NCBI RefSeq assembly: GCF_000153305.1
Contig: NZ_CH724107.1
Location: forward strand, 1,829,764 to 1,882,338
DNA length: 52,575 nucleotides
From: Oceanicola granulosus HTCC2516
GTDB taxonomy: Bacteria > Pseudomonadota > Alphaproteobacteria > Rhodobacterales > Rhodobacteraceae
Direction: 5' to 3'
The notes below the pieces were generated by a model. That model was not told the origin of the DNA, ran no database searches, and saw nothing but the letters and a program-made list of their open reading frames with translations. The position numbers and the translations under genes are program-made. Each line of letters starts with the position of its first letter. The first letter of the stretch is position 1. This document shows positions 1 to 52,575 of this stretch, piece after piece.

Positions 1-1042
1 CCCCGCGTCCAATCCCGACCGCCTCGCGCACGCTGCCGAACCCGTCCCGCGCCAGAAGCCGGTCCAGCCCCTCGGCGATCCGCCCGGCCAGCCCCAGGCC
101 CTCGTAGACCAGCGCCGAGTACAACTGCACCGCCGACGCGCCGGCGCGGACCTTGGCGTAGGCGTCCTCCGCCGAGCCGATCCCGCCGACCCCGATCAAC
201 GGCAGGTCGCTCAGCATCGACAGCCGCGCCAGCACCCGCGTCGAGCGCTCGAACAGCGGCCGCCCCGACAGCCCCCCGGCCTCGCCGGCATGGCGGCTCG
301 CCAGCCCGTCGCGCGCCAGCGTCGTGTTGGTCGCGATCAGCCCCGCGAGCCGCGCCTCGCCCGCCACCTCCGCGACGTCGGCCAGCGCGGCGTCGTCGAG
401 GTCGGGCGCGATCTTGAGCAGGATCGGCAGCGGCCGCGCCAGCGCCGCGTTGGCCTCGCCCACCCGCGCCAGCAGCGCCGCCAGCGCCGCGCGGCCCTGC
501 AGGTCGCGCAGCCGCTCGGTGTTGGGCGAGGAGACGTTGACCGTCGCGAAGTCGGCATGCGGGCCGCAGCGGGTCAGCACGGCGGCATAGTCGGCGGCAC
601 GGTCCGCGCTGTCCTTGTTGGCGCCGAGGTTGATCCCCACGCGCTGCGCCGGCCGCCGCGCCAGCCGCGCGCCGATCGCCTCCATGCCGTCGTTGTTGAA
701 GCCGAAGCGGTTGATGACGGCCCGGTCCTCCGTCAGCCGGAACAGCCGCGGCTTCGGGTTGCCCGGCTGCGGCCGCGGCGTGATCGCGCCGACCTCGAGG
801 AAGCCGAAGCCCGAGCGGGCGGCGAGCGGGCCGAGCGCGGTGGAGTTCTTGTCGAAGCCCGCCGCGAGCCCCACGGGATTGGGCAGGTCGAGCCCGAACA
901 GCGTCGTCGCCAGCCGCTCCGACGTCGGCGGCGCGGCGCGCGGCACCAGCCCGGCCACCAGCGCCGCGAGCGCCAGCCGGTGGGCGCGCTCCGGGTCCGT
1001 CCGGTGCAGCAGCGCCAGCCCGGCGCGCTCGATCAGGCTCAT
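1..1042 (-). CDS. pyrD: Dihydroorotate dehydrogenase (quinone), class 2; C-terminus cut by window edge
   Basis: Oxidises dihydroorotate to orotate in pyrimidine synthesis, with FMN as cofactor and membrane quinone as acceptor. The ATG at 1042 opens a frame that runs without a stop to base 1, about 347 residues, so only a short C-terminal piece is missing. Visible signatures are the N-terminal helical stretch typical of membrane-associated class 2 enzymes, NRFGFNNDG, and NVSSPNT with the serine that serves as catalytic base in class 2. FMN-phosphate-binding glycines follow in [11 protein letters not shown]. The start overlaps the end of the DUF952 gene by ATGA (1039-1042), so the two are probably translationally coupled. 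Confidence 0.95.
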
Positions 1043-1374
1043 GCCAGCCGGTCGGGGAAGACGTGCGCGCCGTCGACCAGCGGCAGCGGCTCGGCCCAGA
1101 CCACGTCGTCGAGGCGCAGCGGCCGGTAGAGGTGGGGAAACAGCGCCCCGCCCCGCGATGGCTCCCAGCGGACGTTGTCGAGCTTGTCCACGTCGACCGC
1201 GATCAGCCACAGCCCGTCGACCCCGTCGAAGTGCTTCGCCGCCGTCTCGGCCGCCTGCTCGGCGGTGGAGAGATGGATGTAGCCGTCGGCCAGGTCGATC
1301 GGCGCGCCCTCGGTGCTGCCGTCGGCCTTGAGCGCGTCCCACTCGGGGGCGCGGAATATCTTGTAGATCAGCAT
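1039..1374 (-). CDS. DUF952 domain protein
   Basis: A 111-residue protein that matches the DUF952 family by its N-terminal YKIF, the [10 protein letters not shown] segment with a conserved His, and the PHLYRPL segment near the end. DUF952 proteins have a small ADP-ribosyltransferase-like fold, but their function is not established and none is claimed here. The gene lies directly upstream of pyrD on the same strand with a 4-bp ATGA overlap. That arrangement is positional and gives no clear link to pyrimidine synthesis. The length fits the family. Confidence 0.85.
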
Positions 1375-1465
1375 GGCTCCGCATGGCCCGCCTTGCCGCG
1401 CCGGTCAAGGGCGCGGGCGTCACGCCCCTGTCACGCGGTCCCGCTACGTCGCGCGGAGGCGGCCT

Positions 1466-1494
1466 TTGACAGAGCGCGCGAGCGGCCGCAATGT
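1466..1494 (+). promoter_or_regulatory. Putative sigma70-type promoter of the 5'-nucleotidase gene
   Basis: TTGACA at 1466-1471, a 17-bp spacer and CAATGT at 1489-1494 lie about 30 bp upstream of the ATG at 1525. The -35 is consensus and the -10 is weak. An AGGGAG Shine-Dalgarno-like stretch precedes the start. No experiment supports this; it is read from spacing and sequence. Confidence 0.5.
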
Positions 1495-1524
1495 GGTCCG
1501 ATCAGAACAGGGAGCTAACCAAGA

Positions 1525-3084
1525 ATGATCGCTCGAATCCTCACCTCCACCTGCGTGCTGGCCCTCAGCGCCGGCGCGGCGGCGGCCGACTTCAACCTCA
1601 CCATCCTGCACACCAACGACTTCCACGACCGCTACGAGCCGATCTCGGCCTACGACTCGACCTGCGCGGCCGAGGACAACGAGGCCGGCGAGTGCTTCGG
1701 CGGCGCGGCGCGGCTCGCCACCGCCATCGAAGAGGCGCGCGGGCGCAACGAGAACACGCTCCTCGTGGACGGCGGCGACCAGTTCCAGGGCACGCTGTTC
1801 TACACCTACTACAAGGGCGAGATGACGGCCGAGTTCATGAACAGGCTCGGCTACGACGCGATGACCGTGGGCAACCACGAGTTCGACGACGGCCCCGAGG
1901 TGCTGCGCAGCTTCATCGAGAACGTCGAGTTCCCGGTGCTGATGTCCAACGCCGACGTCAGCCAGGAGCCGCTGCTGGCGGACGCGATCCGGAAGTCGAC
2001 CGTGATCGAGGTCGGCGGCGAGAAGATCGGCCTGATCGGCCTGACGCCCGAGGACACCCACGAGCTCGCCTCGCCCGGGCCGAACGTGATCTTCACCGAA
2101 CCCGCCGACGCCGTGCAGGCCGAGGTCGACCGGATGACCGAAGAGGGCATCGACAAGATCGTCGTGCTGTCGCACTCGGGCTACGGCGTGGACCAGCAGG
2201 TGGCCGAGAACACCACCGGCGTCGACGTCATCGTCGGCGGCCACTCCAACACGCTGCTCGGCGACATGGAGGGGGCCGAGGGGTCCTACCCGACCATGGT
2301 CGGCGACACCGCCATCGTGCAGGCCTACGCCTACGGCAAGTTCCTCGGCGAGCTGAACGTCACCTTCGACGACGAGGGCAAGGTCATCGAGGCCTCCGGC
2401 GCACCGCTCATCATGGACGCCTCCGTCGCCGAGGACGAGGAGTCGGTGGCGCGCATCGCCGAGCTGGCCGAGCCGCTCGACGAGATCCGCAACGAGGTGG
2501 TCGCCGAGGCCGCCGCGCCGATCGAGGGCAACCGCGACGTCTGCCGCGCGATGGAGTGCGAGATGGGCAACCTCGTCGCCGACGCCATGCTCGACCGCGT
2601 CGCCGACCAGGGCGTGCAGATCGCCATCGCCAATTCCGGCGGCCTGCGCGCCTCGATCGACGAAGGCGAGATCACGATGGGCGAAGTGCTCACCGTGCTG
2701 CCGTTCCAGAACACGCTGTCGACCTTCGAGGTCTCCGGACAGACGGTGATCGACGCGCTCGAGAACGGCGTCAGCCAGATCGAGGAAGGCGCCGGCCGCT
2801 TCCCGCAGGTGGCGGGCATGTCCTTCACCTTCGACGCCTCCGCCGAGCCCGGCAGCCGCGTGTCGGACGTGATGGTCGGCGGCGAGCCGATCGATCCCGA
2901 GGCGACCTACATGGCCGTCTCGAACAACTACGTGCGCAACGGCGGCGACGGCTACTCGATGTTCACCGACGCGGCGAACGCCTACGATTTTGGCCCCGAC
3001 CTCGCCGACGTCACGGCCGAGTACCTGGCGCAGAACACGCCCTACCAGCCCTACACCGACGGGCGCATCTCCGCCGCCGAGTAA
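1525..3084 (+). CDS. Secreted 5'-nucleotidase / UshA-family metallophosphatase
   Basis: A 519-residue exported hydrolase expected to dephosphorylate nucleotides in the periplasm. Residues 1-21 form a signal peptide ending ...GAAAADF. The N-terminal calcineurin-like metallophosphatase domain carries the metal ligands: HTNDFH (D32, H34), GGDQFQG, GNHEFDDG, a His in VVLSHSG and the closing GGHSN. The C-terminal nucleotide-binding domain shows NSGGLR, TVLPFQNTL and NGGDGYSMF. Two nearby cysteine pairs (STCAAEDNEAGEC and CRAMEC) may form disulfides. The gene stands alone with its own likely promoter, and a large inverted repeat follows it. Substrate could be a nucleotide, a 2',3'-cyclic nucleotide or a nucleotide sugar; sequence alone does not decide. 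Confidence 0.9.
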   Translation: MIARILTSTCVLALSAGAAAADFNLTILHTNDFHDRYEPISAYDSTCAAEDNEAGECFGGAARLATAIEEARGRNENTLLVDGGDQFQGTLFYTYYKGEMTAEFMNRLGYDAMTVGNHEFDDGPEVLRSFIENVEFPVLMSNADVSQEPLLADAIRKSTVIEVGGEKIGLIGLTPEDTHELASPGPNVIFTEPADAVQAEVDRMTEEGIDKIVVLSHSGYGVDQQVAENTTGVDVIVGGHSNTLLGDMEGAEGSYPTMVGDTAIVQAYAYGKFLGELNVTFDDEGKVIEASGAPLIMDASVAEDEESVARIAELAEPLDEIRNEVVAEAAAPIEGNRDVCRAMECEMGNLVADAMLDRVADQGVQIAIANSGGLRASIDEGEITMGEVLTVLPFQNTLSTFEVSGQTVIDALENGVSQIEEGAGRFPQVAGMSFTFDASAEPGSRVSDVMVGGEPIDPEATYMAVSNNYVRNGGDGYSMFTDAANAYDFGPDLADVTAEYLAQNTPYQPYTDGRISAAE

Positions 3085-3152
3085 GGCCGGAGCGCGCACG
3101 GAGGGCAGCGCCCTCTTCTGCGGCGGGTCGCGAGCACATCGCGGCCCGCCGT

Positions 3153-3233
3153 GCATATTTCTGGCCAGATGAAGCCAGGGCGGCGCGCCGTTAACCTTAA
3201 CGCGGCCCTGCCTTCATCTGGCTTCAAATATGC
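3153..3233. repeat. Long inverted repeat made of two copies of an intergenic ATATTT element
   Basis: Bases 3153-3184 and the reverse complement of 3202-3233 match at about 28 of 32 positions. Each arm holds GCATATTT followed after two bases by the CCAGATGAAG module. The centre contains CGTTAA-CC-TTAACG, itself an inverted repeat. The element lies between the convergent nucleotidase (ends 3084) and lipoprotein (ends 3268) genes, where it could serve as a bidirectional transcription barrier. There is no clean U-tract, so this role is inference. Related copies are at 11401-11420, 13851-13929, 20223-20244 and 27922-27943. Confidence 0.75.
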
Positions 3234-3267
3234 AAGTCCGCCGGCTCGGGCCGGCGCAGCGCCGGGG

Positions 3268-3648
3268 TCAGTCGAAGCAGGGCTGCAGGCTGGTGCCGTC
3301 GAGCGCGAGGGCGCCGTTGGCGGTGCGCGCCAGGGTGACGGTGCGGCTCGGCGCCGGCGCGCCCTCGGCGCGGCACTGGGCGAGCTCGAGCGCGACGCCG
3401 CCGGCCGTCGTGCGGGTGGCGGCGATGTTGCAGCCGGTCTCGCCGATATAGACGCTCTCGGGCGCCAGCTCGACCTGCATCTCCTGCCCGGCGCAGACCG
3501 GCGAGGGCGAGTAGCGGCCGACCAGCTCGGTGCGGTACAGCGTCTCGGCCCGGCCGACGCCGGCGGAGGTGCCCAGCGGCACGAGGTCGGGGCCGGTGCT
3601 GCAGGCCGCGAGGAGGAGAGCGAGGGCGACGGGACGGAGGAGGTGCAT
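3268..3648 (-). CDS. Small secreted lipoprotein of unknown function
   Basis: The start at 3648 gives 126 residues with an immediate lipoprotein signal (MHLLRPVALALLLAAC). The open frame extends to 3786, but that would put the signal sequence deep inside the protein and overlap the divergent SRAP gene, so the shorter start is preferred. The mature part has four further cysteines (PVCAGQ, TGCNIA, AQCRAE, QPCFD) that could form two disulfides, and is otherwise a small beta-rich sequence. No family is recognised. It is divergent from the SRAP gene (46 bp between starts) and convergent with the nucleotidase. Confidence 0.7.
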   Translation of the reverse strand: MHLLRPVALALLLAACSTGPDLVPLGTSAGVGRAETLYRTELVGRYSPSPVCAGQEMQVELAPESVYIGETGCNIAATRTTAGGVALELAQCRAEGAPAPSRTVTLARTANGALALDGTSLQPCFD

Positions 3649-3694
3649 GGGCGGCGGCTCGACAAGGGGCTTCGGACGGACCAGATTATGACCC

Positions 3695-4360
3695 ATGTGC
3701 GGACGCATGGCCATAACCCTCCCCCACGACGCCATGGCGCAGATGTTCGAGGCGGCGCCGGGCAACGACCTGCCCGAGGTGCCCAACTACAACGTCTGCC
3801 CGACCGACCCGGTGCACGTCGTCACCAGCGACGGCGGCGCGCGGCGGCTGCGGCCGATGCGCTGGGGCCTGTTGCCCGCCTGGTACAAGGCGCCGAACGG
3901 CGGGCCGCTGCTGATCAACGCGCGCGCCGAGACGATCGCGGAGAAGCCGGCGTTCCGGGCGGCGGCGAAGGAGCGGCGGGCGCTGATCCCGGCGAGCGGC
4001 TTCTACGAGTGGACCAAGGACGCCGAGGGCGTTCGCTACCCGTGGTACATCACCCGCGCCGACGGCGCGCCCATGGCCTTCGCCGCGGTCTGGCAGGACT
4101 GGAGCCGCGACGGCGAGACGCTGACCACCTGCGCTGTCGTCACCACCTCCGCCAACACCTCCATGGGCCGCATCCACAACCGCATGCCGGTGATCCTCGA
4201 GCCGGACGACTGGCCGCTCTGGCTGGGCGAGGCGGGCCACGGGGCGGCGCGGCTGATGGTGGCGGCGCACGAGGAGCTGCTGCGCTTCCACCGGGTCGAC
4301 CGCGCGGTCAACTCCAACCGCGCCCGCGGCCCCGACCTGATCGAGCCGGTAGAGGTCTAG
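3695..4360 (+). CDS. SRAP-family abasic-site processing protein (YedK/HMCES-like)
   Basis: Proteins of this family shield abasic sites in single-stranded DNA by forming a covalent thiazolidine link through Cys2. All active-site residues known from E. coli YedK are visible: Cys2 (MCGR, available once the initiator Met is removed), Asn75 in NARAET, Glu105 in GFYEW and His161 in HNRMPVIL. Length (221 residues) is normal. Its stop codon TAG shares CTAG (4357-4360) with the stop of the convergent phytochrome gene. The family name SOS response-associated peptidase is often used, but DNA-protein crosslinking is the better-supported role. Confidence 0.93.
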   Translation: MCGRMAITLPHDAMAQMFEAAPGNDLPEVPNYNVCPTDPVHVVTSDGGARRLRPMRWGLLPAWYKAPNGGPLLINARAETIAEKPAFRAAAKERRALIPASGFYEWTKDAEGVRYPWYITRADGAPMAFAAVWQDWSRDGETLTTCAVVTTSANTSMGRIHNRMPVILEPDDWPLWLGEAGHGAARLMVAAHEELLRFHRVDRAVNSNRARGPDLIEPVEV

Positions 4361-6924
4361 CCGTCGCCGTCGGCGAAACCCTCGATGGCCACCGCGACGT
4401 GGTCGATCGTGTAGGGCTTCTTGAGCACCGGCATCGCCGGGAACTCGGCGATCCGCTCGCCACTGGCGCCGTAGCCCGTGGCCAGCACCGCGTGGACCCC
4501 GTCGGCCTTGCAGCGCTCCGCCACCGACAGCGAGGTCTCCGCGCCGAGGTTCACGTCGAGCAGCGCGAAGACGATGTCGTGGCCGTCGAGCAGCTGGTGC
4601 GCCTCGCCCACCGACGAGGCGACGTGGACCTGGCGCGCGCCCAGCGCGGTGAGCATGTCGGCGGCGTCCATCGCGATGATCATGTTGTCGTCGAGCACCA
4701 GCGCCCTGCCCTCGATGCGGGCACGGCCGGCGTGCCCCGGGCGCGGCGCCGGCGCGCCCGCCGCCCCCGGCGCGCCGCTGCCGGGGCGGACATGGGCGGC
4801 GGGGATGGAGAAGTCGGCCTCGAGCCCGCCCGCCTCGTAACGGGTGCGGGCCGTGCCCTTCAGCTCGAACGGGATCGAGCGCTCGATGATCGTGGTGCCG
4901 AAGCCCTGCCGCGTCGGCGCGACGACGGCCGGCCCGCCGCTCTCGCGCCAGGCGAGGGTGAAGTCGTCGCCCTCCCAGCCGAGATCGATCGTCACCAGCC
5001 CCGCGTCGCCGCTCAGCGCGCCGTACTTGGCGGAGTTCGTGACCAGTTCGTGCATCACCAGCGCCAGCGTCGTGAAGCCGGTCGGCGACAGCTCGACGTC
5101 GGCGCCGTCGACCCGCACCCGCTCGCCGTCGCCGCCGAGGTAGGCGTTGACCTCGTTGTCGATCAGCGCCTTCAGCGACATCCAGCCCCAATCGCGCTCG
5201 GTGAGCTGATCGTGGGCGCGGGCGAGCGAGTGGATGCGGCTGTCGAGGATCGCGGCGTAGTCGTCGACGGAGCCGGCGTCGCGGCGGCCCTGGCTGACGA
5301 GGCCGCGGATCAGGTTGAGGATGTTGCGGACCCGGTGGTTGAGCTCGGCGATCAGCAGCTCCTGCTGCTCGCGGGCGCGCAGCTCGTTGGCGTTGGCCTC
5401 GTCCGACAGCTTCAGCACCACCTCGAGCAACGTGATGCGCAGCGACTCCGCGGCGCGCAGCTCGCTCGCCTTCCAGGGCATCGACTGGCCGGTGACGACC
5501 TCCTGCCAGGCCTCGAAGCTCTTGCGCGGCGTCAGGCGCGGGCCGTCGGGGCCGACCTCGAGGGACTTCTCCGGCCGGCCCGCCCACTTGACCGACTGCG
5601 CCACCTCGTGGCGGAACAGCACGATGTAGTCGCGCGGCGCGCGCGACACGGGCAGCGCCAGCACCCCGGCGACGCGATCGGAGAAGTCGCTCGCGTCGGG
5701 ATAGCGCGCGCCGATCCGGTCGGTGTGGAAGATGCGGCTGTTCTCGGCGGTGTTCAGGAAGCGGGCCAGCGGCCGGAACTCCTCCTCCGTCGGCGCCGCG
5801 CCGCGGGCGATGTAGCGCCCGCCGGTGTAGATCGCGATGCCGTCGAAGGGGATCACCTCGTCGATCTCGTCGGCGACCCGGTCGAACGATTGCAGCAGGT
5901 CCATGCCGCCCGAGACCTGGCTCATCAGGTTGTCGTGCAGCCGCCGCGCCTTCTCGACGTCGGCGAGTTCGGCGTCGGTTTCCAGGCGGGCGAGCTCGTA
6001 GGAGAACAGCTGCCCGAACAGCTCCACCGCGGTGCGCAGCTCGTAATCGACGTAGAACGGCTCGCCGTGGTGGCAGGCGAACAGGCCCCAGAGCTTGCCC
6101 CGGCGCAGGATCGACACCGACAGCGACGCCCGCACGCCCATGTTGCGCAGGTACTCGAGGTGGATCGGCGAGACGGCGCGCGTCACGGCGAAGGACAGGT
6201 CGAGCGGGCGGCCGTCGGGGCCGAGCTCGGGGACGATCGGGTGCACCTCGCCGTCGACGTCGGCGATGATGCGGAAGGTGTTGCGCCGGTAGAGCTCGCG
6301 GGCCTGGGCGGGGATGTCGCTGGCCGGGTAGCGCAGGTGCAGGAACGGCTCGAGCTTCGGTTCGCGGGCCTCGGCGATGACGGTGCCGCTGTCATCCTCC
6401 TCGAAGCGGTAGACCATCACCCGGTCGAGCCCGGTCATCGCCTTGAGACAGCGCGCCGCCTCGGTGGCGGCGCCGACGATGTCCTCGCGGCGGCGCACGC
6501 GGGCGATCAGCGGCTGCACCAGCGCCAGGTCGTCGCGGAACTCCGACGAGCTCTTGGGCTCGAACTCGAACACGAAGTGCCGGCCGCTGCCGTGGATGGC
6601 GATATCGAACAGCCGGCCGTCCTCGAACAGGTCGAAGCGGAACACCCGCGCCGGCTGGTCGTCGTGGGCGAGCAGCTGCATCTTGCTGCGCAGGTCGTGG
6701 ATCGACTGGCCGGGGAAGAAATCGGCGAACGGCGCGCCGACGAGACGCTCGGGCGCGAGGTCGAGGATGTCGTCGGTGTTGGCCGAGGCGTGGCCGATGA
6801 TCCAGTCCTTGGACACGGCGATCAGGCACCCGAACGGCTGGATCCGGCCGAGCACGTGGATCGGCTCGCGGGCGCAGTTCTCGAGGGTGACCTCGTAGGC
6901 CGCGGCGGTCTCTGGGCTCGTCAT
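4357..6924 (-). CDS. bphP: Bacteriophytochrome hybrid HWE-type histidine kinase with C-terminal receiver
   Basis: A red/far-red photoreceptor of 855 residues. Domain order: PAS (about 10-125) with biliverdin-attaching Cys17 in ENCAREPIH; GAF (about 145-310) with the PASDIP motif (Asp203) and pocket histidines around 255 and 285; PHY (about 320-510) with the PRKSF tongue motif at 466-470. An HWE/HisKA_2-type kinase follows (about 520-710, phospho-acceptor His530 in LNHRVRN, N-box HELVTNSAKYG, GFGTTI). The C-terminus is a receiver (about 738-852) with acidic pair D745/D746, phospho-acceptor Asp790 and Lys836. The attached receiver makes it a hybrid kinase able to phosphorylate itself intramolecularly. 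The heme oxygenase gene lies 15 bp upstream in the same operon. Its output partner is not in this window. Confidence 0.96.
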   Translation of the reverse strand: MTSPETAAAYEVTLENCAREPIHVLGRIQPFGCLIAVSKDWIIGHASANTDDILDLAPERLVGAPFADFFPGQSIHDLRSKMQLLAHDDQPARVFRFDLFEDGRLFDIAIHGSGRHFVFEFEPKSSSEFRDDLALVQPLIARVRRREDIVGAATEAARCLKAMTGLDRVMVYRFEEDDSGTVIAEAREPKLEPFLHLRYPASDIPAQARELYRRNTFRIIADVDGEVHPIVPELGPDGRPLDLSFAVTRAVSPIHLEYLRNMGVRASLSVSILRRGKLWGLFACHHGEPFYVDYELRTAVELFGQLFSYELARLETDAELADVEKARRLHDNLMSQVSGGMDLLQSFDRVADEIDEVIPFDGIAIYTGGRYIARGAAPTEEEFRPLARFLNTAENSRIFHTDRIGARYPDASDFSDRVAGVLALPVSRAPRDYIVLFRHEVAQSVKWAGRPEKSLEVGPDGPRLTPRKSFEAWQEVVTGQSMPWKASELRAAESLRITLLEVVLKLSDEANANELRAREQQELLIAELNHRVRNILNLIRGLVSQGRRDAGSVDDYAAILDSRIHSLARAHDQLTERDWGWMSLKALIDNEVNAYLGGDGERVRVDGADVELSPTGFTTLALVMHELVTNSAKYGALSGDAGLVTIDLGWEGDDFTLAWRESGGPAVVAPTRQGFGTTIIERSIPFELKGTARTRYEAGGLEADFSIPAAHVRPGSGAPGAAGAPAPRPGHAGRARIEGRALVLDDNMIIAMDAADMLTALGARQVHVASSVGEAHQLLDGHDIVFALLDVNLGAETSLSVAERCKADGVHAVLATGYGASGERIAEFPAMPVLKKPYTIDHVAVAIEGFADGDG

Positions 6925-6939
6925 CTGGTCGTCGGTCCG

Positions 6940-7503
6940 TCAGCTCAGGGTTTCGAGGAAGACGTCGAAGATGCCGTTGGCGTCGGCGACGGCCAGCTCG
7001 GCGTCCGCATCGTCCGCGGGCGCGGTCTCGGCGGCATCGCAGAAGCGGCGCCACTCGTCCAGATAGCCGGGTGCGGTGAAATAGGCCGAAGCCCGCTGCA
7101 CCAGCGGGTCGGGGCTCGTCGCCCAGCGCCGGCGCAGCACCTTGGAGCCGAGCCGCGAGCCGAGCGTGACGTAGTCGACCGCGACCGGGTGCCGCCGCCG
7201 GGCCGGCGTCGCGGCGGCCGGGTCGCAGGCGGCGCAATGGGCGGCGCCGAGCACCACGAGATCGGCGCGCAGCCGCTGCAGCAGGTCGGGCAGCACCCGC
7301 CCCGACACGCCCGCGCCCGGGCCGATGCGCGAGAACGCCGCCTCGTGCACCGACAGGAACGCGGCCAGACCTCCGGGCGTGCGGATGTCGTAGGCACTCA
7401 GCGCATCGTCCAGCTTCCGGTGGCGCGCCTGCGTGCCCTCGCGCAGCCGCGCGCGCAATGTGGGGCGGAGTGCCGTGGTCACAACCCTCTCCTCGGTCGG
7501 CAT
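6940..7503 (-). CDS. bphO: Biliverdin-forming heme oxygenase of the phytochrome operon
   Basis: Opens heme to biliverdin, the chromophore of BphP. The protein is 187 residues from the ATG at 7503; an in-frame ATG at 7551 would add 16 residues without heme-oxygenase character. The N-terminus LRARLREGTQARHRKLD carries the likely proximal heme ligand His28, as in bacterial heme oxygenases, and GSRLGSKVL matches the glycine-containing distal helix. Transcribed just before bphP with a 15-bp gap, so chromophore supply and apoprotein are made together. Assignment rests on this motif pattern plus the context. Confidence 0.88.
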   Translation of the reverse strand: MPTEERVVTTALRPTLRARLREGTQARHRKLDDALSAYDIRTPGGLAAFLSVHEAAFSRIGPGAGVSGRVLPDLLQRLRADLVVLGAAHCAACDPAAATPARRRHPVAVDYVTLGSRLGSKVLRRRWATSPDPLVQRASAYFTAPGYLDEWRRFCDAAETAPADDADAELAVADANGIFDVFLETLS

Positions 7504-7524
7504 ATGAGCGTAAACATGATTGGC

Positions 7525-7575
7525 GGAGACACAAGCCATGTCAGGCGACATACATCTCTCGTGGAGACATGTCAG
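7525..7575. promoter_or_regulatory. Repeated and palindromic motifs upstream of bphO
   Basis: In the short space before bphO the octamer CATGTCAG occurs at 7537-7544 and again at 7568-7575, each associated with GGAGACA (7525-7531 and 7563-7569). TGTCAGGCGACA (7539-7550) is TGTC-N4-GACA, and GACATGTC (7566-7573) is a perfect palindrome. This pattern suits a regulator-binding region for the photoreceptor operon. No known operator consensus was matched, so this is a candidate only. Confidence 0.35.
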
Positions 7576-8534
7576 TCGGAGAGCGGGTGGAAGCAGGCTG
7601 CTTTTTGATGGTTTGACTTCGCCGTCTCCAGCGTCGGCACCTCCGCCGCGCAGCGCTCGGTGGCGCGCGGGCAGCGGGTGCGGAAGGCGCAGCCCGAGGG
7701 CGGGTTGAGCGGATCGGGCAGCTCGGTCTCCTTCGCCTCGGGCGCGGTGAGCGGCCGGCCCACCACCGGCGCGCTCTCGGCCAGCAGCCGGGTGTAGGGG
7801 TGGAGCGGCGCGCGGAACACGTCCTCGGCGCGGCCCAGCTCGACCACCGCCCCGAAATACAGCACCGCGATCCGGTCGCAGACGGCCTCCACCACGGCGA
7901 GGTCGTGCGAGATGAACAGGTAGGTCAGCCCGTACTCCCCCTTCAGGTCGGCCAGCAGGTTGAGCACCTGCGCCTGCACCGACACGTCGAGCGCCGAGAC
8001 CGGCTCGTCGAGCACCAGGATCGACGCCTGCGCCGCGAGCGCCCGCGCGATGCCGATCCGCTGCGCCTGCCCGCCGGAGAATTCGTGCGGGTAGCGGTCG
8101 AGGAACTCCTCGCGCAGGTTCACGCTGTCGAAGATCTCGCGGATGCGCGCCTGTCGCTCCGTCGCCTTCATCCCGTGCAGCCGCCTGAGCGGCGCCTCCA
8201 TGATCTGCCGGATCGTCTTCCTCGGGTTCAGCGACGAGATCGGGTCCTGGAAGACGTACTGGATGCGCTTGCCGAACAGCGCCGGATCGGCGGTGTCGAG
8301 CGCCGCGCCCTCGATCTCCACGTGGCCCTGCGTCGGCTCGAGCAGCCCCACCAGCATCCGCGCCAGCGTGGACTTGCCGCAGCCGGATTCGCCCACGATG
8401 CCGAGCGTCTCGCCCCGCTCGACGTCGAGCGTCACCGGATGCACCGCCCGCACCTTCCCCTTCGGCTTGCCGAACAGGCGCTTGCCGACGGGGAACGTCT
8501 TGGCGAGATCCACGAGCCTGAGCGCGAGGGTCAT
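7572..8534 (-). CDS. Peptide-type ABC transporter ATP-binding protein (OppF/DppF-like)
   Basis: A 320-residue ATPase energising import through the permeases encoded upstream. Walker A GESGCGKST, signature FSGGQAQRIGIAR, Walker B ILVLDEPVSALD and the switch His in FISHDL are all present. The C-terminal oligopeptide-transporter extension has the cysteine cluster (GCAFRTRCPRATERC) that often binds an Fe-S cluster in Opp/Dpp ATPases. The start at 8534 overlaps the fused permease/ATPase stop by ATGA. It is the last gene of the SBP-permease-permease/ATPase-ATPase operon. Confidence 0.93.
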   Translation of the reverse strand: MTLALRLVDLAKTFPVGKRLFGKPKGKVRAVHPVTLDVERGETLGIVGESGCGKSTLARMLVGLLEPTQGHVEIEGAALDTADPALFGKRIQYVFQDPISSLNPRKTIRQIMEAPLRRLHGMKATERQARIREIFDSVNLREEFLDRYPHEFSGGQAQRIGIARALAAQASILVLDEPVSALDVSVQAQVLNLLADLKGEYGLTYLFISHDLAVVEAVCDRIAVLYFGAVVELGRAEDVFRAPLHPYTRLLAESAPVVGRPLTAPEAKETELPDPLNPPSGCAFRTRCPRATERCAAEVPTLETAKSNHQKAACFHPLSD

Positions 8535-10417
8535 TGCGCGGCCTCCTCTCGGGCCCGCTCCACCGGATGCAGGCAGCGCGCCGCGTGATCGCCCACCTGG
8601 CGCAGCACGATCTCGCCCGCGCGGCAGTCTGGCTGCACCTTCGGGCAACGGTCGGCGAAGGCGCAGCCCTCCGGCAGCCGGTCCACCGCCGGCGGCAGGC
8701 CGGGGATCGCCTCGAGCCGCCGCCGCCCGGCGCCCAGCTCGGGGACGCACTTCATCAGGAGCGCCGTGTAGGGGTGGCGCGGGTGGTTCAGGATCTGCTC
8801 CGTCGTCCCCTGCTCGACGATCCGCCCGGCATACATCACCGCCGCCCGGTCGCAGAGCTGCGCGACGACGCCGAAATCGTGGGTGATGAACACGATCGCC
8901 AGCCCCCGCTCGCGCCGCAGGTCCGACAGCACCGACAGGATCTGCGCCTGCACCGTCACGTCGAGCGCCGTCGTCGGCTCGTCGGCGATGATGACGTCCG
9001 GGTCGTTGGCCAGCGCCATCGCGATCCCGACCCGCTGGCGCATGCCCCCCGACATCTCGTGCGGATAGGCGTCGATCCGGCTCTCCGGGTTCGGGATGCG
9101 CACGTCGCGCAACAGCCCCAGCGCCCGCTCCCGCGCCGCGCGGCGGCCGACGGGGTGATGCACCCGGATCGCCTCGATCAGCTGGTCGCCGACCTTGTAG
9201 AGCGGGTGCAGCGTCGCCAGCGGGTCCTGGAAGATGTAGCTCACCCGGTCCCCGCGCAGCTGGCGCAGCTTGCCGTAGCGCGCCCCGATCAGCTCCTGGC
9301 CCTTGTATTGCGCCGACCCGCCGGTGATCACACCCGGCGGCGAGGCGACCAGCCCCATCACCGACAGCGCCGTCACCGACTTGCCCGACCCGCTCTCCCC
9401 GATCAGCCCGAGGCACTCCCCCGGCGCGACGTGCAGCGACACCCCGTTCACCGCCCGGAAGGTCCGCTTGCCCACGTGGAACTGCGTCTCGAGGTCGGTC
9501 AGCGTCAGCACCCCCTCGGCGCGCGGCTCCGGCGGCACGTGATCGCGCGCCACCTGCGTCGCCGCCATCGGCCGGCTCAGCGCGCCCGAGCGCAGCCGCG
9601 GGTCGAGCGCGTCGCGCACCCCGTCGCCGAGCAGGTTGATCGCCATGACGATGATCAGGATCATCACGCCGGGCACCACCGAGGTGTGCGGCTGCGTGAT
9701 GTGCGCCGAGCGCGCCTCGCCCAGCATCGAGCCGAGATCGGCCTGCGGCGGCTGGCTGCCGAGCCCGAGGAAGCTGAGGCCGGCCGTTTCGAGGATCATC
9801 CAGCCTACCGTGGTCGACATCGCGATCACGATCACCGGCACCACGTTGGGCAGCACCTCCGAGACGATGATGCGCGCGTCCGACAGCCCCGACAGCCGCG
9901 CCGCGTCCACGAACTCCTTGTGCGCGATCCCGACCGTGACGCCCCGGATGTTGCGCGCGAAGAAGGGGATGTTGACCGCCGCCACCGCGATCAGCGCGTT
10001 GAACAGCCCCGGCCCCAGCGCGGCCACGATGGCGAGCGCGAGCAGGATGTAGGGAAACGCCATCAGCATGTCGACGCCGCGCATGACGACGTTGTCGACC
10101 CTTCCGCCGTAATAGCCCGCGACCACCCCGATCGCCGCGCCCAGCGTGGCGGCGATGGCGGCGGCGGCGAAGCCCACCGCCAGCGACAGCCGCGTGCCCC
10201 AGAGCAGCCGCGACAGCAGGTCCCGCCCCAGATGGTCGGTGCCGAGCAGCGCGCCCTCCGAGAAGGGCGGCAGGAACTTGTCCGACGTGTTGGTCACGTT
10301 CGGCGGCTTCAGCGGCAGCCACGGCGTCACCAGCGCCAGCAGCACCACCAGCCCCATCACCACCAGCCCCAGCAGCGCCAGCCGGTTGCGCGCGAGCAGG
10401 GCGAGGAAGCGCCTCAC
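8531..10417 (-). CDS. Fused peptide ABC transporter permease and ATP-binding protein (DppC-DppD)
   Basis: A single open frame of 628 residues joins two normally separate subunits. Residues about 1-275 are a DppC-like permease: an N-terminal anchor, the [12 protein letters not shown] motif, several membrane spans and the EAA-type loop near [13 protein letters not shown]. After a linker around 275-300 comes a complete DppD-like ATPase with Walker A GESGSGKS, signature [12 protein letters not shown], Walker [13 protein letters not shown] and the C-terminal cysteines ([15 protein letters not shown]). No frameshift is visible. The start is a GTG at 10417 inside the upstream permease stop (GTGA). 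Similar fusions are annotated in other proteobacteria. The second ATPase and the other permease remain separate, so the predicted complex still has two of each domain. Confidence 0.93.
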
Positions 10418-11361
10418 GTCTTGATCCTCGGATCGAGCAGGCTCTGCGCCACGTCCACCACGATATTGAACAGCACGTAGCAGGCGGCCACGAACACCAC
10501 CCCGCCCTGCACCAGCAGGATGTCGCGCGTCAGGATCGCGTCGACCAGCATCCGCCCCACCCCGGGCCACTGGAACACGATCTCGATATAGACCGCCCCC
10601 GACAGCACGAACCCGGCCTGGATGCCCAGCACCGGGATGATCGACACCATCGCCGCCCGCAGCGCGTGCCGCCAGATCACCCGCCGCTCATGGACCCCCT
10701 TGGCCCGCGCGGTGCGGATGAAATCCTGCCGCAGCACCTCCAGCATCGCCGAGCGCGACAGCCGCGCCACCACCCCCGTCGCCACCACCGCCAGCGCCGT
10801 GGCCGGCATCACCAGGTGGCGCAGCAGGTCGCCGAGGCCGCCGCCGCCGTAGATCGCGTACATCCCCGACACCGGGAACCACCGCCGCTCGACGGCGAAG
10901 GCGAGTATCATCAGCATCCCGAGGAAGAACGACGGGATCGAGATCCCGAGCAGCACCGCGAAGGTGATCGCCTTGTCCGCCCAGCCGTACTGGTTCGCCG
11001 CCGACACCACCCCCGCCAGCACCCCGAACAGCGCGCACAGCACGAACGACGTGCCCGCGAGGATCAGGGTCGCCCCGAACCGCTCGAGGATCTCGTCCAG
11101 CACCGGCCGGTTGAGCGAGAAGGAGGTGCCGAAATCGCCGGTCAGCATGTTGCCGAGCCAGATGAAGTACCGGGCCACCGCCGGCCGATCGAGCCCGAGG
11201 TCGCGGTTCAGCTTCTCGACGTTCTCCGGCGTCGCGTAGGAGCCGAGGATCGCCGTCGCCGGATCGCCGGGGATCAGCGCCATGATCGCGAAGACGATCA
11301 CCGTGATCCCGAACAGCACCGGGATCGCCGACACCAGCCGTCTCAGGATATAGCTGCCCAT
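10414..11361 (-). CDS. Peptide-type ABC transporter permease (DppB/OppB-like)
   Basis: A 315-residue inner-membrane protein with the classic DppB opening MGSYILRRLVSAIPVLFGIT, about six membrane segments and the EAA loop (RQDFIRTARAKGV). It forms the translocation pore with the DppC half of the fused downstream protein. GTGA overlap with that gene indicates coupled translation. It follows the binding-protein gene after a 118-bp gap containing a strong GC hairpin, which may let the binding protein be made in excess. Confidence 0.95.
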   Translation of the reverse strand: MGSYILRRLVSAIPVLFGITVIVFAIMALIPGDPATAILGSYATPENVEKLNRDLGLDRPAVARYFIWLGNMLTGDFGTSFSLNRPVLDEILERFGATLILAGTSFVLCALFGVLAGVVSAANQYGWADKAITFAVLLGISIPSFFLGMLMILAFAVERRWFPVSGMYAIYGGGGLGDLLRHLVMPATALAVVATGVVARLSRSAMLEVLRQDFIRTARAKGVHERRVIWRHALRAAMVSIIPVLGIQAGFVLSGAVYIEIVFQWPGVGRMLVDAILTRDILLVQGGVVFVAACYVLFNIVVDVAQSLLDPRIKT

Positions 11362-11400
11362 CGCTCCCCCATCGCCTCCGCGCGCGCCGCCCCCGGCAAC

Positions 11401-11448
11401 CTCTGTCCTCGAAATATCCCGGGGGGTCCGGGGGGCAGCGCCCCCCGG
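11401..11448 (-). repeat. GC hairpin plus ATATTT element between binding-protein and permease genes
   Basis: CCGGGGGG at 11428-11435 pairs with CCCCCCGG at 11441-11448 around a short loop. In the transcribed (minus) direction it is followed by GGGATATTT and then AGGACAGAG, the second form of the intergenic element also present at 13851-13929. Stem-loops in this position of ABC operons commonly stabilise the upstream binding-protein mRNA or reduce read-through; that role is inferred here. Confidence 0.65.
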
Positions 11449-11479
11449 CGGGTCGGGCCGCCACGCGGCCCGAAGCCCC

Positions 11480-13057
11480 TCACTCCTTCACGACGTCGTC
11501 GAGCAGCAGGAAGAACGACGGCTGCAGCGCGAAGTTCTCCACGCTGGCGCCCGTCACCGCGTTCTGCTTCCAGTTCGCGACGAACACCCACGGCGCGTCC
11601 TCCTGCACGATCTGCTGCACCTGCTTGTAGAGCTCGGCGCGCTCGTCCTGGTCGGTCGCCACGCGCGCCGCCTCGAGCAGTTCGTCCACCTCGGGGTTGG
11701 AGTAGTAGCCCGAGTTGAAGCCGCCCGCGTCGGGCCAGGCCTCGGTGCGCAGGGTCAGGAAGGGCAGCGTGTCGGGATCGTTCGTCATCCACGCCATCTC
11801 GGCCATGTCGGCCTTGCCCTCGAGGCCCGGGTTCACCTCGCCGAGGAAGGTGTTCCACTCGTAGGTCTCGATGCTGACGTCGAAGCCGACCTCCTCGAGA
11901 TCCGCCTGGATCGCGGTGCCCATCGCCACCGGGTCCAGCATGCCCGAGCCGCCCTCGGTGACGTAGAAGGTCACCTCGGGGTTCTCCACGCCCGCCTCCG
12001 CGAGCAGCTCGCGGGCGCGCTCGGGATCGTGCGGGTAGGGCTCGAGGCTGTCGTCGTAGGCCCAGGCGAAGGCCGGCGGGATCGGCCCGGCGGCGATCTC
12101 GGCGGTGCCCTCGAGCACGTCCTCCACCAGCGCCCGCTTGTCGACGGCGTAGTTCGCCGCCTGCCGCACCAGCTTGTCGGCGAACGGGCCTTCCTTGGTG
12201 TTGAGGATCAGGAACCACACGTGCGGCCCGGCCTGCTCGTGGATGGTGAACTGCTCGCCCTCGAACTCCGACAGCGCCACCGGCGGCACCTCGACCATCA
12301 GGTCGATCCCGCCCGCGAGCATCTCGGCGGTGCGGGTGTTGGCGTCGGTGATCGGGCGGAACACGACCGCCTCGAGCTCGGGCGCCCCGTCCCAGTAATC
12401 GGGGTTGCGCTCGATCACGACCGCCTCGTTGGAGCGCCACTCCACGAAGGTGAACGGCCCCGTCCCCGAGGGGTTGCGGCCGAACTCGGCCCCGTGCTCC
12501 TCGACGGCGGCGGGCGAGACGATCAGCCCGGTCGGGTAGGCGAGGTTCGACAGGAACGGCGCGTAGGGCTCGTTCAGGGTGAACTTCACCGTCATGTCGT
12601 CCACCGCCTCGACGCTGTCGACCGCAGAGAAGAAGAAGGCCAGCGGGAACGGGCCGGTGTCGTGGTAGGGGTGGTCCTCGTCGAGCATCCGCTCGAAGTT
12701 GAACACCACCGCCTCGGCGTTGAACGGGCTGCCGTCGTGGAAGCTCACCCCCTCGCGCAGGGTGAAGGTGTACTCGGTGCCGTCGTCGCTGATCTCCCAG
12801 TCCGTCGCCAGCGCCGGCTCCACCTCGAGGGTGCCGTCGGCATAGCGCACCAGCCCGTCGTAGACGTTCATCAGGATGCGGAAATCGTTCACCGCGGTCA
12901 CCGCGGCCGGGTCCAGCGCCTTGGGCTCGGCGATCTGCCCGACGATGAGCACGCCGGGCGGGGTCTGCGCCGCCGCCGGAGCGCCCGCGCCGAGCGCGAG
13001 GGCCGAGGCCATGCCGGCGGCGAGTGCCGCGCGGCGGGTCCAGTGAAGAAGGGTCAT
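11480..13057 (-). CDS. Peptide-type ABC transporter substrate-binding protein (SBP family 5)
   Basis: A 525-residue periplasmic receptor. The N-terminus HWTRRAALAAGMASALALGAGAPAAAQ is an export signal with a twin-arginine-like RR, cleaved near AAAQ. The body has the SBP_bac_5 pattern: ALDPAAVTAVNDFRILMNVYDGLVRY, then DGTEYTFTLREGVSFHDGSPFNAEAVVFNFERM, and a middle segment around GTGPFTFVEW. Family members bind peptides, nickel or other small solutes, and the ligand cannot be read from sequence. First gene of the transporter operon, divergent from the DUF1028 gene. Confidence 0.94.
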   Translation of the reverse strand: MTLLHWTRRAALAAGMASALALGAGAPAAAQTPPGVLIVGQIAEPKALDPAAVTAVNDFRILMNVYDGLVRYADGTLEVEPALATDWEISDDGTEYTFTLREGVSFHDGSPFNAEAVVFNFERMLDEDHPYHDTGPFPLAFFFSAVDSVEAVDDMTVKFTLNEPYAPFLSNLAYPTGLIVSPAAVEEHGAEFGRNPSGTGPFTFVEWRSNEAVVIERNPDYWDGAPELEAVVFRPITDANTRTAEMLAGGIDLMVEVPPVALSEFEGEQFTIHEQAGPHVWFLILNTKEGPFADKLVRQAANYAVDKRALVEDVLEGTAEIAAGPIPPAFAWAYDDSLEPYPHDPERARELLAEAGVENPEVTFYVTEGGSGMLDPVAMGTAIQADLEEVGFDVSIETYEWNTFLGEVNPGLEGKADMAEMAWMTNDPDTLPFLTLRTEAWPDAGGFNSGYYSNPEVDELLEAARVATDQDERAELYKQVQQIVQEDAPWVFVANWKQNAVTGASVENFALQPSFFLLLDDVVKE

Positions 13058-13093
13058 GGGGTGGTACCTCCGCTGTCTAGGCTTGCCGCCTAT

Positions 13094-13114
13094 TGATCAT
13101 GATAAATTGCATCA
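13094..13114. promoter_or_regulatory. Candidate operator in the divergent SBP/DUF1028 intergenic region
   Basis: An AT-rich island in a very GC-rich context. TGAT-N7-ATCA at 13100-13114 is an inverted repeat, directly preceded by TGATCAT. It sits 37 bp from the SBP start and about 50 bp from the DUF1028 start, so one regulator could control both directions. No regulator gene lies next to it and the motif was not matched to a known family. Confidence 0.35.
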
Positions 13115-13166
13115 GGACAAAGTTCCGGTTTAAATTCAAGGCCGGACTTCGGCGAAAGGCGGCCTC

Positions 13167-13829
13167 GTGACCATCTCGATCCTCACCTTCGATGCAAAAA
13201 CAGGCACCTACGGCGGCGCGGCGTGCACCGGATCGCTCTGCGTCGGCGGCTGGGTGCTGCGCGGCGACGCCGAATCGGGCCTGTCCGCCGCGCAGGGCTC
13301 CGCCCCCTCGACCCTCTGGGGCACCGGGGCGCTCGCCCTGATGCGCGCCGGCACCCCCGCCGCCGAGGCCGTCGCCCGCCTCACCAGCGCCGACACCGGC
13401 GCCGCCCACCGCCAGCTCGCCGCGCTCGACCCACAGGGCGGCACCGGCCACTTCACCGGCGCCGAGAGCATCCCCGCCGCCGCCGCCCGCACCGCGCCCG
13501 ACGTGGTGGTCAGCGGCAACATGCTCGCCTCCGAGGCGGTGCTCGACGCCTGCCTCGAGGGCTACCTCGCCGCCACCGGCCCCCACCCCGAACGCCTCCT
13601 CGCCGCGCTGGAGGCCGCCGACGCCGCCGGCGGCGACAGCCGCGGCCTGCTCTCGGCGGCGCTGCTCGTCACCGGCCGCGACATGGCCCCGCTCACCCTG
13701 CGCATCGACCACGCCGACCGCCCCCTCGCCGCCCTGCGCACCCTCTACGACCGCTCCCAGACCTCCCCCTACCGCGACTGGCTCGACCTCGTCCCGACCC
13801 TCGACCACCCCAACCGCAGCCCCGCCTGA
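13167..13829 (+). CDS. DUF1028 family protein (Ntn-hydrolase-like)
   Basis: A 220-residue protein starting at a GTG with an AAAGGCGG stretch upstream. The family pattern is recognisable: ISILTFDAKTGTYGGA at the start, the GLSAAQG region and VVSGNMLASEAVLDA in the middle. DUF1028 proteins are predicted N-terminal nucleophile hydrolases but are not well characterised. The gene is divergent from a peptide ABC transporter, and DUF1028 genes often accompany such transporters. A role in cleaving an imported amide or peptide is therefore possible, as inference only. The annotation of the GTG start is the least certain part. Confidence 0.8.
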   Translation: MTISILTFDAKTGTYGGAACTGSLCVGGWVLRGDAESGLSAAQGSAPSTLWGTGALALMRAGTPAAEAVARLTSADTGAAHRQLAALDPQGGTGHFTGAESIPAAAARTAPDVVVSGNMLASEAVLDACLEGYLAATGPHPERLLAALEAADAAGGDSRGLLSAALLVTGRDMAPLTLRIDHADRPLAALRTLYDRSQTSPYRDWLDLVPTLDHPNRSPA

Positions 13830-14144
13830 TCCCGTCGGCCGCCTCCGGCGGGGATATTTGCAGGACAGAGGGACAGGGCGCTCCGCCACCCCACGCGCCT
13901 CCCCCGCGCCTCTGTCCCGGAAATATCCCAGGGGGGTGAATTGCGTCAGCAAGAGGGGGGACGGCGTCCCCCCTGCCCCGGCCGCCACGGGCGCGGGGCG
14001 GGAATTGCTGCACCTTCGGCCCGCAGGGACTTGCCAAACGCCCGCGCAGCGGCTTTCATCCCTCGTCAACAGGGGGCCCGCGCTCTACGCCGCATCGACC
14101 GCGGGCCGACACCCTCGTGACGGGTAAGGCGGCACGGGTCTATC
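13830..14144. repeat. Non-coding stretch with paired ATATTT elements and a perfect GC palindrome
   Basis: This 315-bp gap before xdhA holds no convincing gene. CCGCC-TC-CGGCGG near 13840 is followed by GGGATATTT and AGGACAGAG (13851-13870). The same unit returns inverted at 13910-13929, so the two can pair. Downstream, AGGGGGGACG and CGTCCCCCCT (13954-13974) form a perfect inverted repeat around one base. Together these probably isolate the DUF1028 gene from the xdh operon. No clear promoter for xdhA was found between 13980 and 14144. Confidence 0.7.
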
Positions 14145-15517
14145 ATGACCACCATCTCATTCTGGCTGAACGGCGCCCTCGTGGCGGTGGACGCACCACC
14201 GACACGGACCCTGCTCGACCACCTGCGCGAGACGCAGGGGCTGACGGGGACCAAGGAGGGCTGCAACGAGGGCGATTGCGGCGCCTGCACCGTCATGGTG
14301 ACGGACGCGGCCGGCGCGCGGGCAATCAACGCCTGCATCCTGTTCCTGCCGCAGCTGCACGGCAAGGCGGTGCGCACCGTCGAGGGCCTCGCCGGGCCCG
14401 ACGGCAGCCTGCACCCGGTGCAGCAGGCGATGATCGACAAGCACGGCAGCCAGTGCGGCTTCTGCACGCCGGGCTTCGTGGTGACGATGGCGGTCGGCCA
14501 CTTGCAGGGCCGGGTCGACCACGACGACCTGCTCGCGGGCAACCTCTGCCGCTGCACCGGCTACGCCCCGATCATCCGCGCCGCCGAGGCCGCCGAGGGG
14601 GTGCCCGTCCCCGAGTGGATGCACGAGGACGCCGCGCTGGTGGCGCGGGGGCTCGACGCGCCCGGCCCGATCGCGCCGGAGAGCGCCGACGCGCTGGCGG
14701 CGTGGTATCTCGAGCACCCCGACGCGGTGCTCGTCGCCGGGGCGACGGACGTCGGCCTCTGGGTGACGAAGGGGCTGCGCGATCTCGGCGAGGTCGCCTT
14801 CCTCAACCGCTGCGCCGAGCTGCGCGCCATCGAGGAGCGCGACGGCGCGCTCCGGGTCGGGGCGGCGGTGTCGCTCGCCGAGCTGCACCGGGCGCTGGGC
14901 GCGCGGCTGCCGTCGCTCGCCGAGCTGATCCGGCGCTTCGGCTCCGAGCAGGTCCGCGCCGCCGCCACGGTGGGCGGCAACATCGCCAACGGCTCGCCCA
15001 TCGGCGACAGCCCGCCCGCGCTGATCGCCCTCGGCGCGACGCTGCACCTGCGCCGGGGCGACGCGCGCCGCGAGATGCCGCTCGAGGACTTCTTCCTCGA
15101 CTACGGCAAGCAGGACCGCCGCCCCGGCGAGTTCGTCGAGGCCGTCACCTTCCCCGCCGACGCCCCCGCCCTGCGCTGCTACAAGATCTCCAAGCGCTTC
15201 GACCAGGATATCTCCGCCGTCTGCGGCTGCTTCAACGTCACCGTCGCGGACGACAGCACCGTGACCGCCGCCCGGATCGCCTTCGGTGGCATGGCCGCGA
15301 CGCCCAAGCGCGCCGCCGCCGTCGAGGCCGCGCTCGTCGGCCGGCCCTGGGGCGAGGCGAGCCTCGCGGCCGCGCTCGACGCCTTCGCCGACGACTTCAC
15401 GCCGCTGTCGGACATGCGCGCCTCCGAGCCCTACCGGCTCGAAGTGGCGCGAAACCTTTTGCGCCGCTACGCCGCCGACCTCGCCGGGCAGCCGGTCTCG
15501 GTGCTGGAGGTGACCCC

Positions 15518-15521
<4 letters not shown>
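14145..15521 (+). CDS. xdhA: Xanthine dehydrogenase small subunit (2Fe-2S and FAD)
   Basis: A 458-residue subunit that passes electrons from the molybdenum site to NAD. The N-terminal plant-type ferredoxin domain holds C40, C45, C48 and C64. A second 2Fe-2S domain holds C104, C107, C135 and C137 ([10 protein letters not shown] and NLCRCTGY). From about residue 165 an FAD domain follows, with [12 protein letters not shown] and the [17 protein letters not shown] flavin loop. This matches Rhodobacter capsulatus XdhA in domain order and size. First gene of a chain of overlapping genes; the TGA stop lies inside the GTG start of xdhB. Confidence 0.97.
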
Positions 15522-17943
<2,422 letters not shown>

Positions 17944-17947
<4 letters not shown>

Positions 17948-18687
17948 GCGCGATCCGCGTCACGGTGCTGCGCACCGCCGGCTCGGTCCCCCGCGAGCGG
18001 GGCGCGGCGATGCTGGTCCATGCTGACCGGATCGAGGGCACCATCGGCGGCGGCGCGCTCGAGTGGCAGGCGATGGCCGAGGCGCGGGCGATGCTCGCCG
18101 AGGGGCGCGGCGCGCAGGAGCGCACCTACCCGCTCGGCCCGGCGCTCGGGCAATGCTGCGGCGGCTCGGTGACGCTGGGCTTCGCGGCGGCCGACGCGCT
18201 CGAGGCGCCCGCCGCCGCGCCGCTCTGGATCTGGGGCGCCGGGCATGTCGGCCGGGCGATCGTCGCCACGATGGCGCCGCTGCCGCACTACGCGCTGACC
18301 TGGATCGACTTCGCGCCCGACCGCTTCCCCGAGACCACCCACGGCGAGACCCGCCTCGTCGCCGCCGACCCGCCCCGGCTCGTCCCGTTCGCGCCGCCGG
18401 AGGCGCACCACCTGGTGCTGACCTGGTCGCACGAGGTCGACCTCGCGCTCTGCCACGCGCTGCTCGGCCACGGCTTCGCGAGCTGCGGGCTGATCGGCTC
18501 GGCGACGAAATGGGCCCGCTTCCGCGGCAGGCTGGCGGCGCTGGGGCACGGCAATGCCCAGATTTCGCGCATCGCCTGCCCGATCGGCGATCCGGAGCTC
18601 GGCAAACATCCGCAGGCCATTGCCGTCGGTGTCACGGCCGCGTTACTCAGGTCGGCGGACAAGGGCGCGAGGGCGAAGACCGGATGA
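17944..18687 (+). CDS. xdhC: Xanthine dehydrogenase accessory protein XdhC
   Basis: Binds molybdenum cofactor, promotes its sulfuration and delivers it to XdhB. The 247-residue protein starts at GTG 17944 inside the xdhB stop. Visible features are the RTAGSVPRERGAAMLV N-terminal block, GTIGGGALE, the conserved GQCCGG pair of cysteines and a Rossmann-type WIWGAGHVGRAI. Length and order xdhA-xdhB-xdhC match R. capsulatus. Its TGA overlaps the ATG of the transporter ATPase (ATGA at 18684-18687), which ties the enzyme genes to the transporter genes in one operon. Confidence 0.95.
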
Positions 18688-20207
18688 AGGAGACGCTCCT
18701 TTCACTCGAGGGGCTGACGAAGGCCTATCCGGGCGTCGTCGCCAACGAGGACGTCTCCTTCGACATCCGCCGCGGCGAGGTCCACGCGCTGCTCGGCGAG
18801 AACGGCGCGGGCAAGTCGACGCTGGTCAAGACGATCTACGGCCTCGTCAAGCCCGACCGCGGCCGGATGCGGCTCAACGGCGCCCCCTACGAGCCCGCCG
18901 AGCCCAAGGTCGCCCGCCGGCTCGGCGTGGCGATGGTGTTCCAGCACTTCTCGCTGTTCGACGCGCTCAACGTCGCCGAGAACATCGCGCTCGGCATGGA
19001 GAACCCGCCCCGCCCGCGCGACCTCGCGGCGCGGATCCGCGACGTCTCGGAGACCTACGGCCTGCCGCTCGACCCGTTCCGCACCGTCGGCGACCTGTCG
19101 GCGGGCGAGCGCCAGCGGGTCGAGATCATCCGCTGCCTGCTGCAGGACCCGAAGCTGCTGATCATGGACGAGCCGACCAGCGTGCTGACGCCGCAGGAGG
19201 TGACGATCCTGTTCGAGACCCTGCGCAAGCTGTCGGCCGAGGGCACCGCGATCCTCTACATCTCGCACAAGCTCGAGGAGATCCGCGCGCTCTGCGAGAC
19301 CGCGACGATCCTGCGCCTCGGCCGGGTGGTGGGCACCTGCGACCCGCGCGAGAGCTCGGCGCGCCAGATGGCCGAGATGATGGTGGGTGGCGAGCTGCTC
19401 GTTCCCGAGCGCGAACCCGGCGAGGGCGGCGCGGTGATGCTCGAGGTCGCCGGCCTCTCCGCCGCCTCGCCCCGGCCGTTCGGCACCGCGCTCAGGGACA
19501 TCGGCTTCGAGGTGCGCGCCGGCGAGGTGCTCGGAATCGGCGGCGTCGCGGGCAACGGGCAGGACGAGCTGCTCGCCGCGCTCTCGGGCGAGCTGCGCAC
19601 GAAGCCCGGCATGGTGCGCTTCAAGGGCGACGACATCGGCCGCCGCGGCCCCAACGAGCGGCGCGCGCGCGCGCTGCTGACCGCTCCCGAGGAGCGGATG
19701 GGCCACGCCGCCGCGCCCGACATGAGCCTGACCGAGAACGCCGTGCTGACCGCCAACGTCCGCGAGGACCTGTCGCGCCACGGCTTCCTGCGCTGGGGCA
19801 GGGCCAGGGCCTTCGCCGAGCTGGTCATCGAGCGCTTCGACGTGCGCACGCCGGGGCCGGACCGGGCGGCGATGTCGCTGTCGGGCGGCAACCTGCAGAA
19901 ATACGTCATCGGGCGCGAGATCCTGCAGCGGCCCGACCTGCTCGTCGTCAACCAGCCGACCTGGGGCGTCGACGCCTCCGCCGCCGCGGCGATCCGCCAG
20001 GCGCTGCTCGACCTCGCCGCCGGCGGCGCGGCGGTGATCGTGATCAGCCAGGACCTCGACGAGCTGATGGAGATCTCCGACCGCTTCGCCGCGCTCAACG
20101 AGGGCCGCCTCAGCGCGCCCCGCCCGGCGCGCGGGCTGAGCGTCGAGGAGATCGGGCTGATGCTGGGCGGCGCCCACGACATGGAGGTGGCGCATGTGGA
20201 CGCGTGA
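18684..20207 (+). CDS. BMP-type ABC transporter ATP-binding protein (two nucleotide-binding domains)
   Basis: A 507-residue ATPase with two tandem domains, like the nucleoside transporter ATPases of the YufO/NupO group. The first half has Walker A GENGAGKST, signature LSAGERQRVEI and Walker B LLIMDEPTSVL. The second half keeps LSGGNLQKYVIGRE and a degenerate P-loop GVAGNGQDE, usual in this family. Coupled by ATGA to xdhC. With the two permeases and the BMP receptor that follow it forms a complete importer; the operon setting suggests a purine base or nucleoside as substrate. Confidence 0.94.
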   Translation: MKETLLSLEGLTKAYPGVVANEDVSFDIRRGEVHALLGENGAGKSTLVKTIYGLVKPDRGRMRLNGAPYEPAEPKVARRLGVAMVFQHFSLFDALNVAENIALGMENPPRPRDLAARIRDVSETYGLPLDPFRTVGDLSAGERQRVEIIRCLLQDPKLLIMDEPTSVLTPQEVTILFETLRKLSAEGTAILYISHKLEEIRALCETATILRLGRVVGTCDPRESSARQMAEMMVGGELLVPEREPGEGGAVMLEVAGLSAASPRPFGTALRDIGFEVRAGEVLGIGGVAGNGQDELLAALSGELRTKPGMVRFKGDDIGRRGPNERRARALLTAPEERMGHAAAPDMSLTENAVLTANVREDLSRHGFLRWGRARAFAELVIERFDVRTPGPDRAAMSLSGGNLQKYVIGREILQRPDLLVVNQPTWGVDASAAAAIRQALLDLAAGGAAVIVISQDLDELMEISDRFAALNEGRLSAPRPARGLSVEEIGLMLGGAHDMEVAHVDA

Positions 20208-20210
20208 GGA

Positions 20211-20244
20211 CGCCTCCGGCGGGCATATTTTCGGCCAGATGAAG
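20211..20244 (+). repeat. Intergenic ATATTT element inside the purine operon
   Basis: The 48-bp gap between the ATPase and first permease is almost filled by one element: CGCCTCCGGCGGG, then CATATTTT, then GGCCAGATGAAG. The last six bases lie close to the TTG start and the GAAGGGGG run could double as its Shine-Dalgarno sequence. Same family as 3153-3233 and 27922-27943. Confidence 0.7.
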
Positions 20245-20255
20245 GGGGCGGCGCA

Positions 20256-21338
20256 TTGATCCGGCTGGAGCGCAGACCGCAGCCGTCGACCTTCTGGACC
20301 TGGCTCACCCCGCTCTTGGCGGTGGCGCTGACGGTGGTGTTCGGGGGCGTGCTGTTCGCGATGCTGGGCAAGGACCCGCTGGTGGCGATCCGCACCATCT
20401 TCTTCGATCCGCTGTTCTCGCAATTCGCCTCGTTCTACCGCCCGCAGCTCCTGGTGAAGGGCGCGCCGCTGGTGCTGATCGCGATCGGGCTGTCGTTCGG
20501 CTTTCGCGCCGGGGTGTGGAACATCGGCGCCGAGGGGCAGTACATCATCGGCGCGCTCTGCGGGGCGGCGGTGGCGCTGGCGCTCTACCCGATGGAGGCG
20601 CGCTGGCTGATCTTCCCGCTGATGATCCTGTTCGGCGCGCTCGGCGGGCTCGGCTGGGCGATGATCCCGGGCCTGCTCAAGGTGCGCTTCGGCACCAACG
20701 AGATCCTCGTGTCGCTGATGCTGGTCTACGTCGCCGAGCAGCTGCTCGCGGCGATGGCGCTGGGGCCGCTCCGGAACCCGGAGGGCATGGGCTTCCCCGG
20801 CAGCCGCAACCTCACCCAGTACGACAGCGCCACCAGCTGGATCGACCGCGCCGGCGGCATGCACTGGGGCGTCATCACCGCCTTCCTCGCGGTGATCCTC
20901 GCCTACGTGGTGATGTCGCGCCACATCCTCGGCTTCCAGATCCGCCTCGCCGGGCAGAGCCCGCGCGCCGCCGCCTTCTCGGGGGTCAACCCGGGCGGGC
21001 TGGTGCTGATCTGCCTCGGCACGTCGGGGGCGCTCGCCGGGCTCGCGGGGATGTTCGAGGTCTCGGGGCCGGCGGGGCAGGTGAGCATCGACTTCAACGT
21101 CGGCTACGGCTTCACCGCGATCATCGTCGCCTTCCTCGGCCGGCTGCACCCGGTGGGCATCCTGCTGGCGGGCGGGCTGATGGCGCTGACCTATATCGGC
21201 GGCGAGATCGCCCAGAGCCAGCTGCAGCTGCCGGCCGCGGCGATCCAGCTGTTCCAGGGGATGCTGCTGTTCTTCCTGCTCGCGGTCGACGTGCTGACCC
21301 ACTTCCGCGTCCGCCTGCGCCACAGGGAGGTCGCGTGA
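20256..21338 (+). CDS. BMP-type ABC transporter permease 1
   Basis: A 360-residue inner-membrane permease of the branched-chain/nucleoside class. It begins at TTG, the only start that fits the open frame and the purine-rich GAAGGGGG upstream. Family hallmarks are GLSFGFRAGVWNIGAEGQYIIGA and KVRFGTNEILVSLML, with about nine or ten membrane segments. Pairs with the next gene to form the pore. The alternative in-frame starts downstream would remove the first membrane helix. Confidence 0.92.
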   Translation: MIRLERRPQPSTFWTWLTPLLAVALTVVFGGVLFAMLGKDPLVAIRTIFFDPLFSQFASFYRPQLLVKGAPLVLIAIGLSFGFRAGVWNIGAEGQYIIGALCGAAVALALYPMEARWLIFPLMILFGALGGLGWAMIPGLLKVRFGTNEILVSLMLVYVAEQLLAAMALGPLRNPEGMGFPGSRNLTQYDSATSWIDRAGGMHWGVITAFLAVILAYVVMSRHILGFQIRLAGQSPRAAAFSGVNPGGLVLICLGTSGALAGLAGMFEVSGPAGQVSIDFNVGYGFTAIIVAFLGRLHPVGILLAGGLMALTYIGGEIAQSQLQLPAAAIQLFQGMLLFFLLAVDVLTHFRVRLRHREVA

Positions 21339-22249
21339 TGTTCGGCTCCATCGACCCGTCGCTGCTCGTCGCCTCGCTGATGGTCGCCGCCACGCCGATC
21401 CTGCTCGCCGCCATCGGCGAGCTGGTGGTGGAGCGCGCCGGGGTGCTCAACCTCGGCGTCGAGGGGATGATGATCACCGGCGCGGTCTGCGGCTTCATCG
21501 TCGCGATCAACACCGGCTCGCCCTATGTCGGCTTCGCCGGGGCCGCCGCCGGGGCGGCGCTGCTGGCGCTGGTCTTCGCGGCGCTGACCCAGTGGCTGCT
21601 GTCCAACCAGGTCGCCACCGGGCTGGCGCTGACGCTGTTCGGGCTGGGCCTGTCGTCGCTGCTGGGGCAGAGCTACGTGGGGATGCGCGCGCCGTCGCTG
21701 CCGCGGGTGGATTTCGGCGTGCTGAGCGAGATCCCGTTCCTCGGGCGTGTGCTCTTCGGGCACGACCCGATGGTCTACGTCTCGCTGCTGATCGTCGCCG
21801 GGGTCTGGGCGTTCCTGCGCTACACCCGCGGCGGGCTGGTGCTGCGCGCCGTCGGCGAGAACCACGCCGCCGCGCACGCGCTGGGCTACAACGTCGTCGC
21901 CATCCGTTTCGCCGCCATCGCCTTCGGCGGCGCCTGCGCGGGGCTCGGCGGCGCGTACCTGAGCCTCGTGCGGGTGCCGCAATGGACCGAGGGCATGACC
22001 GCCGGCGCCGGCTGGATCGCGCTCGCCATCGTCGTCTTCGCCAGCTGGCGGCCGTGGCGGCTGCTGCTCGGCGCCTACCTGTTCGGCGGCGTCACCGTCC
22101 TGCAGCTCAACCTGCAGGCCAGCGGCGTCGCGATCCCCGTCGAGTACCTCTCCATGTCGCCCTACGTCGTCACCATCCTCGTGCTGGTGGTGATGTCGGC
22201 CGGGCGCGCGCCGGGGAGCCTCGGCAAGACCTTCCACGCCTCGACCTGA
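21338..22249 (+). CDS. BMP-type ABC transporter permease 2
   Basis: A 303-residue membrane protein with the paralogous signature GELVVERAGVLNLGVEGMM near residue 25-45 and QVATGLALTLFGLGLSSLLG in the middle. The ATG shares one base with the preceding TGA (TGATG), so the two permeases are translated together. Second half of the importer pore. The 3' end runs almost directly into the receptor gene, 29 bp away. Confidence 0.93.
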   Translation: MFGSIDPSLLVASLMVAATPILLAAIGELVVERAGVLNLGVEGMMITGAVCGFIVAINTGSPYVGFAGAAAGAALLALVFAALTQWLLSNQVATGLALTLFGLGLSSLLGQSYVGMRAPSLPRVDFGVLSEIPFLGRVLFGHDPMVYVSLLIVAGVWAFLRYTRGGLVLRAVGENHAAAHALGYNVVAIRFAAIAFGGACAGLGGAYLSLVRVPQWTEGMTAGAGWIALAIVVFASWRPWRLLLGAYLFGGVTVLQLNLQASGVAIPVEYLSMSPYVVTILVLVVMSAGRAPGSLGKTFHAST

Positions 22250-22278
22250 GGCCACCAAACCTGACAGGGAGACTGACC

Positions 22279-23352
22279 ATGAAACTGAGACACCTTCTCG
22301 CCACCGCCGCCCTCGCCGGCCTCGCCGGCGGCGCCTTCGCCCAGGACGATCCGACCACCGTCGGCTTCGTCTATGTCGGCCCGATCGGCGACGGCGGCTG
22401 GACCTACGAGCACGAGCAGGGCCGCCTCGCCGTCGAGGAGCATTTCGGCGACCAGGTCGAGACCGTCTACGTCGAGAGCGTCCCCGAGGGCCCCGACGCG
22501 GTGCGGGTGATGCAGCAGATGGCGCTGAACGGTGCCGACCTGATCTTCACCACCTCGTTCGGCTACATGGACCAGACCATCGAGGTCGCCGAGCAGTTCC
22601 CCGACGTGATGTTCGAGCACGCCACCGGCTACAAGCGCGCCGACAACGTCTCGACCTACTCCGCGCGCTTCTACGAGGGCCGCGCGGTGCAGGGCCACAT
22701 CGCGGGCAACCTGACCGAGAGCAACGTCATCGGCTACATCGGCTCGTTCCCGATCCCCGAGGTGATCCGGGGCATCAACTCCGCCTACATCCACGCCAAG
22801 AAGGTGAACCCGGACGTCGAGTTCAAGATCGTCTGGGTCTACACCTGGTTCGACCCGGCCAAGGAGGCCGAGGCCGCGCGCACGCTGATCGACCAGGGCG
22901 CCGACGTGATCCTGCAGCACACCGACTCCACCGCCCCGCAGGCGGCGGCGGCCGAGGCGGGCGACGTCTACACCTTCGGGCAGGCCTCCGACATGGCCGA
23001 GTTCGGCCCGATGCCGCGCGTCTCCTCGATCATCGACAACTGGGCGCCCTACTACATCGATCGCACCCAGGCGGTGATCGACGGCACCTGGGAGAGCACC
23101 GACACCTGGGACGGCATCGGCCCCGGCATGGTCGGCATCGGCGAAATCAGCGACGCGGTGCCCGCCGAGGTCAAGGCCGAGGCCGAGGCGCTTGCCGAGT
23201 CCATCGCCGCGGGCGAGTACCACCCCTTCACCGGCCCGCTGAACAAGCAGGACGGCTCGGTGTGGCTCGAGGAGGGCGAGACGGCCGACGACGGCACCCT
23301 GCTGGGGATGAACTTCTACGTCGAGGGCATCGAGGGCGACATTCCGCAGTAA
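22279..23352 (+). CDS. BMP-family substrate-binding protein, probably for purines
   Basis: A 357-residue periplasmic receptor starting at 22279 after an AGGGAG Shine-Dalgarno sequence. Residues 1-22 are a signal peptide (…LAGGAFAQ). The mature protein has the BMP/PnrA pattern: VGFVYVGPIGDGGWTYEHEQGR, LIFTTSFGYMDQ and IGSFPIPEVIRGIN. No lipobox is present, so it is soluble rather than a lipoprotein. Last gene of the xdh operon, followed by a strong terminator. Family members bind nucleosides or purine bases; linkage to xdhABC favours a substrate that can be turned into xanthine. Confidence 0.92.
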   Translation: MKLRHLLATAALAGLAGGAFAQDDPTTVGFVYVGPIGDGGWTYEHEQGRLAVEEHFGDQVETVYVESVPEGPDAVRVMQQMALNGADLIFTTSFGYMDQTIEVAEQFPDVMFEHATGYKRADNVSTYSARFYEGRAVQGHIAGNLTESNVIGYIGSFPIPEVIRGINSAYIHAKKVNPDVEFKIVWVYTWFDPAKEAEAARTLIDQGADVILQHTDSTAPQAAAAEAGDVYTFGQASDMAEFGPMPRVSSIIDNWAPYYIDRTQAVIDGTWESTDTWDGIGPGMVGIGEISDAVPAEVKAEAEALAESIAAGEYHPFTGPLNKQDGSVWLEEGETADDGTLLGMNFYVEGIEGDIPQ

Positions 23353-23378
23353 GCGGTCGCCCGGGCGACAGACGAGGA

Positions 23379-23412
23379 GGCCCGTCCCGGCGTGGGGCGG
23401 GCCTTCCCTTTT
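23379..23412 (+). terminator. Rho-independent terminator of the xdh/BMP operon
   Basis: GGCCCGTCCC (23379-23388), a 5-base loop and GGGGCGGGCC (23394-23403) form a 10-bp stem with one G-U pair, followed by TTCCCTTTT. It lies 26 bp after the receptor stop. Confidence 0.88.
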
Positions 23413-23424
23413 CGCGCCGGAGGG

Positions 23425-23454
23425 TTGACAGCCGTCAACTTTAGGTTGTATAGG
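23425..23454 (+). promoter_or_regulatory. Strong putative promoter with overlapping palindromes
   Basis: TTGACA (23425-23430), an 18-bp spacer and TATAGG (23449-23454) start only 13 bp after the operon terminator and lead to the gene at 23522. The -35 is part of TTGAC-N4-GTCAA, and the spacer contains CAAC-N5-GTTG, so a repressor could sit across the promoter. This is one of the few AT-containing stretches in the region. Confidence 0.6.
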
Positions 23455-23521
23455 CCCGCCGGACGTTTCCACCCTCCCGCCGCGCCCTACCTCCCGCTCA
23501 ACGCGAACGGGAGGTCTCGCC

Positions 23522-24067
23522 ATGCACAGCCTGACGAAGGACGGGGAGCGGGTTCTGATCGAGGTGGCCGCCCGCCACGGGCTCAGCGACGCCGCGGTGC
23601 GGGCGCTGGTGGTGGCGCTGGCCGAGGGCGACGGGGCGGCGGCGCGCTACGACCACCCGGACCTCGGCGGCGTCGGGCGGTGGCCGGTGACGGGCGCGGC
23701 GGAGGGGCTGGCGGCCCGGGTCGAGGCCGCGTGTGCCGACATCGCCCGGGCGATGGCCGAGACGCGGCTCGTCGAGGACGGCGCGGCGCCGGGCGGGGGC
23801 GACTGGCCGGCGGAGCTGGGCCAGCCGGCGGCGAGCGGCGAACTGGGCGGGCGGCGCTACGCGATCTTCCCCGGCGCGCACCGGATGCTGGTGGCGCGAG
23901 GCGACACGACGGAGGTCTACGACATCGAGGGCCATACGATCCGCGACGTGGTCGAGGACGACGGCGGGCTCGCGCTCGAGACCGACCGGGGCCGGATGCG
24001 GCTCGCCGACCTGCGCCGCGACGGCGGCGACGAGAAGGTCGTGCCGCCGGAGACGCCCGCGCCATGA
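23522..24067 (+). CDS. Conserved protein of unknown function, SHOCT-protein-like N-terminus
   Basis: A 181-residue cytoplasmic protein without signal peptide or membrane helix. The first 55 residues (LTKDGERVLIEVAARHGLSDAAVRALVVAL, then YDHPDLGGVGRW) resemble the N-terminal block of short Rhodobacterales proteins that often carry a SHOCT domain. The C-terminal part (about 105-165) reads as a run of short beta strands, RRYAIFPGAHRMLVARGDTTEVYDI. No catalytic motif is seen. The gene has its own near-consensus promoter and an ATGA overlap with the cupin gene. Function is not known. Confidence 0.72.
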   Translation: MHSLTKDGERVLIEVAARHGLSDAAVRALVVALAEGDGAAARYDHPDLGGVGRWPVTGAAEGLAARVEAACADIARAMAETRLVEDGAAPGGGDWPAELGQPAASGELGGRRYAIFPGAHRMLVARGDTTEVYDIEGHTIRDVVEDDGGLALETDRGRMRLADLRRDGGDEKVVPPETPAP

Positions 24068-24543
24068 GTGTCCGCGAGATCACCGCCCCGCCCGCCGGCG
24101 GCATCCCGAACCACCCGCGCTGGCCCGCGCTGCTCGCCGCCGGGGCCGTCGCGCCGGACGCGGCCGAGGCGACCTTCCGCGCCAACGGCTGGGGCGGGAC
24201 GTGGCGCTGGAGCGTGTACGACTTCCACCACTTCCACCCAGCGAGCCACGAGGCTCTCGCCGTCGTCGCCGGCCACGCCCGGCTGCAGCTCGGCGGGCCG
24301 GAGGGGCCGGAGGTGGAGGTCGCGCCGGGCGACGTGGCGCTGCTGCCGGCGGGGTTCGGCCACCGCCTCGTGCGCGCCTCCGACGACTTCGCCGTCGTGG
24401 GCGCCTACCCGCCCGGACAGGAGAGCCCGGAGATCGCGCGCCCCGACCCCGACAAGGCCGCCGCGCGCGAGGCCGCCATCGCCGCCGTCCCGCGCCCGGA
24501 CTGTCCGCTCGGGCAGGGCCTGCCCGAGGCGCGCTGGCCCTAG
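24064..24543 (+). CDS. Cupin-domain protein (YjlB-like)
   Basis: A 159-residue protein with a single cupin barrel. The first motif includes the histidine-rich VYDFHHFHPASHEALAVVAGHARLQLGG, and the second is VEVAPGDVALLPAGFGHR. These are the usual metal-binding positions of cupins. The N-terminal PNHPRWPAL segment resembles the uncharacterised YjlB group. Translationally coupled to the preceding gene by ATGA. The stop TAG interlocks with that of the convergent nadE in CTAG. Enzyme activity cannot be inferred. Confidence 0.83.
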   Translation: MSVREITAPPAGGIPNHPRWPALLAAGAVAPDAAEATFRANGWGGTWRWSVYDFHHFHPASHEALAVVAGHARLQLGGPEGPEVEVAPGDVALLPAGFGHRLVRASDDFAVVGAYPPGQESPEIARPDPDKAAAREAAIAAVPRPDCPLGQGLPEARWP

Positions 24544-26198
24544 CTCGGGTCGCGCCAGCGGTTGACGATGGGGTAGCGGCGGTCGAGCCAGAAGGCGCGC
24601 ATCGACAGGCGGGTGCCGGGGGCGGACTGGAAGCGCTTGTACTCGCTGATGTAGATCAGCTGCTCCACCCGCTTCACCGTCTCGCGCTCATAGCCCGCCG
24701 CCACGCAGTCGGCGACACTGGAATCCTCGTCGACGAGCAGCTTCAGGATGCCGTCGAGCACGTCGTAGGGGGGCAGCGAATCCTCGTCCTTCTGGTCGGC
24801 GCGCAGCTCGGCCGAGGGCGGCTTGTCGATCACCCGGACCGGGATCACCTCGCCCGCCGGGGCCGCCATCCAGGGGCGGTGGTTGGCGTTGCGCCAGCGG
24901 CAGAGGGCGAAGACGCGGGTCTTGTAGAGGTCCTTGATCGGATTGTAGCCGCCGGCCATGTCGCCGTAGATCGTCGCGTAGCCCACGGCGACCTCGGACT
25001 TGTTGCCCGTGGTCAGGAGCATCTCGCCGAACTTGTTGGACTGCGCCATCAGCAGCAGCCCCCGGATGCGCGACTGCACGTTCTCCTCGGTCAGATCCTC
25101 CGCCAGCCCCTCGAACAGCGGCGCGAGCGTCTCCGTCACCGCGTCGCGGACCCTGGTGATCGGCACGAAATCATAGCGGCACCCGAGGTTGGCGGCCACG
25201 GCCCGGGCATCCTCGAGCGAGGTCTCGGAGGTGTATTCCGAGGGCAGCATCACGCAGCGCACGTTCTCCGGCCCCAGCGCGTCGGCGGCGACGGTGGCGA
25301 CGATGGCGCTGTCGATGCCGCCCGAGAGGCCGAGCAGCACCTTCCCGAAGCCGGTCTTGCGCATGTAGTCCGACAGCGACAGCACCATCGCGTGGTAATC
25401 CTGCTCGAGGCTGTCGGGCAGCGGCGCGATCTCGCCCGGCTCGGCGCGCCAGCCCGCGTCGGTGCGCGCGAAGTCCACATGCGCCACCGCCTCCTCGAAG
25501 GCCGGCAGCCGCAGCGCCAGCGCGCCGTGGCGGTTGAGCACGAAGGAGGCGCCGTCGAAGACCTGGTCGTCCTGCGCGCCGACGAGGTTGAGGTAGACGA
25601 GCGGCACGTCGTTCTCCACGACCCGCGCGACCATTCGGTTGAGCCGGACGTCGAACTTCTCGCGGAAATAGGGCGAGCCGTTGGGCACGACGAGGATCTC
25701 GGCGCCGCTCTCGACCATCGTCTCGGCGACGTCCGGGTACCACGCGTCCTCGCAGATCGGCGTGCCGATGCGCACCCCGGCGACCTCGTAGGGGCCGCTG
25801 AAGCTGCCGTGCTCGTACAGCCGCTCCTCGTCGAACACGGTGTAGTTGGGCAGGTGGAACTTGCGCATCGCGGCGTGGACGCGGCCGTTGCAGAGGATGA
25901 AGTAGCCGTTGTAGAGCGCCGTCCCCTCGATGACCGGCGCGCCGATGCCGAGGGCGGGGCCGTCGGCGCAGGCCTCGGCGAGGGTCTCGAGGTGGCGCTG
26001 GCAATCGGCGACGAAGGCCGGCTTCTGCACGAGGTCCTGGGTCTGGTAGCCGGCGAGGAACATCTCCGGCAGCACCACCATCTGCGCCCCGGCCGCGCGC
26101 CCCGCCTCCCAGGCCGCCCGCGCGCGCGCGGCGTTGCCCGCGAGATCGCCGACGGTCGGGTTCGCCTGCGCGATGGTCAGCCGGAAACGCTCGCTCAT
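24540..26198 (-). CDS. nadE: Glutamine-dependent NAD+ synthetase
   Basis: Amidates nicotinic acid adenine dinucleotide to NAD+, using ammonia channelled from glutamine. The start at 26198 gives 552 residues, the family norm; the open frame continues upstream but without similarity. The N-terminal nitrilase-type glutaminase has the triad Glu45 (LPEMFLAGY), Lys113 (KFHLPNYTVF) and Cys149 (ICEDAW). The C-terminal synthetase carries the ATP-pyrophosphatase loop SGGIDS at 292-297 and LTTGNKSEVAVGYATIYGDMAGG. Monocistronic by layout, with a putative promoter at 26229-26257. Confidence 0.97.
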   Translation of the reverse strand: MSERFRLTIAQANPTVGDLAGNAARARAAWEAGRAAGAQMVVLPEMFLAGYQTQDLVQKPAFVADCQRHLETLAEACADGPALGIGAPVIEGTALYNGYFILCNGRVHAAMRKFHLPNYTVFDEERLYEHGSFSGPYEVAGVRIGTPICEDAWYPDVAETMVESGAEILVVPNGSPYFREKFDVRLNRMVARVVENDVPLVYLNLVGAQDDQVFDGASFVLNRHGALALRLPAFEEAVAHVDFARTDAGWRAEPGEIAPLPDSLEQDYHAMVLSLSDYMRKTGFGKVLLGLSGGIDSAIVATVAADALGPENVRCVMLPSEYTSETSLEDARAVAANLGCRYDFVPITRVRDAVTETLAPLFEGLAEDLTEENVQSRIRGLLLMAQSNKFGEMLLTTGNKSEVAVGYATIYGDMAGGYNPIKDLYKTRVFALCRWRNANHRPWMAAPAGEVIPVRVIDKPPSAELRADQKDEDSLPPYDVLDGILKLLVDEDSSVADCVAAGYERETVKRVEQLIYISEYKRFQSAPGTRLSMRAFWLDRRYPIVNRWRDPS

Positions 26199-26228
26199 GG
26201 GATCAGCCCTCTCGTGAATCGTCCCGTG

Positions 26229-26257
26229 ATGTAGCAGAGCGGCGGGCGAGGGAAACC
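26229..26257 (-). promoter_or_regulatory. Putative nadE promoter
   Basis: On the minus strand GTTTCC, a 17-bp spacer and TACATC lie about 30 bp before the nadE start. The -10 is embedded in CTCTGCTACATC, the same 12-mer found in the putative atp operon promoter at 33121-33132. The -35 is weak. Confidence 0.42.
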
Positions 26258-26427
26258 CGCTGCGCCGCCTCACGCGGCCGTGATAGCGGGCCGGCGACAC
26301 GCGCATCGACCGTTGCCAGAGCGCCACGTTTCAGGCATTCTTTTCCGCAAGACATGGCGGACGAACATCCGGAAAACCGGGGGCGCACCGTCGATCGAGG
26401 CAGCAACAGCAGCGCAAGGGCAGTACC

Positions 26428-26736
26428 ATGTACCGAACGGTCCTGGTGGTGGCGATTCTCACCCTGTCATCCTGTGGCGGCGGCAGCCGCGTCACCGGCG
26501 ATGTCGGCCGCGCCTGTATGGCGGCGGGCCGGTCCAACGCCAATCCGATCCTCTGTTCCTGCGTCCAGCGCGCGGCGAACGAGACCCTGTCGGCGCCCGA
26601 GCAGCGCGCGGCGGCGACCTACTTCAAGAACCCGGAACGGCTGCAGAGCATGAAGCTCGACGACCGCCCCGCCGCCGACCGCGCCTGGGTGCGCTACGAC
26701 GCCTTCGTCGACACCGCCCGGGCCATGTGCAACTGA
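26428..26736 (+). CDS. Small lipoprotein of unknown function
   Basis: A 102-residue protein with a lipoprotein signal MYRTVLVVAILTLSSC; Cys16 would be the lipidated residue. The mature part has further cysteines (RACMAAG, ILCSCVQ, AMCN) and a CxC pair. Related short Rhodobacterales proteins are sometimes labelled arginine transporter, a name with no visible support in this sequence. Its 3' end overlaps the GTG start chosen for the sirtuin gene by 10 bp, which suggests coupled expression. Confidence 0.72.
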   Translation: MYRTVLVVAILTLSSCGGGSRVTGDVGRACMAAGRSNANPILCSCVQRAANETLSAPEQRAAATYFKNPERLQSMKLDDRPAADRAWVRYDAFVDTARAMCN

Positions 26737-27410
26737 GGATCGTCGTCCTCACCGGGGCCGGGATCTCGGCGGAGAGCGGGCTCGGCACCTTCCGCGACGC
26801 CGGCGGCCTGTGGGCGCGCTACGCGATCGAGGACGTGGCCACGCCGGAGGCCTTCGCCCGCGACCCGGCGCTGGTGCACGACTTCTACAACATGCGCCGC
26901 GCCGAGGCGGCGCGCGCCCGGCCCAACCCGGCGCACGCGGCGCTGGCGCGGCTGGCGGCGTCGGCGCACGAGGTCACGCTCGTCACCCAGAACGTCGACG
27001 GCCTGCACGAGGCGGCGGGCAGCCCGGCGCTGCACATGCATGGACGCCTCTCCGGCGCGCTCTGCGCCGCCTGCGGCCACCGCTGGGCGGCGCCGGAGGC
27101 GATGTCGCCCGAGACCCCCTGCCCCGCCTGCGGCGCGCGCGCGGCGCGGCCGGACGTGGTGTGGTTCGGCGAGATGCCGCACGGGCTGGAGGAGATCGAG
27201 GAGGCGCTGGCCGGGGCCGACCTGTTCGCCGCCATCGGCACGTCGGGCGAGGTCTACCCGGCCGCCGGCTTCGTCGAGGCCGCCCGGCCGGGAGCGCACA
27301 CGGTCGAGCTCAACCTCGCGCCGTCGCTGCGCGCGCGCGCGTTCCGCGAGCGGCGGATCGGCAAGGCGAGCGTGGTGGTGCCGACCTGGGTCGACGAGCT
27401 GCTGGCCTAG
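26727..27410 (+). CDS. Sir2-family NAD-dependent protein deacylase
   Basis: Removes acyl groups from lysines using NAD+. About 227 residues from GTG 26727, the only usual start close to the conserved RIVVLTGAGISAESGLGTFR nucleotide-binding motif. TQNVDGLHEAAG and the catalytic His in HMHGRLS follow. A zinc ribbon is formed by CAAC and CPAC. The start inside the lipoprotein's 3' end is unusual, though upstream there is no better ATG in frame. The class (CobB/SIRT5-like) is suggested by length and by an ALxxAxxY-free pattern that was not analysed further. The stop interlocks with the convergent lectin-domain gene in CTAG. Confidence 0.9.
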   Translation: MQLRIVVLTGAGISAESGLGTFRDAGGLWARYAIEDVATPEAFARDPALVHDFYNMRRAEAARARPNPAHAALARLAASAHEVTLVTQNVDGLHEAAGSPALHMHGRLSGALCAACGHRWAAPEAMSPETPCPACGARAARPDVVWFGEMPHGLEEIEEALAGADLFAAIGTSGEVYPAAGFVEAARPGAHTVELNLAPSLRARAFRERRIGKASVVVPTWVDELLA

Positions 27411-27757
27411 CCGAGCTCCCACTCGTCCGCGTCGCGCAGCTCCCCGATCGCCATCCAGGCGACGCGCAGGCGCGCCACCCGGGTATCGCCCCAGGTGCGG
27501 AAGACGATGGTGAAGCCGTCACGCGCGACGTCCTCGGCGCGGATGTCGGCGCGGACGTTGGCCCCGTGGGCGACATCCCACATCGAGATCGACAGGGTGA
27601 CGGTCGGCGGCGCCTTGAAGCTTTCGCCGAAGGTGACGCCCTGGGCGATCATCCGCGGCCCCTCGCCGGTCCACATTTCGCCGCCGTGCTGGAAGTCGGA
27701 GAAAAGGACCAGATCCCCTTGATCCACCCCGATCCAGTGGTTTCTCAGTTTCTGCAT
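27407..27757 (-). CDS. H-type lectin domain protein
   Basis: A 116-residue protein. The C-terminal two thirds match the H-type lectin domain known from snail agglutinins and discoidin: a strand series ending in IVFRTWGDTRVARLRVAWMAIG. No signal peptide or membrane helix is visible, so the protein is either cytoplasmic or exported by another route. The bacterial members are uncharacterised, and sugar binding here is inferred from fold only. Convergent with the sirtuin gene, with the two stop codons sharing CTAG at 27407-27410. Confidence 0.78.
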   Translation of the reverse strand: MQKLRNHWIGVDQGDLVLFSDFQHGGEMWTGEGPRMIAQGVTFGESFKAPPTVTLSISMWDVAHGANVRADIRAEDVARDGFTIVFRTWGDTRVARLRVAWMAIGELRDADEWELG

Positions 27758-27921
27758 GGCTCGATCGCCCCCTCCCCGGACGTCTTGCTATGACAATCGG
27801 TCATCGATGCGGAAATTGCACGTCCGTTTCTGCACGTGAAACAGGGAGGCCGGCCGAGGACGAGCGGGGTCGCTTCTGTAGCACTCCGCGCCACGGCCGC
27901 CGCCTGCGCGGGAGCGGCCCG

Positions 27922-27943
27922 CTTCATCTGGCCGCAAATATGC
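27922..27943 (-). repeat. Single intergenic ATATTT element
   Basis: In minus orientation: GCATATTT, two variable bases, then GGCCAGATGAAG, as at 3153 and 20223. It lies downstream of the atp terminator in the 281-bp gap before the lectin gene. The rest of that gap (27758-27984) shows no gene. Confidence 0.7.
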
Positions 27944-27984
27944 ATACCACCCCTCCGCTGGCGCTCCCGCGGCGGCGCCGCGCG

Positions 27985-28013
27985 CAAACGAAAACGGCCC
28001 CCGAGGGGGCCGC
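27985..28013 (-). terminator. Rho-independent terminator of the atp operon
   Basis: On the minus strand CGGCCCCC, a short loop and GGGGGCCG form a strong stem, followed by TTTTCGTTT. It begins 26 bp after the atpC stop. Confidence 0.9.
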
Positions 28014-28038
28014 TTTCACAGCGCGGGGCGCGGCGATG

Positions 28039-28476
28039 TCAGAGGTTCGGCTGGCGCGGGCTGAGGCCGATATGGCCGCCGACGGCGACCATGTCGGAGA
28101 GCAGCTTGGCCGCGTCGTCGACCGGGCCGGGCTCGTTGACGAAGGTCTCCTTGGCGCGCGAATGCGCCTGGGCGGCCTCCTCGACGAGGCGGTCGTAGAC
28201 CTCCTGGCTCATCTCGGCGCGCGGCAGGGCCTGCTCGGCGAGGACGGTCACGCCCGACTCGCCGATCTCGGCGAAGCCGCCGACCACGACGTACTCGTCG
28301 GTGCCGCCGGCATGGACCGCGCGCAGGATGCCCGGCCGCAGGGTGGTGATCGTCGGGGCGTGGGACGCCATCGCCGTCATGTCGCCGTCGGCGCCGGGGA
28401 TCTGCACCTCGGTCACCTCGAGCTGCGCCAGGCGCCGCTCGGGGCTCACGAGGTCGAACGTGAAAGTCTCAGCCAT
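28039..28476 (-). CDS. atpC: ATP synthase F1 epsilon subunit
   Basis: Regulatory and coupling subunit of the F1 central stalk, 145 residues. The N-terminal beta-sandwich is evident from [37 protein letters not shown] and [21 protein letters not shown]-terminal helical part follows and is rather short, as in other alphaproteobacterial epsilon subunits. Last gene of the operon, followed by a terminator. Confidence 0.96.
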
Positions 28477-28506
28477 GTCGTCGGCTCCCTTCTCGGGTCA
28501 GGTGGC

Positions 28507-29949
<1,443 letters not shown>

Positions 29950-30825
29950 TTAGAGCGCCTCGGCGCCCGAAATGATTTCGATCAGCTCGTTGGTGATGAC
30001 GGCCTGGCGCGAGCGGTTGAATTCGATGGTCAGCTTGTCGATCATCTCGCCGGCGTTACGCGTGGCGTTGTCCATCGCGCTCATCCGGGCGCCCTGCTCG
30101 GACGCGCCGTTCTCGAGCAGCGCGGCGAAGATCTGGGTGGCCACGCCGCGCGGCAGCAGGTCGGCGAGGATCGCCTCTTCCGACGGCTCGTAGTCGTAGA
30201 GCGTCGTGGTGCCGGCGTCGGCGTCGTCGTCGGCCTCGAACGAGGCCGGGATGACCTGCTGCGCCGTCGGCTTCTGGCTGACGACGTTCTCGAACTTGGC
30301 GAAGAAGATCGTTGCGACGTCGAACTCGCCGGCGTCGAAGCGGTCGAGCACGTCCTTGGCGATGGCTTGGGCGTTCTCGTAGCCGACGCGCTTGACCTCG
30401 GAGAGGTCGACGTGGCCGACGAACAGGTCGCCGTAGTCGCGGCGCATGCTGTCGCGGCCCTTCTTGCCGACGGTCAGGATCTTGACCGTCTTGCCGTCGG
30501 CCTTGAGCTTGTCGGCGTGGGTCTTGGCGAGCTTGGCGATGTTGCTGTTGAAGCCGCCGCAGAGCCCGCGCTCGGCGGTCATGACGACGAGCAGGTGGGT
30601 CTGGTCGGAGCCGGTGCCGGCGAGCAGACGCGGCGCGCCTTCGCCGACGCCCTGCGCCAGGCCGGCCATGACCGCGTTGAAGCGCTCGGTGTAGGGGCGC
30701 GCGGCTTCGGCGGCCTCCTGCGCGCGGCGCAGCTTGGCGGCGGCGACCATCTGCATCGCCTTGGTGATCTTGCGGGTCGACTTGACCGACTCGATCCGGT
30801 TCTTCAGGTCCTTGAGGCTTGGCAT
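29950..30825 (-). CDS. atpG: ATP synthase F1 gamma subunit
   Basis: Rotor subunit linking F1 to the c-ring, 291 residues. The N-terminal helix [36 protein letters not shown] and the C-terminal helix ending [22 protein letters not shown] are the coiled-coil pair. The middle contains [12 protein letters not shown]. Normal length for alphaproteobacteria. Confidence 0.97.
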
Positions 30826-30884
30826 CTATTCCTATCCCCCAGCGTCCGCCCATGCGGCGGGCGCGGTTTCAGACTTCGTGTCCC

Positions 30885-30905
30885 GGGGGGCCGGTGCGGC
30901 CCCCC
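30885..30905 (-). other. GC stem-loop between atpA and atpG
   Basis: GGGGGGCC and GGCCCCCC pair around a 5-base loop in the 90-bp gap between atpA and atpG. It has no U-tract on the minus strand, so it is more likely an RNA-stability or processing element than a terminator. Confidence 0.5.
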
Positions 30906-30915
30906 GCGCCTCGTC

Positions 30916-32454
30916 TCAGCCAAAGTCCTTGGCGAATTCCTGGATCGCCGACTTCACCTTCTCCTCGGCGTCGCCCTTGATCTTGGGATCCTCGTTGGTG
31001 ATGAAGTCGAGCACGTCGCGGCGGTTGGTGCGCAGGTGCTTGAGCAGGCCGGCCTCGAAGGCGCCGACCTTGTTCACCGGGATCTTGTCGAGGAAGCCGT
31101 TCACGCCGGCGTAGATGACGCAGACGATCTCGGCGTTGGTCAGCGGCGAGTATTGCGGCTGCTTCATCAGCTCGGTCAGGCGCGCGCCGCGGTTCAGCAG
31201 CTGCTGGGTGGCGGCGTCGAGGTCGGAGCCGAACTGCGCGAAGGCGGCCATCTCGCGGTACTGGGCGAGCTCGAGCTTCACCGGGCCGGCGACCGACTTC
31301 ATCGCGTTGGTCTGCGCGGCGGAGCCGACGCGGGAGACCGAGAGGCCGGTGTTCACGGCGGGGCGGACGCCCTGGTAGAACAGTTCGGTCTCGAGGAAGA
31401 TCTGGCCGTCGGTGATCGAGATCACGTTGGTCGGGATGAACGCCGACACGTCGCCGCCCTGGGTCTCGATGATCGGCAGCGCGGTCAGCGAGCCGGCGCC
31501 GTGCTCTTCGTTGAGCTTCGCCGAACGCTCGAGCAGGCGCGAGTGCAGGTAGAAGACGTCGCCCGGGTAGGCTTCGCGGCCCGGCGGGCGGCGCAGCAGC
31601 AGCGACATCTGGCGGTAGGCGACGGCCTGCTTGGAAAGGTCGTCGTAGATGATGAGCGCGTGCTTGCCGTTGTCGCGGAAGTACTCGGCCATGGCGCAGG
31701 CGGCGTAGGGCGCCAGGAACTGCATCGGGGCCGGGTCGGAGGCGGTGGCGGCGACGACGATGGAGTAGTCGATCGCGCCGGATTCCTCGAGGCGCTTCAC
31801 CAGCTGCGCCACGGTCGAGCGCTTCTGGCCGACGGCGACGTAGATGCAGTAGAGCTTCTTGCTCTCGTCGTCGCCCGCGGCGTCGTTGTAGGACTTCTGG
31901 TTGAGGATCGTGTCCATCGCGACGGCGGTCTTGCCGGTCTGGCGATCGCCGATGATGAGCTCGCGCTGGCCGCGGCCGATCGGGATCATCGCGTCGACGG
32001 ACTTGAGGCCGGTGGCCATCGGCTCGTGGACCGACTTGCGCGGGATGATGCCCGGCGCCTTCACGTCGGCGACGCGGCGCTCGGAGAACTGGACCTCGCC
32101 CTTGCCGTCGAGCGGATTGCCGAGGCCGTCGAGGACGCGGCCGAGGAGGCCTTCACCGGCGGGAACGTCCACGATGGAGTTCGTCCGCTTGACGGTGTCG
32201 CCTTCCTTGATGTCGCGGTCGGAGCCGAAGATCACGACGCCGACGTTGTCGGTCTCGAGGTTCAGCGCCATGCCCATGATGCCGCCGGGGAACTCGACCA
32301 TCTCGCCGGCCTGGATGTTGTCGAGGCCGTAGACGCGGGCGATGCCGTCGCCGACCGAGAGAACGCGACCCACTTCAGCAACTTCGGCACCCTGGCCGAA
32401 GTTCTTGATCTGGTCCTTGAGGATCGCAGAGATTTCCGCTGCTTGGATCGCCAT
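30916..32454 (-). CDS. atpA: ATP synthase F1 alpha subunit
   Basis: Non-catalytic nucleotide-binding subunit, 512 residues, with P-loop GDRQTGKTA and the alpha-specific [29 protein letters not shown] region. The N-terminal [19 protein letters not shown] is typical and contacts the delta subunit. The ATG shares one base with the atpH stop (TAATG), indicating coupled translation. Confidence 0.98.
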
Positions 32455-33014
32455 TACCGGGCCTCTTTCATGGTGTTCTGGAGTGCGGCGAGCTTCGAGC
32501 TGATCGAGGTGTCGATCATCTTCGAGCCCACCTTGATGACAAGACCGCCGATGAGGCTCTCATCGACGGTCGCATTGATCTTGACGTCCGAGCCGACGCT
32601 GCTCTTGAGGGTGGAGGCGAGCTTGTCGGACTGGGTCTTGGTGAGCGCCTTGGCGGACACGACGTCGGCGGTGACGACGCCGTTCTCCTTGTTGAGGCGC
32701 TCGCGCAGGGCACGCAGCATCTGCGGGACCACGAACAGGCGGCGCTTCTGGGCCATGAGCGTCAGCGTGTCGCGCATGGTGTCCGACAGGCCGGCCTTCT
32801 CGGCGATGGCGCGGATCGCGTCGGCCTGGCCTTCGCGCGCGTAGAGCGGCGAGTGCAGCAGGTCGCGCAGGTCGGCGCTCTCGGCGAGCGCGGACTCGAG
32901 CGTCTCGATGTCGTTTTCAAGCGCGGAGAGGGCGTCGCCCTCCTTGTAAAGCTCGAACACCGCAGTCGCGTAGCGTTGCGAGATGCCGGTCGAGATCGAA
33001 GCTGGTTCGGACAC
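32454..33014 (-). CDS. atpH: ATP synthase F1 delta subunit
   Basis: Joins F1 to the peripheral stalk. The GTG at 33014 gives 186 residues, the normal length for Rhodobacterales; an upstream ATG at 33149 in the same frame lies inside the putative promoter. The domain shows [13 protein letters not shown] at the N-terminus and [25 protein letters not shown] at the C-terminus. First gene of the operon. Fo genes (a, b, c) are absent from this window, in line with their separate location in this order. Confidence 0.95.
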
Positions 33015-33120
33015 GTCCACCCTTTCGATATCTGGCCCATCGGGCCCTGGTTGCGTTGTTGGGCGGCGAGGGCAATCGAAGCCACCCGGGTTCCCGGACC
33101 CGGGCCGCAAAATCAGGGGC

Positions 33121-33149
33121 GATGTAGCAGAGGCTTTTTCGTGGGGCAA
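33121..33149 (-). promoter_or_regulatory. Putative promoter of the atpHAGDC operon
   Basis: Minus strand TTGCCC, 17-bp spacer, TACATC, about 105 bp before atpH. The -10 lies in CTCTGCTACATC, identical to the sequence upstream of nadE. The spacer includes an A-tract (AAAAA). Confidence 0.55.
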
Positions 33150-33364
33150 CCGCCTACAGGCGGGTGGCGCGCGATGAAACTAGCGGTTTGGCTGGCGCGG
33201 CGAGGGGGTGCGACTCTTTGCGCCGCCGGGGCGGTGGCGACCGGATGCGCCCCCTTCCCCCACATCACCGCAGGACGGTCAAATTGCTGCCGGGTTCGGC
33301 GGCGAGGCTCCTCGCATGCTGAAACACATCTGGGGGCCGGCCAGGCGCCGGCGGTTATTCCTTC
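33150..33364. other. Gap without convincing gene
   Basis: This 215-bp stretch lies between the divergent atp promoter and the unknown gene at 33365. A frame starting at 33174 begins like a lipoprotein but continues antagonistically through the next gene, so it is not called. No terminator or RNA gene was seen. Confidence 0.4.
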
Positions 33365-33907
33365 ATGCTCATCGATGCCGTCGTCATCGGGCTCTCGCTG
33401 CTGGGGCTCGCCTTCTTCGCCACCGGATGGCTGCCCGCCGGGCGCACCGCCGAGCCGGCGCCGCCGCCCGCGCCCGTCGCCCCGCTGCTCGAGCCGGCCG
33501 CGGCCGAGCCGTGGGAGCCGCAGGAGGACGATGGCGACGCGGAGGTGCGCGACCACGAGCCCGAGATCATCGACATGCGCGACCCGGATGACGTCATCAC
33601 GCTCGACTTCCCCGAGCGCCCCGCCCACCACCTGCACCTGGTCTCGGGCAGCGCCTGCGCCGAGATCGACGCCGGCACCGCGCGCAGCGCCTGGATCGAC
33701 GTCTACCTGTCGCGCCTGGCGCACCTGGGCGAGGCGCAGCTCGATGGCGACGGGGAATACGCCCCCGGCAAGGCGGCGCACGTGATCCGCATCGACCTCG
33801 GCTCGCAGATCACCGCGCCCGACGGCACGGTGACGGGCGCGGTCAACGACGAGCCCGAGATCTTCTTCGACCGGGTGGTGGCGTCGCAGGTGGCCTACGC
33901 GATCTGA
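33365..33907 (+). CDS. Membrane-anchored protein of unknown function with acidic linker
   Basis: A 180-residue protein. Residues about 2-24 form one membrane segment (MLIDAVVIGLSLLGLAFFATGWL). It is followed by a Pro/Ala-rich then strongly acidic linker (about 28-75, EDDGDAEVRDHEPEIIDMRDPDD) and a compact C-terminal domain (about 80-180) of predicted beta strands. The family is not recognised. The upstream frame is closed by a stop at 33320, so this ATG is the first possible, although no good Shine-Dalgarno sequence precedes it. Convergent with rnc, 4 bp apart. Confidence 0.6.
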   Translation: MLIDAVVIGLSLLGLAFFATGWLPAGRTAEPAPPPAPVAPLLEPAAAEPWEPQEDDGDAEVRDHEPEIIDMRDPDDVITLDFPERPAHHLHLVSGSACAEIDAGTARSAWIDVYLSRLAHLGEAQLDGDGEYAPGKAAHVIRIDLGSQITAPDGTVTGAVNDEPEIFFDRVVASQVAYAI

Positions 33908-33911
33908 GCCG

Positions 33912-34592
33912 CTACGGCGCGAGCCGGTCGAGCAGCGTCCGTGCAGCCGCCTGCTCGGCCTGGCGCTTGCTGCCGGCCTCGGCGCGGGCGCTCTCGCCGG
34001 TGGCGAGACGGACCTCGATGGTGAAGAGCGGCTGGTGGTCGGGGCCGTGGCGCGAGATCTCGCGGTAGCCCGGCGGCGGCTCGCCGCGCGCCTGCGCCAG
34101 CTCCTGCAGCGCGGTCTTGGCGTCGCGGGCATCCTCGGCGACGGCGCCGATGCGCTTGCCCCAATGCGCCCGCACCACCTCGCGCGCCCGGGCGAAGCCG
34201 GCGTCGCGGTAGATGGCGGCGATCACCGCCTCCATCGCGTCGGCCAGCAGCGCCTCCTTGCGCCGCCCGCCCGTCTTCATCTCGGAGCGGCCGAGCTTGA
34301 GCACCGCGCCGATGTCGATCTCGCGCGCCACCTCGGCGCAGGTCTCCTTGCGCACGAGCGCGTTGTAGCGCGGCGCGAGCAGGCCCTCGCGGGCCTCCGG
34401 ATCGGCCTCGAAGAGTGCTTCGGCCATGACCAGCCCGAGCACCCGGTCGCCGAGGAACTCGAGCCGCTGGTTGTCGCCGCGCCCGGTGCTCGAGAAGGAG
34501 GGGTGGGTCAGCGCGCGCAGCAGCAGCTCGGGGTTCTCGAAACGGTGGCCGAGGCGGTCGCAGAAGGCGGTGAGGTCGGCGGAGAGCTTCAT
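33912..34592 (-). CDS. rnc: Ribonuclease III
   Basis: Cleaves double-stranded RNA in rRNA and mRNA maturation. 226 residues from the ATG at 34592. The endonuclease signature [17 protein letters not shown] is intact, with the second acidic site in [22 protein letters not shown]-terminal dsRNA-binding domain covers about 155-226 ([28 protein letters not shown]). ATGA overlap with the signal-peptidase-like gene upstream. The usual next gene, era, is not seen here; a + strand gene follows instead. Confidence 0.97.
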
Positions 34593-35539
34593 CGCACGGG
34601 CCTCCCGACGCGCGGCCAGCGCATCGCCGAGATCCAGGGCAGCACGCCGGAGCGCCAGTCGTCGCTGGACAGCACCACCCGCGTCACCTCGGCGCGGGTG
34701 CGCGAGATCGGCACCATGCGGGTGGCGAGCAGCTGCGGATTGGCGAGGGTGCCGTCGCGGTCGCGGTTGTCGGCGAGGACGAACACGTGGTCTTCGGGCA
34801 CCTCGGCCTCGGCCGGCGCCAGCGCCTCGGCGACGGGGGTGGCGGGCAGGATGGCGTGGCTGGTGCCGTCGGGCAGGGTCTCGCGGCCGTCGGCCATCGC
34901 GACCGGCGTGCCGTCGATGGCGAGCCCGCCGTCGGCCACGGAGACGGTCTCGCCGGCGAGCGCGATGACGCGCATGATCTGGGTCGGATCGCCCGGGGCG
35001 TCGTAGGTGTAGAGCACCACGTCGCCGCGCCCCGGCGCGCCGGTGAGGGTCGCGGCGGAGACGTAGTCGCCCTCGATGAGGGTCGGCTCCATCGAGTCGG
35101 ACACGATCAGGTGCGAGGTCCAGAAGCCGCGCGACAGCATCACCAGCGCCAGCCCGCAGGCGAGGACGAAGCCGATGCGCCGCGCCAGCGTGGGCGCGTG
35201 GCGCTGGCCGCCGTCGGCGTGGCTCGGCAGCGCGAGCAGCGCGAGGGTCAGGAGGATCGGGCCGTAGGGGATGATCGCCAGCAGGATCCACCAGCCCGAG
35301 CGGCCCGCGTCGTGCAGCCGGCGCACCATCGTGCCGTAGACCTGCACGCAGACCAGCGCGGAGAGGACGAACATCACCTGCGCCGGGCTCAGCCGCCCGT
35401 CGAGCGCCGCCGAAATCGGCGGGCCGGCGAGCGTGATCAGCGCGACCGTCACCAGCCCGACCACGACGGTCGCGCGGCCGGTGGCCCCGTTCCAGTCGAA
35501 GCCCGAGATGAAGAAGGCGCGGACCGCCCCCGTCATCAT
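34589..35539 (-). CDS. DUF805 / signal-peptidase-like fusion, catalytic lysine replaced
   Basis: A 316-residue membrane protein. Residues about 10-115 are a DUF805 domain with several membrane segments and the hallmark [14 protein letters not shown]. Residues about 125-316 resemble an S26 signal peptidase, with Ser149 in SDSMEPTL and the following GDVVLY and GETV segments. The position of the general-base lysine (KRLIGLPGD in LepB next door) reads MRVIALAGE, so Met189 (codon 34973-34975) replaces the lysine. The GDNR box is altered to ADNRDRDG. The protein is probably not an active type I peptidase. ATGA overlaps with lepB upstream and rnc downstream show coupling. Confidence 0.85.
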
Positions 35540-36396
35540 TCGATCTTCTTGAAGAACCGGTCGCCCCGCCATGTCCAGAAGTATAGCATGGAGCGCCCGG
35601 CCGAGGAGAAGACCACCCGGTCGGCGCGCCCGACGAGGTCTTCGTAGGGCACGAAGCCGACGCCGCCGGAGGCCTGGCTCTCGCGGCTGTCGCGGGAATT
35701 GTCGCGGTTGTCGCCCATGAAGAAGTAGTAGCCCTCGGGCACCGTGTAGACGCCGGTGTTGTCGAAGCTCTGGTCGCGGATGTCGAGGATGCTGTGGCTG
35801 ACGCCGTTGGGCAGGGTCTCGATGTAGCGGCGCTTCTCGCAGACCGCGCCCATGCCGACCGCGCCGTTGGCGCAGCGCGGGCGCAGGCCCTGCGGGCCCT
35901 GGGGCGCGAAGATCTCCTCGAAGATGCCGTCGTCGACGACCTGCACCGGAGTGTCGTCGATGAACAGGTGGCCGTCGACGATCCGGATCTCGTCGCCCGG
36001 CAGGCCGATCAGGCGCTTGATGAAGTCGCGCCCGGTGACCGGGTGGCGGAAGACGACCACGTCGCCCCGCTCCGGCTGGCTGCCCCAGAGGCGGTCGCCG
36101 CCCTGGTAGTCCGGGTCGGACTTGTCGCCCTGGAAGACGCCGCAGAAATCGTCGGCGCCGATGTCGATGCCGAGGGCGGGGATGCGGATCGAGGGGCAGG
36201 AGGCGTAGGAGTAGCCGTAGGCCATCTTGTTGACGAACAGGAAGTCGCCGATCAGGAGGGTGTCCTTCATCGAGCCGGACGGAATCCAGAACGGCTGGAA
36301 GAACAGCGTCCGGAAGACCCCCGCGATCAGCAGGGCGTAGACGATGGTCTTCACGGTCTCCCAGATCCCGTGGAGCACCCCTTCCTGTTCGGCCAT
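35536..36396 (-). CDS. lepB: Signal peptidase I
   Basis: Cleaves export signals from Sec and Tat substrates in the inner membrane. 286 residues with one N-terminal membrane helix (about 15-35). Box B is IPSGSM with Ser42 as nucleophile, and box D is [11 protein letters not shown] with Lys127 as base; box [13 protein letters not shown] is complete. The long insert around 65-105 with cysteines is common in this group. Its likely promoter is at 36428-36456. First gene of lepB-(pseudo-lep)-rnc. Confidence 0.97.
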
Positions 36397-36427
36397 AGCC
36401 GCCTGTCCTTCCTCGAAGCTTCGGGGC

Positions 36428-36456
36428 TACATGAGGGGAGGCCCCTCCCCTGTCAA
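36428..36456 (-). promoter_or_regulatory. Putative lepB promoter with palindromic spacer
   Basis: Minus strand TTGACA (36451-36456), 17-bp spacer, CATGTA (36428-36433). AGGGGAGG and CCTCCCCT form an inverted repeat (36434-36451) that fills the spacer. Located about 32 bp before the lepB start, which follows a GAAGGA stretch. Confidence 0.58.
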
Positions 36457-36500
36457 GCGATGCCGGGACCGGCTGGCGCGGCTGTGTTGCCCGCCCCCGC

Positions 36501-37706
36501 TCAGGCGCGGCGCGCGCGCGTCAGCGCGACGGCGGCGATGGCGAGCGTGAGGCTTCCGCCGAGGACGAAGACGATGCCGGTGGAGGTCGCCGCCGCGATG
36601 GCGGCACCGAGGAACGGCGCGGTGACGAGGGCGGCGGTGTTGGCCGCTTCGCCGAGCGCGGTGACGCGGGCGATGCTTTCGGGGGCGGTCTCGTTCTGGA
36701 TCACCACGCGCGGCGGGATCATCAGCGCCGCCGAGGCCACGCCGCCGAGGGCGAAGGCCAGCAGCATCGGCGCCAGCGGGAACGGCACCCCGAAGACCTG
36801 CGCCAGCCCCGGCAGGATCAGCACCGGCCCCGCCACCAGCCCGCCGAGCCCCATGAGGCGGAACGGCGCCCCGGTCCGGCGGGCCAGCCACAGCGCGCCG
36901 GCGACCCCGCCCACGCCGAACGCCGCCATCGCCCAGCCCAGCGCCGCCGCCGGGTGGCCGAGGTCGCGGATCAGCGCCGCGAGGAGGGTGTCGTAGAGGA
37001 ACGTGGCGAAGAAGCTCGCCGCCGTCAGCCCCAGCGCCAGCCGCAGCGGCGGCGAGCGCCGCACCAGCCGCAGCCCCGCCGCGATGTCGGCGCGCAGGGC
37101 CGGGCGCGGCCCCTCGAGCGGCGCCTGTCCGAGGGGCGGCAGCGTCATCAGGATGAGGGCGGCGAGGCCGGAGATGGCGGCGTTGACGACGAACACGCCA
37201 CCCGGCGCGAGCCACCCCAGCAGCACCGCGCCCAGCGCCGGGGCGACGATCTTGCTCGACTGGTTGACCGCGTGGCTGACGCTGTTGGCCGCCAGCCGGT
37301 CGGGCTCGGCGACGAGGCGCTGCAGGGCCGCCTGCTTGGCCGGGGTGAAGAAGGTGTCGACGGACTGGCCGAGCGCCAGCAGCGCCACGAGCGTCACCCA
37401 GTCGCCGGCGAGCGTCATCGACAGGTAGACGAGCCCGCGCCCGAGGTTGGCCCCGACCAGCACCGCGCGCACCGGCAGCCGGTCGACGAGGGCGCCGGCG
37501 AGCAGGCCGATCGTGAGGTAGGGCAGCCCCAGCGCGACGGCGAACCACGCGAAGGCGATGGTCGGAGCCTCCCACTGGAAGGCGATCAGCGTCATCATCG
37601 CGACGTAGGAGAGCCAGTCGGCGAAGTCGGCCGGCACCTGCCCGGCGAGCAGGCGCGCGAACTGGCGGTTGCGGCGCAGCAGGCCGCGCGAAGCGGGCGC
37701 GGTCAT
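36501..37706 (-). CDS. MFS transporter of the EntS-like group
   Basis: A 401-residue transporter with about twelve membrane segments and no cleaved signal. The N-terminal part ([27 protein letters not shown]) and the loop [20 protein letters not shown] with its D-R-x-x-R-A pattern resemble the enterobactin exporter group and related drug exporters. Substrate is unknown. It begins inside the acpS stop (ATGA) and lies between acpS and lepB, which are adjacent in many relatives, so it looks like an added gene in the cluster. Confidence 0.87.
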
Positions 37707-38116
37707 GAGGAGGGCGAGGCTTTCGGCCGCGCCTCGATCACCACGAAGGCCTGCGCCCAGGGGTGGTCGTCGGTCAGGGTGACGTGGATCACCGCCTCGC
37801 AGCCCGCGGGCGTCATCGCCGCGAGCCGCTCCTTCGCCCAGCCGGTGACATGCATGACGGGCTGGCCCGAGGCGAGGTTGGTGACGGACATGTCCTTCCA
37901 GGCGATGCCCATGCGCAGGCCGGTGCCGAGCGCCTTGGAGCAGGCCTCCTTGGCGGCCCAGCGCTTGGCGTAGGTGCCGGCGACGTCGGCGCGGCGCTCG
38001 GCCTTGGCCTGCTCGATGTCGGTGAAGACACGGTTGCGGAAGCGGTCGCCGAAGCGCGCCAGCGTCGCCTCGATCCGCTCGATGTTGGCGAGGTCCGTGC
38101 CGATGCCGAGGATCAT
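37703..38116 (-). CDS. acpS: Holo-[acyl-carrier-protein] synthase
   Basis: Transfers phosphopantetheine to the fatty-acid carrier protein. 137 residues with the two family motifs: [13 protein letters not shown] at the N-terminus, with metal-binding Asp, and [18 protein letters not shown] in the middle, with metal-binding Glu. Part of the pdxJ-acpS-lepB-rnc block on this strand. Confidence 0.96.
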
Positions 38117-38126
38117 TGGCGGCGGC

Positions 38127-38594
38127 TCAGTAGTCGGGGGTGAGCGCGGCGCCGACCTGGCCGGTCGCCTGGTTGATCGTCACGGAGAGCCACATGGGCG
38201 TCTCCCGGCCGTCGGCGTCGGGCACGGCGGCGGGGAGCTGGAGGCGCAGGCCGACGGCGGGATCGTACTCGGCGGTGACCCCCTCGAGCGACAGGCCGTA
38301 GAAGCCGCGCGTGCCCTCCCAGCTCACGACGCGGCAGGTGCGGCCGCCGACGAGGTCGTAGGGCGGGGCGAGCACCAGCAGGTGGAACGGGACCATCGCC
38401 GGCTCGATCGTGTCGAGCAGGGCGATGCGCACCTCGCCGTTGGCGAAGGTCATCGTGTGCGCCTCCCACGGCTCGGGGATCGCATCGGCGCGGGCGCGCC
38501 AGTCGCACTCGCCGACCGACTGGGCGGCGAGCGGCAGCGGCAGGGCGAGGCAGGCGGCGAGCGCGGCGGGGCGGAGCATCTGGATCGGCGTCAT
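38127..38594 (-). CDS. Exported protein of unknown function
   Basis: A 155-residue protein with a cleavable signal ([25 protein letters not shown]); the start at 38594 is preferred since the longer frame hides this signal. The mature chain has two cysteines (GECDW and GRTCRVV) that could form a disulfide and a beta-rich pattern. No family recognised. It lies 10 bp before acpS in the same direction and is downstream of the terminator of the chaplin-like gene. Confidence 0.72.
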
Positions 38595-38682
38595 CGGGCG
38601 GTCCTCCTGCGGTTGCCCCTGTCTCGCAGAAGCTGGCGGGCCCGCCAAGGCTTCGGTGCGGATCCTCGCGCCGGACACGGAA

Positions 38683-38709
38683 CAGGCGCCCGGTGGGACC
38701 GGGCGCCTG
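38683..38709 (-). terminator. Terminator-like hairpin of the chaplin-like gene
   Basis: CAGGCGCCCGG (38683-38693), a 5-base loop and CCGGGCGCCTG (38699-38709) form a perfect 11-bp stem 33 bp after the stop codon. In the minus direction TTCC follows, a poor U-tract, so efficiency is uncertain. Confidence 0.7.
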
Positions 38710-38742
38710 CAAGACGTGGGGACGATCAGGGGTGGATGCGGA

Positions 38743-39366
38743 TCAGTCGTCCGTCTCGTCCTCGGCCTCGTCCTCGACCTCGTCGGCGGCGTCTTCCGCC
38801 TCGTCCTCGGCGGCGTCCGCTGCGTCCTCGGCCGCGTCCTCGGCGTCCTCGGCGGCGTCTTCCGCTTCGCCGGTCATGGCGTCGTCATCCATGGCCGCAC
38901 CGGAGAGGCCGTTCTCGGCCGCCTGCTCCTGGGAGATCTCGCAGACGGTTTCGTCGGTGCCCTGGAAGTCCTGGGCGATGACGTTGGCTTCGACGCCGCA
39001 GACGTTGGCGGCCACGCCGATCGGCGCCTGGACCGTGTTGCCGTCGACCGAGAGGTTCACCAGGCCGTTCTGCTGGCCGTTGCCGCCGGCGTTGTCACCG
39101 TTGCCGCCGTTGCCGGTGTTGATGCCGTTCTGGGCGGCGGTGCTCTGGTCGATCTCGCAGGCGGTCTCCTCGGAGCCGACAAACTGCTCGGTCAGCACGT
39201 TGACGTCGACGTCGCAGACGTTGGCGGCGACGCTGACGGGGACCTGCACCGTGTTGTCGTCGACCGACACGTTGACCAGGCCCTCCTGGTCCTGGGCAAG
39301 CGCCCCGGTGGCGAACAGGCCGAGGGCGGCGGTGGCGGCGAAGAGGCTCTTGGACTTCGTGAACAT
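38743..39366 (-). CDS. Secreted protein with two chaplin-like domains and acidic tail
   Basis: A 207-residue exported protein. The start at 39366 has a strong Shine-Dalgarno (GGAGGAAGGA). Residues 1-24 are a signal peptide (…ATGALAQ). Two similar domains follow, about 29-72 and 101-144, each with the pattern GLVN-SVDxNTVQ-P-VAANVC…NV… and a C-x18-C pair (C51/C70 and C123/C142). This resembles Streptomyces chaplins, where VQVPVxVPVNVCG and C-x17-C are typical. The linker (about 80-100) is Gly/Asn-rich. Residues 160-207 are almost only Ala, Glu and Asp. Chaplins form surface-active amyloid coats; an equivalent role here is inference. Sits between pdxJ and acpS with its own terminator. Confidence 0.82.
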   Translation of the reverse strand: MFTKSKSLFAATAALGLFATGALAQDQEGLVNVSVDDNTVQVPVSVAANVCDVDVNVLTEQFVGSEETACEIDQSTAAQNGINTGNGGNGDNAGGNGQQNGLVNLSVDGNTVQAPIGVAANVCGVEANVIAQDFQGTDETVCEISQEQAAENGLSGAAMDDDAMTGEAEDAAEDAEDAAEDAADAAEDEAEDAADEVEDEAEDETDD

Positions 39367-39591
39367 GGTATTCCTTCCTCCGATATGCTCGGACCTGGCC
39401 GACGGACGGTGCCGCTCCGGCCGGTCTCTGGAGGGCTGAACAGACGGCGCGGCGCGGTGTTCCCGCCCCTGTGCGCACCGGCTGGCGGAGCATGGAATAT
39501 CGTGCGGACTTCTGCTCACCTGCAGGCGAAAAGTCGCAAATCTTGCCTCTTCCGCCGGCCCGGCGGCACTCGTGAACGGGGCGCGGCGGAA

Positions 39592-40332
39592 CTATTGCCG
39601 CGCGGCGTCCATGCGGCGGCGCATCTCGTGGATGGCGGGGCCGAGGCCGAGGAAGATTGCCTCGCCGACCAGGAAGTGGCCGATGTTGAGCTCGCGCAGC
39701 TCGGGGATGGCGGCGACGGGGGCGACGGTGTCGTAGGTCAGGCCGTGGCCGGCATGGACCTCGAGGCCGAGGCTGTCGGCGAGGCGGGCCATGTCGACGA
39801 GGCGGGCGAGCTCCTCGTCGCGCTCGTCGAAGCGGCCCTCGGCGTGAAGATCGCAGTAGCGGCCGGTGTGCAGCTCCACCACCGCCGCGCCGATGCGGTG
39901 GGCGGCCTCGATCTGCGGGCGGTCGGCGGCGATGAAGATCGAGACCCGGCAGCCCGCGTCGGCGAGCGGGGCGATGAACTGGGTCAGCCGGTTCTGGTCG
40001 CGCGCGACCTCGAGGCCGCCCTCGGTGGTGCGCTCCTCGCGCCGCTCGGGCACGATGCAGACCGCGTGCGGGCGGTGGCGCAGGGCGATGGCCTGCATCT
40101 CGGGCGTGGCGGCCATCTCGAAGTTGAGCGGCAGGGTCAGCGCCTCCATGAGCGCGTCGATATCGCGGTCGGAGATGTGGCGGCGGTCTTCGCGCAGGTG
40201 CGCGGTGATGCCGTCGGCGCCGGCCTCCTCGGCGAGCCGGGCGGCCCGGACCGGGTCGGGATAGGCCGAGCCGCGGGCGTTGCGCACCGTCGCCACGTGA
40301 TCGATGTTCACGCCCAGCCTCAGCTTTTCCAT
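39592..40332 (-). CDS. pdxJ: Pyridoxine 5'-phosphate synthase
   Basis: Final ring-closing enzyme of the DXP-dependent vitamin B6 pathway. 246 residues with [18 protein letters not shown] at the N-terminus, [16 protein letters not shown] and [17 protein letters not shown], each part of the TIM-barrel active site, and a C-terminal [16 protein letters not shown] phosphate-binding stretch. The 225-bp gap downstream separates it from the chaplin-like gene. Confidence 0.97.
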
Positions 40333-40385
40333 GTCCGTCTCCCTGCTGTCGGGGCGGACGATACAAGCTGGCGGCGGGGATGCAA

Positions 40386-41009
40386 TCAGCCCTGCGTCTT
40401 CAGCTTCTCGAGCTTGGTGCGCAGCGTCTTGCGGCGGCGGTTCTGGTAGGCGCGCAGCACCGGGGTGCTGAGGTAGTAGCAGACCGTCGCGGCGACGATG
40501 CCGGGGACGATGCCGCCGACGAGGTAGGGCAGGAAGACCTCGTCGTGGAAGACCTCGAGCCGGCCCCAGTGCGCGGTGCGCGGGGTGAACATCGACAGGA
40601 CGTTGTGCCAGAGGTCGGCCCCCGCCCCGGCGAACTTCTCGAACAGGCCGCGCTCGAAGCCGTGCGGCGGGCGGGTGCCGAGCATCCAGTAGCCGGTATT
40701 GAGCGCGATCACCCCGATCGGCACGTAGGTCAGCGGGTTGCCGAAGAAGGTGGCCAGCAGCGCCGCGACGATGTTGCCGCGCATCGCCTTGGCGAGGCCG
40801 GCGGAAATCAGGAAGTGCAGCCCGTAGAAGGGCGTGAAGGAGGTGAAGACGCCGGCCCAGATGCCGCGGCTGATCTTCTCGGGCGTGTCGGGCAGGCGGC
40901 GGACGCGGTGCTTGACGTAGGTCGCCGCGCGCGCCCAGCCGCCCTTGGGCCAGAGCGCCCGGAGCACGATCTGCCAGACTGGCCGCCTGTCCCTGCGCTT
41001 GAAAACCAA
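40386..41009 (-). CDS. DUF2062 membrane protein
   Basis: A 207-residue protein with two or three membrane segments. The DUF2062 signature is clear in [21 protein letters not shown] and [13 protein letters not shown]. Function unknown; in Rhodobacterales the gene commonly lies between the rel/spo gene and pdxJ, as here. The C-terminus is a basic helix (about 185-207). It starts 19 bp after the Rel/Spo stop. Confidence 0.9.
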
Positions 41010-41028
41010 GAAGTGTCCCCTTCGGCGC

Positions 41029-43167
41029 TCAGCCCTTGAATGGCACCGTCGCGGCCCGGTCGGGATCGCGAGAGCGTTCGATGGAGGCGACGTTGCTGTC
41101 GGCCTCGAGCGCCGTCATCACCCGGTGCAGATGCTCCGCGTCGCGCACGTCCACGTCGATCAGCAGCCGGAAGTAGTCGGGCTTGCGGTCGATGAACGAC
41201 AGGTCGGAGATATTCGCGCTCTGCTCGCCGATCAACGTGCAAATCCGCCCGAGCACGCCGGCGTCGTTGCTGATCGAGATGTCGAGCGTCACCGTGTTCA
41301 CCGCCGGGTGCACGCCCTCCTGCCATTGCAGGTCGATCCAGCGCTCGTTCTGGTTTTCGTACTGGGCGAGCACGGCGCAGTCGATGGCGTGCAGGAAGAC
41401 GCCGTGGCCGCGGAAGGTGATACCGACGATGCGCTCGCCCGGCACCGGCTGGCAGCAAGGCGCGCGCAGGTGCTTCTGGCCGGACTCGAGGCCGACGATG
41501 GCGCGGCGGGCGTCGACGGTCTCGGCCGGCTTCTCGGCGAGGTCGGGGTAGATCGTGCGCACCACCTCGCGCGAGGTGATCTCGGCCGAGCCGAGCAGCT
41601 CGAGCAGGTCGTCGGGCCCCTCGAGCGCGAGCGCCTTGGCGGCGGTGGCCAGCGCCTTGTCGGTGGCGCGCTTGCCGACGTTCTCGAACGCGACGCGCGC
41701 GAGCTCGCGGCCGAGCTTGATGAAGCGCTCGCGGTCCTCCTCGCGCAGCGAGCGGCGGATCGCGGTCTTGGCGCGGCCGGTGACGGCGATGTCGATCCAG
41801 GTGGCCTGCGGGGTCTGGCCTTCGGCGGTGATGATCTCGACGGACTGGCCGTTCTTCAGCCGGGTCCAGAGCGGCACCCGCATCCCGTCGACCTTGGCGC
41901 CGACGCAGGCATGGCCGATGCGGGTGTGGATGGCGTAGGCGAAGTCGATCGGGGTGGCGCCGCGCGGCAGCTTGATGACCTCGCCCTTGGGCGTGAAGCA
42001 GAACACCTGGTCGGTGTACATCTCGAGCTTGACCATATCGAGGAACTCGTCGTGGTCGTGGCCCTCGTCGAGCCGCTCGGTGAGCGCGGTGATCCAGCGC
42101 TGCGGATCGACGGCGAAGCGGTTCTCGACCCGCTCGCCGTCGCGGTAGGACCAGTGCGCCGCGACCCCGGTCTCGGCGACCTCGTGCATCTCGCGGGTGC
42201 GGATCTGCACCTCGACCCGCTTGCCGTCGCGGCCCGAGACGGTGGTGTGGATCGAGCGGTAGCCGTTGCTCTTGGGCTGCGAGATGTAGTCCTTGAACCG
42301 CCCCGGCACCGCGCGCCAGCGCTGGTGGATGGTGCCGAGCACCCGGTAGCAATCGGCCTCGGTGGCGGTGATGACGCGGAAGCCGTAGATGTCGGAGAGG
42401 CGCGAGAAGCCTTGGTCCTTGGCCTGCATCTTGCGCCAGATCGAGTAGGGCTTCTTGGCGCGGCCGCGCACTTCGGCGACGATCCCGGCCTTCTCCAGCT
42501 CGAGCCGCATGTCGGCGGTGATCTTCTCGATCACGTCGCCGGTCTCGCGCTGCAGCGTGATGAAGCGGCGGATGATCGAGTTGCGCCCGTCGGGATTGAG
42601 CACCCGGAAGGCCAGGTCCTCGAGCTCGTCGCGCATCCACTGCATCCCCATCCGGCCGGCGAGCGGGGCGTAGATGTCCATCGTCTCGCGCGCCTTCTGG
42701 GCCTGCTTCTCGGGCCGCATCGAACGGATCGTGCGCATGTTGTGGAGCCGGTCGGCGAGCTTGACCAGCGTCACCCGCAGGTCGCGGCTGGTGGCCATGA
42801 ACAGCTTGCGGAAGTTCTCGGCCTGCTTGGTCTCGGTGGAGGAGAGCTGCAGGTTGGTCAGCTTGGTGACGCCGTCGACCAGCTCGGCGATCTCGCGGCC
42901 GAACAGTTCCTCGACCTTGGCGAAGTTGGCGCGGGTGTCCTCGATCGTGTCATGCAGCAGCGCGGTGACGATGGAGGCGTCGTCCATCTGCTGCTCGGCG
43001 AGGATGACGGCGACGGCGACGGGATGCGTGAAGTAGGGCTCGCCCGACTGGCGCTTCTGCCCCTCGTGCATCTCCTCGCCGAACGCGTAGGCCCGGCGCA
43101 GGAGCGCCGCGTCGCTGCGCGGGTTGTAGGAGCGGACGAGCGCGATGAGTTCTGCGGAAGTCGTCAT
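41029..43167 (-). CDS. Bifunctional (p)ppGpp synthetase/hydrolase (Rel/Spo)
   Basis: Controls the stringent response. The start at 43167 gives 712 residues. HD hydrolase domain, about 25-180, with His72-Asp73 and Glu76-Asp77 (LLHDTIEDT), so hydrolysis is likely. Synthetase domain about 230-350: KKPYSIWRKM, YGFRVI and RFKDYISQPKSNGYRSIHT, where RFKD marks bifunctional rather than RelA-type enzymes. TGS domain near 385-445 (VFCFTPKGEVIKLP). A zinc-finger-type region with CCQP and a C-terminal ACT domain (about 640-710) complete the protein. Single Rel/Spo enzymes of this kind are usual in the class. Located 19 bp after rpoZ. Confidence 0.96.
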   Translation of the reverse strand: MTTSAELIALVRSYNPRSDAALLRRAYAFGEEMHEGQKRQSGEPYFTHPVAVAVILAEQQMDDASIVTALLHDTIEDTRANFAKVEELFGREIAELVDGVTKLTNLQLSSTETKQAENFRKLFMATSRDLRVTLVKLADRLHNMRTIRSMRPEKQAQKARETMDIYAPLAGRMGMQWMRDELEDLAFRVLNPDGRNSIIRRFITLQRETGDVIEKITADMRLELEKAGIVAEVRGRAKKPYSIWRKMQAKDQGFSRLSDIYGFRVITATEADCYRVLGTIHQRWRAVPGRFKDYISQPKSNGYRSIHTTVSGRDGKRVEVQIRTREMHEVAETGVAAHWSYRDGERVENRFAVDPQRWITALTERLDEGHDHDEFLDMVKLEMYTDQVFCFTPKGEVIKLPRGATPIDFAYAIHTRIGHACVGAKVDGMRVPLWTRLKNGQSVEIITAEGQTPQATWIDIAVTGRAKTAIRRSLREEDRERFIKLGRELARVAFENVGKRATDKALATAAKALALEGPDDLLELLGSAEITSREVVRTIYPDLAEKPAETVDARRAIVGLESGQKHLRAPCCQPVPGERIVGITFRGHGVFLHAIDCAVLAQYENQNERWIDLQWQEGVHPAVNTVTLDISISNDAGVLGRICTLIGEQSANISDLSFIDRKPDYFRLLIDVDVRDAEHLHRVMTALEADSNVASIERSRDPDRAATVPFKG

Positions 43168-43186
43168 CTCGTCCGCGAGCTGCGCC

Positions 43187-43546
43187 TCAACGCTGGCCCT
43201 GGGCCTCCATGAGCGCACGCAGCAGCTTCTCCTCGGACATGTCGTCCTCGGCGGGCTTGTCGGCCGGCTCGGACGCGCCCATAAGCAGCGCCATCGCGTC
43301 GTCCTCGGGCTCGTCGACCTCGATCTGGGTCTGGTTCGCCTCGATCATCCGCTCGCGCAGGTCGTCGGCCTGCTGGGTCTCCTCGGCGATCTCGCGCAGC
43401 GCCACGACCGGGTTCTTGTCGTTGTCGCGATCGACCGTCAGCGGCGAGCCGGCGCTCACTTCGCGGGCCCGGTGCGCGGCGAGCATCACCAGCTCGAAGC
43501 GGTTCGGAACCTTGTCGACGCAATCTTCAACGGTAACGCGGGCCAT
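43187..43546 (-). CDS. rpoZ: RNA polymerase omega subunit
   Basis: 119 residues starting [28 protein letters not shown], the omega helix that folds around beta'. The [15 protein letters not shown] segment completes the core, and the acidic C-terminal half (about 75-119) is variable in the family. Adjacent to the (p)ppGpp enzyme, a common arrangement; omega forms part of a ppGpp site in E. coli. Confidence 0.97.
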
Positions 43547-43594
43547 TGGGGCCTCCAGGTCTGGGACATCGGTGGTCGGAGAGTCGGAAAACGT

Positions 43595-43623
43595 CTCCTA
43601 CCGCTGTTCGCGGGGATTGACAA
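43595..43623 (-). promoter_or_regulatory. Putative promoter of rpoZ and rel/spo
   Basis: Minus strand TTGTCA (43618-43623), 17-bp spacer, TAGGAG (43595-43600), about 50 bp before the rpoZ start. It lies between folK and rpoZ. Confidence 0.5.
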
Positions 43624-43651
43624 GCGCCAGCGCGTCTGAACCCGAACGCGA

Positions 43652-44215
43652 TCAGGTGAGCGGCACGACCTCGGCGCGCTCGGCCGCCGGACGCGCGGCG
43701 AGCAGCTCGCGGACGGTGCGCCCGAGGATCGGGTGGCGCCAGTCTGGGGCGACGTCGGCGAGCGGCACGAGCACGAAGCTGCGGTCCTGCATCCGGGGGT
43801 GGGGCAGCAGCAGCTCGCGCGGCGTTTCGGCCGCCTGCCGCTCCAGTGGCAGATTGATCCACCTCTCCACCTCGGGTTGCGCTGGCAACACCTGGGCGTC
43901 CAGCGCGATCAGATCGAGGTCCAGGCTGCGGGCGCCCCAGCGCACCAGCCGTTCGCGCCCGGCCCCGGCCTCGACCTCGTGCAGCAGCGCCAGCAGCGCC
44001 TGCGCCGAACCGCCGCAGGCCACCATACACGCCGCATTCACGAAATCCGGACCGTTGCCGGGCGGGAAGGCGGGCGTCCGGTAAAGGCGGCTCGCCCGCA
44101 GCCCCGGTCCGAGTCGCCGGACCAGCTCGGCGAGCGCCCACTCCACCCTCTCACGCGGCGTCACGTCGCCTGACGCTGCGTTAGAACCGATCGCGATCAG
44201 TGCCGATTGCGTCAT
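43652..44215 (-). CDS. folK: 6-hydroxymethyl-7,8-dihydropterin pyrophosphokinase
   Basis: Activates the pterin for folate synthesis by transferring pyrophosphate from ATP. 187 residues, with ALIAIGSN at the N-terminus, [10 protein letters not shown], and the signature [14 protein letters not shown] that binds magnesium and pterin, followed by [21 protein letters not shown]. No folB or folP is next to it. Divergent from the NYN gene; it may feed into rpoZ but a separate promoter lies between them. Confidence 0.95.
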
Positions 44216-44340
44216 TTGACGCGCCTTCCGGGTTGCACCATGTCACATGACCTTTACATTGCAGCGAGCGTGCCGCCGCCCATTACCTCTCCCCCACCAT
44301 CGAAACAACCGGCCGGGAATTCACGCAGAAGGACAGCCCA

Positions 44341-44922
44341 ATGTTTTATCGCGACGAGCGGCTCGCGCTCTTCATCGACGGCTCGAACCTCTACGCCGCG
44401 GCCAAGTCGCTCGGGTTCGATATCGACTACAAGCTCCTGCGGCAGGAATTCATGCGCCGCGGCAAGCTGCTCCGGGCCTTCTATTACACCGCGCTGCTGG
44501 AAAACGACGACTATTCGCCGATCCGTCCCCTCGTGGACTGGCTGCACTACAACGGCTTCACCATGGTCACCAAGCCGGCCAAGGAGTTCACCGACAGCCA
44601 GGGCCGCCGCAAGGTGAAGGGCAACATGGACATCGAGCTGACGGTCGATGCCATGGAGATCGCCTCGCACGTCGATCACATCGTCCTGTTCAGCGGCGAC
44701 GGCGACTTCCGCCCGCTGGTCGAGGCACTGCAGCGCAAGGGCGTGCGGGTGTCGGTCTGCTCGACGATCCGCAGCCAGCCGCCGATGATCGCCGACGAGC
44801 TGCGCCGGCAGGCCGACAACTTCATCGAGCTCGACGAGCTGCGCGAGGTGGTGGGGCGTCCGCCGCGCGAGGATCGCCCGAGCCGCGCCACCTCCGAAGA
44901 GGAGCTGGCCGACGAGGGCTGA
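44341..44922 (+). CDS. NYN-domain (LabA/DUF88) protein
   Basis: A 193-residue protein of the PIN-like NYN nuclease superfamily. The acidic residues that bind metal are visible in LALFIDGSNLY, KGNMDIELTVDAM and VLFSGDGDFRPLV. RNA cleavage is predicted for the superfamily; LabA itself modulates circadian output in cyanobacteria, but that is not transferable here. The C-terminal 25 residues are charged and probably disordered. An AGAAGGA Shine-Dalgarno sequence precedes the start. Single gene with its own terminator. Confidence 0.92.
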   Translation: MFYRDERLALFIDGSNLYAAAKSLGFDIDYKLLRQEFMRRGKLLRAFYYTALLENDDYSPIRPLVDWLHYNGFTMVTKPAKEFTDSQGRRKVKGNMDIELTVDAMEIASHVDHIVLFSGDGDFRPLVEALQRKGVRVSVCSTIRSQPPMIADELRRQADNFIELDELREVVGRPPREDRPSRATSEEELADEG

Positions 44923-44947
44923 GGCCCGGACTGACGGCAACGTGACG

Positions 44948-44976
44948 CGGGCGGGCCGGCGGGCCCGCCCGTTTTC
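44948..44976 (+). terminator. Rho-independent terminator of the NYN gene
   Basis: CGGGCGGGCC (44948-44957), a 4-base loop and GGCCCGCCCG (44962-44971) form a perfect 10-bp stem followed by TTTTC. Confidence 0.92.
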
Positions 44977-45036
44977 GTGCGCGGGACTCGACCTCGGCAC
45001 GCGCAGAGCTTAGGTCGGCCCCGTAAGGAGAGCGCG

Positions 45037-45987
45037 ATGACCAAGCCCCCCCTCACCCTGTTTCTCGCCGCCCCGCGCGGCTTCTGCGCCGGCGTCGACC
45101 GGGCGATCAAGATCGTCGAGATGGCGCTCGAGAAATGGGGCGCGCCGGTCTACGTGCGCCACGAGATCGTGCACAACAAGTTCGTCGTGGACGATCTGCG
45201 CGACAAGGGCGCGGTCTTCGTCGAGGAACTCGACGAGTGCCCCGACGACCGCCCGGTGATCTTCTCCGCCCACGGTGTCCCCAAGGCCGTCCCCGCCGCC
45301 GCCGCGAAGCGCGAGATGATCTTCGTGGACGCCACCTGCCCGCTGGTGAGCAAGGTCCACATCGAGGCCGCGCGCCATGCCGAGAACGGGCTGCAGATGA
45401 TCATGATCGGCCATGCCGGCCACCCGGAGACCGTCGGCACCATGGGCCAGCTGCCGCCGGGCGAGGTGCTGCTGGTGGAGACGCCCGAGGACGTCGCCGG
45501 GGTCGAGGTGCGCGATCCGGAGAAGCTGGCCTTCGTCACCCAGACCACCCTCTCCATCGACGACACCGCCGAGATCGTCGCCGCCCTGAAGGCGCGCTTC
45601 CCGGCCATCGTCGGGCCGCACAAGGAAGACATCTGCTACGCCACCACCAACCGCCAGGAGGCGGTCAAGGCGATGGCGCCGCACATCGAGGCGCTGCTCG
45701 TGGTCGGCGCGCCGAACTCGTCGAACTCGCGCCGCCTCGTGGAGGTCGGGCGCAAGGCCGGCTGCAGCTACGCCCAGCTCGTCCAGCGCGCCGCCGACAT
45801 CGACTGGCGCGCGCTCGAGGGGGCGGCGGCAGTGGGCGTCACCGCCGGGGCGTCGGCGCCGGAGGTGCTGATCGACGAGGTGATCGCGGCGGTGCACGCG
45901 CGCTACGACGTCACCGTCGAGCGGGTGAAGACGGCCGAGGAGAACGTGGAGTTCAAGGTGCCGCGCGTGCTGCGCGAGCCGGCCTGA
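45037..45987 (+). CDS. ispH: 4-hydroxy-3-methylbut-2-enyl diphosphate reductase
   Basis: Last step of the MEP isoprenoid pathway, carried out by an Fe-S enzyme. 316 residues from 45037, preceded by AAGGAG. The three cluster cysteines are Cys17 ([12 protein letters not shown]), Cys101 ([11 protein letters not shown]) and Cys200 ([10 protein letters not shown]). SAHGVPKAV and the [13 protein letters not shown] substrate loop are also present. A frame extending upstream to 44977 overlaps the NYN terminator and is not used. Confidence 0.97.
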
Positions 45988-45999
45988 GCCGGAAGCGCC

Positions 46000-47010
46000 C
46001 TACCCCGCGCCGCGCTGGCGGATGATCCGCTCGAGCCGCTCGGCATCCTCCCCGATCAGCGCCGCCCGCGCGACGAGCGACTCGCGGGTGCGGGCGCTGG
46101 CGGCCTTGTCGGCCATCTGCCGGATCAGCGACTCGCGGCCCCGGTGCGCGCGCAGCACGTCGAACAGCCGCCGGTCGAGGGCCTCCTCCTGCGCCTCGTC
46201 GAGGCTGGCGAGGGTGTAGCCGTGGCCGGTGTGGCAGCGGAAGCGGGTGAGCGGGCCGTCGTCGATCTGCCAGAGCACGCCGTTGCAATGGGGGCAGTTG
46301 TAGGGGCTGAGCGTGCCCAGCTGCTGCTCGGTGGCCATGTTCGCGTCCTCCAGTCCGGCGACCTTCAACTCCAGTCCGATATCCCACGGCACCTCGCCCG
46401 GCGGCGGACAGGGCGCGCCCGCGAGCGCCGTCAGAACCGTGGCGATGGCCTCGGGCTCGAGCACGTCGGCCTCGGGCACGGCGGCGAGGGCGGCGGCGGG
46501 CATGTCGGGGGCATCGGCGCTGTCGGGGGCCTGCACCAGCACCCGCCCGCCGGTGCGGCGCAGCGCCCGCGCCCCGGCCGCGCCGTCGTCGAGGTAGCCC
46601 GACAGCACCACCCCCACCGCGCGCGGCCCGCGATAGACGGCGGCGGAGCGGAACAGCGGGTCGATGGCGGGGCGGAAGTTGTTCTCGTGCGCGCCGCGCC
46701 GCAGGTGGACATGCTCGGCGCCGATCATCAGGTGCCGGTCCTGCGCGGCGACGACGACGGTGCCGGGCGCGAGGTCGGCGCCGTCGACGGCCTCGACGAC
46801 GGGCAGGCGCGCGTGCCGCCCGAGGATGCGGGTGGTCATCGAGTAGCCGGTCGCGGGGCGGTGCTGGCAGACGAGGATGGTGGCGGGGAAGTCGTCGGGC
46901 AGCAGGCTGAGGATGTGGCCGAGCGGCTCGAGGCTGCCGGCGGAGCCGCCGATGACCACCGTGTCGATCTGCGCGGCCCCGTCGCCGCCGCCATGTCGCT
47001 GATCGTCCAT
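46000..47010 (-). CDS. CheB-type methylesterase domain protein without receiver, with zinc-ribbon-like tail
   Basis: A 336-residue protein from ATG 47010. Residues about 15-195 are a CheB catalytic domain: Ser23 (GGSAGS), His50 (CQHRP) and Asp141/Asp142 ([10 protein letters not shown]). There is no N-terminal receiver, so phosphorylation control as in chemotaxis CheB is missing. Residues about 235-265 carry CPHC and CHTGH, a zinc-ribbon-like pattern known from stand-alone CheB-like proteins, followed by a helical end (about 270-336). No chemotaxis genes are nearby. A role on chemoreceptors is uncertain. Confidence 0.88.
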
Positions 47011-47123
47011 GTCCGTCGCACCCCGGCCCGTTTCAAGGTCGAACGCACACGCCACGTCAGGGGTCCATCCGCACGCCGCTTCCCGGCTTGCGCATCGCGC
47101 CGCTTCGGGCCATTCCCGGCCCG

Positions 47124-47573
47124 ATGACGCGTCCGCCCGCCTCCGCCCTGCTGCTCGGCCTCGCCGGCCTGCTGCCGTTCCTCTGGGGCGCGGCGACGGT
47201 GCTGTGGCCCGGCCTCGGCCTCTGGAGCGCCGAGACGCTCGGCGGCCGGTTCGCGGGGCCGTACCTGCAGCTGTTCTACGGCACGATCATCCTCGCCTTC
47301 ATGTCGGGCGTGCTCTGGGGCTTCGCCACCCGCGCCGAGGGCCCGCGCGCCGCGGCGGGCTACGCGCTGTCGGTGATCCCGGCGCTGTGGGCGTTCTTCA
47401 CGACCGGCGGCGGCCCGACCTCGGCGGCCACGAGCCTCGCCGTCGGCTTCCTCGCGCTGCTGCTGCTCGACGCGCAGTTCGCCCGCTGGGGCCTCGCGCC
47501 GGCCTGGTGGATGCCGCTGCGCACGGGGCTGACGGCGGTGGTGGTGCTCTGCCTGCTGCCGGTGATCCTCTGA
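47124..47573 (+). CDS. DUF3429 membrane protein
   Basis: A 149-residue protein with four membrane segments. It matches DUF3429 by [34 protein letters not shown] and VIPALWAFF, with GPYLQLFYG between the first two helices. The start at 47124 is chosen over 47088 to avoid a non-membrane leader. Function unknown. The rnhA ATG overlaps its stop by one base (TGATG). Confidence 0.87.
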
Positions 47574-48025
47574 TGGCCGAGCTGTTCGCCTATACCGACG
47601 GCGCCTGCTCGGGCAATCCCGGCCCCGGCGGCTGGGGCGCGGTGCTGATCGCGCGCGAGGGCGGCGCGGTGCTCAAGGAACGCGAGCTCAGCGGCGGCGA
47701 GGCGCGCACGACCAACAACCGGATGGAGCTGATGGCCGCGATCTCGGCGCTCGAGGCGCTGGAGCGGCCGTCGCGGCTGACGATGGTGACGGATTCGAAC
47801 TACGTGAAGGACGGCATCACCTCGTGGATCGCCGGCTGGAAGCGGCGCGGCTGGAAGACCGCGGCGAAGAAGCCGGTGAAGAACGAGGACCTCTGGCGCC
47901 GCCTCGACGAGGCCGCCGCGCGCCACCAGGTGACGTGGGAATGGGTCAAGGGCCACGCCGGCCACCCCGAGAACGAGCGCGCCGACGAACTCGCCCGCGC
48001 CGGCATGGCCCCGTTCAAGAGGTAG
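47573..48025 (+). CDS. rnhA: Ribonuclease HI
   Basis: Removes RNA from RNA-DNA hybrids. 150 residues with the full catalytic set: Asp in [11 protein letters not shown], Glu in [10 protein letters not shown], Asp in [11 protein letters not shown] and Asp in NERADELA, plus the basic handle ([20 protein letters not shown]). Coupled to the DUF3429 gene. Convergent with fmt. Confidence 0.97.
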
Positions 48026-48046
48026 GGTGCGCATTCATTGCGCACC
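48026..48046. repeat. Inverted repeat between convergent rnhA and fmt
   Basis: GGTGCGCA, TTCAT, TGCGCACC: a perfect 8-bp stem with a 5-base loop, directly after the rnhA stop. Symmetric and without U-tract, it could act from both sides. The GGTGCGCA half-site recalls intergenic repeats common in roseobacters, from memory only. Confidence 0.65.
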
Positions 48047-48061
48047 GCCCGCCCGACGGCC

Positions 48062-48964
48062 CTACCCCAGCCGCTCCGGAAATCCGCTCCACCCGCGCAG
48101 CACGTCCGCCGCCGGCCCCGCCCGGCGTCCTTCGCGCTGCACCAGCGGCACCTCGACCGCGCCGGTGCCGCAGGCGACCACGAGCGGCGCGAGCACCGCG
48201 CCCGGCGCGCCGGTGCCCCCGACGACGCGGGCGCCCAGCAGCTTGAGCCGCTCGCCGCCCGCGTCGCACCAAGCGCCGGGGAACGGGGCGAGGCCGCGGA
48301 TGTGGCGGCCGACCTCGTCGGCGGGGCGGCTCCAGTCGATGCGGGCCTCGGCCTTGTCGATCTTGGCGGCGTAGGTGACGCCCGCCTCGGGCTGCGGCTG
48401 CGGCTCCAGCCCGTCGAGCCCGTCCAGCGCCTCGACGATCAGCCGCGCGCCGAGGCTGGAGAGGCGGTCGTGCAGCTCGCCCGTCGTCTCCTCCGCGCCG
48501 ATCGGCAGCGCCTCGCGCAGCAGCACCGGGCCGGTGTCGAGGCCGGCCTCCATCTGCATGATGCACACGCCCGTCTCGGCGTCGCCGGCCATGATCGCGC
48601 GGTGGATCGGCGCGGCGCCGCGCCAGCGGGGCAGCAGCGAGGCGTGGATGTTGAGGCAGCCGCGCGCGGGCGCGTCGAGCACCGGCTGCGGCAGGATCAG
48701 CCCGTAGGCCACCACCACCGCGACCTCCGCGCCGAGCGCCGCGACTTCCGCCTGCGCCTCGGCGGGCTTCAGCGACACCGGGTGGCGCACCGGCAGGCCG
48801 AGCGCCTCGGCGCGGGCCTGGACCGGGCTCGGCCGGTCCTTCCTGCCCCGCCCGGCGGGCCGCGGCGGCTGGCTGTAGACGCAGGCGATCTCGTGCCCCG
48901 CCGCGACCAGCGCGTCGAGCACCGGCACCGAGAAGTCGGGCGTTCCCATGAAGACGATGCGCAT
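48062..48964 (-). CDS. fmt: Methionyl-tRNA formyltransferase
   Basis: Formylates initiator Met-tRNA with 10-formyl-THF. 300 residues with [16 protein letters not shown], the catalytic Asn/His/Asp set in [19 protein letters not shown] and [11 protein letters not shown]-like [12 protein letters not shown], and the C-terminal tRNA-binding domain (about 205-300, [22 protein letters not shown]). 8 bp after the degenerate deformylase; the operon is def-def-like-fmt. Confidence 0.97.
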
Positions 48965-48972
48965 CGGGCCTC

Positions 48973-49461
48973 CTAGCGCTTGCGGGCGCGCTTGAGCAGC
49001 ATCTCGCGCCGGGTCCGGCTCAGCCGGTCGAAGTACATCCGTCCGTCGAGGTGGTCGAGCTGGTGCTGCACGCTCGTCGCCCAGAGGCCGACGAAGTCGC
49101 GCTCCTCGGTCTCGCCCGCCGCGTTGAGGAAGCGCACCGTCACCGCCCGCGGCCGCTTCAGCGCCGCGCCGACTCCGGGCAGGTTGGGGCTGGCCTCCTC
49201 GTGCTCGCGCAGCTCGACGCTGGCATGGAGCAGCTCGGGGTTGGCGAGCCGCACCGCCTTGCCGCGCGCGGTGCTCGCGTCGACCACCGCGAGGCGCAGC
49301 CCGATCCCAAGCTGCGGCGCGGCGAGCCCGTAGCCCGGCATCGCCTCCATCGCCTCGACCATCTCGTCCCAGATCGCGCGGACCGCGTCGTCGACCTGCG
49401 CCACCGGCGCGGCGCGGGTGCGCAGCGCCTTGTGGGGCCACATCACGAACGGCCGGCTCAT
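48973..49461 (-). CDS. Peptide-deformylase-like protein lacking catalytic residues
   Basis: 162 residues clearly homologous to deformylase: [10 protein letters not shown] (motif 1, Gln50) and [10 protein letters not shown] (motif 3, with both histidines). In motif 3 Glu is Gln134 (CAG at 49060-49062), removing the general base. Motif 2 EGCLS is replaced by EEASPNLPG, so the metal-binding Cys is gone. The protein therefore probably has no deformylase activity. Gene order and spacing between def (52 bp) and fmt (8 bp) show it is maintained in the operon. It may bind the ribosome or partner Def; no function is claimed. Confidence 0.9.
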
Positions 49462-49513
49462 GCGACGCCCGCCCCCGGCGCCGGGCCGCCGCGCGGGATC
49501 GGGCGGACGGCCA

Positions 49514-50035
49514 TCAGGCCCGCGCCTTCTCGCGCTTCAGCTTCTGCATCTTGCGCGTGATCATCTGCCGCTTGAGCGGCTTGAGGTAGTCGATGAACAG
49601 CTTGCCGTCGAGGTGGTCGATCTCGTGCTGCACGCAGGTCGCCCAGAGCCCGTCGAAGCGCTCGCGCCGCGCGCCGCCCTCGAGGTCGGTCCAGCGCACC
49701 TCGACCTCGGCCGGGCGCTCGACCTCGGCGTACTGGTCGGGGATCGACAGGCAGCCCTCCTCGTAGACATTGCGCGCGTCCGACGTCCAGACGATCTCGG
49801 GATCGCACAGCACGAGAGGGCGCGGCGCCTCGCCCTCGTCCTTGACGCAATCCATCACCAGCACCCGCTTCAGCACGCCCACCTGCGGCGCCGCGAGGCC
49901 GATTCCAGGGGCGTCGTACATCGTCTCGAGCATGTCGTCGGCGAGCCGGCGCACCTCGTCGGTGATCTCGCCGACGGGCGTGGCGGCGGTCTTCAGCCGC
50001 GGGTCGGGATGGATGAGGATGGGGCGCTTCGTCAT
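49514..50035 (-). CDS. def: Peptide deformylase
   Basis: Removes the formyl group from nascent chains. All three motifs are intact: GIGLAAPQVG, EGCLS with Cys95, and QHEIDH with His137, Glu138 and His141. 173 residues from the ATG at 50035, whose MTKRPILIHPDPRL opening matches the family; two further in-frame ATGs at 50041 and 50044 would add two or three residues. The basic C-terminal helix (KRQMITRKMQKLKREK) is the ribosome-binding type. Confidence 0.96.
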   Translation of the reverse strand: MTKRPILIHPDPRLKTAATPVGEITDEVRRLADDMLETMYDAPGIGLAAPQVGVLKRVLVMDCVKDEGEAPRPLVLCDPEIVWTSDARNVYEEGCLSIPDQYAEVERPAEVEVRWTDLEGGARRERFDGLWATCVQHEIDHLDGKLFIDYLKPLKRQMITRKMQKLKREKARA

Positions 50036-50136
50036 GGCCATCATCTAGGCCAAGCCCCGCCCCCGCGCAACTCGCCCCCTTGCGCCCCGGCGGGCCCCGT
50101 GGAAATTTGCCGCGGCCAGTTGTGACAGGAGCCGCG

Positions 50137-51309
50137 ATGTCCTTCGACCAGCCCGTGGACCGCAGAAGCGTCGGCGCCACCAAGTGGGATCTGCTCGCCA
50201 GCGCCATCGGCGTCGAGGCGGCGGATGCGCTGCCGATGTGGGTCGCCGACATGGACTTCCCGCCCGGCGAGTTCCTGCAGCGCGCCGTCACCGGGGTGCG
50301 CGACGGCGGCTTCTACGGCTACTTCTCCACCCTGCCCCACTTCCAGCAGGCGGTGGCGGGCTGGATGGCCGACCGGCACGGCTGGCAGGCCGACCCGGGC
50401 CACGTCATCGCGACCCACGGGCTCGGCAACGCGATCGCCATGTGCCTGCAGACCTACACCGCCCCGGGCGACGAGATCGCGATCCTGACGCCCGTCTACC
50501 ACGAGTTCGCCGCCAAGGTCCGCCGCAACCGGCGCGAGGTCCGCGAGCTGCCCCTCGCCATCGGCGCCGACCGCCGCTTCGCGCTCGATTTCGAGCGCTG
50601 GGAGGGGATGCTCTCGGGGCGCGAGCGGATGCTGGTGCTGTCCTCGCCGCACAACCCGGCCGGGCGCATCTGGACGCCGGACGAGCAGCGCGCGCTGGCC
50701 GACTTCTGCGCGCGCCACGGCCTGCTGCTGCTGTGCGACGAGATTCACCACGACCTCGTCTTCCCGGGCGAGCGCCACGTGCCGTTCCCCGTCGCCGTGC
50801 CCGACGCGATGGACCGGACGGTGATCCTCGGCGCGGCCTCCAAGACCTTCAACATCGCCGGCGCCCGCACCGGCTACGCGATCATCCCCGACGAGGGGCT
50901 GCGCACCCGCTTCGCGGCCTGCGTCACCGCGCTCGACATCCAGCCCAACCGGTTCGGCGTCGAGATGACCCGCGCCGCCTACTCGCCCGAGGGCGCGGCC
51001 TGGGTCGATGCGCTGGTGGACTACCTCGCCGGCAATGCCCGCACATTCGCCGAGGGCGTGGCGCGGATCCCCGGCCTCGCGGCGATGCCGATGCAGTCGA
51101 CCTACCTCGCCTGGGTCGACTTCGCGCCGCTCGGGCTGTCGCGCGAGGAGCTGCAGAAGCGCGTGCTCGGCAACGCGCGGATCGGGCCGAGCCCGGGGCC
51201 GCCGTTCGGCACCGGCGGCGAGCTGGCGATGCGCTTCAATCTCGGCACGCGGCGCGCCCATGTCGACGAGGCGGTCGCCCGCCTGCAGCGCGCCTTCGCC
51301 GACCTCTGA
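50137..51309 (+). CDS. PLP-dependent aminotransferase/C-S lyase of the MalY/PatB family
   Basis: 390 residues from the ATG at 50137. The fold-type I signatures are MWVADMDFPPGEFLQRA at the N-terminus, SSPHNPAGR with the cofactor Asn, LLLCDEIHHDLVF with the pyridine-binding Asp201, and GAASKTFNIAG with the Schiff-base Lys236. The MWVADMDF opening and DEIHHDLV are typical of cystathionine beta-lyase type MalY/PatB proteins. Substrate remains open: beta-lyase for cystathionine or another cysteine conjugate, or an aminotransferase. Single gene, 4 bp from the convergent unknown gene. Confidence 0.9.
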   Translation: MSFDQPVDRRSVGATKWDLLASAIGVEAADALPMWVADMDFPPGEFLQRAVTGVRDGGFYGYFSTLPHFQQAVAGWMADRHGWQADPGHVIATHGLGNAIAMCLQTYTAPGDEIAILTPVYHEFAAKVRRNRREVRELPLAIGADRRFALDFERWEGMLSGRERMLVLSSPHNPAGRIWTPDEQRALADFCARHGLLLLCDEIHHDLVFPGERHVPFPVAVPDAMDRTVILGAASKTFNIAGARTGYAIIPDEGLRTRFAACVTALDIQPNRFGVEMTRAAYSPEGAAWVDALVDYLAGNARTFAEGVARIPGLAAMPMQSTYLAWVDFAPLGLSREELQKRVLGNARIGPSPGPPFGTGGELAMRFNLGTRRAHVDEAVARLQRAFADL

Positions 51310-51313
51310 TCCG

Positions 51314-51700
51314 TCAGTCGGGCGAGGGCAGCAGGCCGCCGGGCGCTTCCGGGGCCAGCCGCTCGAAATCCACGGGCGGCTGGTCGTGTACGGCGGTGGC
51401 GCGCTTGAACTCGTAGATCCGCTCGCCGCCCTCGTCGCGCGAGGTCATGATCAGGCACTGCGAGACGTGCCGCGCGCCGTCGTAGAGATCGACGAGCCCG
51501 CGCAGGTGGTCGCCCTCCTCCACGGCGACGGCAAACCCGGTGCTCCACGAGCGCAGGACCCGAATCGTCCGCCCGTCCACCTCGAGCCGCAGGCGGCTCT
51601 TGCGCCGCTCGGCCTTGCGCCGCGCCTGCTCGATGCCTTCTCTCACGCTGTCCGGAAGATATTCGATGACCTGGCCCTCCACCTTTCGTGGCGCCAGCAT
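51314..51700 (-). CDS. Conserved protein of unknown function, possibly PilZ-like barrel
   Basis: 128 residues. The N-terminal 30 (RKVEGQVIEYLPDSVREGIEQARRKAERRKSR) form a basic helix. The rest is a small beta-barrel-like stretch: RLRLEVDGRTIRVLRSWSTGFAVAV, HLRGLVDLYDGARHVSQCLIM and ERIYEFKRATAV. The pattern recalls proteins widespread in Rhodobacterales and could be a degenerate PilZ-type fold, but the RxxxR and D/NxSxxG c-di-GMP signatures are absent. No function can be given. Confidence 0.72.
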   Translation of the reverse strand: MLAPRKVEGQVIEYLPDSVREGIEQARRKAERRKSRLRLEVDGRTIRVLRSWSTGFAVAVEEGDHLRGLVDLYDGARHVSQCLIMTSRDEGGERIYEFKRATAVHDQPPVDFERLAPEAPGGLLPSPD

Positions 51701-51760
51701 GACGTGACGGGGGTTAAAATCAAGTGTCCCCCGCGCGCGCCGCCCGGATTTCGTGGCCCC

Positions 51761-52534
51761 TCAGCCGCGCTCGCGGGCCCTGGGCCGCAGCAGGTGCGGC
51801 CTCGCGGCGTCGTAGAGCGCGCTGTCGGGGAAGGCGTGGCTCTCGGCGAGCGCGGGGCCGACGAAAATCAGCGCCGTGCGGGTGATCTTGGCGGCGCGGA
51901 CCCGCTCGCGGATGTCGGCGAGGGTGCCGCGGATGACCTGCTGGTCGGGCCAGCTGGCGCGGTAGACGACGGCGACGGGGCAGTCTTCGCCGTAGTGGGG
52001 CACGAGCTGGCGCTCGATCTCCCGCAGGGCGCGGATGCCGAGGTGGATCGCCAGCGTCGCGCCGCTGCGCGCGAAGGTCTCGAGCGTCTCGCCGGGCGGC
52101 ATCGAGGTCGACTTCATCGACATCCGCGTCAGCACGATCGACTGCGCGATTTCGGGCACCGTCAGCTCCTGCCCCAGCGCCGCCGCCGCCGCCGCGTAGG
52201 CGGGCACGCCGGGCACGATCTGGTAGGGGATGCCGTCGGCGCGCAGCCGCCGGACCTGCTCGGCCACGGCGCCGTAGAGCGACGGATCCCCGGAATGGAC
52301 CCGCGCCACGTCCTCGCCCCGTGCGTGCGCCGCCCGGATCTCGGCGTGCGTCTCGTCGAGCGTCATCGGCGCGGTATCGAGCACCCGCGCCCCCGCCGGC
52401 GCGCGCGCCACGACGGCCGCGGGCACCAGCGAGCCGGCGTAGAGGCAGACCGGGCAGGCCTCGATCAGCCGCGCGGCCTTGAGGGTCAGGAGCTCCGGAT
52501 CGCCGGGGCCGGCGCCGATGAAATGGACCGTCAT
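51761..52534 (-). CDS. cobM: Precorrin-4 C11-methyltransferase
   Basis: Methylates the corrin ring in cobalamin synthesis using S-adenosylmethionine. 257 residues with the SUMT-family N-terminus MTVHFIGAGPGDPELLTLKAARLI, CLYAGSLVP, VHSGDPSLYGAVAEQ and VPGVPAYAAAAAALGQELTVPEI, the last typical of CobM/CbiF. The start overlaps another frame's stop by ATGA at 52531-52534, so it is inside a cob operon continuing beyond the window. No riboswitch is visible here, which fits an internal gene. Confidence 0.95.
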   Translation of the reverse strand: MTVHFIGAGPGDPELLTLKAARLIEACPVCLYAGSLVPAAVVARAPAGARVLDTAPMTLDETHAEIRAAHARGEDVARVHSGDPSLYGAVAEQVRRLRADGIPYQIVPGVPAYAAAAAALGQELTVPEIAQSIVLTRMSMKSTSMPPGETLETFARSGATLAIHLGIRALREIERQLVPHYGEDCPVAVVYRASWPDQQVIRGTLADIRERVRAAKITRTALIFVGPALAESHAFPDSALYDAARPHLLRPRARERG

Positions 52535-52575
52535 CGCGTTGCCCCCTCGGTGTGCGTGCGAGCCGCGTCGGGCCG
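52531..52575 (-). CDS. Possible C-terminal end of the next cobalamin-operon gene
   Basis: A frame open to the right window edge ends with TGA at 52531-52533, overlapping the cobM start by ATGA like most gene junctions here. Only 14 residues are visible, too few to identify the product. By position a cobalamin gene is likely. Confidence 0.4.
   Translation of the reverse strand, partial: RPDAARTHTEGATR

Follow-up and report, generated by a model that had tools for sequence, protein, structure and literature searches.

Chaplin-like domains in a rare family of secreted alphaproteobacterial proteins

Chaplins coat the spores of Streptomyces, and amyloid fibrils and surface activity are among their hallmarks. 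Reviews (PMC7766987, PMC13251363) define the chaplin domain as a hydrophobic one with a pair of cysteines and three GN motifs, the latter spaced 12–13 residues apart (PMC13251363). The latter source denies the chaplin name to a protein that has two conserved cysteines but no GN motifs around them. Mature short chaplins have GRAVY values of 0.163–0.600 (PMC3079736), and a review of actinobacterial genomes describes chaplins from actinobacteria only and suggests horizontal gain (PMC4255298). In the literature searched, which included PMC3079736, PMC13251363, PMC4255298, PMC7582709, and PMC7766987, we found no report of a chaplin in Alphaproteobacteria or in Proteobacteria as a whole.

We analyzed a 52,575-nucleotide stretch of DNA from Oceanicola granulosus HTCC2516 (the window), which contains a gene, P0001, whose product resembles the long chaplins ChpA-C of Streptomyces. 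Shared with these proteins are a signal peptide, two domains of ~40 residues with a linker between them, a GN-x-VQVP-NVC core, and two in-register cysteines. P0001 differs from ChpA-C in carrying an acidic tail where no sortase signal was seen, in having lost most GN motifs and the NPAFGN end, and in its Gram-negative host, where no short chaplin or rodlin was recognized nearby. The short chaplins ChpD-H have the same core and cysteine register as P0001. The features of the locus, in window coordinates, are as follows.

38743..39366, minus strand: gene P0001, encoding a secreted two-domain protein of 207 aa (stop codon included in the coordinates); from the ORF translation, the PF03777 score of 28.2 bits, and relatives in Halovulum and Wenxinia
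39295..39366, minus strand: predicted signal peptide, residues 1–24; by eye, from ALA before QD (compare AFA and SYA before QD in relatives)
39139..39282, minus strand: chaplin-like domain 1, residues 29–76, with Cys51 and Cys70; 18.2 bits alone, below the cut-off of 21
39067..39138, minus strand: linker region including a Gly/Asn stretch, residues 77–100
38923..39066, minus strand: chaplin-like domain 2, residues 101–148, with Cys123 and Cys142; 27.0 bits alone, above the cut-off, with one in-register GN motif
38746..38892, minus strand: acidic tail, residues 159–207, with a predicted helix at 161–201; from composition, periodicity, and AF2
39367..39381, minus strand: ribosome-binding site GGAGGAAGG and spacer AATACC ahead of the ATG
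38683..38709, strand not assigned: perfect 12-bp hairpin with a 3-nt loop and no T-run, 33 nt past the stop codon

The P0001 gene is real: a chance ORF is ruled out, as Halovulum and Wenxinia have kept the reading frame together with its two domains. A first-pass annotation of the locus, made from the sequence alone, had proposed a signal peptide and a very strong ribosome-binding site. Both are seen, the first as MFTKSKSLFAATAALGLFATGALA by inspection of the translation and the second as GGAGGAAGGAATACC, a strong site, before the ATG on the coding strand, with six bases between GGAGGAAGG and the start codon. Translation also bore out the two repeated domains, which begin at residues 29 and 101, and the Gly/Asn-rich linker (GINTGNGGNGDNAGGNGQQN) that joins them. 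The DNA encoding the domains forms a 168-nt direct repeat with copies that are 75% identical. The perfect hairpin said to lie behind the gene exists as a 12-bp repeat; its 10-bp version is found a single time in the window and never in 100 shuffles. The hairpin lacks a T-run, a terminator scan found nothing, and the 106-nt stretch that bears it has a slight folding advantage over its shuffles (z −1.87), 7 of 200 of which fold equally well.

The gene is flanked by pdxJ (39592–40332) and by a small hypothetical gene followed by acpS (37703–38116), all on one strand; we assigned the names pdxJ and acpS by reading translations. When 23 pdxJ loci (our own and 22 from relatives, with 1.5-kb flanks) were compared, the P0001 gene was found only at its own locus (E ≤ 0.01), and acpS was seen next to pdxJ at 20 of the 22 loci from relatives. 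The small hypothetical protein before acpS (38127–38678, minus strand) has no Pfam match, and its relatives occur at 3 of the 22 other pdxJ loci (L095, L097, and L106). No partner gene was recognized beside P0001. Composition gave no clear sign of recent foreign DNA, as GC3 was 0.942 compared to 0.960–0.980 in seven neighboring genes.

Searching P0001 with the Pfam chaplin profile, the check put forward in the first-pass annotation, came out in favor of the chaplin relation, as did the reverse search for real chaplins described below. PF03777 (ChpA-C) matched two stretches with a total of 28.2 bits (E = 1.7e-6), above its cut-off of 21, and was the sole Pfam family to exceed its own cut-off in this protein. 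Part of the strength of this whole-protein score comes from the repeat. The profile scored 28.6 bits in the two-domain relative from Halovulum and 33.4 bits in that from Wenxinia, where the best stretch spans profile positions 20–55 of 57; the strong match in P0001 is short (24–44 of 57). Automatic annotation may already give the Wenxinia protein the Pfam name. In a six-frame search of its own genome, one P0001 stretch reached 17.0 bits (E = 0.02) and the other 15.1 bits (E = 0.09), and unrelated frames reached this single-stretch level in 14 of 384 other genomes of the class. The same profile yielded no further chaplin-like proteins in the class: 15 of 385 genomes had matches at E ≤ 0.05, none above the cut-off, and the frames in the 14 genomes other than our own were unrelated by eye, such as a TrpB containing SPGVLHGN. 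Other Pfam matches also fell below their cut-offs (DUF7055, E = 0.013, and DUF4426, E = 0.071, for P0001; DUF6689, E = 0.0018, for the Halovulum protein), and NCBIfam contained nothing close to any cut-off.

For the reverse search, we took reference chaplins from Streptomyces and Embleya plasmids; a chaplin peptide query found 21 records, of which six (~10 Mb) were used. Profile A2, which consists of seven alphaproteobacterial domain rows and no actinobacterial row, matched 21 times at E ≤ 10 over these six Streptomycetaceae plasmid records, with a best E of 8.4e-5. All 21 fell inside PF03777 matches (coordinates compared by eye); there were 25 of the latter, and A2 failed to recover 4. Since the six records were picked because they hold chaplins, the point of this search is the absence of any other match. 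Over 385 genomes of the class, A2 matched only the genome of origin at E ≤ 0.001.

We also compared the two groups profile to profile. Leaving out 4 of the 25 PF03777 matches, one with an internal stop codon and three that looked degenerate (all four above the Pfam cut-off), gave 21 chaplin domains, 20 of them distinct. Aligning six alphaproteobacterial domains with these 20 using hhalign gave a probability of 94.2 and a score of 36.6 over 35 columns at 34% identity, with both cysteines aligned, and none of 500 column shuffles reached this score (best 19.7). With P0003 and P0005 added, the probability was 91.3 and the score 32.5 (0 of 500 shuffles as high); with L117 and L118 added as well, the values were 86.4 and 29.6 (0 of 300). 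A profile made solely from the four members that singly fail PF03777 still aligned in register, at 32% and a score of 21.2, compared to 16.1 for the best of 300 shuffles. A local HMM built from these 20 domains gave 32.7, 33.7, and 38.3 bits for the three two-domain proteins and at most 4.3 bits for the single-domain proteins; the best of 7000 shuffled proteins reached 11.9 bits. That the shuffled proteins stayed so far below the two-domain proteins, and that none of the 500 column shuffles reached the alignment score, rules out the Pfam match as an artefact of composition.

The alignment with chaplin domains places both cysteines in register. The first cysteine comes 14 positions after the GN column in each of the 20 chaplin and eight alphaproteobacterial domains. 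The distance between cysteines is 18 in 19 of the 20 chaplin stretches, the twentieth stopping short of its second cysteine, and is 18 in four and 19 in four of the eight alphaproteobacterial domains. In P0001, 18 residues separate Cys51 from Cys70 and Cys123 from Cys142, the number given in the first-pass annotation; the cysteines are thus 19 apart, versus 18 in chaplins, and the register is the same. In the single-domain relative P0007 they are 20 apart (counted by eye). By these sequence comparisons, the resemblance of the P0001 domains to chaplins exceeds chance. Because PF03777 scores above its cut-off in three genera, every reverse match fell on a chaplin, shuffles all scored lower, and a profile of members that fail PF03777 still aligns in register, we consider the domains to be probable, if remote, homologs of chaplins.

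The two-domain relatives, from Halovulum marinum (L001) and Wenxinia marina (L002), are 57% and 58% identical to P0001. They contain the same two domains and differ from P0001 in lacking the A/E/D tail and in their linkers and gene neighborhoods. Domain 1 is 71–73% alike across the three proteins, while domains 1 and 2 within one protein are 62–67% alike. As domain 1 is more alike between genera than the two domains are within a protein, the comparison suggests a duplication that came before these genera diverged; domain 2 of P0001 and Wenxinia, at 65%, is an exception to this pattern. Among the flanks that were read by eye, the neighbors differ, with a Lon protease next to the Halovulum gene and a transporter ATPase next to that of Wenxinia, and none of them looked like a partner gene common to these loci. 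A protein with Gly/Asp-rich repeats of a calcium-binding type, RTX-like by eye, is encoded near the Halovulum relative (L001, 6330–8387, minus strand).

Few genomes matched in any search, indicating that the P0001 gene is rare and scattered. Over 394 genomes of its family, P0001 matched four: its own, Wenxinia, G170, which encodes a single-domain relative, and G331, which matched the tail only. The G331 sequence (L006, 1450–1800, plus strand) is a secreted-looking, A/E/N-rich repeat protein that is tail-like and has no such domains. P0003 matched five of 248 family genomes (its own, Wenxinia, G170, and two read as noise), and profile A3 matched four of 289 class genomes (its own and three read as noise). 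Profile A5 (eight rows) matched five of 244 genomes of the order: its own, Wenxinia, G880, which encodes the single-domain P0006, G291, which encodes the single-domain P0007 with a long acidic tail, and G299, judged to be noise. In P0007 (L118, 1069–1809, minus strand), a tail of ~130 residues rich in D, A, T, and G follows the domain, and thus acidic tails exist elsewhere in the family. The other four genomes of the genus had no match to the P0001 gene at E ≤ 0.01. Plasmids carried no relative of P0001 at E ≤ 1 and none of P0002, P0005, or P0006 at E ≤ 0.1, and weak matches in L028, L029, L035–L037, and L119 were dismissed after reading.

The single-domain relatives P0003, P0005, and P0006 parallel the short chaplins ChpD-H in domain number. 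The core GRAVY values of P0003 and P0005 (0.47 and 0.39) are within the range of the 20 chaplin domains (0.24–1.04). These relatives differ from ChpD-H in scoring below the PF03777 cut-off and in lacking both GN motifs and the NPAFGN end.

In P0001, one of the six GN positions is kept, with none in domain 1 and one in domain 2. The GRAVY values of its domains (0.28 and 0.33) lie inside the range reported for mature short chaplins, and that of the whole mature protein (−0.47) lies below it. The pI is about 4. The cores of the two-domain proteins have net charges of −4 to −6, compared to 0 to −2 in the 20 chaplin domains, and their mean aggregation scores are low (−0.09 to 0.07, versus −0.04 to 0.36 in chaplins). 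The reported A/E/D tail is present: A, E, and D make up 39 of the 42 C-terminal residues, the charge of the tail is about −28, and its self-identity is highest at lag 11 (0.55), followed by lag 7 (0.50) and lag 4 (0.47). Sortase signals contain an LPXTG motif; we saw no sortase signal at the C terminus by eye and no LPXTG-like sequence, the tail being almost entirely A, E, and D.

AF2 modeled the full protein at a pLDDT of 43, and the only confident part was a stretch of the tail helix. With domain 2 alone, one of five models was confident (pLDDT 83.9) and the other four were at 46–48. The confident model is a mixed alpha/beta fold, in which two strands flank DG and helices follow; a chaplin domain would be all-beta. 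Its nearest Foldseek neighbors are mostly BTB domains (E = 0.27 in the PDB and 0.095 in BFVD, with none at E ≤ 0.001). We take the BTB resemblance to be an artefact, as the matches are insignificant and BTB is absent from the Pfam scan of P0001. Queries with a chaplin core and with profile A2 identified no solved structure that was convincingly related by sequence.

P0001 scores above the PF03777 cut-off, contains two cysteines per domain, and has a signal peptide by eye; it lacks the three GN motifs, and the sortase signal of long chaplins was not seen. Since a defining feature of chaplins was looked for and found missing, we file P0001 as chaplin-related rather than as a chaplin. The earlier description of a tandem chaplin overstates the case: the profile relation and cysteine register hold, but most GN motifs are missing, the NPAFGN end is absent, and the cores are acidic. 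The tail may bind Ca2+ or keep the chains soluble, as first suggested, though both closest relatives have no such tail.

Our best reading is that P0001 belongs to a rare family of secreted, disulfide-paired domains that are related to chaplins and may self-associate at the cell surface. P0001 would be exported by Sec, after which a disulfide probably closes between the two cysteines of each domain. Each domain would be a remote homolog of the actinobacterial chaplin core, with two predicted beta strands around D-G-N (LVNVSV-DGN-TVQVPI), then NVC, and then the partner cysteine 18 or 19 positions on. In what we see as the most likely way of working, the hairpins would let molecules stack, either on the cell surface or within the extracellular matrix, and the acidic helical tail could keep the chains separated until its charge is screened by salt, Ca2+, or low pH. 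We put forward this full scheme, from export to charge switch, as tentative. That P0001 forms a surface amyloid seems rather unlikely. Several points count against the full scheme: only one of six GN motifs is kept, NPAFGN is missing, the cores are acidic, the aggregation score is low, the mature GRAVY is −0.47, single PF03777 stretches are weak, and the P0007 cysteines are 20 apart. In addition, divergent relatives lower the profile match from 94 to 86% and reach 32% on their own, the single-domain proteins score at most 4.3 bits with the local HMM, the sole confident domain model is mixed alpha/beta, and no partner gene was recognized. We regard as quite improbable the most chaplin-like version, a functional amyloid in which a charge-switched acidic tail replaces the sortase anchor, keeping the protein soluble in the periplasm until cations trigger assembly at the outer surface or a water surface. 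If true, no earlier chaplin system would be known from a Gram-negative cell or from any bacterium other than Actinobacteria, as far as the literature searched shows.

One alternative keeps the chaplin ancestry and assigns the domains another job, as small, soluble, disulfide-closed units of the periplasm or medium, for example in a binding or stress protein, that form no amyloid. The acidic domains and tail (pI about 4), the loss of GN and NPAFGN, the scattered gene, and the one AF2 model that is confident as a compact domain (pLDDT 83.9) fit such a role; the other four models (pLDDT 46–48), nearest folds that are insignificant BTB matches (E = 0.27 and 0.095), and the lack of a visible functional partner do not, leaving it a serious possibility that stops short of being probable. 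Convergence, in which an unrelated alphaproteobacterial secreted domain acquired the GN-x-VQVP-x5-NVC pattern by chance, could account for the shortness of the strong PF03777 match (24–44 of 57), the failure of each divergent relative to pass PF03777, and the weakening of the profile match as these relatives are added. We find it unlikely, as both cysteines are in register, 21 of 21 reverse matches fell on chaplins, and 0 of 500 and 0 of 300 shuffles reached the alignment scores. A further alternative gives the main function to the acidic tail, which as a charged helix would bind cations or water while the two domains anchor it. The helix-like periodicity of the tail (strongest at lag 11), the predicted helix at 161–201, the other long acidic, low-complexity tail in P0007, and the secreted A/E/N-rich protein without domains in G331 are consistent with this idea, but both closest relatives retain the pair of domains and have no such tail. 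As this makes the domains the conserved part, we consider a tail-centered function very doubtful.

If P0001 and its relatives are chaplin-related secreted domains, as we favor, a related domain in Gram-negative bacteria, single or doubled and in some cases joined to an acidic tail, would serve as an outgroup for the chaplin core and bear on its origin. Naturally acidic versions of the domain might remain in solution for the time that structural studies need.

Searches of IMG/VR with A2 and A3 gave one contig, which has a single-domain member; P0001 and P0006 had no match there. This member, P0005, lies 1.4 kb from a terminase-like ORF on contig L032 (the pair at 1–357, plus strand, and 1725–2210, minus strand). 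By eye, the ORF looks like a phage terminase small subunit; the contig may be a prophage edge, or the gene a phage-borne copy. A second IMG/VR contig, of 153 kb, encodes a stretch (L039, 2001–2129, plus strand) that is 77% identical to the chaplin peptide query, which would put a chaplin on DNA classified as viral.
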